A stretch of 49,144 nucleotides of DNA from Myxococcales bacterium (lineage in GTDB: Bacteria > Myxococcota_A > Polyangia > Polyangiales > Polyangiaceae): NCBI GenBank assembly GCA_013297655.1, contig JAAFHV010000027.1, positions 5,895 through 55,038 of the forward strand. The letters run 5' to 3'. Made by a program: the position numbers and the translations under genes. Each line of letters starts with the position of its first letter. Within the stretch, counting starts at the first letter, position 1. Below the pieces are notes generated by a model that ran no database searches, was not told the DNA's origin, and saw nothing but the letters and a program-made list of their open reading frames with translations. This document shows, one piece after another, positions 1 through 49,144 of this stretch.

Positions 1-226
1 CGCCCTCGATCGTCTCGATGTCTTCCATGATGACGGTGAAGTGGAGGTTCACCTTCGTGCCGATGGGGAGCGGCTTCTGCGCGCGAATGAACACCCCCGT
101 GCGCGAGATGTTCGTCACGTATTCCTGGATGAACGAATCGAACGATTCGAACTCCTTGTTGATCGTGACACGCTCGTTCTCGCGCTTGTCGTCGTCACGC
201 GAATCGGGAGGATTGTCGTTGGTCAC
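1..226 (-). CDS. PilZ-domain protein (3' end outside window)
   Basis: The first 75 residues are visible, and the gene runs off the left edge. After a charged N-terminus the reading shows NISRTGVFIRA followed by PLPIGTKVNLHFTV. This is the NxSxxG and hydrophobic-strand pattern of the short PilZ domains common in Myxococcota, which bind cyclic di-GMP or act as non-binding adaptors. The start is a GTG at 226; the upstream in-frame GTG at 234 meets a stop at once. The gene begins 9 bases after the RNase E/G stop on the same strand, so the two are probably cotranscribed. The RxxxR part of a c-di-GMP site is not clear at this N-terminus, so ligand binding is uncertain. Confidence 0.75.
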   Translation of the reverse strand, partial: MTNDNPPDSRDDDKRENERVTINKEFESFDSFIQEYVTNISRTGVFIRAQKPLPIGTKVNLHFTVIMEDIETIEG

Positions 227-235
227 GAGAGCACC

Positions 236-2593
236 TTACTTCCCGGCGATGTCGAACTGTTCGAGGTGATACTCCTTGCGGGGCACCACGAGGATCTTCC
301 GCATGAAGCGGTTCTCGGCCTCTTGCACGGCCTCTTTTTCGGAGCCGTTCAGCACGTCGGCGACGGCCGGGTGCGCGTTCACCACGATCGAATACCCGGG
401 GAGATCCCGGTGCTTACGGCGCACCTCACGGATGATCTCGTAGGCGATCGTCTCTTTGCTTTGGAGCTGACCTGTGCCGTCGCAATAAAAGCACGGCTCG
501 TGGAGGAGGCGCCCGAGCGACTCCCGCGTACGCTTGCGCGTCATCTCGATGAGCCCAAGCTCGGAGATGCGGTTCAGCGTGGTCTTCGCCTTGTCCTTCT
601 GGAGGAGATCTTCCAGCGTGCGGCGCACCTTCTCCCGGTTTTGCGCCTTCTCCATGTCGATCAAGTCGAGGATGATGAGGCCGCCGATGTTCCGGAAACG
701 AAGCTGATAGGCAATCTCGTTGACGGCCTCCAGGTTCGTCTTGAGGATGGTCTCCTCCATGTCCTTCGAGCCTTTGCCCACGAAGCGACCGGTGTTGACG
801 TCGATCGCGGTGAGGGCCTCGGCCTGGTCGATGATGAGGTATCCGCCAGAGGGGAGCGGAACCTTGCGCGACAAGGCACGGCCGATCTCGTCGGAGATGC
901 CGTACTCGTCGAAGATGGGCTCCTCCTCGTCGTAAAAGAGGATGTCTTTCACGCGATCGGGGGCGAACATCTCGACGAAGTTGCAGAGGCGCTCGTACTG
1001 ATGACGATCGTCGACGACGACCTGCTCCACCTCGTCGGTGAAGAGGTCGCGCGCGACCTTGAGCACGAGGTCGAGCTCGCTCATGAGGAGCGAGGGGCCC
1101 TTCACGGCGGTCTCTTTTTTCTTCGCGATCTCGCCCCAGAGGCGCACGAGATAGCCAACGTCGGCCTTGAGCTGCTTCTTGGTGAGGCCCTCGGCCACCG
1201 TGCGCACGATGAGGCCGCCGCTCGGGGGCTTCATGCCTTCGATCGCATCGCGGAGACGGGCGCGCTCTTTCTCGGAGCCGATGCGCTTGGAAATCCCGAT
1301 GTGCTCGACCGTGGGCAGATAAACCACGTAGCGACCGGGGAGCGAGATGTGGCTCGAGCAGCGCGCGCCCTTGGTGCCGAGCGGATCTTTCGTGACTTGC
1401 ACGATGATCTCTTGGCCTTCGCGGACGACCTCGCGGATCGGCGTGGACTTGGAGATGCGGTTCGGCGCGTGACCGCCGCGATCGCCACCACCGCCGCCGC
1501 CGGAGCGACCGCGTGACTTGCCACGATCGCCGCCGCCACCACCGCCGGAACGACCACCACCTCCGCCACCGCCGCCGCCACCGCCACCGCCACCGCCGCG
1601 CGCTTCGGGGGCGCCGTCGGGACGACCTCCACGCGAACGGCCACGTCGACGTCGCCCGCCGCGATCACGATCCGCCGCGCGCGCGGGCGCGGGAGCACGG
1701 GGAACGGGCTCGCCCGGATCGCTGATCGTGAATCCAGGCATGTCGATCGCGAAGGCCTCGACCTCGCGCTCGCCTAGATCGTCGCCGTCACCTTCGGCGT
1801 CACCGTCGGCTTCGACGTCGTCCTCGCCCTCCGCGTCGTCGTCGTCGCTTCCATCGACGTCGTCGCTGGAGGCGTCGTCGCTAGAGGCGTCGTCGCCGGC
1901 GTCGTCATCGGCGCGCGGAGGCTCGGGCGTGACGAGCGTGGCTCGGGCGTGGATGTCGACGGAGGACTCGTCGCTGGAGCCGAGCGCCGTGCCCGAACCG
2001 TCGCCGCGCGGCGTGGTGAGAACGGCGTCGCTCTCGACCGCAGACGCGAGATCCGGCGAGGATTCGCCCGTGACGCGAGGAGCCGACGCCGAGGCGCCGA
2101 CCAGCGCGGGCGACGAGGCGTCGTCCGAGGGGAGCTCGACCTGCGACGCGAGCGCGGGGACGATCGCGGGCTGGTTCACCGCCTCGGCGATGTCGAGCTC
2201 CGACTCTTTGGCCTTGGGGAGGCCCTCCGGCGAGACCGCCGTGACGGGGGCCTTGTCGCCATCGGACACCGCGTCGTCGGCCTCGACCTCTTCTTCGACC
2301 ACCCGCGTCTCTTCGCGCGCGTGCTTGCGGCCGCCGGCGAGGTAGGCGTCGAAGTCGTCCGGACGGATGAGATCTTCGACGTGGAGGAACGCCGCGCGCT
2401 CCTGCCCGATGTCGATGAAGGCGGCCTGGAGACCAGGGAGCACGCGGGTCACCTTGCCCACGTACACGTTGCCGACCGTGCTCGCGGCGGCGCCTTTTCG
2501 CTCGATGTGAAGCTCGGCGATGATGCCGTCTTCGATGAGGGCTGCGCGGGTTTCTCGGACGTCGCAGCTTACGACGAGGATATTCTTGGCCAT
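236..2593 (-). CDS. rng: Ribonuclease E/G family endoribonuclease with large disordered insert
   Basis: The protein has 785 residues, against roughly 490 for a compact RNase G. It is an endoribonuclease of rRNA processing and mRNA decay. The N-terminus carries the first half of the S1 RNA-binding domain (GNVYVGKVTRVLPGLQAAF, about 41-60). From about residue 90 to 380 there is a low-complexity insert: an acidic Asp/Ser tract, an Arg/Gly tract and a run of about 15 glycines. The S1 domain then resumes (VTKDPLGTKGAR) and leads into the catalytic domain, with DVNTGRFVGKG and LDLIDMEK supplying the metal-binding aspartates. A CFYC pair matches the Zn-link cysteines. The C-terminus is RNase G-like and there is no degradosome tail. 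The ATG at 2593 gives the conserved MAKNILV start. Confidence 0.95.
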   Translation of the reverse strand: MAKNILVVSCDVRETRAALIEDGIIAELHIERKGAAASTVGNVYVGKVTRVLPGLQAAFIDIGQERAAFLHVEDLIRPDDFDAYLAGGRKHAREETRVVEEEVEADDAVSDGDKAPVTAVSPEGLPKAKESELDIAEAVNQPAIVPALASQVELPSDDASSPALVGASASAPRVTGESSPDLASAVESDAVLTTPRGDGSGTALGSSDESSVDIHARATLVTPEPPRADDDAGDDASSDDASSDDVDGSDDDDAEGEDDVEADGDAEGDGDDLGEREVEAFAIDMPGFTISDPGEPVPRAPAPARAADRDRGGRRRRGRSRGGRPDGAPEARGGGGGGGGGGGGGGGRSGGGGGGDRGKSRGRSGGGGGGDRGGHAPNRISKSTPIREVVREGQEIIVQVTKDPLGTKGARCSSHISLPGRYVVYLPTVEHIGISKRIGSEKERARLRDAIEGMKPPSGGLIVRTVAEGLTKKQLKADVGYLVRLWGEIAKKKETAVKGPSLLMSELDLVLKVARDLFTDEVEQVVVDDRHQYERLCNFVEMFAPDRVKDILFYDEEEPIFDEYGISDEIGRALSRKVPLPSGGYLIIDQAEALTAIDVNTGRFVGKGSKDMEETILKTNLEAVNEIAYQLRFRNIGGLIILDLIDMEKAQNREKVRRTLEDLLQKDKAKTTLNRISELGLIEMTRKRTRESLGRLLHEPCFYCDGTGQLQSKETIAYEIIREVRRKHRDLPGYSIVVNAHPAVADVLNGSEKEAVQEAENRFMRKILVVPRKEYHLEQFDIAGK

Positions 2594-2601
2594 GGGTCAC
2601 A

Positions 2602-2621
2602 CGCTCGTTTCGATTCGAGCG
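2602..2621 (-). promoter_or_regulatory. Hairpin in the RNase E/G leader
   Basis: A perfect 6-bp stem (CGCTCG/CGAGCG) with an 8-nt loop ends 8 nt before the RNase E/G start codon. No Shine-Dalgarno-like run is seen between hairpin and ATG. In E. coli, rne mRNA is autoregulated through 5'-UTR stem-loops; the same role here is inference from position only. Confidence 0.35.
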
Positions 2622-3030
2622 ACGCGCCTGCGGACCGCGATCGAGACTTCATCGTGGGAATTGGGAGTACGCCCTCCGCCGTCCACCCTTCGCGAGCGCT
2701 GTCTTCTTGCGCGTGCGCGTCGCCCGAGAGCGCCGTTTGGCGGTCCGGGGCAGCCCTGCGGGGCCGCGGCAAATCGGGGAGCAACGTGATCTGACCCATT
2801 CTTCGAGTGGTCCCGAGCATGGGCCTCGCCATGGGAATGGGGAGGGCGCGCTTCGCTCGTGGATGAGGAAAAGGGTCGGGGATTGGCCCCCGAGCCCCCG
2901 GAACGAAGCCATTGGCGGCGCGTAGGAGGCGTCGCAAATGGCGATAAACCTTTGGTTTTCAGTCGAAGCACGAGGCCGCGAGCGAGAACCTGGCCTGAAA
3001 GATAGTGGAACCCCGGCCCTTAGGCCAGCA
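2622..3030. other. Intergenic stretch, no supported gene
   Basis: About 410 bases lie between the RNase E/G leader and the end of the upstream minus-strand gene. Open frames exist on both strands but have no recognisable domain, no ribosome site and no conserved start. A short GGCC-CTTA-GGCC hairpin lies near 3013-3024. I could not identify a promoter with confidence. Confidence 0.4.
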
Positions 3031-3570
3031 CTACCGGCTCCCGTCGAAGCCCCCATCTAACACTTCGATATTCAACGTGTTTTCATGGACGAGCTCGCCC
3101 GCTCGTTCCATCCGGGACCCGAAGCACCCTCGGCGGAGCACCGGCGAGCGAGGATCGATGTAGGCCTCTCGTTCGCTCCGGAGGCGCGAGGCCTCTCGTT
3201 CGCTCCGGAGGCGCGAGGCCTCTCGTTCGCTCCCGAGGCGCGAGGCCTCGGCGTCACGCCGGGCGAGGCAAGCGCGGGCGTCTCCCCGCGCGCAGGCGTC
3301 TTCGTGTCCTACGGAGGGCGGCGGGTCGCTCGGTCGGTTCGCCGGGAGCGGCGCACGCTCGGCGTCCTCGTCGTCATCCTTCTCGTGCGCGCGCGATCGC
3401 GATGGCCTCGCTTCGGGGTAGCGCTGCGCGAGCCACGCGTCGACGTCGAGCGCGCGCAGGTCCTCCCTCGTCGCCTGATCGCGATCACGCGGTACGAGCG
3501 AGGCGCGCGCACAAGCGGCGCACGGCACGCATGCGATGGCGAGCACGAGAGTGAGGGAGCCGACGGTCAC
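3031..3570 (-). CDS. Small exported protein with ASRLRSERE repeats, function unknown
   Basis: The product is 179 residues from a GTG at 3570; a longer frame exists, but this start puts a hydrophobic export signal at the N-terminus (VTVGSLTLVLAIACVPCAAC). The two Cys near the end of that segment could include a lipidation site. The middle is charged and low in complexity. It contains three in-frame copies of a nine-residue Arg/Glu repeat (RSEREASRL type) that would form a short charged helix. I recognise no domain. It diverges from the lipoprotein/OmpA operon to its right, so the 3571-3776 gap may hold promoters for both directions. Confidence 0.5.
   Translation of the reverse strand: MTVGSLTLVLAIACVPCAACARASLVPRDRDQATREDLRALDVDAWLAQRYPEARPSRSRAHEKDDDEDAERAPLPANRPSDPPPSVGHEDACARGDARACLARRDAEASRLGSEREASRLRSEREASRLRSEREAYIDPRSPVLRRGCFGSRMERAGELVHENTLNIEVLDGGFDGSR
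3162..3242. repeat. 27-bp tandem repeat, three copies
   Basis: Units at 3162-3188, 3189-3215 and 3216-3242 begin AGGCCTCTCGTTCGCTCC. Units 1 and 2 are identical and unit 3 differs by one base. A partial fourth copy starts at 3243. The unit length is a multiple of three, so copy changes would keep the minus-strand frame. Confidence 0.95.
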
Positions 3571-3733
3571 TTCGCTTGGATACCGAGCGCGGCCTCGACC
3601 TTGGCTTTTCGCGCGCCACGAGAAGCGGAAGCCGGCGAGCCAACTCGGTCGCGCACGCCACAGGCGAGGCATCTTTGCGCTTCTCTCGACCGCACGAAGA
3701 CACAAAAGGCCCTCAATGGCCCCGCGACGGACA

Positions 3734-3749
3734 TGGCACGAGCTTCGCT
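3734..3749 (+). promoter_or_regulatory. Candidate sigma-54 promoter for the lipoprotein/OmpA operon
   Basis: TGGCACGAGCTTCGCT matches the sigma-54 consensus TGGCACG-N4-TTGCW except for one base in the -12 element, and has the GG-N10-GC spacing exactly. It would start transcription near 3760, about 17 nt before the ATG at 3777. No enhancer-binding site was identified. Confidence 0.4.
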
Positions 3750-3776
3750 AAGGGTCCGACACACGAGGTTGAATTC

Positions 3777-4127
3777 ATGAAGCTCATCTTTCCCATGTCA
3801 GTTCTCGCAGTTTCGTCCCTTCTGCTCGCGTGCGGCTCGGCGCCGGCGCCCACCGCGAAGGTCGCTTCGTCCGAGGCGGCAGTGCGGGCGGCAGGAGAGC
3901 TCAACGCCAACGATATCCCCACTGCGCAGCTCCACTTGAAGCTCGCGCAAGACCAGCTCGACACTGCCAAGAAGCTCATCGAACAAGGTGAGAACAAGCG
4001 CGCCGACTACGTGCTGACCCGCGCCCAAGCCGACGCGGAGCTCGCCGTCGCCCTCGCGAAAGAGACCGCGATCGCGAAGGAAGCCGAGACCGCGATGGCC
4101 AAGGTCCGCGAGCTCAAAGCCAAGTGA
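3777..4127 (+). CDS. DUF4398-type lipoprotein
   Basis: This is a 116-residue protein with a lipoprotein signal peptide ending in LLLAC, so Cys-20 should be lipidated. The rest is helical, with alternating Ala/Leu/Lys and the tandem-helix pattern (AQLHLKLAQDQLDTAKKL and a matching second helix) typical of DUF4398 proteins. These are small periplasmic lipoproteins usually encoded beside OmpA-like proteins. The ATG at 3777 is preceded by GAGG and puts the signal peptide at the N-terminus; longer upstream frames add unrelated sequence. The next gene starts 17 bases downstream, so the two form an operon. An envelope-structural role is inferred. Confidence 0.85.
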   Translation: MKLIFPMSVLAVSSLLLACGSAPAPTAKVASSEAAVRAAGELNANDIPTAQLHLKLAQDQLDTAKKLIEQGENKRADYVLTRAQADAELAVALAKETAIAKEAETAMAKVRELKAK

Positions 4128-4144
4128 ATCGAGGAGAAGAATAT

Positions 4145-5014
4145 ATGAACCGCACAATCTTTCCGCTTTTGGTCGCCTCTTCCCTCTTTGCGTTCGTCGG
4201 CTGTGCGACCACGCCTCCCCCGAAGGAGCTCGTCGACGCACGCGCCGCGTATACTCTCGCGCAGAGCGGACCTGCCGCGAAGGAGATGCCCGCGGAGCTC
4301 GAGGACGCCCGCAAGGCCCTCGCGACTGCAGAGAAGGCCTACGAGGACAACCCCTCGGACCAAGAGACGACGGACCTCGCGTATGTCGCCCAGCGCCGCG
4401 TGCTCCTCGCTTCGGCCCGCGGTCGCGCAGCGGCCCTCGAGAAGGCAAAGATCGCCGCCGACGAGCAGTTCAAGTCGACCGCGACCGACAAGCTCGACCA
4501 GACGTCGGCTGCCCTCGGAGCCGCGCGGCAGAACGGCGCGATGACGGCGCAGGCTCTCGCCACCGAGCAGAAGGCGCGCCTCGCCGCCGAGCAGAAGGTG
4601 CGTGATGCCCTCGGTCGCCTCGCGGCGCTCGCAGCCATCAAAGAGGACACCCGCGGAACGATCATCACGCTCTCCGGTAGCGTGCTGTTCGCGACCGACA
4701 AGTGGGAGCTCCTCCCCGGCGCGCACGAACGCTTGAATCAGGTCGCCGACGCGCTCAAGGAAGACACCGAGCGCCCCGTGACCGTGTTCGGCTTCACCGA
4801 CGCGCAGGGCACCGACGCGCACAACATGACCCTCTCCGAGAAGCGCGCCGAATCGGTCCGCAACTACCTCGTCTCGCGCGGCGTCGACGCCTCGCGCGTC
4901 AAGTCCGAGGGCAAGGGCAAGGCCGATCCGATCGCCGACAACAAGTCGCCCGAGGGTCGCGCGAACAACCGCCGTGTCGAGATCGTCCTCGGCAAGGCCC
5001 CCGAGCACCGCTGA
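4145..5014 (+). CDS. OmpA-family lipoprotein with DUF4398-like N-terminus
   Basis: The protein is 289 residues and starts at an ATG preceded by a clear GAGGAGAAG ribosome site. The signal peptide ends at a lipobox (FVGCA). Residues about 25-165 form a DUF4398-like helical region resembling the preceding gene. Residues about 170-286 are an OmpA/Pal peptidoglycan-binding domain, with FGFTDAQGT, the LSEKRAESVRNYL helix and GRANNRRVEI, which carries the Asp and Arg that bind diaminopimelate. It should tether the outer membrane to the cell wall. Its partner is the small lipoprotein just upstream. Confidence 0.93.
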   Translation: MNRTIFPLLVASSLFAFVGCATTPPPKELVDARAAYTLAQSGPAAKEMPAELEDARKALATAEKAYEDNPSDQETTDLAYVAQRRVLLASARGRAAALEKAKIAADEQFKSTATDKLDQTSAALGAARQNGAMTAQALATEQKARLAAEQKVRDALGRLAALAAIKEDTRGTIITLSGSVLFATDKWELLPGAHERLNQVADALKEDTERPVTVFGFTDAQGTDAHNMTLSEKRAESVRNYLVSRGVDASRVKSEGKGKADPIADNKSPEGRANNRRVEIVLGKAPEHR

Positions 5015-5103
5015 CCGAGGCGGGTCGCACGGGTCCAAAAGCGGATATCCCTCGGGAGCTCCGCTAGAAGATTCGTCCGCCAATCCAATCCAATCGCCAC
5101 GAC

Positions 5104-5140
5104 CGGCGTGCTCTCGCGAGGGGGCACGCCGTTCGCGTTT
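5104..5140 (+). terminator. Hairpin terminator after the OmpA operon
   Basis: CGGCGTGC pairs with GCACGCCG (8 bp) around a loop that can pair further (CTC/GAG). A moderately T-rich TTCGCGTTT follows. It lies in the 199-bp gap between convergent genes. There is no continuous U-tract, so termination strength is uncertain. Confidence 0.5.
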
Positions 5141-5213
5141 CCACGAATCGAGACGCGCCCTGTTTCGTCCGGTCGGAGCGGTGGAGATACCCAAACTTCT
5201 CGCGCGCGAGCCT

Positions 5214-6113
5214 TCAAGTCTCCGCAAAAATAAGCGGAACGAGCTGCAGCCCGAAGCCACTGGCAACGTAGCGCGCTCGTGATTGTGCCGCCAGCTTGGG
5301 TAGCCAATCGAACAGCCCGAGATCGGCTATTGGGCAGTGCTCGCCCGTCGCCGTATCGGCGCCGAACATCACGCGGACACCATCGTAGTAGGCCTTGTCG
5401 AGCGCGCCCTCGCGGAGGGTGAGATGCGGCAGCGCGACGGCGAGCGCATCTTTGGCGCGCTTTGCGAGCGTGCCTCGTTCGGGGGTGCTCAGGATCGTCG
5501 CGCTCCGATTCGGAAAGCTTCGCCGAAGTTGCTCCGTGCACAGATTCATGAAGCGGTCGTAGGTCGCGATGTGGCGCACCACGGCCTCCACCTCGAAGCC
5601 GTCGTTGGGTTTGCCGAGCCCTGCCTCGGCGAGCACGAACAGCCGAAAATGGCGTGTGAACCCCTTCCCCGGCGGCAACGGCTGCGCCCGCAAGACCTGA
5701 TGAACGGTAGTGAGCTTGGGGTGCGCCGTCGCCGATGCACGGAGCCTCCGCGCGCACTCGAGCGCGAGTACGTTGGTAGGGTCGGACACCACCTCGAGCC
5801 CTCGCGCGGCCGACAGGGTACGATCTTGCGAGGTGAGCGCGACCCCCGAGCACGTGCCGAGCGGCGCGACCGGTGCGAGCAAGAGCGCCTCGAACTCGCT
5901 CGCGGCCTCGAGCGCGAGCCCGTCGAGGCGATGCGCGAGCCTTAAATCGAGCGGCGACGGATGAACGAACGCGTCGCGCACCCATTGCTCGAGGAGCTGA
6001 GCTGGCGACCGGCGAGCAGCTTGTTCGCGGGCGAGCGCGAGGAGGACGGGCGTGGTCTCACTCGGCGCCGACGCGAGGAGCGAGCCGAGGTCCGGGAGCA
6101 CGCGCCGGCTCAC
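5214..6113 (-). CDS. Conserved protein of unknown function, possibly class II aaRS-like
   Basis: This 299-residue soluble protein starts at a GTG (6113) that overlaps the stop of the upstream TPR lipoprotein gene as GTGA; the longer frame would overlap that gene by 90 bases. I do not recognise a named family. The C-terminal part (AYYDGVRVMFGA, then DLGLFDWLPKL and ASGFGLQLVP) is reminiscent of the end of HisRS/HisZ class II synthetase folds, where a YYTG strand and a final glycine-rich helix close the active site. That is a weak resemblance by eye. Coupling to an envelope lipoprotein gives no clear functional hint. Confidence 0.7.
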   Translation of the reverse strand: MSRRVLPDLGSLLASAPSETTPVLLALAREQAARRSPAQLLEQWVRDAFVHPSPLDLRLAHRLDGLALEAASEFEALLLAPVAPLGTCSGVALTSQDRTLSAARGLEVVSDPTNVLALECARRLRASATAHPKLTTVHQVLRAQPLPPGKGFTRHFRLFVLAEAGLGKPNDGFEVEAVVRHIATYDRFMNLCTEQLRRSFPNRSATILSTPERGTLAKRAKDALAVALPHLTLREGALDKAYYDGVRVMFGADTATGEHCPIADLGLFDWLPKLAAQSRARYVASGFGLQLVPLIFAET

Positions 6114-7270
6114 GGACAGGCCCCGACGTCGAGCGCCTCGCGACTGAGCTTCGTACGCTGGCGGAGCGCAGCTTCGGCGTTCGCGGAGCGCGACGACCAA
6201 AGGCAGGCACGAGCAGGATCGTGCGTCGCGGCCGTCTGGGCGAGGGTGCTGAGCTCGGCGAGCTTTTCCTTCGCGAGGTACTCCAAAGCGAGCGCTTCGA
6301 TCATCGCGAGCGCAGCCGGCACACGAGCCGGTGACCTCTCGAGCGCCGCGAAGAAGTCGAACGCGCGCCGCGGATCGCCAGCGACGGCGTAGAGCGGCAC
6401 CATCGCTCGGCGCGCTTCGGCGCCGACACGCGCCGAGGACGGAACCTCGGGATATTGCGCCCCGAAGTCGATCGCCTTCTTCATATCGGACATCGCCGGG
6501 AGAAAATTCCCCAAATTCGCTTCGACTTTACCGAGCCGATAGTGGGCATAGCCGTAGGCCGTGTTCTGCGGCGGCGGGTACTTCGCTACCTCGCGATACG
6601 CCTGCGCCGCGAGCTCCCACTTCCCCTCTTCGGCGACCGCCTGGTCCGCGAAGATCTCCCCGAATGCCAAATAGACATAGGGCCTCAACGGCGACGCAGG
6701 ATAAGACGTGACGAGCTCCAGATACTGCTTCTTGGCGTTTGCCGTGTCACCGAGCCGTTCGTAGGCGAGGCCAGAATAGTACGCCGCCTCGTCGCCGGCG
6801 ACCGTGGGGTGCTCCGCCCGCAAGCGTCGATAGGCCCCGATCGCCGCCTTCTGCGCTGCCGATCGCGTGCTCTCGTCGTCAGCGGCGGCCGCGAGCTCCC
6901 CGTACCGTTCGGCGAGCCGCTTGAGCAGCGTCGGTCGGTCCCCCGCGGCTCCTGCAGCGATCGGAGTGGCGGCGAGGAGCTTCTCGAGCGACGCGATCTC
7001 GTCGGCGACGACGGCCGCCGCACGCCGCTGAAATACGCGTAGATCGCGGTCGAAGAGCGGACCCGCCGCCACCTTCGTCGCCGCGGTTGGCTCCACCGGC
7101 GCCGCGAGGCTCGGACCGGGTGGGCCGGGAGGCTGGGCGGGCAGCACGAGCTCGGGGGTCGCGACGGGCGGAGGGCCCCAACAGCCCACCCCCGCGCCGA
7201 GGAGGAGGCCGCCAACGACGACGGAGACACCGAAGGATCGACCCGCGCGGCGATGGGAGCGAGAGCTCAT
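6110..7270 (-). CDS. TPR-repeat lipoprotein
   Basis: The product has 386 residues. The N-terminal signal peptide contains GAGVGCWG, with the likely lipidated Cys near residue 30, followed by a Pro/Ala-rich linker. From about residue 140 onward there are tetratricopeptide-like helices (AAYYSGLAYERLGDTANAKKQ, YAHYRLGKVEANLGN), as in outer-membrane assembly or motility lipoproteins. The C-terminus is Ala-rich and helical. The ATG at 7270 is the first that gives the signal peptide. It is the first gene of a two-gene unit with the aaRS-like gene. A pentanucleotide microsatellite lies 55 bp upstream and may affect its expression. Confidence 0.85.
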   Translation of the reverse strand: MSSRSHRRAGRSFGVSVVVGGLLLGAGVGCWGPPPVATPELVLPAQPPGPPGPSLAAPVEPTAATKVAAGPLFDRDLRVFQRRAAAVVADEIASLEKLLAATPIAAGAAGDRPTLLKRLAERYGELAAAADDESTRSAAQKAAIGAYRRLRAEHPTVAGDEAAYYSGLAYERLGDTANAKKQYLELVTSYPASPLRPYVYLAFGEIFADQAVAEEGKWELAAQAYREVAKYPPPQNTAYGYAHYRLGKVEANLGNFLPAMSDMKKAIDFGAQYPEVPSSARVGAEARRAMVPLYAVAGDPRRAFDFFAALERSPARVPAALAMIEALALEYLAKEKLAELSTLAQTAATHDPARACLWSSRSANAEAALRQRTKLSREALDVGACP

Positions 7271-7325
7271 GGGTCGTCAGCGTAGACCCGACCGGCGACC
7301 TCGACAGCACGTTGTTTTCGCTTCG

Positions 7326-7380
7326 TCTCGTCTCGTCTCGTCTCGTCTCGTCTCGTCTCGTCTCGTCTCGTCTCGTCTCG
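7326..7380. repeat. TCTCG pentanucleotide microsatellite, 11 copies
   Basis: Eleven perfect TCTCG units occupy 55 bp, with an imperfect CTTCG unit before them. The tract lies in the 132-bp gap between the stop of the secreted-protein gene (7403) and the start of the TPR lipoprotein gene (7270), 55 bp upstream of that start. Tracts of this purity are prone to slipped-strand copy changes. Confidence 0.98.
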
Positions 7381-7402
7381 TCCGCGTTGCGGCGAGTCGC
7401 CG

Positions 7403-8695
7403 TCAGCGCCTTCGTGCCTTTCGAGCGACGAGGACACCGAGCAGGATTCCTGCCCCGATCCACGCTCCCCTGCCCCCCGACGACGGAACGCCGCCACCGG
7501 CGGAGCAGCGAGTCAGCTCCGTGTATTGCTCACCGACACGGTCGAGGACGATCACGTTGGGGGACAGCGTCTCCACCCCCTCGTCCGGTGCGATGGGAAG
7601 CGCGAGCGCCATGACGTCCCCACTGCCATCGACGCCAGTCCCCGCTCGGTCGGCGCGACCGGTCGCGACGCACCCCGCCGTCGCGCACGCCATGCCCGCG
7701 AGCCTGAGGAAGCTCACGACCCGGCGCGAAAAACTGGCCTTTCCGAACGCCGAGAACGTGGCGGGTACCGTCTCCGTGCCTTCGGTGAGCAAATAGGCAC
7801 TCCCGTCGTGCACGGCGTGCGCGAACCGAGGGGCCCCCGCGTCGCGAACCTCGGTCTTCCAGGCCGCTCCCGGCGCCGCGTCGCGGTGCGCCTCGACGAC
7901 TCCGCGGCCCGTATTGAGCATCATCACGCTCTTGCGTGTGGCGTCGCACGCGACCGAGACGAACGAGAGCACGCTCTTCCCCTGGAGGCTGTCGAGGCTC
8001 ACGTCCACCGCCGGATCGAAGGGCGCGCCGTCGGCGTGGAGCTCCCTCAGGCGCAGATCGCGGGCCGCGCCGTCCACTTTTTCGTAGAGCGCTACATACC
8101 TATCTTCACACGGAAATACGCCTATCGGCTCTACCGTGGACGACGCCTCGAACGCGGGAGTGCTCTTTCCTTGCCCCGCCCCCTCGAGGACGTGAACGAA
8201 GAGCCTCGTATCGGCGCCGGTGGTGGGTTTGAGGACGACCGACAACCCCGCCGCCGTCGCGAGGGCGGCGAGCGGGGTACCGCCGGGCCTTGCGCTCGAC
8301 TCGCGCCTCCCGAGGGGCGTGAACGAAGCGCCGTCGAGCCGCTCGTACTCCACGGTTTCCACGAGCCCGTTCACCCTCAAGTATCCACGCGCGACGGGCA
8401 GCAGGCCCGCGAACGAGCCACGACTCTCGGTCCGTCCTGCGATCGCGAGGGCCCCACCCGCGACCGAGAGCTCGAAGCCGAGCGTGGCGGGGTTCGACTC
8501 GCCGGAGAGACCGTCGGCGCTCGTCGCGTTCTCGATCGTGGCCTTTCGAACGGCGACACGGAGGCCCTCTCCGTCGCGAATCGGGGCCGCCACGTCGAAC
8601 GCGAACTGCGGCGATGGCATCTGCATCTCCGCCGACGCCGCTTTCGCCGAAACGAGCAAGGCAAGACCGAGGAGCGAAGAGATGGTGAAGCGCAT
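7403..8695 (-). CDS. Secreted protein with MYXO-CTERM-like tail
   Basis: This is a 430-residue protein starting at an ATG (8695) that gives a classical signal peptide (ISSLLGLALLVSAKAASAEM). The body has many beta-strand-like segments and reads like a surface beta-propeller or sandwich; I cannot name the domain. The C-terminus has a Cys followed by a Gly/Ser spacer, one hydrophobic helix (WIGAGILLGVLVA) and an Arg/Lys-rich end (RKARRR). That is the architecture of MYXO-CTERM sorting tails, which are cleaved by myxosortase to display proteins on the cell surface. The longer open frame upstream runs antisense through the yebC-like gene and is not real. Confidence 0.75.
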   Translation of the reverse strand: MRFTISSLLGLALLVSAKAASAEMQMPSPQFAFDVAAPIRDGEGLRVAVRKATIENATSADGLSGESNPATLGFELSVAGGALAIAGRTESRGSFAGLLPVARGYLRVNGLVETVEYERLDGASFTPLGRRESSARPGGTPLAALATAAGLSVVLKPTTGADTRLFVHVLEGAGQGKSTPAFEASSTVEPIGVFPCEDRYVALYEKVDGAARDLRLRELHADGAPFDPAVDVSLDSLQGKSVLSFVSVACDATRKSVMMLNTGRGVVEAHRDAAPGAAWKTEVRDAGAPRFAHAVHDGSAYLLTEGTETVPATFSAFGKASFSRRVVSFLRLAGMACATAGCVATGRADRAGTGVDGSGDVMALALPIAPDEGVETLSPNVIVLDRVGEQYTELTRCSAGGGVPSSGGRGAWIGAGILLGVLVARKARRR

Positions 8696-8947
8696 GCATC
8701 CCCGTTTGCAGCGCACATGCCACGCGCCAGCCCACGCGAAGACTCGGAAAAACAAGCGCGAACGTGCGATGAGACCTCGCCGCAGCATTCCGGCCGGGAG
8801 CCTCACCCCCCGTTCGGCACAGCTTGGCACCGTACCACCGTGGCGCTGTAGCGGCCGGACGCCCACGAGCACGCCGCAGCGGAGCCCGCCCTGCACCGTC
8901 GCGCCGACGAACCACGACGCACGCGCTTTTTCTGGTAGAGCACCTGC

Positions 8948-9643
8948 GTGGGCGCACAGTGGAAACAAAAGCATCGCGAGGCCGCGGCCAACGCGAAGGG
9001 TAAAATCTTCACCAAGCTCGCGAAGGAGATCGCGGTCGCTGCGCGCGCAGGCGCGGATCCGGCCACGAACACCTCGCTCCGCCTCGCGATGGAAGCGGCG
9101 CGCAAGCAGTCGATGCCGCGCGACACCATCGATCGCGCCGTAAAGAAGGGCGCCGGCCTCCTCGACGGGCCCGCGAACTACGAGACCGTGACCTACGAGG
9201 GCTTCGCTCCGCACCAGGTGCCCGTCATCGTGGAGTGCCTCACCGAGAACAAGAACCGCACCAGCGCGAACGTGCGGATGCTCTTCAAGAAGGGCCAGCT
9301 CGCCGCTTCCGGCGCTGTCTCGTGGGACTTCTCGCGGCTCGGCTTGGTGGAGGCAAAGGGGCCTCCCGGCGCCGATCCGGACGAAGCCGCGCTCGAGGCG
9401 GGCGCCGACGACGTCGAGCCGGGGGACGACGGGCTGACGAGCTTCTACACCCAGCCTACCGAGGTCGACGCCGTCGCGAAGGCGCTCGCGGAACGCGGCT
9501 TCGTGGTCGAGAAGTTTTCTATCGTGTGGAAGCCGAAGAACCCGGTCTCCGTCGGCGAGGCCGAGCGCGCGGAGGTCGAGTCCTTCCTCGCCGCCCTCGA
9601 CGACGACGACGACGTGCAGAACCTCTACGTCGGACTCGCGTAA
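8948..9643 (+). CDS. YebC/PmpR-family protein (YeeN type)
   Basis: The protein is 231 residues from a GTG at 8948. It begins MGAQWKQKH, as in the YeeN branch of the family rather than the MAGHSKW of YebC proper. [19 protein letters not shown], the [21 protein letters not shown] helix and the NRTSANVR motif are all present. YebC family members were described as DNA-binding regulators; recent work links them to relief of ribosome stalling at proline runs. The C-terminus ends in an acidic stretch ([10 protein letters not shown]), as in homologues. It is monocistronic: divergent from the gene on its left and convergent with the protease gene on its right. Confidence 0.93.
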
Positions 9644-9768
9644 GTAGACCTTGCCCGCGCGGCCTATCCGCTCGCGCGGCGGTCGCCGGCCGCGCACGAC
9701 GCACGCTTAGCTACGATTTACTGGGTTTCGTATGGTTTTGGCGTAGGTTCGTGCCCGCGCGTCGCAGC

Positions 9769-10704
9769 TCACGCGAGACGAATTTCGCCAATTCGATCGG
9801 ACGGGGAGCGATAGGCCACGAGCGGCTTTCGGGCGAGCCAGAGACCAAGCGCGAGGCTCACGAGGACGACAAAAATGCCAGACTCGCCGGTGAACGTGGT
9901 GGTCGTGTGCGACGCGTCGCCGCCCTTCGTGAAACCGTCGAACGTGCCCTGGATGAGCGAGTTCCACGCAGAGTGGAACAGCACCGCCGGCCACACGCTC
10001 CCCGAAGCGAGCCGCACGTAGCCGGCGACGAGACCGCCGCCGAGAATGCCGACGAAGAAACAAACCGCCGACAGCACGGGTCGAGGCCCAGCGGCGTATT
10101 GCCCAGAGACGATGAGCGGCAGGTGCCACGCTCCCCAAATCGCCGCGCTCACGAGCACCGGCCTCGGAACGCCGGCGTCGACGAGCCGCGTGAGCATGTA
10201 CCCGCGCCAGCCGAGCTCTTCCCCGAAGGCAGTCGCGGCCGAGAGCACCGTGCCGAGGGTGAGCATCACGCCGATCGACGCCACGAGCCGGACGAGGCCC
10301 GGGGTGTGCGCGAGCCCCAGCCCCTCGAGGGAACGCGGCGCGAACGTCTCGAGGCCGGTGAGCCACGCGGCGCCGTACGCGACGAGCCCTACGAAGAGCG
10401 GCGAGAGCCACGCCACGAGCAGTGAACGCGCGAGCCGCGGCCGCCCCTCGTCGCTCGCCGCATTGCGCGTACCCAATCGAAAAGACACGTCTTTTGGTCC
10501 CTCACGGACGAAGAGCCGCGCGACGAGCGACGCCAGCGCCGGGCTCCACATGAGCGCGAACACGAGGGCGACCTGCTTCTCGATCGGATCGCCGGTGCGA
10601 TAGATCGCGAGCTGCGCGAGCAAGCTGAGCGGCACGAGCACGGCGAAATACACCGTGAGCCCGCGACGCGCCCGTGCCTGGCGTTCTGCTTCGGGGAGGT
10701 TCAT
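9769..10704 (-). CDS. CPBP-family intramembrane metalloprotease-like protein
   Basis: The protein has 311 residues and about eight hydrophobic segments. The CPBP (Abi/CAAX protease) motifs are complete: EExxxR as GEELGWRGYML (Glu-162, Glu-163, Arg-167), a second motif ending in His-194 (WGAWHLPL) and a third with His-244 (FHSAWN). The family cleaves substrates inside the membrane, and members take part in prenyl-protein processing, bacteriocin immunity and signalling. The start is the ATG at 10704; the longer frame overlaps the tail-specific protease gene. The stop of that upstream gene is 80 bp away, so cotranscription is possible. The substrate is unknown. Confidence 0.9.
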   Translation of the reverse strand: MNLPEAERQARARRGLTVYFAVLVPLSLLAQLAIYRTGDPIEKQVALVFALMWSPALASLVARLFVREGPKDVSFRLGTRNAASDEGRPRLARSLLVAWLSPLFVGLVAYGAAWLTGLETFAPRSLEGLGLAHTPGLVRLVASIGVMLTLGTVLSAATAFGEELGWRGYMLTRLVDAGVPRPVLVSAAIWGAWHLPLIVSGQYAAGPRPVLSAVCFFVGILGGGLVAGYVRLASGSVWPAVLFHSAWNSLIQGTFDGFTKGGDASHTTTTFTGESGIFVVLVSLALGLWLARKPLVAYRSPSDRIGEIRLA

Positions 10705-10784
10705 GGCCGGTGGTCGTCCGGAGGCGCCCCGAAATTTCGTGGGCGCCTCGAGAGCTCCGTTTCTCGCCGCGCGCGGCCGCGCGG

Positions 10785-13037
10785 CTACTTCGATTTGGCC
10801 ATGTCGCCGAGGATCTTCACGCACTCCTCGACCCACACGTCGCGCGCGAGGTCGTCTTTCCAGCGATCGAGGCGCTGGCGAATCTTCTCGTCGGTCGGGG
10901 CGGGACCGGCGCCAGCGGTGGGGAGCGCCTCGACCTCGATCACCGGTTTGCGATCTTTCTTTTTGGGATCGAGGTTCTCGATCTCGGCCTTGGCGCGCTT
11001 CTTTGCTTCCTGGAAGGCCTTGCGCTCGAGCGGCTCCACCGTTTTGTCTTTGCGCGCGCCGAGGATCTTCGCGAACTCGGACACCATCGTGAGCTCTTGG
11101 TTGGTCTTCACCCGCGCCTCGCTCGCGCTCGCGAGCTCACCCGGTTTCCACGTGTGGGGAGTCTTGGTGAACGGGGCGCTGCGAATCGTGCTCCAGGGGA
11201 TCGCGTGGTAGAGCGTGCGCTCTCCCGAGTCGATGAACGCGGTCGGATCGGGGAGGAGGATATCGGGGACTACGCCCTTCAGTTGCGTCGACCCGCCGCT
11301 CACGCGGAAGTATTCCTGAACCGTGATCTTGTAGAGGCCGAGCGGCTCTTTGCCCTTCGGCTGCATGCGGTCGAGGTCGAGCACCGCTTGCACCGTGCCC
11401 TTGCCGTGCGTCGCGCTGGTGCCGACGATCACCGCGCGCTCGTAGTCTTGCAGCGCTCCGGCCAAAATCTCGGCCGCCGAGGCGCTGAAGCGATCGACGA
11501 GCACGACCACGTTGCCGGAGAACGAGACCGAGGGGTCGGTGTCCGACAGCACGTCGATTTTGCCATCGGAGTCGCGCGTCTGCACGACGGGGCCCTGCGG
11601 GATGAAGAGGCCGCTGATGTCGCGCGCGTGGGTGAGCAGACCGCCGCCGTTGCCGCGCAGATCGAGCACGAGCTGGGTGACCTTCTTCTTCTGGAGCGCG
11701 TTCAAGATCGCGCGCACGTCGTCGGTCGCGTTGCGCTCGCCCGGCCGCGCGCGCGCCCCCACGTCGCCATAAAAGCCTGGAAGATACACATACCCGACGG
11801 CGTCGCCTTTTTTGTCGCCTCGGACGACGGCGCCGCGCGCGTAAGTGGCCTCGATGCGGATCACGTCGCGGGTGATGGAGAGCGTCTCGATGCGGCCGTC
11901 GGCGTGCTTCACGGTGAGGACCACGACGGTGCCCTTCGGCCCGCGGATCATGGAGACCACCTTGTCGATCGGGAGATCGATCGCGTCGACCGGCTCTTTG
12001 CCGTCTTGGGCGACCGACATGATGAGATCGCCGATCTCGAGCTTGCCCTGCTGCCAGCTCGCGCCACCGGGTACGAGATCGTGGACGACGATGTAGTGGT
12101 CTTGCTCGCGGAGGGAGGCGCCGATCCCCTCGAGCTTTCCTGTCATCTGGATATCGAAGTTCGCCTCCTGCGCCGGCGGCAGGTACGTCGTGTGCGGGTC
12201 GAACACCGCGTTCACGGCGTTCAAGAGCTCCTCTGCCGGCTCGAGCTTCTCGGTTGTCTGGAGACGGGTGAACTGGGTCTCGTAGCGGGTCGCGAGCTCT
12301 TTGCGGATCTTCGCCTCGCGCCCCTCGAAGGTGGCGGGGATCTCGCCGAGGGTGCGCTCCGCGATCGCTTCGCGCTTCGCTTCGTCCGGATCTTTCGGCT
12401 TCTTCGCGTCCGGCTTGGGGTGCGCCTTGGCCTCGATGATCTCTTCCATCTGCTGGTTGCGTTCGAGCACCTGCAGCTTGAGCACGCCGCGCCAGCGGGC
12501 CTCGAGGTCGGCCTCCGAGTTGCAGAATGCACGTTTCTTCGGATCGGTCTCGTAGGACTCGTTCACGTTGAAATCGAGCGGCTTTTCGAGGAGCCCCTTC
12601 ACCAGCTTGGCGACGAGGAGGCGCCGCTGCGCGACCAACGCCGCGCCCTTGCGCGCCACGATCAGGTTCCCGTCGCGGAGCTCATCGTCGATGTTCGTCT
12701 CGTACTTGGCGAGCTTCTTCACGTGGTCGTCGAGGAAGAGCAGCTTGCCACCGTCGAGCTCTTCGACCAGCTTTTGGAACGCGTCCTTCGAGAGCGCGTC
12801 GTCGATCGGCTTGCGGAGCACGTGCTGCTTCGCGAGGAGCGTGGTCGCCGCCTCCGCGAGGATGGGCTCGCGCGGATCGGGGGGGAGCTCGGGGAGGTCG
12901 GTCTCGACGACGAGCGCGGTCGCGGGAGGGGGCACCGAAGGCGCTTGGTTCGTGCCCTTCGTGGTCGCGGAAGAACGCGGGGAGCCACAGCCGAGGGCGG
13001 TCACGAGGGCGAGGACGACGAGGCTTGGTTTTCGCAC
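10785..13037 (-). CDS. prc: Tail-specific (C-terminal processing) protease, S41 family, lipoprotein
   Basis: This 750-residue protein has a lipoprotein signal (LVTALGCGS). Residues about 60-290 form the helical N-domain seen in Prc, and 295-390 a PDZ domain (GIGASLR, LVPGGAS, GDLIMSV). The protease core has LVLDLRGNGGGLL, the catalytic Ser in FSASAAEIL (Ser-520) and Lys-546 in HGKGTVQ. The C-terminal DUF3340-like region follows, giving the long E. coli Prc architecture rather than the short CtpA form. Prc degrades periplasmic proteins by recognising C-termini and controls peptidoglycan hydrolases. A lipid anchor would hold this one at an envelope membrane. Confidence 0.95.
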   Translation of the reverse strand: MRKPSLVVLALVTALGCGSPRSSATTKGTNQAPSVPPPATALVVETDLPELPPDPREPILAEAATTLLAKQHVLRKPIDDALSKDAFQKLVEELDGGKLLFLDDHVKKLAKYETNIDDELRDGNLIVARKGAALVAQRRLLVAKLVKGLLEKPLDFNVNESYETDPKKRAFCNSEADLEARWRGVLKLQVLERNQQMEEIIEAKAHPKPDAKKPKDPDEAKREAIAERTLGEIPATFEGREAKIRKELATRYETQFTRLQTTEKLEPAEELLNAVNAVFDPHTTYLPPAQEANFDIQMTGKLEGIGASLREQDHYIVVHDLVPGGASWQQGKLEIGDLIMSVAQDGKEPVDAIDLPIDKVVSMIRGPKGTVVVLTVKHADGRIETLSITRDVIRIEATYARGAVVRGDKKGDAVGYVYLPGFYGDVGARARPGERNATDDVRAILNALQKKKVTQLVLDLRGNGGGLLTHARDISGLFIPQGPVVQTRDSDGKIDVLSDTDPSVSFSGNVVVLVDRFSASAAEILAGALQDYERAVIVGTSATHGKGTVQAVLDLDRMQPKGKEPLGLYKITVQEYFRVSGGSTQLKGVVPDILLPDPTAFIDSGERTLYHAIPWSTIRSAPFTKTPHTWKPGELASASEARVKTNQELTMVSEFAKILGARKDKTVEPLERKAFQEAKKRAKAEIENLDPKKKDRKPVIEVEALPTAGAGPAPTDEKIRQRLDRWKDDLARDVWVEECVKILGDMAKSK

Positions 13038-13133
13038 GCAGGGATCCTAGCGATTGCTGCCCTGATTTCGCGAGCTTTTCGTGCTCTTTCGTCCTCCCTT
13101 TTTTTCGCGGCGGCGCTGGGCGATGATCGGGGA

Positions 13134-13922
13134 ATGTTCGAGGCGCGCCGACGTTCTCTCTCCGCCGTCGTGTGCGCGCTCGCGCTGGGTGTGTCCATCG
13201 TCGCTGCCCACGGAGGCCGCGCGGCGGCGTGCTCGTGCGTGGGCCCGAGGCCGCGCTTCCTCTCGCCACACGCCGCGAACGCCCCGCTCAACAGCCACGC
13301 GCGGGTCGAGGTGCCCAACGACTACGCGAAGCGGACCTTCGTGCTTCGTGCCCATCGCGGCGCGGTGGTCCCCACCCGTGTCGCGACGATCGCCGGCGCC
13401 GAGCTCACCGTCGTCGACCTCGCGCCGACGAGCGCCCTCGCGCCCGAGACGCGCTACGAGATCGCTGCCGTCGACGCGAACCTCCACCCGTCCACGCTCG
13501 TGATCGGCACGTTCGTCACCGGCACGTCGAGCGACGTGGTCGCGCCGCTCCTCCCCTCCCTCGGGACGGTACGCACGAACCTGAACCTCGGGCCGTCCGC
13601 GGGCGGGATGTGCACGGTCCGCGGGCCGTGGATCACGGTCGCAAAGTCGGTCGCGCAGGATCCGAATCGCGCCGACGCAGAGCTCGGGTTCTACGTCTGG
13701 AAGCTCGCCCCCGGCGCGGCCTACGACGCCCGTAAGCCCCCGGATGCGCTCGTTTTTCCGTTCCGAGACGCGATCTCGATCGGAAAGACCAGCATGTGCG
13801 ACACGCACGAGATCGAGCTCAGCGGGGCCTCCGTCGATCTGGTGCTCGCGGCGGTCGACGAGGCCGGCAATCGCAGCCCAACGCGACGCGCCCACGTCGA
13901 CCTCACGCGGCCGACACCATGA
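13134..13922 (+). CDS. Exported protein of unknown function
   Basis: The protein has 262 residues. The start at 13134 gives a signal peptide (SAVVCALALGVSIVAAHGG) followed by a Cys-containing stretch (AAACSCVG). Residues 60-130 read as an Ig-like or fibronectin-like sandwich with the pattern TSALAPETRYEIAAVDAN. The remainder includes a strand-rich segment with single Cys residues that may form disulfides. I recognise no catalytic motif. Its stop overlaps the start of the RCC1-like lipoprotein gene (ATGA), so the two are translated together and may act together at the surface. A much longer frame running in from 10674 is antisense to prc and is not used. Confidence 0.7.
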   Translation: MFEARRRSLSAVVCALALGVSIVAAHGGRAAACSCVGPRPRFLSPHAANAPLNSHARVEVPNDYAKRTFVLRAHRGAVVPTRVATIAGAELTVVDLAPTSALAPETRYEIAAVDANLHPSTLVIGTFVTGTSSDVVAPLLPSLGTVRTNLNLGPSAGGMCTVRGPWITVAKSVAQDPNRADAELGFYVWKLAPGAAYDARKPPDALVFPFRDAISIGKTSMCDTHEIELSGASVDLVLAAVDEAGNRSPTRRAHVDLTRPTP

Positions 13923-15085
13923 GGCGTATCGTCGTCGTCGTGGCCCTCGTCGCGGGGTGTGGAGCGCCGGCGCCGGCTCCTGTCGTCGTGCCCACCGTCG
14001 CGGCCACGCCCGCCCGCAGGCTCGAAGTTTCTCCCTCGCGGCCAGCCGAGAGCGAATCCGCGCCGTTCGAGATCGTGAAGGGCACCTCCTCGCTTTGTGT
14101 GCTCACGAATGGCGCGGCCCATTGCCCGCACGACATCGCCGCCGACGAGCCGCTCGCGAACGGGCCAATCCTCGATGGCCTCCCGAACGTTCGTGGGCTC
14201 TCGTTCGGGCAAGATTTTCATTGCGTGGTCACCGCCGACGGGAAGGTCGCGTGTGGCGGCGGCAACCATTTCGGGCAGCTCGGCGCGGGCGTCGCGGAGG
14301 AGAGCGCAGGGCTCAAAGTGCTCCCCACCCTGAGCCACGTAAAACGTGTCGTCTCGGGCCCGTTCACGTCTTGCGCGATCCTGGACGATGGAAAGCTCTC
14401 GTGTTGGGGGAAAAACGAGTCGGGAGAGACCGGCAGCGCCACGAACATACTCCCCGATGCGCGCGTCGTGGTCGAGCCGGAGCTCGTCGCTGGCATCCAG
14501 GACGTGACCGAGGTCGCGATCGCTTGGGGAGCCTCGTGCGCGGCGATGGCCAACGGCGATGTCGCATGTTGGGGTACAGCCGACCTCCCCGAGCACAAGA
14601 AGCTACGTGGCGCCCAAGACGAACGGCCCACGGTCATCGCGAGCCTCGCCGGGGCGACCTCCCTCAGCGCGAACGAACAGACCTTCTGCGCGGTGCTCAA
14701 AGGCAAGGTCGTCTGCTGGGGGAGCCGCTCGATGCTCCTCTCCCGCGGCGGCTCGAAGACACTGACGGAGCTCGCGATCCCCGACGCCCAGCGGGTGAGC
14801 CTCGGCCATTCCCACGGCTGCGCGCTCGGCGGCGGCGGCGACGTCTACTGCTTTGGCGCGGCATACTCGCGCGCGCTCGGGGTGCCGGTGAGCGACCGCG
14901 ACTACGAGCCCCGCGGGCCCGCCAAAGTGACCGGCCTGCCCCGCGTCGAGAAGGTCTTTTGTGGCGCGTCGCTCTCGTGCGCGCTCACCGTCGGCCACGA
15001 GCTCTACTGCTGGGGTCGCTTGGGCACGCGGGCGAGTGACATCGCGCCGACTCCGGTGCAGATGCGCGTTCTCCCCAACCGCTGA
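13919..15085 (+). CDS. RCC1-repeat (beta-propeller) lipoprotein
   Basis: The product has 388 residues. A short lipoprotein signal ends at VAGCGAP. The body contains about seven repeats of the RCC1/BNR type, each with a hydrophobic strand, a Cys-Ala or Cys-Val pair, a Gly-Lys turn and a CWG or CGG strand: SFGQDFHCVVTADGKVACGG, TSCAILDDGKLSCWG, ASCAAMANGDVACWG, SCALTVGHELYCWG. Paired cysteines in each blade suggest disulfide-stabilised blades. Such RCC1 lipoproteins are abundant in myxobacteria, with unknown ligands. The ATG overlaps the preceding stop by four bases, which fixes the start. Confidence 0.85.
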   Translation: MRRIVVVVALVAGCGAPAPAPVVVPTVAATPARRLEVSPSRPAESESAPFEIVKGTSSLCVLTNGAAHCPHDIAADEPLANGPILDGLPNVRGLSFGQDFHCVVTADGKVACGGGNHFGQLGAGVAEESAGLKVLPTLSHVKRVVSGPFTSCAILDDGKLSCWGKNESGETGSATNILPDARVVVEPELVAGIQDVTEVAIAWGASCAAMANGDVACWGTADLPEHKKLRGAQDERPTVIASLAGATSLSANEQTFCAVLKGKVVCWGSRSMLLSRGGSKTLTELAIPDAQRVSLGHSHGCALGGGGDVYCFGAAYSRALGVPVSDRDYEPRGPAKVTGLPRVEKVFCGASLSCALTVGHELYCWGRLGTRASDIAPTPVQMRVLPNR

Positions 15086-15363
15086 AGCGCTCGCTCTCCG
15101 CCCCGAGCCTCCTCCAGACTTGCCTCGTAAGCAAGATGAGCAGCTCTGGCGTGGTATCCCTATAGGTATCGCGCGTGACGACGCGAGGAGCGCGCCCGCG
15201 ACCCTAGGTTTTTCCCTGCGGAGCGGCGCTCCATTCGAAAAAGGGGCGCCATTTCGGTTCGGGTAAAAATGCCGCGCCGAGAGCGAAATTCAAAAAAGAT
15301 TGGGATTCGTGTTGCACGGAGCGAAGATGCAAATACGCTAGTAGGTTGGGAAGGAGTACCAAC
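15086..15363. other. Intergenic region with GGTATC direct repeat
   Basis: The gap of 278 bp holds no gene. Near 15153-15170 there is a direct repeat GGTATC-N6-GGTATC. The last 100 bases are less GC-rich than the surroundings and probably hold the promoter of the small gene at 15364. I see no -35/-10 pair that I would defend. Confidence 0.35.
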
Positions 15364-15732
15364 TTGAGCCAATTGAACCAAACCATCGCGCGGCTAGCTT
15401 CGGACTTCGCGGACCGCTTGCTCCAGGCGATTCGGAATGCGCCACTCGCCGACGTCGTCCGGGGCGCAAAGGCCCAGAGCAAGCCCCCAAAGGTGGCGCG
15501 ACGCACGGGGGCGAAGGCCCCGGTAGGGAGCGCGGGGGTCGACATCGACAAGTCTTTGGCGGAGCTTCTGCTCCTCCTGGGGAAGAGCCGCGAGGGCGCC
15601 CAGGGCGGCAGCTTGCGCAAGGAGCTCCGACTATCGAAGGGACAATTCCTGCGCGTGGCGGCGGCCGGCGTTCACTCCAAGAAGGTCGTCCGTGTCGGCG
15701 AGCGGCGCGGCATCAAGTACTTTTTGGCTTAG
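15364..15732 (+). CDS. Small winged-helix-like protein
   Basis: The protein has 122 residues. The start is a TTG at 15364 placed 9 nt after a strong GGAAGGAG ribosome site; a GTG at 15346 lies upstream of that site and is less likely. The N-terminal 40 residues are an amphipathic helix pair (NQTIARLASDFADRLLQAI), followed by a basic Lys/Arg/Ala linker. The C-terminal 55 residues look like a winged helix: three helices and a wing ending VVRVGERRGIKYFLA, a common finish of DNA-binding winged helices. A regulator or nucleoid-associated protein is likely. It stands alone. Confidence 0.65.
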   Translation: MSQLNQTIARLASDFADRLLQAIRNAPLADVVRGAKAQSKPPKVARRTGAKAPVGSAGVDIDKSLAELLLLLGKSREGAQGGSLRKELRLSKGQFLRVAAAGVHSKKVVRVGERRGIKYFLA

Positions 15733-15811
15733 AAGACAGCGACGCTTCCCTCCCAAGATTCGTCGTCTTCCGCGGATTCGCGGCTCGTGCTCCCCCCAAA
15801 ACGACTAAGGC

Positions 15812-15843
15812 ACTATCCGTCGGCGAGCGCGACGCGGGATAGT
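15812..15843. repeat. Hairpin in the gap after the small winged-helix gene
   Basis: ACTATCC pairs with GGATAGT, and directly inside GTCG pairs with CGAC, leaving a 7-nt loop and a 3-nt bulge. It lies about 80 bp past the stop of the small gene. No U-tract follows, so it could be a processed 3' end or a binding site rather than an intrinsic terminator. Confidence 0.5.
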
Positions 15844-16118
15844 CATTTCGTGTCGACTCCTGCCATTGAACGGCGCGCCTTACCCACGAATGGCGCGTCG
15901 ATTTTGGCACGGAACGGCGAATGTTCTCCCAGACAGAACACCCTGTTTCCTAGGTAACTAAAGCGCCGGTGAGACGCGAGCCGCGGAGGTGCGACCGCGA
16001 CGCGACAGAGTCCGGGAGTCCGCGCGCGCGAGCCCTGCGCGCAACGAGTCGTGCCGCTCGCCCAGCGACACGAACCGGGCGACTGCGTCGGCCGTACGGG
16101 TTCACCGACGCGGGCGGC
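15844..16118. other. Intergenic stretch, nothing recognised
   Basis: Nothing but short unsupported open frames lies between the hairpin and the end of the secreted-protein gene on the minus strand. Genes on both sides converge here. Base composition is the same as the surroundings. Confidence 0.4.
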
Positions 16119-16910
16119 TCAGGGGGTGCGCGTCCAGTAGGTCACACAAAGATCGTCCGTTGCGTGACGGACCGAGAGCACGGGCGCGATGGGAGCTTCC
16201 GCCGGATTCGCCGGCGGCGGCTTTGGCGTCACCGCGATCGACAAGAGGCGCGCCTCCGCGTCCGGCCCACAGAGCCGCGCTTCGGCACGAACGACCTCGT
16301 TCTTCGGGTCGGCAGCGGCGATTTGCAGCCGACCGAGGGTGAGCGGCGCGCCGTTCGACGCGCCTAGACGGACACGAACCTCGCGCCCGTGCGTCGCGTC
16401 CTCCGCGGGCAGCGGATGAAGCGAGCGAACGCGGAGCTCCGCCATGCCGTCCGCCGTCGCGGCGCGAAAACGATCGTCGCGCACGTGCGCGATGATGCCC
16501 GCCATCCGCGACCGGCCGAGGAGCGGATGCGCGGATTCCGGCGCGCGAGGAGCCCGGTCGTACGTGACCCCCTCGCCTACATCGGCGTCGTCGGCCTCGA
16601 GCGCGCCATCGGGCACGTGGTGGAGCCGAACGTCGACCGCGATCGGCACCCCTGGAGCGCCGTGCGCGACGTAGAGATCGAGATCGCCCGATTTCCACTC
16701 ACCGCGAGGGAGCGCGACCACGTGGGTCACCACGACGCTGTCCTTTTCGACGCGAATTTTCACCCGCGATACGCTCGGGAGGAGCGGGAGAGGACCCACC
16801 GGGCGAGCCGCTGCGAGCGTCTGGCGAGAACCGGCGAGCGCGACGAACGAGAGCGCGACGAACGCGAACGTGAACGACGCGGCGCTTCTCCGCGGGCGGG
16901 CGCGGTTCAT
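16119..16910 (-). CDS. Exported protein of unknown function (miaE operon)
   Basis: The protein has 263 residues. The ATG at 16910 overlaps the upstream stop (ATGA) and gives a Sec signal peptide (AASFTFAFVALSFVALAGSRQTLA in outline). The mature part is rich in beta-strands and Val/Arg/Asp, with one Cys pair towards the end (RLCG and DDLCVTYW). I recognise no family. It is the last gene of a three-gene, translationally coupled unit with miaE and a 531-residue protein, an unexpected setting for an exported protein. Confidence 0.7.
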   Translation of the reverse strand: MNRARPRRSAASFTFAFVALSFVALAGSRQTLAAARPVGPLPLLPSVSRVKIRVEKDSVVVTHVVALPRGEWKSGDLDLYVAHGAPGVPIAVDVRLHHVPDGALEADDADVGEGVTYDRAPRAPESAHPLLGRSRMAGIIAHVRDDRFRAATADGMAELRVRSLHPLPAEDATHGREVRVRLGASNGAPLTLGRLQIAAADPKNEVVRAEARLCGPDAEARLLSIAVTPKPPPANPAEAPIAPVLSVRHATDDLCVTYWTRTP

Positions 16911-18502
16911 CCGAGCTCTCTTTCGAACGCCTTCCCGACCCGGATCGCTTCCGCTTCGAGGTCTGGTGGCGCATCGGCGAGGAACGTGGTCGCGAGGGCC
17001 GGCCGGGAAAAACGCGTCGCAAACGCGCGCGGGGCGCGTGGGTTTCGGTACCAATCGTCGTCGAGCGTGTCGACGAGGCGCTGGTGGGCGGAGAGCGTGG
17101 TCAGCGCCGCGAGCCAGCGCGCCGGCTCGTCGTCGTGGGGAGTTGGCGCGAGGAAGTCGATGCTCGCGTACGGACCGCCGGTGACGGCGTCGAGCTCGCG
17201 GACGCGCTCGGTGACCCCCTCGTGCGCGACGAGCCACGCGAGCGCGCGGAGACGGAGTGAAAAGAGCAGCGACGCGTGAAGCGCCTTCGACGCGTCGACC
17301 GCGCCACCACGACCCGCCGCGAGCTCGCGCGCGAGGAACGGGGCCGACGCGACCGTGAGCGCGAAGAGCGCGCCGGTGCGGTGCGCGTCGACGAAGTGCG
17401 GGTCCTCCGCGAGTGGGAACGCGGCATATCGTAAAGCTTCTTGACGATGCAGGGCCTCGCCGTAGAGCGCCGCGGCGCGGACGAAGCTCGCGGCGCCTAC
17501 CGGCGCCGGGAGCTTCATCGCGGGAGCCGCGCCGAAGCCAACGAACCCCCGCTGCACCCACTCGCCCGTGAGCCGCGCGGGCCATTCGGCCCCGCGCGCC
17601 TCACGTGCGCTCGCGAGCCGCCACGTGTCGACCGGCGCGAGCCCGTGCGCCGCGCGCGACGTCCCGGTTCGCGCGACTTGCGCGCGGGTCAAGAGGTCCT
17701 TCGCGAGCGGCTCGGTCGTGCGTAGGAAGCGCACGGCCGAGCCGACCAGGGCCTCCTCCGAGACCCCCGGCGCCGCGTCGTCCGGGGCGACCTTCGTCAC
17801 GCTCGCCGGCGAGAGCTCGCCGGCGAGCACCGCGATGAGATCGGCGCTCGCGGTGACGACGAGGCGCGAGCCGGACGACGCGGACGGCTCGGACGACGCT
17901 CTTCCGGCTTCTCCCGAAGCCGGAAGGAGCGTCGTGTCGAGGTGCACGAGGGCGCGACCGAATCGGCCGGGACGGCCGAGTCGGTGCGCGACCTCGTCGC
18001 GGCGCGTGCGTCGCTCGTCGCGGTGCGCGCGGACGCGCGCACCACGACGAGCGGCGAGGTCCACGTGGGAGCCCGCGATTTCCGCGGTCTCGGACGAGAG
18101 GAGCCCGAGGAGGGCTTCGCTCGCGGAGCCCTCGTCGGGGGCCTCGTCTCGTTTGCGGCGCGGCTCTTCGGGACGAGGCGCGCGCAGAGCGCGCGCCTCG
18201 TTGCGCTCGAGGTCCCACGTGAGGCGCGCGAGGGTGAGCTCGGCGACCCAGCGGGCGCACGAAGCGCGGAGCGCTTCGTCCGCCCGCGACGTGTGGCGAG
18301 CGACGAGGGCCTCGTAGGTGCGCTTGCCCGCGAGGTGGCGGTGGGGCGCGAGAGCGCCCCCCGCCACCCACGGGTCGAGCGCGTCCGTCGCGAGGGCCGT
18401 GGGGTCCGTGGTGAGGGCGTGCCGTGCGAGCCGCAAGGCTCGCACGGCGCGCGCGAGGTCGCGGGCGAGGCCGCCGAGGTCTTCCGCGAGGCCGGCGGTC
18501 AT
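16907..18502 (-). CDS. Unknown 531-residue soluble protein
   Basis: The ATG at 18502 overlaps the miaE stop as ATGA, which fixes the start; the longer frame would overlap miaE. There is no signal peptide and no membrane helix. The sequence is strongly helical, Ala/Arg/Glu-rich and low in Lys, with a charged region at about residues 105-210. From about 215 it is more compact (SRLVVTASADLIAVLAGEL; later HRTGALFALTVASAPFLAREL). I found no P-loop, HExxH, Rossmann or DNA-binding motif. Its position between a tRNA hydroxylase and an exported protein does not indicate a function. Confidence 0.7.
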   Translation of the reverse strand: MTAGLAEDLGGLARDLARAVRALRLARHALTTDPTALATDALDPWVAGGALAPHRHLAGKRTYEALVARHTSRADEALRASCARWVAELTLARLTWDLERNEARALRAPRPEEPRRKRDEAPDEGSASEALLGLLSSETAEIAGSHVDLAARRGARVRAHRDERRTRRDEVAHRLGRPGRFGRALVHLDTTLLPASGEAGRASSEPSASSGSRLVVTASADLIAVLAGELSPASVTKVAPDDAAPGVSEEALVGSAVRFLRTTEPLAKDLLTRAQVARTGTSRAAHGLAPVDTWRLASAREARGAEWPARLTGEWVQRGFVGFGAAPAMKLPAPVGAASFVRAAALYGEALHRQEALRYAAFPLAEDPHFVDAHRTGALFALTVASAPFLARELAAGRGGAVDASKALHASLLFSLRLRALAWLVAHEGVTERVRELDAVTGGPYASIDFLAPTPHDDEPARWLAALTTLSAHQRLVDTLDDDWYRNPRAPRAFATRFSRPALATTFLADAPPDLEAEAIRVGKAFERELG

Positions 18503-19101
18503 CCGTGGATCGTGCTCCGGACGGCTTTTTTCGCGAGCCCTTGCACGATGCGACCTTCGGCTTCGGCGAGCGCTTCGAGCCGTCGTGTAACGAGCGCGTC
18601 GTCGCCGAGGGCGGCCTCGAGCGCGAGATCTCGGTAGGTGCGGAAGTGCCGCGCCTCGCACGCGAACAGCTCTTCGTAGAACTCGCGGAGCGCGTCGTCC
18701 TTCTCGACGACCCCCTGGAGCAACTTGAAGCGCTCGCACGAGCGCGCCTCGATCACGGCCGCTGCGAGCAAACGATCGACCAAGAGCGGAGTGCCGTCGC
18801 GAGGGAGCGCTTTGCACGCAAGGCGAAGCTCGGCTGCGTATTCGTCGACCGGCGGATGTCCGAGATCGATCCCGCGCGACGAGAGGAAGTCCACCACACG
18901 ATCGAAGTGGTCGAGCTCTTCGCGTGCGAGCGCGGTGAGCGCCTTCACGAGCTTCAGGCTCGTGGGGTGCCGCGCGACGAGCGACAGAGCGTGGCTCGCC
19001 GCCTTCATCTCACAATGTGCGTGGTCGACCAGCACACCCTCGAGATCGCGCGCGGCGAGCGCGACCCATTCGGGGTCCGTGGGCGTGGTGAGGCACAGCA
19101 T
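18499..19101 (-). CDS. miaE: tRNA-(ms2io6A)-hydroxylase MiaE
   Basis: The protein has 200 residues, the usual family length. MiaE is a non-haem di-iron monooxygenase that hydroxylates the isopentenyl group of ms2i6A at tRNA position 37. The four-helix bundle ligands are visible: Glu-31 in DHAHCEMKAASHA, E-x-x-H at 62-65 (EELDHF), Glu-118 (IEARSCERF) and E-x-x-H at 149-152 (CEARHFRTY). MiaA and MiaB, which make its substrate, are not in the window. It is the first gene of a coupled three-gene unit; the other two products are unrelated to known tRNA modification. Confidence 0.93.
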   Translation of the reverse strand: MLCLTTPTDPEWVALAARDLEGVLVDHAHCEMKAASHALSLVARHPTSLKLVKALTALAREELDHFDRVVDFLSSRGIDLGHPPVDEYAAELRLACKALPRDGTPLLVDRLLAAAVIEARSCERFKLLQGVVEKDDALREFYEELFACEARHFRTYRDLALEAALGDDALVTRRLEALAEAEGRIVQGLAKKAVRSTIHG

Positions 19102-19157
19102 GACCGGGTCTCGCTAGCACACCTTTTCGCCGGCGCGCGACCCACGCGCAGCGCCCC

Positions 19158-20078
19158 TCAGGTCGCGGCGGATTGTGCCTCTTTCGGCCTACGTTTTCCG
19201 AGCACGAGGAGCGCGATCAAGACACCGAAGAGCCCGATCGCCCGCGTGATCCGGTCGCCCGTTCCTTCGCCCCGGTACGCGTAGTCGGAGGTGCGCGGCA
19301 CGTACGGCTCACGCTCGAGGGCGGCGACCATCTCGGGATCACCGACGAGCTCTCCCTTCGTTCCGATGACCACCGTGCGACGAGCGCGGAGCGCTTCCAT
19401 CACGGAGGCTTCACTCGCCGGCTCCTTCACGAAGACGAGGGTGCGGCAGATGCCGAGCACGCTGCCGGCGTGGAAATCCGACGATCCGATCGCGCCGAGG
19501 CGGGGGGTAGCTTCGTCGTAGAAGCGGATCATGGAGGGGTAGCTCCAGGGTCCTTTTCGTTCGCGGAGGGCGAGCGGGTGCATGCGCTCGGCGCCGTCCA
19601 GCTCCGCGCGAATCGGCACGAGCGAGGGCCAAAAGAACTCCACCGGGTGGGCCGCGAAGATGACGCCTCCTTGCGCGTGCACGGCCGCCACCGCGGCGAC
19701 GGAGCCACCTCCCGGGTCGACGGTGTGCTCGAGCCCGACCGCGATGAGGTGGAAATTCGCCGACGTGATCTCTTCTCCCGCGAGCACGATCGGGCCGTCG
19801 CCCAAGCGGCCCACGGCCCTAGCGATTTTCCCTGCCGTGACGCCGTTGTGCTCCGTCACCGCGACCACGTCGAGGCCGCGGCGCGACGCCTGCCGCACGA
19901 TCGCGGTCGGAGTGAGCATGCCGTCGCTCCACGTGGTGTGCACGTGAAAGTCGCCCTCGAGCACGCGGTAGCCCGCGCGACGCACCTCGGGTCGCTCGGG
20001 GCGCGGATCGGCGCACGCGCCTCCGACGAGGCCGACAGCGAGGAGCGCCGCCGCCACCAGCTCCGGAACGCGCTTCAT
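19158..20078 (-). CDS. Exported PHP-domain phosphoesterase-like protein with C-terminal membrane helix
   Basis: The protein has 306 residues. The N-terminal signal (ELVAAALLAVGLVGGAC) fits a lipoprotein, Cys-22. The PHP fold motifs follow in order: GDFHVHTTWSDG (His-45, His-47), VTEHNG, GEEI, FAAHPVEFFWP and SSDFHAGS. These are the metal ligands of a trinuclear phosphoesterase. A hydrophobic helix near the C-terminus (AIGLFGVLIALLVLG) is followed by Lys/Arg, so the protein would be anchored at both ends. PHP enzymes are mostly cytoplasmic; an envelope version suggests hydrolysis of an extracytoplasmic phosphoester. The start overlaps the stop of the upstream membrane protein gene. Confidence 0.88.
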   Translation of the reverse strand: MKRVPELVAAALLAVGLVGGACADPRPERPEVRRAGYRVLEGDFHVHTTWSDGMLTPTAIVRQASRRGLDVVAVTEHNGVTAGKIARAVGRLGDGPIVLAGEEITSANFHLIAVGLEHTVDPGGGSVAAVAAVHAQGGVIFAAHPVEFFWPSLVPIRAELDGAERMHPLALRERKGPWSYPSMIRFYDEATPRLGAIGSSDFHAGSVLGICRTLVFVKEPASEASVMEALRARRTVVIGTKGELVGDPEMVAALEREPYVPRTSDYAYRGEGTGDRITRAIGLFGVLIALLVLGKRRPKEAQSAAT

Positions 20079-20680
20079 TTTGGACCTCCCGCGAAGGGGA
20101 GGATCGGCAAGAGCTGCCCCTGCGCGATGTAGTATCCGACCACGCAGCCCATCGCGACGAGGTAAAACGCGGACGTCGCCACGACCGCGCGCCCACGGGG
20201 CAGGCCCGCGCCGCGCCGGAACAGCGCGAACGTGGTGACGATGCCCCACACGAGCGCGACGAGCACCGCGATCGGCGCGACGTACGCGAGCGCCGAGAGC
20301 GAGTTGGTCGAAAAAAGAAGCGCCGATACGATCGCGAGCAGCGCCGCGAACCACACACCGTGGCCGTCGAAGTAGAGCGCGAGCAAGGTCTCGAGCTTCG
20401 TGTCGGCACGCGCCATCCGCGCGCCGGCCGCGACACCGAGCGCCTGCACGAGCGGCATCCACGAGTACGAGCCCGCCGCGAGCAAGACCTCGAGCGGCGA
20501 GAGGCGCCCCGTCGAGGTGAAGCTCACGAAGGCGCCGATGACGAAGAGGAGCCGAAGCACCCCGAACACGATCCGCGCGCGGGCCTCGCGCGACGGCATC
20601 GCGCCCACCTCTTCTGCGAGCGCGCGGTACCCCTCGAACGGCGAGATCGTGATCGTCACGAGTCGAGAAAAGCGCGCCAT
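20075..20680 (-). CDS. Multi-pass membrane protein, YIP1-like
   Basis: The protein has 201 residues with about five hydrophobic segments (RIVFGVLRLLFVIGAFV, LLAAGSYSWMPLVQALGV, AALLAIVSALLFS, LAYVAPIAVLVALVWGIV, FYLVAMGCVVGYYIA). The short N-terminus SRLVTITISPFEGYRAL resembles the amphipathic start of YIP1-family proteins, which typically begin with a 'P.e.f..l' segment before the membrane domain. The function is unknown. The gene is translationally coupled (ATGA) to the exported PHP protein, so a membrane complex is plausible. Confidence 0.75.
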   Translation of the reverse strand: MARFSRLVTITISPFEGYRALAEEVGAMPSREARARIVFGVLRLLFVIGAFVSFTSTGRLSPLEVLLAAGSYSWMPLVQALGVAAGARMARADTKLETLLALYFDGHGVWFAALLAIVSALLFSTNSLSALAYVAPIAVLVALVWGIVTTFALFRRGAGLPRGRAVVATSAFYLVAMGCVVGYYIAQGQLLPILPFAGGPK

Positions 20681-20757
20681 TCGTCGACGACGATCTTAAC
20701 TCACGAACGAAGAGAAACCTCGCCACGCTTCGTAAAGATACGTCGCGACCGCGGCGC

Positions 20758-21198
20758 TCATCCGAAGAGCGCGTCGTACCTTCGCTGCATCTCCTCGGGG
20801 GTGACTCCCTTTTCGATTTCGTGCCCGACCAGCCACTCGTGACCGAACGGGTCACGAATCGCGCCGCTGCGCTCGCCGTAAAACTGGTCGCGAAGCGGGC
20901 GAACCAACGTGGCTCCCTGCGCGACCGCGCGGGCGACGAGGGCGTCGGCGTCGTCGACGTGGAGGTGAATCGAGCTCGTCGTGGGGTGCCCCTCTTGCGG
21001 CCCCACGATGCCCATCTCGGGGAACTCCTCCGACACCATCAGCGTGGTCCCGCCGAGCGCGAGCTCGGCATGGCCGAGCCTGCCTCCGGGCTCGACGAGT
21101 CGAAACTTCTCCTTCGCGCCGAAGACCTCTTCGTAAAACGCGATCGCCTTTTTTCCGTCGCGCACCCGCAGGTAAGCGAACACTTCGTGAACGGCCAT
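20758..21198 (-). CDS. VOC-family (glyoxalase/PhnB-like) protein
   Basis: The protein has 146 residues with the beta-alpha-beta-beta-beta repeats of the vicinal oxygen chelate fold. It starts with the YLRVRDGKKAIAFYEEVFGA module, then HAELALGGTTLMVSEE. The second module begins SSIHLHVDDADALVARAV and ends IRDPFGHEWLVGHEIE. Metal ligands can be placed at His in GHAEL, His in SIHLHV and Glu/His in GHEW. PhnB-like members are often annotated as glyoxalase or bleomycin-resistance relatives, and the substrate cannot be read from sequence. The ATG at 21198 is preferred because the frame upstream of it lacks the fold. Confidence 0.88.
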   Translation of the reverse strand: MAVHEVFAYLRVRDGKKAIAFYEEVFGAKEKFRLVEPGGRLGHAELALGGTTLMVSEEFPEMGIVGPQEGHPTTSSIHLHVDDADALVARAVAQGATLVRPLRDQFYGERSGAIRDPFGHEWLVGHEIEKGVTPEEMQRRYDALFG

Positions 21199-21444
21199 GA
21201 GCTCTCCTTCGCCACGCCGACCGACGCGGCAAAAGCAAGGTGTGCTCCGAGGCGGTCCCTGTCTTGAACGAATTTTACCGTCGACGGTTCGCCTCGTTTC
21301 CCGCACAAAAACGCCACTCAGCGATGAGCCGCCGACCCGCATGACCCGTGGTGCAGACGCGACTTCGGCCACGGAGGTGCATCACGACGGAGCGCGCTCC
21401 GACGACGAGGATCGCCCGACGGCATCGGTGAAGAGCGCCGGTCT

Positions 21445-22137
21445 TCAGAAGCCCTTCGCAGTGAGCGTCGCCTCGTAGCCATTCCCGAGCCCATCCTCGT
21501 AGTGCCATTCGATCGGGCCGACCCCGCGGCAGAACACCGTATAGGACGTGTACGAAGCGACGACCGTCGCCGACCAGCAGTCGTCGAACGTCCCGGCCGG
21601 CACCGTGCGGGTGCCCCGCGATTGCCATTCGTACTGCCTTACGCCGTCGGTCCATTTGTGGCCTTCGGCGACCGGCGAGTCGAGCGAGAGGCGCCAACCG
21701 GCGACGTAGGTGAACACGCGATCGCCCTCGACCGCGTAGTCGAAGTCGCCCGCGTTCTTGCAGAGCGACGAGACGGTGATCGCGGTCTTGCCGTCTCTTT
21801 GCGCGCTGCTCTTCGCGGTCGAGACGTGGGTACCGGCCTGGCAGGCGGGGTAAAACCCGAGCACCTTGACGGAGTAGGTCCACGAGCGACCCACGGCGAT
21901 CGGATCGATCCGGCGATCGGCGACCGTCGCGTCGCTCGCGCTCGCTCCGTCGCGAGGCGCGGAGTCGGACGTTAGGCCCCCATCGCTCGGCGCGGGAAGG
22001 GTCGGCGTGGGCGGAGCGACGCTCGAGTCTCCGGTGACCGCAGCGTCCGCGAGCGGGTCGTCGATGCTCGTGGATGCACCTCCGCACGCCACGACCGCAC
22101 CCAAGAAGCCCATCGCCACGATCGCTACCTTGTTCAT
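21445..22137 (-). CDS. Lipoprotein of unknown function
   Basis: The protein has 230 residues from an ATG preceded by a strong GGAGGT ribosome site. The lipobox is GAVVACGG. A Thr/Ser/Asp/Pro-rich linker of about 50 residues follows, as in many myxobacterial surface lipoproteins. The globular part (SYSVKVLGFYPACQAG, SSLCKNAGDFDYAVEGDRVF, WHYEDGLGNGYEATL) is beta-rich with a few Cys. It may be a DUF of the kind found near secreted myxobacterial proteins, but I cannot name it. The gene lies between the VOC and AraC genes on the same strand, with gaps over 100 bp. Confidence 0.7.
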   Translation of the reverse strand: MNKVAIVAMGFLGAVVACGGASTSIDDPLADAAVTGDSSVAPPTPTLPAPSDGGLTSDSAPRDGASASDATVADRRIDPIAVGRSWTYSVKVLGFYPACQAGTHVSTAKSSAQRDGKTAITVSSLCKNAGDFDYAVEGDRVFTYVAGWRLSLDSPVAEGHKWTDGVRQYEWQSRGTRTVPAGTFDDCWSATVVASYTSYTVFCRGVGPIEWHYEDGLGNGYEATLTAKGF

Positions 22138-22248
22138 CCGACCTCCGCTTCGTACGTGGACGCTGCGCATCGCGATTATGAGCGCGAGGATCTCTTTCCG
22201 TCCCAGCAGCAAGCGACCGACGCTCAACCACTCGGAATCAAACAAGAA

Positions 22249-23075
22249 TCAGCCAGCGAGCACGACGTGATTCTTCACCCCTACGAAGGCCGCGCGGTAC
22301 GCGGAGGGCGAGACCCCGGCCCGGCGAGCCACGTCGCGACAGTAGTGCGCCTGGTCGGCGTAGCCGGCGGCGAGCGCGATCTCGGCGTGCGTGATGCGCG
22401 GACGGGCGAGCGAGTCGAGCGCCCGTTGAAACCTGAGCACGCTCGCGTAGGCCTTCGGCGCGAGGCCGACCGCAGCACGAAAGTGCTCCACGAACGCGCG
22501 GTGGCTGAGGCCGCTCCGCGCCGCGTGGACTGCGACCGCGACCGCGGGGTCGAACGAAGCGAGCACCGAGCGAACGCCGTCCCTCGGTCCGCTCGCCGCG
22601 AGCACACGAAACCGAGAGAGGAGCGCGCGGTCGAGCGCGTCGAGCAGCGCCTCCGCTGGATCGGCGCATCGAAGCGAGGCGTGGAGCTCGTCGACGAGCG
22701 AACGCGCAGAGGCGCCCCAAAGGCTCTCGAGCGGCGTGTGTCGATCGGCGAGCTCGTGCGCAGGGACACCGAAGAGCGCGAGCGACGCGAACGGCGAGAG
22801 TTGGGCGCCGACGGAGACGCAGGGCACCGCTTCTTTCACGTAGTGCGTGTCGCGCGCGCCGCCGACCACCGCCGACCCGATCCACGCGATCGCGCCTCCT
22901 TCGACGATGCCGAGCGGCGGACCGAGGCGCACGGCGAGATGCATGCTTCCGGTCGGCAACACGTGCTCGCGTCGAGTCGCCATCGCGGTCGCGGTCGCGG
23001 CCTCGGCGCTCACCCACGTGCCTCGCACGAGGCCGCGAAGTGCCGGCCCGGGCTCGCGCCAAGTCGATCGAAGGC

Positions 23076-23079
<4 letters not shown>
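22249..23079 (-). CDS. AraC-family transcriptional regulator
   Basis: The protein has 276 residues. The C-terminal 100 residues are a double helix-turn-helix of AraC type: the first HTH around LSHRAFVEHFRAAVGLAPKAY, then LRFQRALD and the second HTH ITHAEIALAAGYADQAHYCRD, ending GVSPSAYR. The N-terminal half resembles the DUF6597-type sensor domain (RLGPPLGIVEGG, FGVPAHELADR). The GTG start at 23079 overlaps the stop of the kinase gene (GTGA), so it is translated with the kinase. A target regulon is not visible; the region upstream of the kinase contains repeats that could be its site. Confidence 0.9.
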
Positions 23080-25037
<1,958 letters not shown>

Positions 25038-25057
25038 GACCCGGCATCGTACGCTGT

Positions 25058-25075
25058 CGCGACGGCACCGTCGCG
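25058..25075. promoter_or_regulatory. Palindrome upstream of the kinase gene
   Basis: CGCGACGG-CA-CCGTCGCG is a perfect 8-bp inverted repeat, 20 bp upstream of the kinase ATG (minus strand) in the 131-bp gap with the divergent membrane protein gene. It could be an operator for the AraC regulator or another repressor; no assignment is possible from sequence. Confidence 0.5.
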
Positions 25076-25084
25076 GTTTGCGCC

Positions 25085-25111
25085 CGTTCGCGACCATTCG
25101 CGACCGTTCGC
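25085..25111. repeat. 10-bp direct repeats, 2.7 copies
   Basis: GTTCGCGACC, ATTCGCGACC and GTTCGCC are spaced exactly 10 bp apart, one helical turn. They are adjacent to the palindrome in the same divergent promoter region. They fit a row of half-sites for a regulator such as an AraC protein. Confidence 0.6.
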
Positions 25112-25168
25112 CTGAAAACACGGCCTTCCATCGTCGTTCGGCGTCCGCTTTCGCTATCTTGGTGGGTG

Positions 25169-26038
25169 ATGATCCCTCCCGCGTTCGCTGCACCCAAGGT
25201 GCTCCGGTGGCTCAACATCGCGGCGGTGGGTCTGTCGCTCGCGGCGATCACGGCGAGCACCTTCGCCGGTCTCGATCGCAGCTTCTCGGGGATCACCACC
25301 GGCTTGCCTACGCTCATGTTCGGCATGCTGTGGGCGTGGCTCCTCCGCATTCCGAACACGATCGGGCGCTCGCCGGTGCGGTGGGGATGGCTCGCTTCGG
25401 TGCCGCTCGCCGCACTGAACGCGGGGTTCGCGGCCGGGATACTCATGGCGACGGACAGCCAAGCGAACGCGTTCGATTTCGGGGGATTTCTCGGTGGAGT
25501 CGCGCTCGGGATCACGTTCGGGGTGTTCATGTGGGCGCCCGCCCTCGTCGGCACGCTCGTCGCGTTCGGGCTGCCGATCGCGATGTCGCAGAGCCTCGCG
25601 AAGAAGGGCCTCGCTGGCGAAGAACGCGGCGAACGCATCGTTGGCATCGTCTGCGCGGGGCTCGCCATCATCGCGCTCGGCCTGTCGTTCGTGCACACGA
25701 GCGAGCACTCAGGCGCCGAGGCGTTCGGCACCCGCCGCGAAGGCCTCGTGGCCGCCGGGCTCGTCTTCATGCGAATCGCGGCCGTGCTCGGCGCGGTGGT
25801 CGGCGGCACCGCGGCCGTGCTCGCGAACATACGAGAGCGCAGCCGGAAGCTGTTCGTCGAGAACGCAGAGCAGGGGAAAATACCTGGATTTCGCGTCGAC
25901 GCGACAGCGGAAGGCAAAGCCCTCGTCCGCGTCTCGAGCCTGGGCCAGGGTTATCGCGTCTCCGATTTCACGCAGGAGGTCTTCCTCCTCGACGAAGAGG
26001 GTCACGCGACCGAGTCTCGTCTCGCCGATCGCGCGTAG
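25169..26038 (+). CDS. Multi-pass membrane protein of unknown function
   Basis: The protein has 289 residues and six to seven hydrophobic segments between residues 10 and 230 (RWLNIAAVGLSLAAI, GLPTLMFGMLWAWLL, GWLASVPLAALNAGF, GGVALGITFGVFMWAPALVG, VGIVCAGLAIIALGL, VAAGLVFMRIAAVLGAVVGG). They are followed by a soluble C-terminal tail of about 55 residues. I recognise no family. An ATG at 25169 and a GTG three bases upstream are equally possible starts. It is divergent from the kinase gene and shares its promoter region. Confidence 0.75.
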   Translation: MIPPAFAAPKVLRWLNIAAVGLSLAAITASTFAGLDRSFSGITTGLPTLMFGMLWAWLLRIPNTIGRSPVRWGWLASVPLAALNAGFAAGILMATDSQANAFDFGGFLGGVALGITFGVFMWAPALVGTLVAFGLPIAMSQSLAKKGLAGEERGERIVGIVCAGLAIIALGLSFVHTSEHSGAEAFGTRREGLVAAGLVFMRIAAVLGAVVGGTAAVLANIRERSRKLFVENAEQGKIPGFRVDATAEGKALVRVSSLGQGYRVSDFTQEVFLLDEEGHATESRLADRA

Positions 26039-26125
26039 CCGCGGCGCGGGCATGAACGCGCGAGGCGGGCGATGGCGATGCGCCGGGCTCGGTGTTCACT
26101 ACGCTGCGTGCCATACTCTCGAGCG

Positions 26126-26896
26126 ATGGCCACACAGCTCGAAGAGGTCCTCTCCACGAGCGCGCGCGCCGCGCTCGAACGCACCCGCGCGATGCCGCTC
26201 AGCTACGGGCACAAGCTCTACGAGTGCCCCGGCTCCACCAGCGAGCGCCCGCGCGTCCTCGTGGTGCTCGGCGAGGCGCACGTCAAAATGGGCGACGCGG
26301 CGGTGCTCGGACGCGAAATCGTGGCGGGCTTCGACCTCCGCGGCGTCGAGACGTTCCAAGCCAAAAACGTCACGTGGGGCCGGCTCCTCGGCGCGCTCAT
26401 CCAAGGCCCGCGCAGCCTCCTGAGGTTCTTCTCGCTCGGCGTCGTCGAGGGCAGCACCATCGTCGAAGCGAAGGCGCTCCGCTTCGGCCATACGGTGGAG
26501 CTCGAACGAACGAAGACGATCCCGTTCCCGCTCCATGTGGCTTCTGTCTACATGTCGCTCTTCTTCCTCGTCTCGTTCGCGCACCTCGCGTACATGCTCG
26601 TCGCAGCGTTCTTACCCGGCGGCGAGCCCGTCTCCGCGCTCACGGTGATCGCGATGCTGTTCCAGGCCCACATGATGCTCATCGTGCCGGCGTGGTTCTT
26701 GCGCGCGCACTCGTGGGCGTGGGTGATTCACCCCGCGATCGCGATCGTGAGCGTGCGCGACGTGCTTATGGCGGAGGGCACCGCGCGCATGATGGCAGAG
26801 CACCCGGAAGCGAAGAGCGCGGTCGTCGTCATGGGTCGTGCGCACCTGCCCGGCTACGGACGTGAGCTCGAAAAACGCGGGTTCCGCGCCCTCTGA
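26126..26896 (+). CDS. TraB/PrgY-like membrane protein
   Basis: The protein has 256 residues. The N-terminal region has VLVVLGEAHVKMGD (Glu-50, His-52) and RGVETF; the C-terminal region has VVVMGRAHLPGYG (His about 240). The TraB/PrgY (TIKI-related) family has the same GExH, ExxxF and GxxHxxG positions, which form a putative metal-dependent hydrolase site. Two to four hydrophobic helices lie between (SVYMSLFFLVSFAHLAYMLV, ALTVIAMLFQAHMMLIVP). In PrgY the membrane region is C-terminal, so an internal location is unusual. The ATG at 26126 is the only start that keeps the conserved N-terminus without antisense sequence. The substrate is unknown. Confidence 0.65.
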   Translation: MATQLEEVLSTSARAALERTRAMPLSYGHKLYECPGSTSERPRVLVVLGEAHVKMGDAAVLGREIVAGFDLRGVETFQAKNVTWGRLLGALIQGPRSLLRFFSLGVVEGSTIVEAKALRFGHTVELERTKTIPFPLHVASVYMSLFFLVSFAHLAYMLVAAFLPGGEPVSALTVIAMLFQAHMMLIVPAWFLRAHSWAWVIHPAIAIVSVRDVLMAEGTARMMAEHPEAKSAVVVMGRAHLPGYGRELEKRGFRAL

Positions 26897-26960
26897 TCGC
26901 TCGACGCCCGCTCCGAGAGAAGCGTGTACCGCACATCTTTCGGTGCGCGCCGTGAACACG

Positions 26961-26990
26961 AAAAAACCCGCGGGCCGAACGGTCCGCGGG
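26961..26990 (-). terminator. Intrinsic terminator of the DUF4328-like gene
   Basis: On the minus strand, a 10-bp stem (CCCGCGGACC/GGCCCGCGGG, one wobble pair) with a GUUC loop is followed by six uridines. It lies 26 bp after the stop of the gene at 27016. This is the clearest intrinsic terminator in the window. Confidence 0.9.
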
Positions 26991-27015
26991 CTCTTCGTGT
27001 CGGTCAGCCGTTGCG

Positions 27016-27744
27016 TCAGTAGCCGCCCGCGCCGCCGTAGCCGCCCGCCGGAGGTGCCCCGTAGGCCCCCGCCGGAGCGCCGAAGCCTTGCGGACCAGCG
27101 CCAGCTCCCGCTCCAGCCGCGGACGCCTGCTCGAGCGCCTTCGCAGCGCCGTCGATCTGGAACATGAACGCGAACCAGACGAACGGAGCGACGAGGAAGT
27201 TGAGGTACGGAATGAACTGGCAAATGCACGCCGCGAGCGAGGTGCCCTTCCCCGCCTGGCGGTGCGAGCCGGAGCTCCGCGACATGTAGTCGAGCGCGTC
27301 GGCGAGGCCACCGCTGGCGACGAACATCCAGTAGAGGTTGAAGAACGGGATGAACATGAAGCCCACCGCCTCACCGGGCGAGACGCGACGGCCGGAGCTC
27401 GTCACGCGGTAGTCGACCGGGACCGCATCCCAAGCGACGAAGAGCCAAATGAGCGCAAAAACGAGGCGCCCGAAGAACGCCGCGAGCAAACCGAGGACCG
27501 CGATCGCGGCGCCCACGTCTTCTTCGCCGGCGGCAGCGATGATCCCTCCGAGGATGCCCACTGCGATGCCACCGAGCAAGGTCGCGAGGTAGGCCCACTT
27601 GAGCCCGCCGCCGTGCGCGCGGTACGCGATTGGCGACTGCGGCGCCTGCGGCGAGTAACCCGGCGGACCAAAGGCCTGCGGGGCTGCGTAGGGGTTGTGG
27701 CTTTGCCCGTATCCGGGCGGCGAATATCCATACGGCGAGCTCAT
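27016..27744 (-). CDS. DUF4328-like membrane protein with Gly/Tyr/Pro-rich ends
   Basis: The protein has 242 residues and starts at an ATG preceded by GAGGAGAAG. The first 45 residues are rich in Tyr, Gly, Pro, Gln and Ser. Four hydrophobic segments follow (WAYLATLLGGIAVGILGGII, GAAIAVLGLLAAFFGRLVFALIWLFVAWDAV, AVGFMFIPFFNLYWMFVASGG, QFIPYLNFLVAPFVWFAFMF). The layout, with the PFxNLYWMF motif, fits DUF4328 proteins. The C-terminal 45 residues are again Gly/Ala/Pro-rich, ending in GGY repeats. Function is unknown; the disordered ends suggest a scaffold. It has its own terminator. Confidence 0.8.
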   Translation of the reverse strand: MSSPYGYSPPGYGQSHNPYAAPQAFGPPGYSPQAPQSPIAYRAHGGGLKWAYLATLLGGIAVGILGGIIAAAGEEDVGAAIAVLGLLAAFFGRLVFALIWLFVAWDAVPVDYRVTSSGRRVSPGEAVGFMFIPFFNLYWMFVASGGLADALDYMSRSSGSHRQAGKGTSLAACICQFIPYLNFLVAPFVWFAFMFQIDGAAKALEQASAAGAGAGAGPQGFGAPAGAYGAPPAGGYGGAGGY

Positions 27745-27874
27745 GCTTCTCCTCGTTACGTGCGCGGGGGCACAAGCCTTCCCGGGAGGGCAAGCATAGC
27801 GTGCGACGATGGCAAGTATAGGAGCGCGTTTTCCGCTTGTTCCGGGCCGCGATCGGCACTCATGTGGGCCGGCG

Positions 27875-28528
27875 ATGGCCCACAAGTCCCTCCTCCCGCC
27901 CGCCGTCGATGCCTACGTCGCCGCCCACTCCCGCGAGACGGCCGAGCAGCGCGCGCTGCGCGAAGAGACGCAGGCGATGCCAGAAGCGCGGATGCAGATA
28001 AGCCCCGATCAGGGCGCGTTCCTCGGGCTCTTCGTGAAGGCGATCGGCGCGAAGCGATGCCTCGAGATCGGCACCTTCACCGGCTACAGCGCGCTCGCGA
28101 CCGCCCTCGCCCTCCCCGCGGACGGCAAGCTCGTCGCGTGCGACGTGAGCATCACGTGGACGAACGTCGCGAAGCGGTACTTCGAGCGCGCCGGCGTGGC
28201 CGACAAGGTCGACCTCCGGATCGGCGACGCACGCGAAACACTCGCCGGGCTCGTCGCCGCGGGCGAGAGCGGCACCTACGATTTTGCCTTCGTCGACGCC
28301 GACAAGAGCAGCTACGGGACCTACTTCGAGCGCTGCCTCGAGCTCCTCCGCCCGGGCGGGGTCATCGGGTTCGACAACATGCTCTGGCGCGGCGAGGTCA
28401 CCCGCCCCTCGGCCGACGTCGACACCGAAGCGCTCCGTGCGTTGAACGACCAAGTCTTCGCCGATCCGCGCGTCGACGCGTCGCTGCTCACGATCGGCGA
28501 CGGCCTCCTCCTCGCACGAAAACGCTGA
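27875..28528 (+). CDS. Class I SAM-dependent O-methyltransferase (CCoAOMT-like)
   Basis: The protein has 217 residues, the usual size of catechol/caffeoyl-CoA O-methyltransferase-type enzymes. Motif I is CLEIGTFTGYSALATALAL and motif II LVACDVS. The metal-binding positions are DADKSSY (Asp, Lys) and VIGFDNMLWRGEV (Asp, Asn), as in Mg-dependent COMTs. The ATG at 27875 is preferred over 27809 because it starts at the conserved PPAVDAYVAAHS segment. The genes on both sides run on the other strand, so it is a single-gene unit. The substrate is not predictable. Confidence 0.92.
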   Translation: MAHKSLLPPAVDAYVAAHSRETAEQRALREETQAMPEARMQISPDQGAFLGLFVKAIGAKRCLEIGTFTGYSALATALALPADGKLVACDVSITWTNVAKRYFERAGVADKVDLRIGDARETLAGLVAAGESGTYDFAFVDADKSSYGTYFERCLELLRPGGVIGFDNMLWRGEVTRPSADVDTEALRALNDQVFADPRVDASLLTIGDGLLLARKR

Positions 28529-28565
28529 GGGCAGCGCGTGGCGTGGCGCGCGCGGCGTGCGGCGC

Positions 28566-29606
28566 TCAGGGGAGCACGAAGGGCGGAGCCTTTCCGAACC
28601 ACGCCACGCGACGCTCGCAATCGAGTGACGCGTTCGCGGGCTGCTTCTTCGAGGCCTCCTCGCGCTCGCAGTAGCCGCCGGTGCAGCTCGCGGCGACGCG
28701 GGCCCTCTCGCGCTTCACGGCCGCAGCGTCGCGTGCGAAGAGCCGGGCGCAGACCGCGTCGTACGAGGACGCGATCGCGCCGGGTCTCTTCGCGCACCAG
28801 CTCGCGACGAACGCCTTCGCCACCCCGTCGTCGGTCGAGAATGTGCCGTCCGCGAGGGAGTGCGCGAGGAAGCTAGGACGCGCGTGGTCGGTCGGGAAGC
28901 CGGAGTAACACGCCTCCAGCGAGTCCGTGTATCCTGCATACATAACGAGATCGGGGCGCCCGTCGCCGTCGTTGTCGACGAGGTCCGCGAAGGGGATCGC
29001 GGCGGCGGGGGCGTAGGGCACGACCTTGCCGTCGCGGAACGAGAAGAGCCCGTGTTGCCGCGCCCGATGGCCTTCGTCGCCCGTCTCGTCGACCGCGAGG
29101 TAGAGCTCCGGCACGCCGTCGCCGTCGAAATCGAAGAGCCTTGGCGGGTGCACGATGCGGGCACCGAAATTCGCGAGCTCTTCTTTGTGGACCCTCTTCG
29201 CGCCAGGTCCCGAGGCGGGCTCGAAGTGCACCTCCCAGGCGCTGTCGAGGAGGAACGCGAGGTCTTCCTCGCTCGCTGGCGGCGTCGCCTTCGCGTCGGG
29301 AGGGAGCGCGACGAACCACGCGCCCTTCGGCGAATCGGAGCACACGCCGACCATGCTCGTGCGCTTCGGGAGGTCGAGCTCCGCGACCTTCGCGAGCTCG
29401 GCCACCTCGGACTCGATTTGCCGCACGATCGCCTCGCACGTCCTCCCGACGTGGCCGACAGGGAGCGGCGCAGGCAGCGGCGCCGTGGTCTTCGGCGCGA
29501 GGGGGAGCGTGATCACGCGAGCGGCTTCGGAGTACCCGTCGGCGCGGCATCCCCACGCGAGGGCGAGCGCTCCGAAGAGGCCGAGCCCACGCGCGACCGG
29601 CTTCAC
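28566..29606 (-). CDS. FG-GAP/VCBS-like lipoprotein
   Basis: The protein has 346 residues from a GTG at 29606 that overlaps the Nudix stop (GTGA). A lipobox near LALAWGCRA is visible. The N-terminal 120 residues contain helices rich in Glu and Ala. Two EF-hand-like calcium loops, FDFDGDGVPELYLAVD and LVDNDGDGRPDLVMYAG, mark FG-GAP or VCBS repeats of integrin-type propellers. A Cys-rich tail (ASWCAKRP, CTGGYCERE, LDCERR) follows. It is the last gene of the FHA-Nudix-lipoprotein operon. Function is unknown. Confidence 0.8.
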   Translation of the reverse strand: MKPVARGLGLFGALALAWGCRADGYSEAARVITLPLAPKTTAPLPAPLPVGHVGRTCEAIVRQIESEVAELAKVAELDLPKRTSMVGVCSDSPKGAWFVALPPDAKATPPASEEDLAFLLDSAWEVHFEPASGPGAKRVHKEELANFGARIVHPPRLFDFDGDGVPELYLAVDETGDEGHRARQHGLFSFRDGKVVPYAPAAAIPFADLVDNDGDGRPDLVMYAGYTDSLEACYSGFPTDHARPSFLAHSLADGTFSTDDGVAKAFVASWCAKRPGAIASSYDAVCARLFARDAAAVKRERARVAASCTGGYCEREEASKKQPANASLDCERRVAWFGKAPPFVLP

Positions 29607-30019
29607 GTGACGCCGAGCAGCTTGTTCATCGAGGCTTCGTCCGCGGGCGTGAACGGATACTGGTCGAAGTCGGTGCTGAGCACCCACTTGAACGCGTTCA
29701 CGGCGCGCGCCTCGAGGACCTCCTTCAGGAGGTGACACTCGTAAAGGAACAGATCTACGGTGTAATTTTCGTAAGGATGGCTGACGAACGAGATCAGCTT
29801 GCCGCACTCGATCTCGGCGCCGAGGCGATGGAGCACCTCGCGTTTCAACGCAGCGCTGTCGGTCTCGTCGGTCTCGACCTTGCCCCCGGGGAACTCCCAC
29901 ATGAGGGGCAGCACCGCGCTGCCACGGCGCTGCGTGATGAGGTACTGGCCGTCTTTTTCGACCACGGCGGCGACCACTCGGATCGTGCGGTGAGGCGGGC
30001 GCGAGCCGGGGTCGGTCAT
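29603..30019 (-). CDS. Nudix-fold protein with altered Nudix box
   Basis: The protein has 138 residues. The N-terminus (IRVVAAVVEKDGQYLITQRR) and the MWEFPGGKVETDET segment are typical of MutT-like Nudix hydrolases. The Nudix consensus G-x5-E-x7-REU-x-EE-x-GU reads here G46, E52, R60-E61-V62, then H64-R65 where E-E is expected, and G67. Those two Glu bind the catalytic metal in canonical enzymes. The protein may be a non-hydrolytic Nudix sensor or use other ligands. It begins 7 bases after the FHA stop and overlaps the next gene (GTGA), so it is in their operon. Confidence 0.85.
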   Translation of the reverse strand: MTDPGSRPPHRTIRVVAAVVEKDGQYLITQRRGSAVLPLMWEFPGGKVETDETDSAALKREVLHRLGAEIECGKLISFVSHPYENYTVDLFLYECHLLKEVLEARAVNAFKWVLSTDFDQYPFTPADEASMNKLLGVT

Positions 30020-30026
30020 CGAGGCC

Positions 30027-31088
30027 TCAGATGCTCAGGCGGAAGAGCTGCTGCCCCATGAGGAGCACGTCCCCCGTGCGGAGATCGGTCTCTTCGCGGA
30101 GGCGCATGAAGGTGCCGTTCGAGCTGCCGAGGTCGGTGAGGAAGAGCTTGCCCTTGTCCCACGCGAGGCGGCAGTGGAGACCCGAGACGTAGCCGTCTTC
30201 CGGGAAGAGCACGTCGCCGCGCTCGCGGCCGAGGTGCATTCCGGCCTCCGGAACGGGGAACGCGTTGCCAGTGGTCTCGCGGCCGATGATGAGCGCGATG
30301 CGACCGACGTAGCCCTTCGAGGGCGAGCCGAGACGCTCCACGCCATCGGGCGAGGGGGCCTCGTGCTGGATCGGCTCGAAGCGGATGATCTCTTGCCCGA
30401 TGCGGAACACGTCGTTCGGGCGGAGCTCCACCGGGACGTCGCGCGAGAGCTTGCGATACACGCCGTTGAGCGAGCCTTCGTCGCGCACGCTGAGGTCGTT
30501 GCCGTTCTTCGTGAAGCTCGCGTGGCGCGGCGACAGGTAGCTGTCCGACGCGAAGATGTGGCCCGTCTCGCGGCCGATGTACACGTGAGCCTGGTTCGGC
30601 AGGGTGTACGAGCCGGCCTCGGAGCCGTCGGCACGCAGCGCGGTGAGGACCACGCTGCCAGGACCTCCCGTGGGAGCGGCAGCCGAGGGCGCGACGGCGG
30701 ACTTGGGAGCCCCCCCGAGGCGGAACCCGCACGAGCCGCAGAACAAATTGTTCGGCCCGTTCATGTGGCCGCACTGCGGGCAGGGCGACGTGGCGGCCGC
30801 CCCTCCCCCGCCGCTGGTCGCAGGGGGCGCACCTCCGTCGGCCGGACCGAACAGCGGCGCCGAGGCCTGCTGCTGGGGCGGGGGCTGCGCCGTCTGCCCG
30901 GTGGCCGCGGGGCCTTGCGGGGAGTAGGCCGCGGTCGGCGGAACCGCCGGAACAGCCACGCCATGAGGAGGCGTGTTGCTACCGGTGAACGGCTTCGGGG
31001 CGACGTCGCGTGGAAGCTCCGCGCCGCAACCGAGGCAGAACTTGTAGTGGTCTTGGTTTTCCTTGAAGCACTTCGGGCACGTGATCAC
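30027..31088 (-). CDS. Tandem-FHA protein with two zinc ribbons
   Basis: The protein has 353 residues from a GTG at 31088. Residues 4-21 carry CPKC and CLGC, and 103-120 CPQC and CGSC, two zinc-ribbon modules separated by a Pro/Gln/Gly-rich linker. FHA domain 1 spans about 170-236 (YIGRETGHIF, SYLSPRHASF, GSLNGVY). FHA domain 2 spans about 285-350 (HLGRERGD, SGLHCRL, GSSNGTFM). FHA domains bind phosphothreonine, so this is a likely target of Hanks-type kinases such as the one at 23076-25037, a link that is inferred. It heads a three-gene operon. Confidence 0.9.
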   Translation of the reverse strand: MITCPKCFKENQDHYKFCLGCGAELPRDVAPKPFTGSNTPPHGVAVPAVPPTAAYSPQGPAATGQTAQPPPQQQASAPLFGPADGGAPPATSGGGGAAATSPCPQCGHMNGPNNLFCGSCGFRLGGAPKSAVAPSAAAPTGGPGSVVLTALRADGSEAGSYTLPNQAHVYIGRETGHIFASDSYLSPRHASFTKNGNDLSVRDEGSLNGVYRKLSRDVPVELRPNDVFRIGQEIIRFEPIQHEAPSPDGVERLGSPSKGYVGRIALIIGRETTGNAFPVPEAGMHLGRERGDVLFPEDGYVSGLHCRLAWDKGKLFLTDLGSSNGTFMRLREETDLRTGDVLLMGQQLFRLSI

Positions 31089-31298
31089 GGGCGGTCCTCG
31101 CGGGAAACGGCGACTTCGCTGACGGACGCGGCGGTGCGTGGGCAAAGCTCACACACGGCTTCTGGACGGTCCGGAGGGGGGCCCAAATACAACCCTCACC
31201 CGGGAATCCACCGAGTATCAGACCTTGCAAAAGGGGGTCAAGGGAACGGCCGCTTTGTGCACGCTCCTTCGCCCGCTTCCCTCTCATCGAGGCCGATT

Positions 31299-33419
31299 TC
31301 AGGCCTTCCCGGCCAAGAGCGCGGCGAGCGCCTCGGGCGTCGAGACGGGCGCGGAGCACGATCTATCTCGACAGACATAGGCCACCGGGCCCTCCCCGGC
31401 CGGCTTGCCCTCCGCGAGCACGCGCGCGACCGCGACGGATGCGGCGTCGTTCGGATCGATCCACGCGAGGCAGCGGTTCGGGAGGTACGCGCGAAGGGTC
31501 GTATCGGCGAGGGCGCGCGTGCGAGGATCGTGGCGATCCCCGACGAGCACCACGTCGACCGAGCCCTTCACGAGGCGCGAGAGCTCGCACAAGGTTTGCC
31601 CGAATCCGAAAGGGTTCTCGAGCGCTTCCGGTGCGCTCCGCACCAACTCCGACTCGGCCATCGGGAAGAGCTCGGGGTCGACGAAGGTCGCGAGCCGAAG
31701 CAGCGCGCGGCACGCCATCGCGGTCCCACTCGGCATCGCGCTGTCGTGGGAATCTTTGGCCCGCACGAGCAGGTCGCCCTGATCCGCCTCGGTGAACACG
31801 AAGCCGAGCCCCGTCTCGTAAAACCGCGCCACGATCGCCCGCGCCAGAGCATGGGCGAACGCGAGATGCGAAGGCTCGCCGGTGACCTCGTAGAGATCGA
31901 TCGCAGCATTGGACAAATACGCGTAATCATCCAAAAATCCACGACCCACGACCTTCCCGTCGAGGGCATGGCGCGCGACGGTGAGCGGCCCTTCGGCGCT
32001 CTCGGTCACCAGTGTTTTTCGCACGTAGGCGAGGGCGCGCTCGGCGGCGGCGACGAACGTGGGCTCGGCGAACGCACCTCCCGCCTCGGCGAGGGCCGAG
32101 ATCATGAGCCCGTTCCACCCCGCGAGCACCTTCTCGTCGCGGAACGGACGCGCCCGTTCAGAGCGCGCACGAAGGAGCGCGGCCTTCCCGAGGCGGAGCT
32201 CCTCCGCGATGAAGCTCGGCGACTTCGACCCCTCGATCGAGAGACGCGCGACCGACTTTTGAATCGAGAGCACGGTCTTGCCGGTCTTCTCGAAGTTGCC
32301 ATCGTTCGTAATCCCGAAGTGGGCGAGCACCAGATCGGCGCGCGACGCTTCTGGGATCGCGGCGCGGACCTCGTCGGGGGAGAACACGAAGAACTTCCCC
32401 TCTTCGCCTTCGCTGTCCGCGTCTTCCGTCGCGTAAAAGGCGCCTTCGGGGCTCGTCATGTCGGAGAGCACGTACCGCGCGACGTCTCTCACGGTGGCCT
32501 CGTGGTCCTCGTTCTCGAGGGCGCGCGCGGCGTCGGTGTAAAGGCGCACGAGGAGTGCGTTGTCGTAGAGCATCTTCTCGAAGTGCGGCACCCGCCACGC
32601 CTCGTCGGTGGAGTACCGGTGGAACCCGCCGCCGAGGTGATCGTAGACACCGCCGCCGCGCATGCCGGAGAGGGCGGCCCCGATGCGGAGCTCGCTCTTC
32701 GTGTCGTTCGTCTCGATCCCGTGGCGGAGGAGCACCTCGAGCGGCATCGTGTTCGGAAACTTGGGGCGCTCGCCGAAGCCGCCGTGCTCGTCGTCGAAGC
32801 GCGTCCCGAGCCTCTTCGCGGCGCGCGAGAGAACATCGGCGGGCACGTCCGCAGCGGAGCCGTCTCTCACCTTCCGCGTGATCTTGGCGATCGCCTCGGT
32901 GACCTCTTTGGCCTGGTCAGCGAGGTCGGCCCGTTTGTCGCGGTAGGCGTCCGAGATGGCGTCGAGGAGCTTCCCGAAGCCGGGCATGCCGTAGCGATCG
33001 ACAGGAGGAAAATAGGTACCTCCGAAGAACGGCTGGCGCTCGGGGGTGAGGAACACGGTGAGCGGCCAGCCCCCCGAGCGCCCGAGGAGCTGCACGGTGA
33101 GCTGGTAAATCTGGTCGAGGTCGGGGCGCTCTTCGCGGTCCACCTTGATGCACACGAACGACGCGTTCATCTTCGCGGCGATGTCGGCGTCCTCGAAGCT
33201 CTCGCGCTCCATGACGTGGCACCAGTGGCAGGCGGAGTACCCGATGCTGAGCAAGATCGGCTTGTCCTCCCGGGTGGCGCGGGCGAGGGCTTCGTCGCTC
33301 CAGGGGTACCAGTCGACCGGGTTCTTCGCGTGCTGTCTCAGGTAGGGCGAGGCTTCGTGGGCGAGGCGATTCGCGTCATGGGACACGGGGGCGGGACCTG
33401 GGTTCGAGGGGGCGTTCAT
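31299..33419 (-). CDS. DUF255 thioredoxin-fold protein (YyaL/SPATA20 family)
   Basis: The protein has 706 residues. The N-terminal 160 residues form a thioredoxin-like fold with an extended C-x-x-C (ACHWCHVM, Cys-64 and Cys-67) and [10 protein letters not shown]. The rest is the six-hairpin glycosidase-like alpha/alpha barrel of the YyaL family ([24 protein letters not shown]-type segments, [15 protein letters not shown]). The family is widespread and conserved, with unknown substrate. The ATG at 33419 gives the usual [15 protein letters not shown] beginning. It diverges from the GbsR-type gene across only 68 bp. Confidence 0.92.
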
Positions 33420-33487
33420 CGGGGCCGGGGGAAAACACCAACTTTTTCCCGCGAATGCAACGCGGGCGCGCGGTATGATGACGGAAG

Positions 33488-34114
33488 ATGGGGTCTGCCA
33501 GGGCCGACAGCACCGTGACCACTCCCGAGCCGACCGACGATCCACGCGTACTTCTCGCCCGGCGAGAGCTCTTGGAGGGCGTCGGCCGCGACATCGCGGC
33601 GAGCTTCCCCGGCATCACGCGCCTCGGCGGGCAGGTCGTGGCGGCGCTCTATCTTGCCGAGGGCACGATGAGCATGGACGAGCTCTCGGAGCTCCTCGGT
33701 CGCGCCAAGAGCAACGTCTTCGCGAACCTCCGCGCCCTCGAGGCCGCTGGCATCGTCGAGCGTCGTCGCGAGGCCGGCACCCGCCACGACTCCTTCACGT
33801 TGAAGGGAAAATACCCCGACGTGGTCATCGGAGCGTACCTCTCGCGCCTCCGCAGCGTCGTCGCCGACAAGTGCACCCTCTCCCGCCGCGCCCTCGCCCT
33901 CCTAGGCGACGCGAAAGGCGAAGAGGCCGATCGTCTCCGCGATCGTCTCGATCAGCTCCTCTCGAAATACGAGCGCTTCGCGGTCCTCGTCGAGGAGCTT
34001 TTCCCCACCGTCGACGGCCCGGTGGACCTGCTCGCCCTCATCGAGCAAATCCCCGCCCCCGCCGTCGAAGCCGTCCTAGCCGCCGTCCGAGCCAGCCGAA
34101 CCCAAAACCGCTAA
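33488..34114 (+). CDS. GbsR/MarR-type transcriptional regulator
   Basis: The protein has 208 residues. The winged helix is of GbsR type: [66 protein letters not shown] (in outline) and the long C-terminal helix ending in ALIEQIPAP. GbsR proteins control glycine betaine synthesis in Bacillus; other family members regulate transport or redox genes. The ATG at 33488 is the first good start. The divergent DUF255 gene across a 68-bp gap is the obvious candidate target, besides itself. Confidence 0.88.
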
Positions 34115-34160
34115 CCCCGCGCCACTCCGTCACACGCACGGGCGCACAAAAATAGAGGCG

Positions 34161-34240
34161 CGCGAGGGCCACGACTTCTCTCCATCGAACAGGGGGGAAG
34201 CGCGAGGGCCACGACTTCTCTCCATCAAACAGGGGGGGAG
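34161..34240. repeat. 40-bp tandem repeat, two copies plus a stub
   Basis: Units at 34161-34200 and 34201-34240 start CGCGAGGGCCACGACTTC. They differ at two positions, one at the G-run and one within the CATCGAAC/CATCAAAC segment. A third copy begins CGCGAGGG at 34241. The repeat lies in the 251-bp gap between convergent genes. Confidence 0.95.
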
Positions 34241-34365
34241 CGCGAGGGGGGTTACCGGCGTGCCGAGCCTATCGCCCGTGACGAAGGTCTAATACGCCCT
34301 CGCAGGGTGAACCTGGCAACGTAGGTCCGTCGCCAAGCGCCCCGAGGTCAGGCGCCGCCAGCAAC

Positions 34366-35397
34366 CTATTCGCTCCGCGAAGTCCCAGCGACGGGCACCA
34401 AGAGCCCATAAAGAGCCCCATCCCGTCCCTTCGACGGAAACGAAAACATATCCCGCGGCGCCGCCTGAAACGCCGCAAAAAACAGGGCATTCGCGAGCAC
34501 CTCCAGCTCCAGCCGCGCCAGCGGAAATGGAAGCCGCGGCTCGAGCCGCACCAACGTATGCCGCTCCGGCACCAGCATCGAAGCGAGCGCATCGAACAGC
34601 GCCGATCGCCCCCCGAGCGCGACGAGCACCATCGGCTCCGTGTAGAATGCATGAAATGGCCCGTGCGCGAAACCGACCACGTCCCACACCGGGGTCACGC
34701 GACCGAGCCCCTCGAGCCACTTGATCGCGAGCCCGTCGGCCAACGCGCGCCCCTCTCCACACGTCACCCACGAGAGGCGAGTCGCGAGCTCGTTTCCCGA
34801 GAGCTTCGCCACGAGCGCGCTGCCCTCGCGCATCCGAGCCTCGAGCGTGTCACCGAGCGAGGCGAGCCCCTCCGGCTCCTTCACGAAACGGATCGCGCCG
34901 AGCATCGCCGCGGCGGGGCCGAGGATGCGCAGCAACGTGGGCGACTCGTTCTCCGGCGGCAGCGTGATCACGTGACCGCCGCCCTCGACGAAGCTCGCGA
35001 GGGACGGACAATCGGCGCGCGCGCTCGTGAAAAGCGTGGCCTCTCGGAGCTCGTGCGCCCGCGACAGCGCGGCCTTCGCGTTCGGGGAGAGCCCTTGCGA
35101 GAAGAGGCACAAAGCCTCGTCCTTCGTACCGATCGGCTCCCCCGCGACGAACGCGGAGAGCGGCAGGAAGCGAGCTTTTTTCCCTTCCGCGAGCAAACAC
35201 GACACGAGGAGGCGCGCCGGCCCCTCGCTCCCACCGATGCCGGTCACCACGAACCCGTCGGCTGCGCTGTCGCTCGCGCGACGCGTGAAGCTCACCTCCG
35301 CCGCGGCGCGAATCACGGCCGCGACGTGCGCGATCCTTCGCTCGAGGTCGAGCACGCTCTCGGCCTCACCGGAGACGTGCGCATCGTGAGGCGTCAC
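34366..35397 (-). CDS. SIS-domain protein, phosphosugar-isomerase-like
   Basis: The protein has 343 residues. Residues about 45-110 (GFVVTGIGGSEGPARLLVS, then LPLSAFVAG, ALCLFSQGLSPN) match the sugar isomerase (SIS) fold of glucosamine-6-phosphate synthase-type enzymes, and a second SIS-like half (VTCGEGRALADGLAIKWLEGLG, PVWDVVGFAHGPFHAF) follows. Active-site residues are not clear enough to name a substrate. The GTG at 35397 has a GAGG ribosome site 5-6 nt upstream; an ATG at 35490 would overlap the cytochrome c gene and lacks one. It probably ends the aceK-cytochrome c unit, 80 bp after the cytochrome gene. Confidence 0.75.
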   Translation of the reverse strand: MTPHDAHVSGEAESVLDLERRIAHVAAVIRAAAEVSFTRRASDSAADGFVVTGIGGSEGPARLLVSCLLAEGKKARFLPLSAFVAGEPIGTKDEALCLFSQGLSPNAKAALSRAHELREATLFTSARADCPSLASFVEGGGHVITLPPENESPTLLRILGPAAAMLGAIRFVKEPEGLASLGDTLEARMREGSALVAKLSGNELATRLSWVTCGEGRALADGLAIKWLEGLGRVTPVWDVVGFAHGPFHAFYTEPMVLVALGGRSALFDALASMLVPERHTLVRLEPRLPFPLARLELEVLANALFFAAFQAAPRDMFSFPSKGRDGALYGLLVPVAGTSRSE

Positions 35398-35476
35398 CAC
35401 GACCTCGTGCGCGGCGCCGCGCTGCGATCGCAGGCGCAAGCGATGGCCCGGGACGGCGGAGAGGCGACCCGAACGC

Positions 35477-36334
35477 TCACGGCGGCGCACCAGGTGCGGG
35501 CGCGCCAGCGTCGAGGTCGTGCTTGCGCGACTTCATGGCCGAAAGATAGCCGATGAGCGCGTCGAGATCGGCGTCCGTGAGATCCGGGTGCGGCGGCATG
35601 TTGCCGTAGCGGATCGCGAGCGGGTTCTTGATGTAGGCGCGCACCTCGGCCTCGGTGCGGTATTCGAGCACGTTCTTCGGGAGGCTCAGGTCCGGCCCCA
35701 CGCGACCGCCCTCGCGGTTCACCGCGTGGCAGCGAAAACAGCGGTCCCGGAAGAGGTCGTATCCCTTCAGCGCGAGGCTCCCCGTCGGCTCGCCGGTGGG
35801 CACGGTATGAGGGAATTTCACCTCGAAACGTGCGATCTCGATCTGGGCGAGCTGCCACGGGCGCGGGTGTGTCTCCAAGTTCTGTTGCGAGGGCTCTTTC
35901 CAGACGAAATAGAACGGACCCGGGTTCGCTTTTTGCGGACCAATCGGGTCCCACGAAGGCGACTCCACGTCCTCCACCGCGATGTACGAGCCGGGCTCGT
36001 TCGCGAGCGCGGGCCGAAACGGAACGGTGTAGCCATCTCTCGCGCGGAGCACGATTTCCTTGTCGTCGAGCGAGCTCATCCCTTTGAACCCGAGCTTCAT
36101 CACCTTGTCGAACGGGAGGGCGCGGTACGTCTTGGTCTTCCCGTAGTACGGATCGAACGCGGTAAATGTTTCAGTCTGAATTTGGCGGGTGAGCTCGGAG
36201 AGCGAAATCTTGGCGACCGCCCTGCCCTCGTCGGTGAACTCGAGCGAAGGCTCCGGCCCCTCGTTCGTTTTGCCTTTGCACGAAACGAGGAGAAAAAGGA
36301 GGAGAGCGCACGGCACGAGCCACCTTCGTTTCAC
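35477..36334 (-). CDS. Membrane-anchored c-type cytochrome with SUOX-like N-domain
   Basis: The protein has 285 residues from a GTG (36334) overlapping the aceK stop as GTGA. A lipoprotein-type signal ends at LLVSCKG. Residues about 40-170 resemble the oxidoreductase molybdopterin-binding (SUOX) fold: AFDPYYGKTKTYRALPFDKV, RARDGYTVPF, GPFYFVWKEP. The usual Cys ligand is not evident, so cofactor binding is unlikely. The C-terminal 95 residues are a cytochrome c domain with CFRCH (Cys-199, Cys-202, His-203) and a possible axial Met-246 in GNMPPHPDL. It should carry electrons in the periplasm. Coupling to aceK is unusual. Confidence 0.88.
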   Translation of the reverse strand: MKRRWLVPCALLLFLLVSCKGKTNEGPEPSLEFTDEGRAVAKISLSELTRQIQTETFTAFDPYYGKTKTYRALPFDKVMKLGFKGMSSLDDKEIVLRARDGYTVPFRPALANEPGSYIAVEDVESPSWDPIGPQKANPGPFYFVWKEPSQQNLETHPRPWQLAQIEIARFEVKFPHTVPTGEPTGSLALKGYDLFRDRCFRCHAVNREGGRVGPDLSLPKNVLEYRTEAEVRAYIKNPLAIRYGNMPPHPDLTDADLDALIGYLSAMKSRKHDLDAGAPAPGAPP

Positions 36335-38070
36335 GAAAACCTCCGCCCGAACCGGATCGTGTCCGGATACGGCGCGCTCTCGTCGATTTCGCCGGCCAAG
36401 ATTCGCTCCTTCCGCGCGAGCCAATACGAGGCCTGCGCGATCTCGGGGTGGAGCTCGCAGAAGGTCTGCCGCGGCAGGCCCGGGGGCAACAGGAACGTCG
36501 GGAACTGCTCGGGGAACACGTCGTTCGGCTCTACGTTGAACCACGGCTCGCCTGCCATCTCCTCTTCGTCGTCGCGCGGACGCGGCATGGTCCGAAAGCG
36601 GCAGTCGGTGAGATAGGCAATCTCGTCGTAGTCGTAAAAGAGCACACGGCCGAAACGCGTCACGCCGAAGTTCTTCAACATCAAGTCGCCGGGGAAAATG
36701 TTGGCGTCCGCGAGCTCTTTGATGCAATTGCCATATTCGCGGAGCGCCGATCGCAGCTTGGGCTCGTCGGCGCCGGCGACGTACATGTCGAGCGGCACGA
36801 GCCTACGCTCGATGTAGAGGTGCTTCACGACCACCCGCTCCGCGCCGATCTCGATCGACGACGGCGCGAGCTTGCGGATCTCCTCCAAGAGGTCTTCTTT
36901 GAAGCGGTCGCGGGGAAACGACACGTCTTTGTACTCGAGGGAGTCGGCCATTCGGCCTGCGCGGTCGTGCCTTTTGACGAGGCGATAGCGCTCGCGCACG
37001 AACGCGTGGTCGGCGTCCTTCGGGGGCTGGAACCAATCCCGGATCACTTTGAATACGAACGGAAAGCTCGGCAGCGAGAACACGAGCATCACCATCCCGC
37101 GAACGCCCGGCGCGATCTCGAACGCGTCGGTCGAGTGCTTGAGGTGCCAAAAGAGGTCGCGAAAGAGCAGCGTTTTGCCCTGCTTTTGGAGGCCGACGAG
37201 GGTGTAGAGCTCCGACCGCGAGCGCGCCGGCACCACCGTCTCGAGGAACGAGACGTAAGCAGAGGGCACCTCCATGTCGACCATGAAGTAGTCGCGCGCG
37301 AGGCTGAAGAGCCGGCTCACCGCGCGCGTGTCGAGCAAGATCGTATCGACGTAGAGGTCGCCCACCTTGCCGCGACGGAGCGGGATCACGAACGGTACGA
37401 TCACGTCCCCGAGGACCGAGCGGCCAACGAGATACGCCGCGCGACCGCGGAAAAAGAGCGACTTCAGCACCTGGAGCTGGAAGCTCTGGTCGGTCTGCCA
37501 GCCGTTCGGGAAGTGCTCCGCGATCGCGCGCATGAGGTACCCGGTGTCGCGCTCCACGTTCTCGAAGCGACCGCCGAGGGCGCCGAGGCCGGTGTCGATC
37601 AGCATGCGCCGGAGCGTGCCTTCGAGGTCCACGCTGCGCGGGTAGTAGCAGTTGTAGGTGGGCTCTTCCGCGTCGATGTGCTCGGTCGAGATCGCGGGGC
37701 GCGAGAAGATGCAGTCGTTGTTCTGGTAGCTGCGGTGGAGCAGGCGCGTCGCGACCGAGTTGTAGAAGGTCTCCGCGCACTCGGGCTGCCTGTGCTCGTA
37801 GAGGAGCCCGATGTACGCGACCTTCACCTCGCGGAAGAGGGCCTCGCTCTCGCAGTCGCCGGGGAAGCGCTCGCGTACGATCGCGACCCGCTCGCGGACA
37901 CGCTCGTCGTACATGTCGATCCGCGATCGAACGGCCTCGCGGACAGCGGCCCAATCACCGCGCGCGAAGCGGTCTTTTGCGCCGCGCGAGAGCTCACGAA
38001 AGAGCCGATAGTGAAGGTCGAAACCCTCGAGGAGGGTCGTGGCGAGCTCGAGGGCGAGCGGGTTCGACAT
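36331..38070 (-). CDS. aceK: Isocitrate dehydrogenase kinase/phosphatase AceK
   Basis: The protein has 579 residues, the normal AceK length. It phosphorylates and dephosphorylates isocitrate dehydrogenase to divert carbon into the glyoxylate shunt. The regulatory domain (first 300 residues; NNDCIFSRPAISTEHID, YYP-R) and the kinase/phosphatase domain are both present: PGVRGMVMLVFSLPSFPFVFKV near the ATP site, KRHDRAGRMADSLEY, and NIFPGDLMLKNFGVTRFGRVLFYDYDEI in outline, with its catalytic Asp residues. In enterobacteria aceK follows aceBA. Here no glyoxylate-shunt gene is within view, and the gene is instead coupled to a cytochrome. The start is the ATG at 38070. Confidence 0.96.
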   Translation of the reverse strand: MSNPLALELATTLLEGFDLHYRLFRELSRGAKDRFARGDWAAVREAVRSRIDMYDERVRERVAIVRERFPGDCESEALFREVKVAYIGLLYEHRQPECAETFYNSVATRLLHRSYQNNDCIFSRPAISTEHIDAEEPTYNCYYPRSVDLEGTLRRMLIDTGLGALGGRFENVERDTGYLMRAIAEHFPNGWQTDQSFQLQVLKSLFFRGRAAYLVGRSVLGDVIVPFVIPLRRGKVGDLYVDTILLDTRAVSRLFSLARDYFMVDMEVPSAYVSFLETVVPARSRSELYTLVGLQKQGKTLLFRDLFWHLKHSTDAFEIAPGVRGMVMLVFSLPSFPFVFKVIRDWFQPPKDADHAFVRERYRLVKRHDRAGRMADSLEYKDVSFPRDRFKEDLLEEIRKLAPSSIEIGAERVVVKHLYIERRLVPLDMYVAGADEPKLRSALREYGNCIKELADANIFPGDLMLKNFGVTRFGRVLFYDYDEIAYLTDCRFRTMPRPRDDEEEMAGEPWFNVEPNDVFPEQFPTFLLPPGLPRQTFCELHPEIAQASYWLARKERILAGEIDESAPYPDTIRFGRRFS

Positions 38071-38146
38071 TGCGTCCGCACCATAGCAGAGCCGCGCTTC
38101 CGACTCGCGCGACCGACACGAACCTCGTGCGTGACACACGAAGGTC

Positions 38147-38815
38147 TCAGCCGCGCGAAGGCTCCCGTTCTCCCTTCGGGGCGAGCGCGTACACCGCCGG
38201 GAGGAAGAGTGCATAATACATAATGTTCGGGAGCACGCGCACCGCGTAGGCGGGGGTGAAGCCCACGACGAGGAGCACGTCGCACGTGACCCAAAGGAGG
38301 TACTGCGCGACGACGAAGTGAGAGAGGGTGAGGGCCCAGCGTTTTTGGGCCGGATCTGCGGCTGCGAGGCGCCGCACGAGCAGCACGCGGTAGGCCACGA
38401 CGACCGCGACGGCGAGGGCTTCGTAGACCAAAAACTGGAGCCGCGGCGTCGCGGCCACGTTTGGCACCCCGAGGCGCACCAACGACGACAGGATCGGCAC
38501 GACGAGGGCGAGCCCGAGCGCGCGGAGGAACACCGGCACCGTGAGCCCGCGCTCTTCGGTGCACCGCTCCGCGACCAAGAAGAACCGAAAATCACCGAGG
38601 ATCACGAACACCACCGAGAGCACCGTCGCCAGGCTGTCGGACATCTTCAGGAACGGAGACGACGCGAGCGCATCGGCCGCCATCTCGAGCCCGAAGACGA
38701 CGAGGTACCCGTAGAGGAACCGCTGCCGCGACGCGAGCACCAGCGCGGAGACCACGAGGGCGAGCCAAGCGATGCCCGGATGATGGACGGGACTGTCGTA
38801 GATGGCCTGCCACAC
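38147..38815 (-). CDS. Six-helix membrane protein of unknown function
   Basis: The protein has 222 residues with six to seven hydrophobic helices (GIAWLALVVSALVLA, FLYGYLVVFGLEMAADAL, LATVLSVVFVILGDF, FLRALGLALVVPILSSL, FLVYEALAVAVVVAYRVLLV, HFVVAQYLLWVTCDVLLVVG, LPNIMYYALFLPAVYAL). Short polar loops separate them, and an Arg/Glu-rich C-terminus follows. No channel, transporter or enzyme motif is evident. It lies upstream of aceK on the same strand with a 76-bp gap, so cotranscription is possible. Confidence 0.75.
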   Translation of the reverse strand: MWQAIYDSPVHHPGIAWLALVVSALVLASRQRFLYGYLVVFGLEMAADALASSPFLKMSDSLATVLSVVFVILGDFRFFLVAERCTEERGLTVPVFLRALGLALVVPILSSLVRLGVPNVAATPRLQFLVYEALAVAVVVAYRVLLVRRLAAADPAQKRWALTLSHFVVAQYLLWVTCDVLLVVGFTPAYAVRVLPNIMYYALFLPAVYALAPKGEREPSRG

Positions 38816-38872
38816 CCAGACAGAGCTACGTCCAATGCCCCCGCCCCGGCAAGCAGACTGCCTCGGACCGTG

Positions 38873-38901
38873 TTGCCATTTCGTCGAAACGGCGGTAACT
38901 C
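38873..38901 (+). promoter_or_regulatory. Sigma-70-type promoter of tRNA-Gln
   Basis: TTGCCA at 38873-38878 and TAACTC at 38896-38901 are separated by 17 bp. The predicted start is near 38908, about 5 nt before the mature tRNA 5' end. Confidence 0.55.
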
Positions 38902-38912
38902 ATGGGCGCTCT

Positions 38913-38986
38913 TCCGGCGTCGTCTAATGGCAGGACAGCGGATTTTGATTCCGCTTATCATGGTTCGAATCCATGCGCTGGAACCA
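38913..38986 (+). tRNA. tRNA-Gln (anticodon UUG)
   Basis: The cloverleaf is complete. Acceptor TCCGGCG pairs with CGCTGGA (one G-U); D-stem GTC/GAC; anticodon stem GCGGA/TCCGC around TTTTGAT, with anticodon TTG at 38945-38947; variable loop TTAT; T-stem CATGG/CCATG around TTCGAAT. The discriminator is A, and CCA is encoded at 38984-38986. It reads CAA codons and is a single gene, not part of a tRNA cluster. Confidence 0.97.
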
Positions 38987-39036
38987 CCAACCCCTGGAAA
39001 ACCCCTCCAAACGCCCTGTAACGCGCGTGTAGGGGG

Positions 39037-39065
39037 TTGACGCACATCGGCGAGATCCCTAGAAC
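39037..39065 (+). promoter_or_regulatory. Strong sigma-70 promoter, probably leaderless transcript
   Basis: TTGACG at 39037-39042 and TAGAAC at 39060-39065 are separated by 17 bp. The -10 box ends six bases before the ATG at 39072, so the transcript would start at or next to the start codon. There is no Shine-Dalgarno sequence. This is the layout expected for a leaderless mRNA. Confidence 0.6.
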
Positions 39066-39071
39066 GCGGCG

Positions 39072-40025
39072 ATGATTCGTCGCCCTCTCGCCTCGCTCGC
39101 CTCCCTCGGTCTCGCCTCGCTGGTCACCCTCCTCGGTTCTTCCGTGCTCGGCTGCGCCGCCGACACGAGCGAAGAGCAGGCCGACGACCTGGAGAGCGCC
39201 GTCACCGTCGGGCAAGACACCGCGTTCACCAAGGTCGACGCGCCGAGCGCGCAGGTTCGTGTCGCGAACCTCACCCTCACGATCGACGACGCGGTCTCCG
39301 TGCGGCGCGACGGCAACGGGATGACCACCACCGTGAAGCTCCGCGCGAGCCGCGATCTCGCCTCGGTGATGAGCTTCGTCCCCGACGACGCGTTCGGCAC
39401 CGCGCGCCTCACGTCCGCGCGCACCTTCGAGATCGATCTCGCGGGCGGCTACGAGCTCAACACGATCCTCTCTGGCCTTCCCTTGTTCGTCAGCGTCGAC
39501 ACCAAGACCGGCGCCACGAAGCACTACGAAGCGCGCATCGACCTCGCGAGCCGCTTCTTCGACTTCCGCGGCTCGTCGAGCATCTTCGTCGACGCCCCGA
39601 TTCGTCCCGTCCTCGTCCGCGAGGGCGATCAAAACCTGCGCTACCGCGGCACCGCCCGCGCCGACGGCGCCACCTCGTTCAACATCTCCACCGACGACGA
39701 CGCCGAGCCCACGATCGGTGCGCTCGGCGGTGGCAAGTTCCAATTCGATTGGGGCTACACGCTGTTCGAGATCGTGGTCGACAGCCCCGAGGCCGACGTG
39801 TTCTTCAACGCGAATCTGCCTGGAAATCGCCTCGTTTCGAAGCGCGCTCACGCCAAGATCGAGGTCGGCTCGGTCGGCCTCACGCGCCTCGCCGCGTACG
39901 ACGTTTGGCCCTCGCTCACCTGCGCCCCGCGAGTCAAAGCGTGCGTCACTGCGGCAGGGTCGCGCCCCGATCTCGGACACTGCGGCACGTACCGCGAAGT
40001 GTCTCCCTGCCTCGTCGCCAACTGA
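39072..40025 (+). CDS. Large lipoprotein of unknown function
   Basis: The protein has 317 residues. The signal peptide ends at a lipobox (GSSVLGC); Cys-28 is the likely lipid site. An acidic stretch (TSEEQADDLESAV) is followed by a beta-rich body (VRVANLTLTIDDAVSV, TVKLRASRDLASVM, FQFDWGYTLFEIVVDS) that resembles a two-layer sandwich. Four Cys at the C-terminus (TCAP, KACVT, HCGTY, PCLVAN) may form disulfides. I cannot assign a family. It is transcribed from its own promoter and converges on the next lipoprotein gene. Confidence 0.75.
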   Translation: MIRRPLASLASLGLASLVTLLGSSVLGCAADTSEEQADDLESAVTVGQDTAFTKVDAPSAQVRVANLTLTIDDAVSVRRDGNGMTTTVKLRASRDLASVMSFVPDDAFGTARLTSARTFEIDLAGGYELNTILSGLPLFVSVDTKTGATKHYEARIDLASRFFDFRGSSSIFVDAPIRPVLVREGDQNLRYRGTARADGATSFNISTDDDAEPTIGALGGGKFQFDWGYTLFEIVVDSPEADVFFNANLPGNRLVSKRAHAKIEVGSVGLTRLAAYDVWPSLTCAPRVKACVTAAGSRPDLGHCGTYREVSPCLVAN

Positions 40026-40045
40026 TCCGCTCCTCCCCGCGAGTC

Positions 40046-40092
40046 GCACTCGCGCGCTGCACCGAACCATCGATGCGGGTGCGCGCGAGTGC
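40046..40092. terminator. Strong hairpin between convergent lipoprotein genes
   Basis: GCACTCGCGCGC pairs with GCGCGCGAGTGC (12 bp), and the stem continues through ACC/GGT after a 3-nt bulge. It sits in the 87-bp gap between two convergent stops, so it could end transcription in both directions. There is no U-tract on either strand. Confidence 0.5.
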
Positions 40093-40112
40093 TCTCGTCG
40101 GACGTCACCTCG

Positions 40113-41408
40113 TCACTTCCCGCAGAAGAGGGTCGCGACCCGCGCGAAGCTCTCGACCGGGGTCGCGCCGACGCACTTCGGCTCCCACTTCGCACGCTGC
40201 TGCTCGACCGCCGCGGTGCATGCCGGCGCCATCGACGCGGCGCAGATCCCGCTCGCGGCCTGGGTGAGGCACGCGGCCTTCTGACCGGGGCTCGTGCACG
40301 CGGGGCAAGCCGCCTCGAGGCACGCGTCTTGGACCGCGAGGGACGCTGCGCACTCGGGCTTGCCGAGCACCATCGCCGCGCACGAGATCGTGTTGACCGA
40401 GTACTCCCCGTGGCGGGTGGGGTACACGACGCCGACCGGCGCTGCGAGCATCTCGCGGTCGCTCGAGCCCATCACGCACGCGCCGCAGGCCGGGTTTGCG
40501 GCGACGAGCTGCTCGCAAGCGAACGAGCCGGCGTGGGGGAGACAAGCTGCAGCCATGTCTGCGATTTCGCTCGCGGAACAACGGCCCGAGCCGATGCGCG
40601 GGGCGCCGCCGGAGATCGCCGGGGGCGTGCGGTCGTCGTAGCAGCTCGTCGGCGCGGTGCCCTCGTGCACCGGCGCCGGGATCACGCGGCGGAGGCTCTC
40701 CGGCTCGCGACGCGGTTGCGCCTCGTTCGAGAGCACACGAGCGTCGTCAGCGCCGGGGAGCACGTTGCGAATCTCGTCCGATCCGCGCCCGACTTGCGGG
40801 CGATCGCCGCCGTATCCGCGGAGATCACCGATGTCGCGACCGGCGCCGTGCACCGCGTTCGTGGCATCTTGGTTCAGCCCACGGAACGTCGTGTCCGGGC
40901 TCGTCGTCATCGGCGCGTCGTCGCCGTGGCCACGGAGGTCGCCGACCGGGCGGCGCGCGCCGTACACGGCGTTGGGCTCGCCGTGTTTCACCGAGCGGAT
41001 ATCGACGTCCGAGCCCGCGACCATCGGAGCCTCGTCGCCGTAGGAGCGCAGATCCCCGAGGTTACGGGGAGCGCCGAGGACGCGGGCTTCGTCGTCGCGG
41101 CCGCCCCGGTTCGTGAGCGAGCCTTCGCTGCCCTGGGCGACCATCGGCTGGTCGTCGAGGTAGCTCGGCATCTTGGGGTCGTTGCCGCCCTTGGTCGCGA
41201 AGCTAGGCTTCCCGCGAACCGTGCCGAGCTCGTTGCCGGCGCCGGTGACGGCACCCGTCGGACCGTCGAGGACCGAGCCCATTTCGAGCGCCGCTTCGTC
41301 CTCTCCGATGTCCTCGGAGGAGGTGCGCTCTGCACAACCCACGCTGCCGTAGGCGAAGAAGGCGGTGACGAGGACGAACGAGGCGACCGAATTTTTACGA
41401 GTGAACAT
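40113..41408 (-). CDS. Repeat-bearing, Cys-rich lipoprotein
   Basis: The protein has 431 residues from an ATG with AAAGGAAAAG upstream. The lipobox is YGSVGCAE. Residues about 80-216 contain a 38-residue repeat: GDLRSYGDEAPMV at 118, GDLRGHGDDAPM at 156 and GDLRGYGGDRPQV at 194, spaced exactly 38 apart, with a degenerate copy before. These look like a Gly/Asp-rich extended stalk. The C-terminal 160 residues hold about 16 Cys (AACLPHAGSFACEQL, ACGACVMG, ACLEAACPAC) and are probably a disulfide-rich domain. No family is recognised. It could be a cell-surface adhesin or carrier. Confidence 0.8.
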   Translation of the reverse strand: MFTRKNSVASFVLVTAFFAYGSVGCAERTSSEDIGEDEAALEMGSVLDGPTGAVTGAGNELGTVRGKPSFATKGGNDPKMPSYLDDQPMVAQGSEGSLTNRGGRDDEARVLGAPRNLGDLRSYGDEAPMVAGSDVDIRSVKHGEPNAVYGARRPVGDLRGHGDDAPMTTSPDTTFRGLNQDATNAVHGAGRDIGDLRGYGGDRPQVGRGSDEIRNVLPGADDARVLSNEAQPRREPESLRRVIPAPVHEGTAPTSCYDDRTPPAISGGAPRIGSGRCSASEIADMAAACLPHAGSFACEQLVAANPACGACVMGSSDREMLAAPVGVVYPTRHGEYSVNTISCAAMVLGKPECAASLAVQDACLEAACPACTSPGQKAACLTQAASGICAASMAPACTAAVEQQRAKWEPKCVGATPVESFARVATLFCGK

Positions 41409-41508
41409 GGGCTTTTCCTTTCAGAGAGCCCCGGACCTTCCGGGGTTTGCGGGGGTCTTTCCCGCCGCGCCCCTCTCTCGGTCGGCCCCTCGTTCGTGTT
41501 GCGTCGAT

Positions 41509-41560
41509 CACGATTTATTTTTTCGAATCCCAAGACGTCAGGAAAATGTCAGGATTCGCC
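41509..41560 (+). promoter_or_regulatory. AT-rich upstream region and 11-bp direct repeat before the WYL-type regulator
   Basis: ACGATTTATTTTTTCG at 41509-41525 is unusually AT-rich for this genome and marks a likely promoter. GTCAGGA occurs at 41537-41543 and 41548-41554, one helical turn apart, overlapping the ribosome site of the regulator. This could be its own operator. Confidence 0.4.
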
Positions 41561-42226
41561 ATGCGTCGAACGGAGCGTCTTTTTGCGCTGAGCGAGCTCC
41601 TCCGGGCGCGACGGACGGGCATCACCGCGGAGGCCATCGCGGAGCGCTTCGGGGTGACGATGCGCACGGTCTACCGCGATCTCGACGCGCTCCGCGCCGC
41701 GAGCCTCCCGGTACGGTCCGACCGCGGCCCCGGTGGCGGATACGCGCTCGACAAGAGCTACGCCCTGCCGCCGGTGAACTTCACCGCGCGTGAGGCGGCC
41801 GTGCTCGCCGCGCTCGGAGGGTTCGCCGCTTCGATGCGCGCCCTCCCCTTCACCGAGACGCTCGCGAGCGCGCTCGACAAAGTACGGGCCGCGCTGCCTC
41901 GTCCCGCGATGCGCGATCTCGAGGCCAAGCTGGGGGAGCTCTCCTTCGTCGGCGTGCCGCAGGTGCCCGTCGCGGACGAGGTGCGGCGAGCCGTCGAGCG
42001 CGCGTGGTTCGAGAACGCGCCCCTGCTCGTCACGTACCACGCGACGAGCGGCGAGCGCACCGAGCGTACGGTCCGCCTCCGTAAGGTCGTCATGGATCGC
42101 CGTGAAACGCGCCTCTTCGTGCACGACGTGGAGCGCGACGCCGAACGCGAGCTCCTCCTCCATCGCATCGAGCGCGCCAAGGTGCTCAAGCCGTTCACGA
42201 GCATCGAGAGCCCCGCGGCGACCTGA
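41561..42226 (+). CDS. HTH-11/WYL-type transcriptional regulator
   Basis: The protein has 221 residues starting at the ATG at 41561, giving the usual MRRTERLF beginning; an ATG at 41546 is less likely. The N-terminal DeoR-like winged helix (ITAEAIAERFGVTMRTVYRDLDAL) is typical of WYL regulators, followed by RGPGGGYAL. The C-terminal part follows WYL-domain spacing, but the WYL tripeptide reads RLF. WYL domains sense nucleic acids or nucleotides and often control antiphage or stress genes. The stop is 25 bp before the C13 peptidase start, so the two are cotranscribed. Confidence 0.88.
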   Translation: MRRTERLFALSELLRARRTGITAEAIAERFGVTMRTVYRDLDALRAASLPVRSDRGPGGGYALDKSYALPPVNFTAREAAVLAALGGFAASMRALPFTETLASALDKVRAALPRPAMRDLEAKLGELSFVGVPQVPVADEVRRAVERAWFENAPLLVTYHATSGERTERTVRLRKVVMDRRETRLFVHDVERDAERELLLHRIERAKVLKPFTSIESPAAT

Positions 42227-42251
42227 GCTACGGTCTTTGCATGAGGCCGTC

Positions 42252-44300
42252 GTGAACGTCATCCCGGCGTGGGTCTTCGGCGCGGCCGCTTCCGCCGGCG
42301 TCCTGATCGCGGCGCACGCCGTCGCACGAAGACGGCGCGCGAAGACGTACGTCGACCGTGCGTTCGAGCTCGTACGCGACGGGCGCCCCGGGCGGGCCCG
42401 CGCGCTCCTTCGTCTCGCGGCGCGCATCGAGCGACGCGGACGCGATGCGCGCGCCGTCCTGTGCGAAGCGTTGGCGCTCTTCTGGCAGGGCTCGTTCGAC
42501 GCGGCGCTCGGTATGTCTTGCCTCGCGAGCGCCGAAGCGGAGGCAGAAGGTGCCGCCGCGAGCGAGGTCGGAGCGCAGGGGCGCGCGATCGCGGTGCTCG
42601 CGCTCGTCTTCGGCGAGGAGGTGGGCGGCGCGAGGGTGCTCTACGATCTCGCGTCGACCGAGACGACGAGCACGTCGATCCGCGAGCTCACCCTCCCGTA
42701 CGTCGGCGCGATCGTGTCGTTCCACGAGCGGCGCGAGAGCGGCACCGTCGACGACGAGGCGTTCGAGGAGGCCGGCGTGCTCGGTGTGCGCGAGGCCCAC
42801 GGCGCGCTCGCGACGTTTCACCTCGCCGCGCGGGCGCACGCCGCGGGTGACGCCGACCGCGCACGCGAGCTCCTCTCGCGCGTCCACGAGGAGGCAGGTC
42901 ACACCTTCGTGCGGCGTTGGGCGCGTCACCAGCTCGAGGCGCTGGGTCCGCCCCGCGCGCGGCTCACGCCGACGAAAGATCCCGCGTTCGACGCGCTCGA
43001 CCTGTTTCGCGTGCCCCTCTTTCATCCCGACGCGATTCGACGAGTGACGCCCTCGGCCGGGCGCGCGGCGCTCCTTGTCCTCGTGTGCGCGGCCCTCATT
43101 TTTGCGCGTGCGCTCGCGCAAATCACTGAAATTGAACCCTTTTCCGCGGAGCAATTCGGGCGCGACCTTCTCCCGATCGGCGCGGTGGCGTTCGCGAGCG
43201 GCGTCGGTCTCCTCGGCCTGCGGGCTCGCCACGGGACGCGTTTGCGCTTCGTCACGGCGTGTTTCACGGCGATGCCCGCTCTCGTCCTCGGGTGCGTGGC
43301 CGCGAGCGCAACCCCATGGGGAGCCGGCGCGTTCGGGTTCCTCGCCGTGTGGGGGTTCGTGCTCACGCTGGCGCTCGTGCGCTCCGTCTCGCCCGCGGGG
43401 TGGCTGCGCGCGCTCGTCACGTCGAGCCTCGTGGTCGGGGGCTTCACCGCCGCGATGCTTTTTTTCCCGCCTACGCGCTCGTATCTCCCGCCCGAGCTGG
43501 AAGACGAGCTCACCGCCCTTCGCGACAGCCGCGCGGTCTTGAAGATGCGCCGCGAGCGCTTCGAGCAGAAAGACGAGGCCATGCTCGTCGCGGACGAGGC
43601 GGCGCTCCTCCCCGAGCGCGCGGGCACGACGGATCTGTATTTCGTCTCCTTCGCCGGATACGGCGCGCAGCGTGTGTTCGCGGCCGAGAGCCGCTACGCC
43701 CGCGATCTCTTCGACGAGCGGTTCGACACCCGCGGTCGCTCGATCGTCCTCGCGAACGAGGTCGGCCACACGGCTCAGCCGCGCGCGAACCGGCACACGC
43801 TTCATCGAACGCTGGCCGCGATTGGCAAACGCATGAACCCGAAGGAAGACGTGCTCTTCCTCTACCTGACGAGCCACGGCGACCAGAACGGGCTCGCGAT
43901 CTTCGACGGCGAGAGCTCAACCCTCAGCCCAGCCGACCTACGGAGCGCGCTCGACGATGCAGGTATTCTACACCGAATCGTGATCGTGGCTGGCTGCGAG
44001 TCGGGGGTGTTCCTCGAGCCCCTCCAGACGCCCACGTCGCTCGTCGCGACCGCCGCCTCGACGTACCGATCGTCGTATGGATGCTCCGACACGCGCTCGT
44101 TCACGGAGTACGGCGAGCGCGTATTTCGTGATCATCTCGCCCACGGAGAGCCCTTCGTCGCCGCCCTCACGCGCGCCAACGACGACACGATCGCGGCCGA
44201 GACCGCTCGCGGCGCGGCCCTCTCGCATCCGCGGCTCTCGGTCGGGAACGCGACCGCCACGAAGCTCGCTGAGCTCGAGGACCGCCTCGATTTGCGTTGA
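42252..44300 (+). CDS. Membrane-embedded peptidase C13 (legumain/caspase-like) with helical N-domain
   Basis: The protein has 682 residues from a GTG at 42252 preceded by GAGG. A short N-terminal hydrophobic helix is followed by a cytosolic alpha-rich region to about 260 that looks TPR-like (ARALLRLAARIERRG, ALALFWQGSFDAAL). Five hydrophobic helices span about 272-405. The C-terminal 230 residues are a C13 domain: LYLTSHGDQNG (His-542) and VIVAGCESGVF (Cys-582), the same spacing and GCESG motif as legumain, then YGCSDTRSFTEYGERVF. The protease domain would be on one side of the membrane. C13 enzymes share the caspase fold. The substrate is unknown. Confidence 0.88.
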   Translation: MNVIPAWVFGAAASAGVLIAAHAVARRRRAKTYVDRAFELVRDGRPGRARALLRLAARIERRGRDARAVLCEALALFWQGSFDAALGMSCLASAEAEAEGAAASEVGAQGRAIAVLALVFGEEVGGARVLYDLASTETTSTSIRELTLPYVGAIVSFHERRESGTVDDEAFEEAGVLGVREAHGALATFHLAARAHAAGDADRARELLSRVHEEAGHTFVRRWARHQLEALGPPRARLTPTKDPAFDALDLFRVPLFHPDAIRRVTPSAGRAALLVLVCAALIFARALAQITEIEPFSAEQFGRDLLPIGAVAFASGVGLLGLRARHGTRLRFVTACFTAMPALVLGCVAASATPWGAGAFGFLAVWGFVLTLALVRSVSPAGWLRALVTSSLVVGGFTAAMLFFPPTRSYLPPELEDELTALRDSRAVLKMRRERFEQKDEAMLVADEAALLPERAGTTDLYFVSFAGYGAQRVFAAESRYARDLFDERFDTRGRSIVLANEVGHTAQPRANRHTLHRTLAAIGKRMNPKEDVLFLYLTSHGDQNGLAIFDGESSTLSPADLRSALDDAGILHRIVIVAGCESGVFLEPLQTPTSLVATAASTYRSSYGCSDTRSFTEYGERVFRDHLAHGEPFVAALTRANDDTIAAETARGAALSHPRLSVGNATATKLAELEDRLDLR

Positions 44301-44315
44301 TCACCCGCGAGGCGC

Positions 44316-47300
44316 CTACTTGCGGACCTCTTCGCGCGGGATGCGCCTCGACTCCACCCGCGCGCCGCGGCGGAGCTTCACGACCACGTCGTCGGCGAGT
44401 GGCCCGGTGAGCCGCGTGCGCGCTTCCGCGATCGTGTGCACCGCGACCCCGGACACCTCGAGCAAAATGTCGCCAGGCTCAAGGCCGGCGCGCTCCGCGG
44501 CGCTGCCCGCGACGACCGAGACCACGCCGACCTCGGGGTTCGGTCCGCTCGCCTCGCCGAGGGTCACCGCGACGCCGCCGGCACCTTTCGCGTCCGGATC
44601 GTTGCTCTTGCTCTTCTCTCCGAGCACGACCTTCACGTCCTTCTGCGTGCGGCCCACGTAGAGGCGAACCTCGGCGCGCCCTTGCCCGCGTCCCGGGGCG
44701 TAGGCCTCCAGCGACACGATCCCCTGCGGGAGCTCCCCGAGTCGGAAACGGCCACGTGCGTCGGTCTCGGCGACACCCGGAGGCGGCGCGCCCGCGACGA
44801 GCACCACCGGGACCGTGTCCTTCGCGACGCGCGCGAGCGGCACCGGCTGACCTTTCCCATCCACGACGGTGCCTTCGACCACCGCCTCTTCGTCGAGGGT
44901 CACCCGCGGCACGGTCGTCGCGCGTCTCCCGCGGCTCGCCGTCACCGTCACGTCGAGCCGCTTGGGCGCAAACCCCGGCGCCCGAACCGCGAGCCGGCAC
45001 GCCCCGGAGGGAGCACCTTTGAGCGTAAAATCGCCCTCTTTGTTGGTTCGGGTGTGGTGCGCGCCGTCCTCGCAATAAAGAGTCACGAATGCATCGGAAA
45101 TAGCGTCGCGGCGGTAGGTGCGGACCTCCCCCTCGACGTCCTCGCTCGGGAGGAGCTCGACGCGGAGCTCGGTCGCGCTATCGGGGAGCTCGAGCGCCTT
45201 GGTCGCCGCGTGAGGAGCGATGACCTCGACATGGAGCGCGAGCCCCTTCGCCCCTGGCACCCTCGCTTCGCCGCGTTTGTCGGTGAACACCGTCGCGCGG
45301 AGGGGCGCCCCCGGATCGAGCGAGCCTACCGTGACCTGCGCTCCGTCGATTCCATCGCCGCGCGCGTCGAGCACACGGACCGGGAGATCGTCGCGTGGGT
45401 CCGGCAGCACGACCTTCATGCTCGCGCGCCCCCCTTCCGGCACCTTCGCTTCGACCCGCGCGACGCTGACGCCGCCGCTCGCAGTGCGTGGACGTTCGAC
45501 GACGATCGTGACGTCTTCCGGCAACGACGCGAACGCAAATGCGCCATAACGATCCGTGCGTGTCATGCGCTCGAGCGTGCCGCGGGTCGCCATCGCGACG
45601 ATCTCCGCGCCCTCCACCGGGCGATCGTGCGAGTCGACGACACGACCTTCGAGGAGACCTCCCGCCCGCATCGTGATCGTGAGGTCGGCCGAGCCGCCAG
45701 GGACCAGATCGACGAAGTCGCTCGAGGCCTCCACGTACTGCGGATGACGCACGATCGCGCGCACTCGCCCAGGAGTGACCGGTGACGCCCGGAAGCGTCC
45801 GTCGCGCTCCGTGATCCAGCCTTCGCCCGGACCGAGGCCGGTGGTTCGCGCCCCACCGCCGATGCCATGCGGCGTATCCGGGAGCGTGCCCGGCATGACC
45901 CCGAGCTCACCCGCCGGCACGAGAGGTCGCGGACCGCCGAGGGCGACGTCGAAGCCTTGCGCACGAAAGCGGGTTCGACGTGGATCGTCGGCGACGGGCA
46001 TGCCGTGGAGGTCGGTGCCCACGATCTCGACCCTCGCACCGTCGACCGCGAATCCTCGGCCGTCGAGCACTTTTCCGACGATCGTTCCCGCCCGCTCGAG
46101 GACCACGTCGACCGGCCCCTCCGTCACGACCACGGTCGCTGACACGTAACCTTCGTGGCTCGCCATCACACTCGCGCCGCCCCTTGGAATGGGCCCGAGC
46201 ACGACGACTCCGTTCTTCGCGGTCACGCCCTCGACCGGAAACGCGGAGAGCCCCCCCTCGGCGAGCACCACGCGCGCACCCGCGAGTGGACTCCACGCGT
46301 CGCGGTCCGAGTCTCCGTCGAGGACGCGGATCGCTACCGACACGCCCTGCGCGAGCTTCAACGTGACGTCTTTTTCCTCGCCGCGCGCGACGCTGACCGC
46401 GAGCTCGGTCGTGGACGCGAGGCTGCCCGATGTCGCGCGGAGCGAGTAGGTGCCCTCCGGGAGCGAGCCGATGCGCACCTGGCCCCCGGCGTCGGTCTCC
46501 GCGCTTCGTGAGGGCCAGAGCACCGCGGAAGTTATCTCGACCCGCGCGTGCGCCACCTTCGCGCCATCGGGACCGAGGACGGAGACCCGCAGCGCGGCGA
46601 GCTTCTTCATCACCACATGCACCTTCGCCTCGTCCGTTGCTTGGCGAACCTCGGCGGTGTCGAAGCCGAACGCGCTCACCGTGACGGCGTAAGGACCGTC
46701 TGCGAGTCGAGTGACGATCGCGTGGCCGTGGTCGTCGGTCCGCGCGGCGACAGGGAACGGATCGCTCGCTTGCACCTCGATCGTCGCGTTCGGGACCCCG
46801 TCGCCCGCCTCGTTCGTCACGGTCACGTCGAGCGCGCGCGCCGGCACCATCGACAAGTCGAGGGAGCGCGCGCCGTTCACGAGCATCACCATCCGCGACG
46901 CACGCGCGAGCCCCTGCGCCTCCGCCACGATCCAGTGCTCGCCCGGTGGGAGCTTGGTGAGGCTCGCGTGGCCGTCCTTCGTTTGCACGTCGGCCGCCGA
47001 GTACGCCTTGCCTTCGAGGATGGTGAACGCCCTCACGCGCGCGTCGGCGACCGCTTCGCCGCGACTGCCGTCGACCGCTTTGCGAAAGAGGGACACCTCG
47101 AGCGAAGCGGGTCGATCCGAGACCTCAGGCGGAAGCGGGGGGGCGGTCAGCTCGACCGTGAGCGGACGCAGCCTCGATCCAGGAACCATCGCGACGACGA
47201 GCAGCGCGAAGGTATGTGCGAGAACCACCGCAAACGTGCGCAACCGCTCGCGCACCTTCGAGGCGTCCCAGAGGGGGATCCTCGTGGGAGGTCGTTTTTT

Positions 47301-47330
47301 CTCCTGCGTCATCGATTCACGACCGGGCAT
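44316..47330 (-). CDS. Large carboxypeptidase-regulatory-repeat protein with C-terminal PDZ domain
   Basis: The protein has 1004 residues (998 if it starts at the ATG at 47312; neither start has a clear ribosome site). A membrane helix at about 30-51 (FAVVLAHTFALLVVAMVPG) anchors it, with the rest outside. From 75 to about 890 there are around ten CarboxypepD-reg-like (prealbumin-fold) modules, each reading roughly G-x-V-D-A-x-V-x-(I/V)-...-TD-x-x-G-x-(F/A)-x-(L/I)-...-LP-x-G. The C-terminal 85 residues are a PDZ domain (VVSVVAGSAAERAGLEPGDILLEV in outline). This is an adhesin-like or scaffold architecture. It converges with the C13 gene with 15 bp between stops. Confidence 0.85.
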   Translation of the reverse strand: MPGRESMTQEKKRPPTRIPLWDASKVRERLRTFAVVLAHTFALLVVAMVPGSRLRPLTVELTAPPLPPEVSDRPASLEVSLFRKAVDGSRGEAVADARVRAFTILEGKAYSAADVQTKDGHASLTKLPPGEHWIVAEAQGLARASRMVMLVNGARSLDLSMVPARALDVTVTNEAGDGVPNATIEVQASDPFPVAARTDDHGHAIVTRLADGPYAVTVSAFGFDTAEVRQATDEAKVHVVMKKLAALRVSVLGPDGAKVAHARVEITSAVLWPSRSAETDAGGQVRIGSLPEGTYSLRATSGSLASTTELAVSVARGEEKDVTLKLAQGVSVAIRVLDGDSDRDAWSPLAGARVVLAEGGLSAFPVEGVTAKNGVVVLGPIPRGGASVMASHEGYVSATVVVTEGPVDVVLERAGTIVGKVLDGRGFAVDGARVEIVGTDLHGMPVADDPRRTRFRAQGFDVALGGPRPLVPAGELGVMPGTLPDTPHGIGGGARTTGLGPGEGWITERDGRFRASPVTPGRVRAIVRHPQYVEASSDFVDLVPGGSADLTITMRAGGLLEGRVVDSHDRPVEGAEIVAMATRGTLERMTRTDRYGAFAFASLPEDVTIVVERPRTASGGVSVARVEAKVPEGGRASMKVVLPDPRDDLPVRVLDARGDGIDGAQVTVGSLDPGAPLRATVFTDKRGEARVPGAKGLALHVEVIAPHAATKALELPDSATELRVELLPSEDVEGEVRTYRRDAISDAFVTLYCEDGAHHTRTNKEGDFTLKGAPSGACRLAVRAPGFAPKRLDVTVTASRGRRATTVPRVTLDEEAVVEGTVVDGKGQPVPLARVAKDTVPVVLVAGAPPPGVAETDARGRFRLGELPQGIVSLEAYAPGRGQGRAEVRLYVGRTQKDVKVVLGEKSKSNDPDAKGAGGVAVTLGEASGPNPEVGVVSVVAGSAAERAGLEPGDILLEVSGVAVHTIAEARTRLTGPLADDVVVKLRRGARVESRRIPREEVRK

Positions 47331-47465
47331 GGGAGGTCGGCCGTTGGGAAAGCGGGACCGAGGGAGAGGACGACGCGGCGCGTGGGCCTAGGCGAAGAGC
47401 TTTCTTCCCCTGCATATTCCCAGGTCCGATGGGCTTCGCCAAGCTCCCGGTGCTAGCCTCCGCTA

Positions 47466-48623
47466 GTGCGCGTCTCCCCTCTTCGCTTCGGGATGTTCTT
47501 CGCTGTCACCTTCGCCACCGCGGTCGCGGGGTGCGGGTCGGAAAACCTGCCCTTCAGCACGGCGTCGCGCGGCGCACCGGCGACCGGGAGCGGCAGCGAC
47601 GATCCGGGAGCTTTTGGATTCGACGGCGGCACGCTCAAGCCCCCGGGCTGTGGTGTCGGCCCCGACGGCGGCGTGTGCGACTGCATCGACACACCGCTCC
47701 TCGTCGACCCGCCGAACTTCTACTTCGTGCTCGATCGCTCCGGCAGCATGGCCGTCGGCGACAAGTGGAACACGATGCGGGCGGCCGTGAGCGACATCAT
47801 GACGTCGATAGGTCCGCGCGCGCGTTTCGGCGCGACGATCTATCCGGGCCGGTCGGCCTCGTGCGACACCGGGATCGAGGTCATGTCGACGCGGCAGGGT
47901 GATTCGCCGAGCGGCACGGTCGGCGAGGCGAATCGTTTCCTCCTCGACGCGACCCAGAAGTTCCCCGCGTACGGCGGGACGCCCACCGCGGCCACGCTCG
48001 ACTCGATCGTGACGAAGCTGCAGACCCTACCGGGAAAGACGTTCGTCATTCTCGCGACCGACGGCGCGCCGAACTGCGCGCAGAACACCTGCGGCGCCGC
48101 CGCCTGCCTCCCGAACATCGAGGGCTCGAACGGGTGCACGCCCACCGGCCCGTCGTGCTGCGACAAGGAATGGGGCCTCTGCCTCGACTCCGAGGCCTCG
48201 ATCACGGCCGTTCAAAAGCTGAAGTCTGCCGGCATTCCCACCTACGTGATTGGCATTCCCGGGAGCCAAGCCTATGGCTCCGTGCTCGACCGAATGGCCC
48301 TTGCCGCCGGCACCGCGCAGACGGGGAGCCCCGCGTATTACAAGGTCGACGTCGCAGACAAGGCCGACCTCGTCAGTGCGCTTCGGAAGGTCGCCGCGAA
48401 GATCGTGGCCACTTGCACGTACGAGCTGAAGGAGCCACCGGCGGACGTGAATCGCCTGAACGTGTACCTCGACGAGAAGGTCGTTCCGCGCGACGGCGCG
48501 AACGGCTGGAAGGTCGAAGGCAAGACCGTGACGCTGCTCGGGAATACGTGCCAGTCGGTGATGCGCGGCGACGTCCTCGACGTCCGCATCATCCTAGGAT
48601 GCCCAACCGTCGAAGCCCGCTGA
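47466..48623 (+). CDS. VWA-domain lipoprotein
   Basis: The protein has 385 residues from a GTG at 47466. The lipobox is AVAGCGSE. After a Gly/Asp linker with Cys, the von Willebrand A domain carries a full MIDAS: FVLDRSGSM, a Thr at PAYGGTPT, and ILATDGAPN. Several Cys (NCAQNTCGAAACL, PSCCDKEWGLC) form an insert within the domain. The C-terminal region is a beta-rich VWA extension. It should bind a ligand through a divalent metal on the surface. Its stop overlaps the first bases of a long inverted repeat. Confidence 0.9.
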   Translation: MRVSPLRFGMFFAVTFATAVAGCGSENLPFSTASRGAPATGSGSDDPGAFGFDGGTLKPPGCGVGPDGGVCDCIDTPLLVDPPNFYFVLDRSGSMAVGDKWNTMRAAVSDIMTSIGPRARFGATIYPGRSASCDTGIEVMSTRQGDSPSGTVGEANRFLLDATQKFPAYGGTPTAATLDSIVTKLQTLPGKTFVILATDGAPNCAQNTCGAAACLPNIEGSNGCTPTGPSCCDKEWGLCLDSEASITAVQKLKSAGIPTYVIGIPGSQAYGSVLDRMALAAGTAQTGSPAYYKVDVADKADLVSALRKVAAKIVATCTYELKEPPADVNRLNVYLDEKVVPRDGANGWKVEGKTVTLLGNTCQSVMRGDVLDVRIILGCPTVEAR

Positions 48624-48749
48624 GAAGGCAGGGCGCTTCTCGCCGATACCTTCGCCTGGGCGTCGTCGGACGTCCTCACCGACAGGAGTCGGTTCCGGGC
48701 GATCCTCCTAGCCCAGGCTCGGTCTCGACGAGAATCGCCCTGCCTTCTC
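48622..48749. repeat. 128-bp imperfect inverted repeat
   Basis: Perfect 14-bp ends GAGAAGGCAGGGCG/CGCCCTGCCTTCTC lie at 48622-48635 and 48736-48749. Inside, TTCTCG/CGAGAA, partly paired CCGATACC/GGTCTCGA and GCCTGGGC/GCCCAGGC (48654-48661, 48711-48718) extend the stem to about 40 bp. The 49-nt loop holds a further ACCGAC-AGGA-GTCGGT hairpin at 48678-48693. It begins within the VWA stop codon. It could be a MITE-like element, a structured 3' UTR or a terminator. Confidence 0.9.
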
Positions 48750-48774
48750 GTGCTCCGTTGGTGACGTGGGTCAC

Positions 48775-49115
48775 GGGCCCCGTGGGTCGCGGGGCCCGTG
48801 GTGCGCGGGGCCCGTGGGTCGCGGGGCCCGTGGGTCGCGGGGCCCGTGGGTCGCGGGCTTCGCCCGCTCGCGGGCTTCGCCCGCTTGTCCTCGGGTCTCG
48901 TGGGTCACGGCTCCCCCTCGGGTCTCGTGGGTCACGGCTCCCCCTCGGGTCCCGTGGGTGACGGCTTTCCGCGGGGCTCGTGGGTGACGGCTTCCCTCGG
49001 GGCCCGTGGTGCGCGAGCGGGCGAAGCCCGCGAGACGCGAGCGGGCGAAGCCCGCGAGACGCGAGCGGGCGTAGCCCGCGAGACGCGAGACGCGAGCCTG
49101 GCGTAGCCCGCGAGC
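48775..49115. repeat. Mosaic of four short tandem or palindromic repeats
   Basis: There are four blocks in order. (1) A 16-bp unit GGGGCCCGTGGGTCGC, about five copies, 48775-48854. (2) A palindrome GCGGGC-TTC-GCCCGC, two copies, 48853-48884. (3) A 27-bp unit starting CCTCGGGTCTCGTGGGTC, four copies from 48889 to 48995 plus a partial. (4) A 24-bp unit GCGAGCGGGCGAAGCCCG..., three intact copies at 49013-49084 plus a diverged one to 49115. The cores of blocks 2 and 4 are reverse complements. Open frames through the array give low-complexity Gly/Arg/Trp peptides and are not called as genes. Confidence 0.9.
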
Positions 49116-49144
49116 AGAAGGTGGGGCGGTTTCAGTCGAGACCG
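49116..49144. other. Right-edge remnant, nothing recognised
   Basis: Only 29 bases follow the repeat mosaic, which is too little to show a gene. Confidence 0.3.

Follow-up and report, generated by a model that had tools for sequence, protein, structure and literature searches.

Bacterial C13 peptidases have been studied little. Our literature search turned up no functional study of one beyond Abrp, the C13 peptidase of Acinetobacter baumannii. According to reviews, its mutation or deletion alters membrane permeability and susceptibility to tetracyclines, chloramphenicol, and fosfomycin, and they conflict on the direction of the effect (PMC8003822, PMC11615727, PMC10203620). The other systems used here for comparison are legumain (MEROPS C13; human structure 4n6o and Arabidopsis structure 5nij) and GPI8/PIGK of GPI transamidase.

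We analyzed a stretch of DNA of 49,144 nucleotides (the window) from a soil myxobacterium in which a gene for a membrane-bound C13 peptidase follows one for an HTH-WYL regulator. Like the Abrp-like protein of A. baumannii, the window protein has five helices before the C13 domain and an intact His/Cys pair. Compared with the A. baumannii protein, the N-terminal helix and TPR-like region are extra parts, and the neighboring genes differ. With legumain the protein shares the caspase-like fold, the HG and C-x-SG motifs, and the SSY/SFGC segment. Unlike legumain, it is membrane-bound, has no C-terminal prodomain (it ends at residue 682, the end of the domain), and carries Ala580 in place of the Asn-binding Glu of the S1 site. 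The likeness to GPI8/PIGK lies in the C13 domain, the membrane association, and the exoplasmic side (predicted here), whereas transamidase partners and a GPI pathway appear to be lacking and the helix bundle precedes the domain. The window protein also offers a bacterial point of comparison for both enzymes. The features are as follows.

41561..42226, + strand: HTH-WYL transcriptional regulator, 221 aa (translation; Pfam HTH_11 and WYL)
42227..42251, + strand: intergenic gap, 25 bp, with GAGG a few bases 5' of the peptidase GTG
42252..44300, + strand: C13-family membrane peptidase, 682 aa, GTG start (PF01650, E 1.7e-14)
42258..42314, + strand: N-terminal hydrophobic helix, residues 3-21 (hydropathy)
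42327..42941, + strand: TPR-like helical repeat region, residues 26-230, predicted cytosolic (TPR_19 below cut-off; model; Foldseek)
43068..43466, + strand: five membrane helices, residues 273-291, 305-323, 333-351, 358-376, and 387-405 (hydropathy, AlphaFold)
43611..44297, + strand: C13 (legumain-fold) peptidase domain, residues 454-682, predicted periplasmic (Pfam, AlphaFold, VIA-align)
43875..43877, + strand: codon of catalytic His542 (SHG), invariant in 54 homologues
43995..43997, + strand: codon of catalytic Cys582 (GCESG), invariant in 54 homologues and aligned with legumain ACESG

Fold, catalytic residues, and domain layout

Judged from its residues, the catalytic site appears complete for a C13 (legumain/GPI8-type) cysteine peptidase. 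The match to Peptidase_C13 scored 54.4 bits (cut-off 22.8), all 54 homologues match the same Pfam family, and the protein has the His/Cys arrangement of clan CD that characterizes family C13. When the sequence alone was compared with solved structures, it matched legumain at E 0.012, with His542 and Cys582 aligned to its catalytic pair and the SSY segment also aligned; a profile of 36 sequences improved the match to E 5e-9. Ser608 and Cys611 are invariant in the 54 homologues, as are the catalytic His and Cys, the loss of which in most homologues would have counted against the sequence-only proposal.

The modeled domain has the legumain fold. AlphaFold, run on the 682-aa protein with the 54 homologues, produced a model whose pLDDT averages 79 over the full length and is approximately 96 in the peptidase domain. 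Aligned with VIA-align, this domain matched legumains at Z 21 (about 205-214 residues, rmsd 2.6-3.0; for 4n6o_A, Z 21.3 and rmsd 2.7 over 205 residues), metacaspases at Z about 20, plant peptide ligases at Z about 20-21, and PIGK at Z 19.9.

Two residues near the catalytic Cys distinguish the protein from its relatives. The sequence-only reading had pointed to GCESG as the legumain motif. This needs a correction, since Glu583 is unusual in the bacterial family: only 2 of the 54 homologues have Glu at this position and 51 have Tyr or Phe. The residue two before the Cys, which is Glu in legumain, is Ser in 52 of the 54 homologues and Ala580 here, so legumain's preference for Asn should not be assumed.

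The remaining domains were also largely as first described. The earlier account of an HTH-WYL-like regulator, a 25-bp gap, and then a 682-residue protein agrees with the coordinates and with Pfam, and the C-terminal C13 domain with His-542 and Cys-582 was recovered by Pfam. The five membrane helices were confirmed at residues 273-405, with a sixth hydrophobic helix at residues 3-21; helices, Pfam match, and fold together support the description of a membrane-coupled C13 protease. The proposed TPR-like N-domain fared less evenly. Pfam TPR_19 matched at E 0.02, under its cut-off. The region modeled apart with its one close relative (two-sequence AlphaFold) gave stacked helix pairs with pLDDT mostly 70-90, and TPR proteins dominated the Foldseek match list of this model (best E 2.4e-3). 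"TPR-like" is a fair name for such a model, and assignment to a specific family is not supported.

Orientation in the membrane and likely function

From the charges of the loops and from relatives with unrelated anchors, which converge, we strongly infer that the peptidase domain faces the periplasm. In the 54 homologues, the six segments that flank the five helices have Lys/Arg fractions of, in order, 0.125, 0.043, 0.157, 0.058, 0.206, and 0.072. By the positive-inside rule, this alternation places the segment before the bundle in the cytosol and the peptidase domain in the periplasm. The N-terminal helix is followed by six Lys/Arg and is predicted to be N-out, C-in. Homologues with a single anchor carry export-type sequences just ahead of the C13 domain, although start codons at some of these loci are mechanical calls: a lipobox or lipobox-like sequence in several (LMAGC/LLAGC in Xanthomonas; loci L013, L030, and L061) and a signal-peptidase-I-like sequence in two (L077 and L086). 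The homologue of Pseudomonas aeruginosa has a lipobox, MORN repeats, and then the C13 domain. The C13 domain thus seems to be exported by three routes (helix bundle, lipobox, and cleavable signal). These routes point the hunt for substrates to the periplasm and make a neglected family testable.

The same evidence bears on the opposite orientation, in which a cytoplasm-facing, caspase-like signaling protease would be activated through the TPR region. Such an arrangement would put TPR region and peptidase on one side of the membrane, a simple adaptor-protease design, and the fold is common to caspases. Given that both the loop charges and the exported single-anchor relatives indicate the periplasm, we consider it quite improbable. 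A protease whose predicted topology puts it outside the cytoplasm is likewise a poor fit with a caspase-like intracellular death effector.

The A. baumannii homologue provides the one lead on function. It is a protein of 483 aa (QCP22175) with five membrane helices and a C13 domain and has 33.6% identity to the window peptidase domain over 220 residues (E 1.7e-38). It is probably Abrp itself, because it is the sole C13 place found per A. baumannii record. Taken together, the Abrp lead and the orientation predicted above point best to a peptidase for the processing or quality control of envelope proteins. As a whole, we think it probable, though well short of certain, that the window protein is an inner-membrane C13 peptidase that faces the periplasm and cleaves envelope proteins, with its TPR-like region in the cytosol. 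The catalytic domain would be kept in the periplasm by the N-terminal helix and the five-helix bundle, the TPR-like region would recruit a cytosolic partner or report the state of the cell, and the cleavage of periplasmic or membrane proteins would serve maintenance or processing. In this genome, the peptidase may be co-transcribed with the WYL regulator.

Two related functions were weighed against envelope-protein cleavage. One is a GPI8/PIGK-style transamidase or sorting enzyme that cleaves exported proteins at a C-terminal signal and passes them on to an acceptor in the envelope. The structural matches to PIGK and to plant peptide ligases, the predicted exoplasmic side, which is like that of GPI8, and a membrane bundle that could gather substrates are all consistent with it. 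However, hydrolytic legumains match at least equally well, the fold cannot separate the two activities, and genes of a sorting pathway are not conserved among the neighbors of the homologues; we consider this enzyme unlikely. The other, to which we give the same low weight, is a transmembrane signaling protease in which a cytosolic TPR sensor would control a periplasmic legumain/GPI8-like enzyme through the five-helix bundle, as a bacterial counterpart of GPI8-type processing or sorting of exported proteins that is WYL-controlled in this lineage.

The WYL gene and the question of defense

The regulator resembles BrxR, PafBC, DriD, and SiwR in having HTH and WYL domains. Unlike these, it is short (221 aa), and its orthologues in the family have no consistent link to defense. 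HTH_11 (E 2.4e-13) and WYL (E 4.8e-6) both exceed the Pfam cut-offs, and the WYL domain ends at residue 208. Judging from the surrounding sequence, the gene has an alternative start at an in-frame ATG (41546). A scan of the 25-bp gap (42227-42251) found no terminator-like site, and a sigma-70 promoter scan found nothing. From the short gap, co-transcription of the two genes is plausible. Co-transcription is no evidence for a shared function. This genome has eight WYL matches and just one C13 gene.

The two genes are not conserved partners. No WYL gene was detected at any of the 80 homologous C13 loci by six-frame translations and then by a 55-sequence profile that finds WYL paralogues and that very divergent WYL genes could escape (of three held-out divergent WYL genes it recovered one and missed two, which belong to this genome). 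At least 1 kb of upstream sequence was available at 77 of these loci, at least 3 kb at 70, and at least 1 kb of downstream sequence at 75. Conversely, orthologues of the window WYL protein (counted at E below 1e-50, with the host genome itself among them) are present in 37 of the 108 genomes of the family at 47-65% identity. Their neighbors vary (NUDIX/NrtR, superoxide dismutase, GST, kinases), and no conserved ancestral partner was found among them. In the only other genome of the family with the peptidase (G011), the WYL orthologue and the peptidase are on different contigs. The link between the HTH-WYL gene and the peptidase is local and probably recent. Both the WYL gene and the TPR region, the latter seen in two genomes only, are lineage-specific additions.

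The location of the peptidase genes does not suggest a role in defense. The nearest neighbors of the homologues are diverse housekeeping genes, and partners recur only among near relatives; the A. baumannii copy sits among tsaB and fghA and the P. aeruginosa copy among ubiX and mpl. The window is not a defense island, its genes being mostly of housekeeping or envelope types. No PADLOC model matched the peptidase. Among the PADLOC matches listed for the window (25 of 40 families; PD-T4-6, mad, and others), most were to kinase-type models, and we read them as a generic Ser/Thr kinase. The expectation that homologues would lie in defense islands thus found no support in these mixed neighborhoods.

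These results bear on the idea that phage or DNA damage lifts WYL repression and that the protease then kills or disables the cell. The adjoining same-strand WYL gene suggested it, its product matches the PADLOC CRISPR-associated WYL model (E 3.4e-36), and BrxR-type WYL regulators lie together with defense systems about half of the time (PMC9122601). However, no BrxR-family homologues were found in Deltaproteobacteria (PMC9122601), and the PADLOC results, the lack of WYL genes at the homologous loci, the wide occurrence of WYL orthologues without C13, their separation in G011, and the predicted periplasmic orientation all stand against it. We consider a WYL-controlled defense or death effector very improbable, and the sequence-only proposal of a WYL-controlled defense effector largely fails against homologous loci at which no WYL neighbor was detected and whose neighbors are not defense genes. 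The fallback offered with it, a housekeeping role, is closer. This removes a misleading defense label.

We also rejected C13 matches as phage genes. One matching record (L182, CAKLQH020000046.1) is filed as Acinetobacter phage MD-2021a. Its gene order (tsaB, methyltransferase, C13, fghA) is that of an A. baumannii replicon, and it therefore seems to be bacterial DNA deposited under a phage name.

Distribution and modular relatives

The peptidase is a patchily distributed member of a known, little-studied C13 family, and the initial interpretation was half right. Scanning genome_contigs with the sequence alone brought up no relatives, and the homologous loci came from an alignment-based scan (100 matches, 80 kept). 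Most of them come from Beta- and Gammaproteobacteria, and the rest include Geomonas. C13 peptidases of bacteria have a scattered occurrence in Pseudomonadota, Thermodesulfobacteriota, and Myxococcota. Within the family of the host, 2 of 108 genomes have the peptidase, as do a few others in the phylum. Weak profile matches (E about 1e-4 to 1e-7) occur in many Myxococcota genomes and may be other clan CD proteins.

This distribution, together with the long tip branch of the window peptidase in a C13 tree that was quick and has weak deep support, could indicate a horizontally acquired accessory gene without a regular role in the lineage. Set against this are the open frame, the intact catalytic residues, and a relative in another genus with the same layout, N-domain included (33% identity). 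An accessory gene seems to us a doubtful explanation, and we retain the periplasm-facing envelope peptidase as the preferred reading.

The N-terminal parts of these proteins differ. A YcxB-like domain (PF14317) was present in five C13 homologues (L062 4570-6696 and four others). With the TPR-like and MORN parts, it indicates that the family exchanges N-terminal modules. At locus L006 (G296:C220:8854-11005), one open frame (ORF 46-1962) appears to fuse a C13 domain that has no membrane bundle to an unrelated N-terminal protein whose end carries a CxxCH-like motif. At locus L180, on plasmid pMNOD02 of Methylobacterium nodulans, the C13 gene is annotated at approximately 160 aa and the match starts upstream, so the gene may be truncated or its start misplaced.

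Two other features of the window were noted. The sole tRNA gene, for tRNA-Gln (anticodon ttg), is at 38913-38986 on the + strand. Convergent with the peptidase gene, on the - strand at 44316-47330, is a gene whose 1004-aa product combines nine CarboxypepD_reg repeats with a PDZ domain at the C-terminus.
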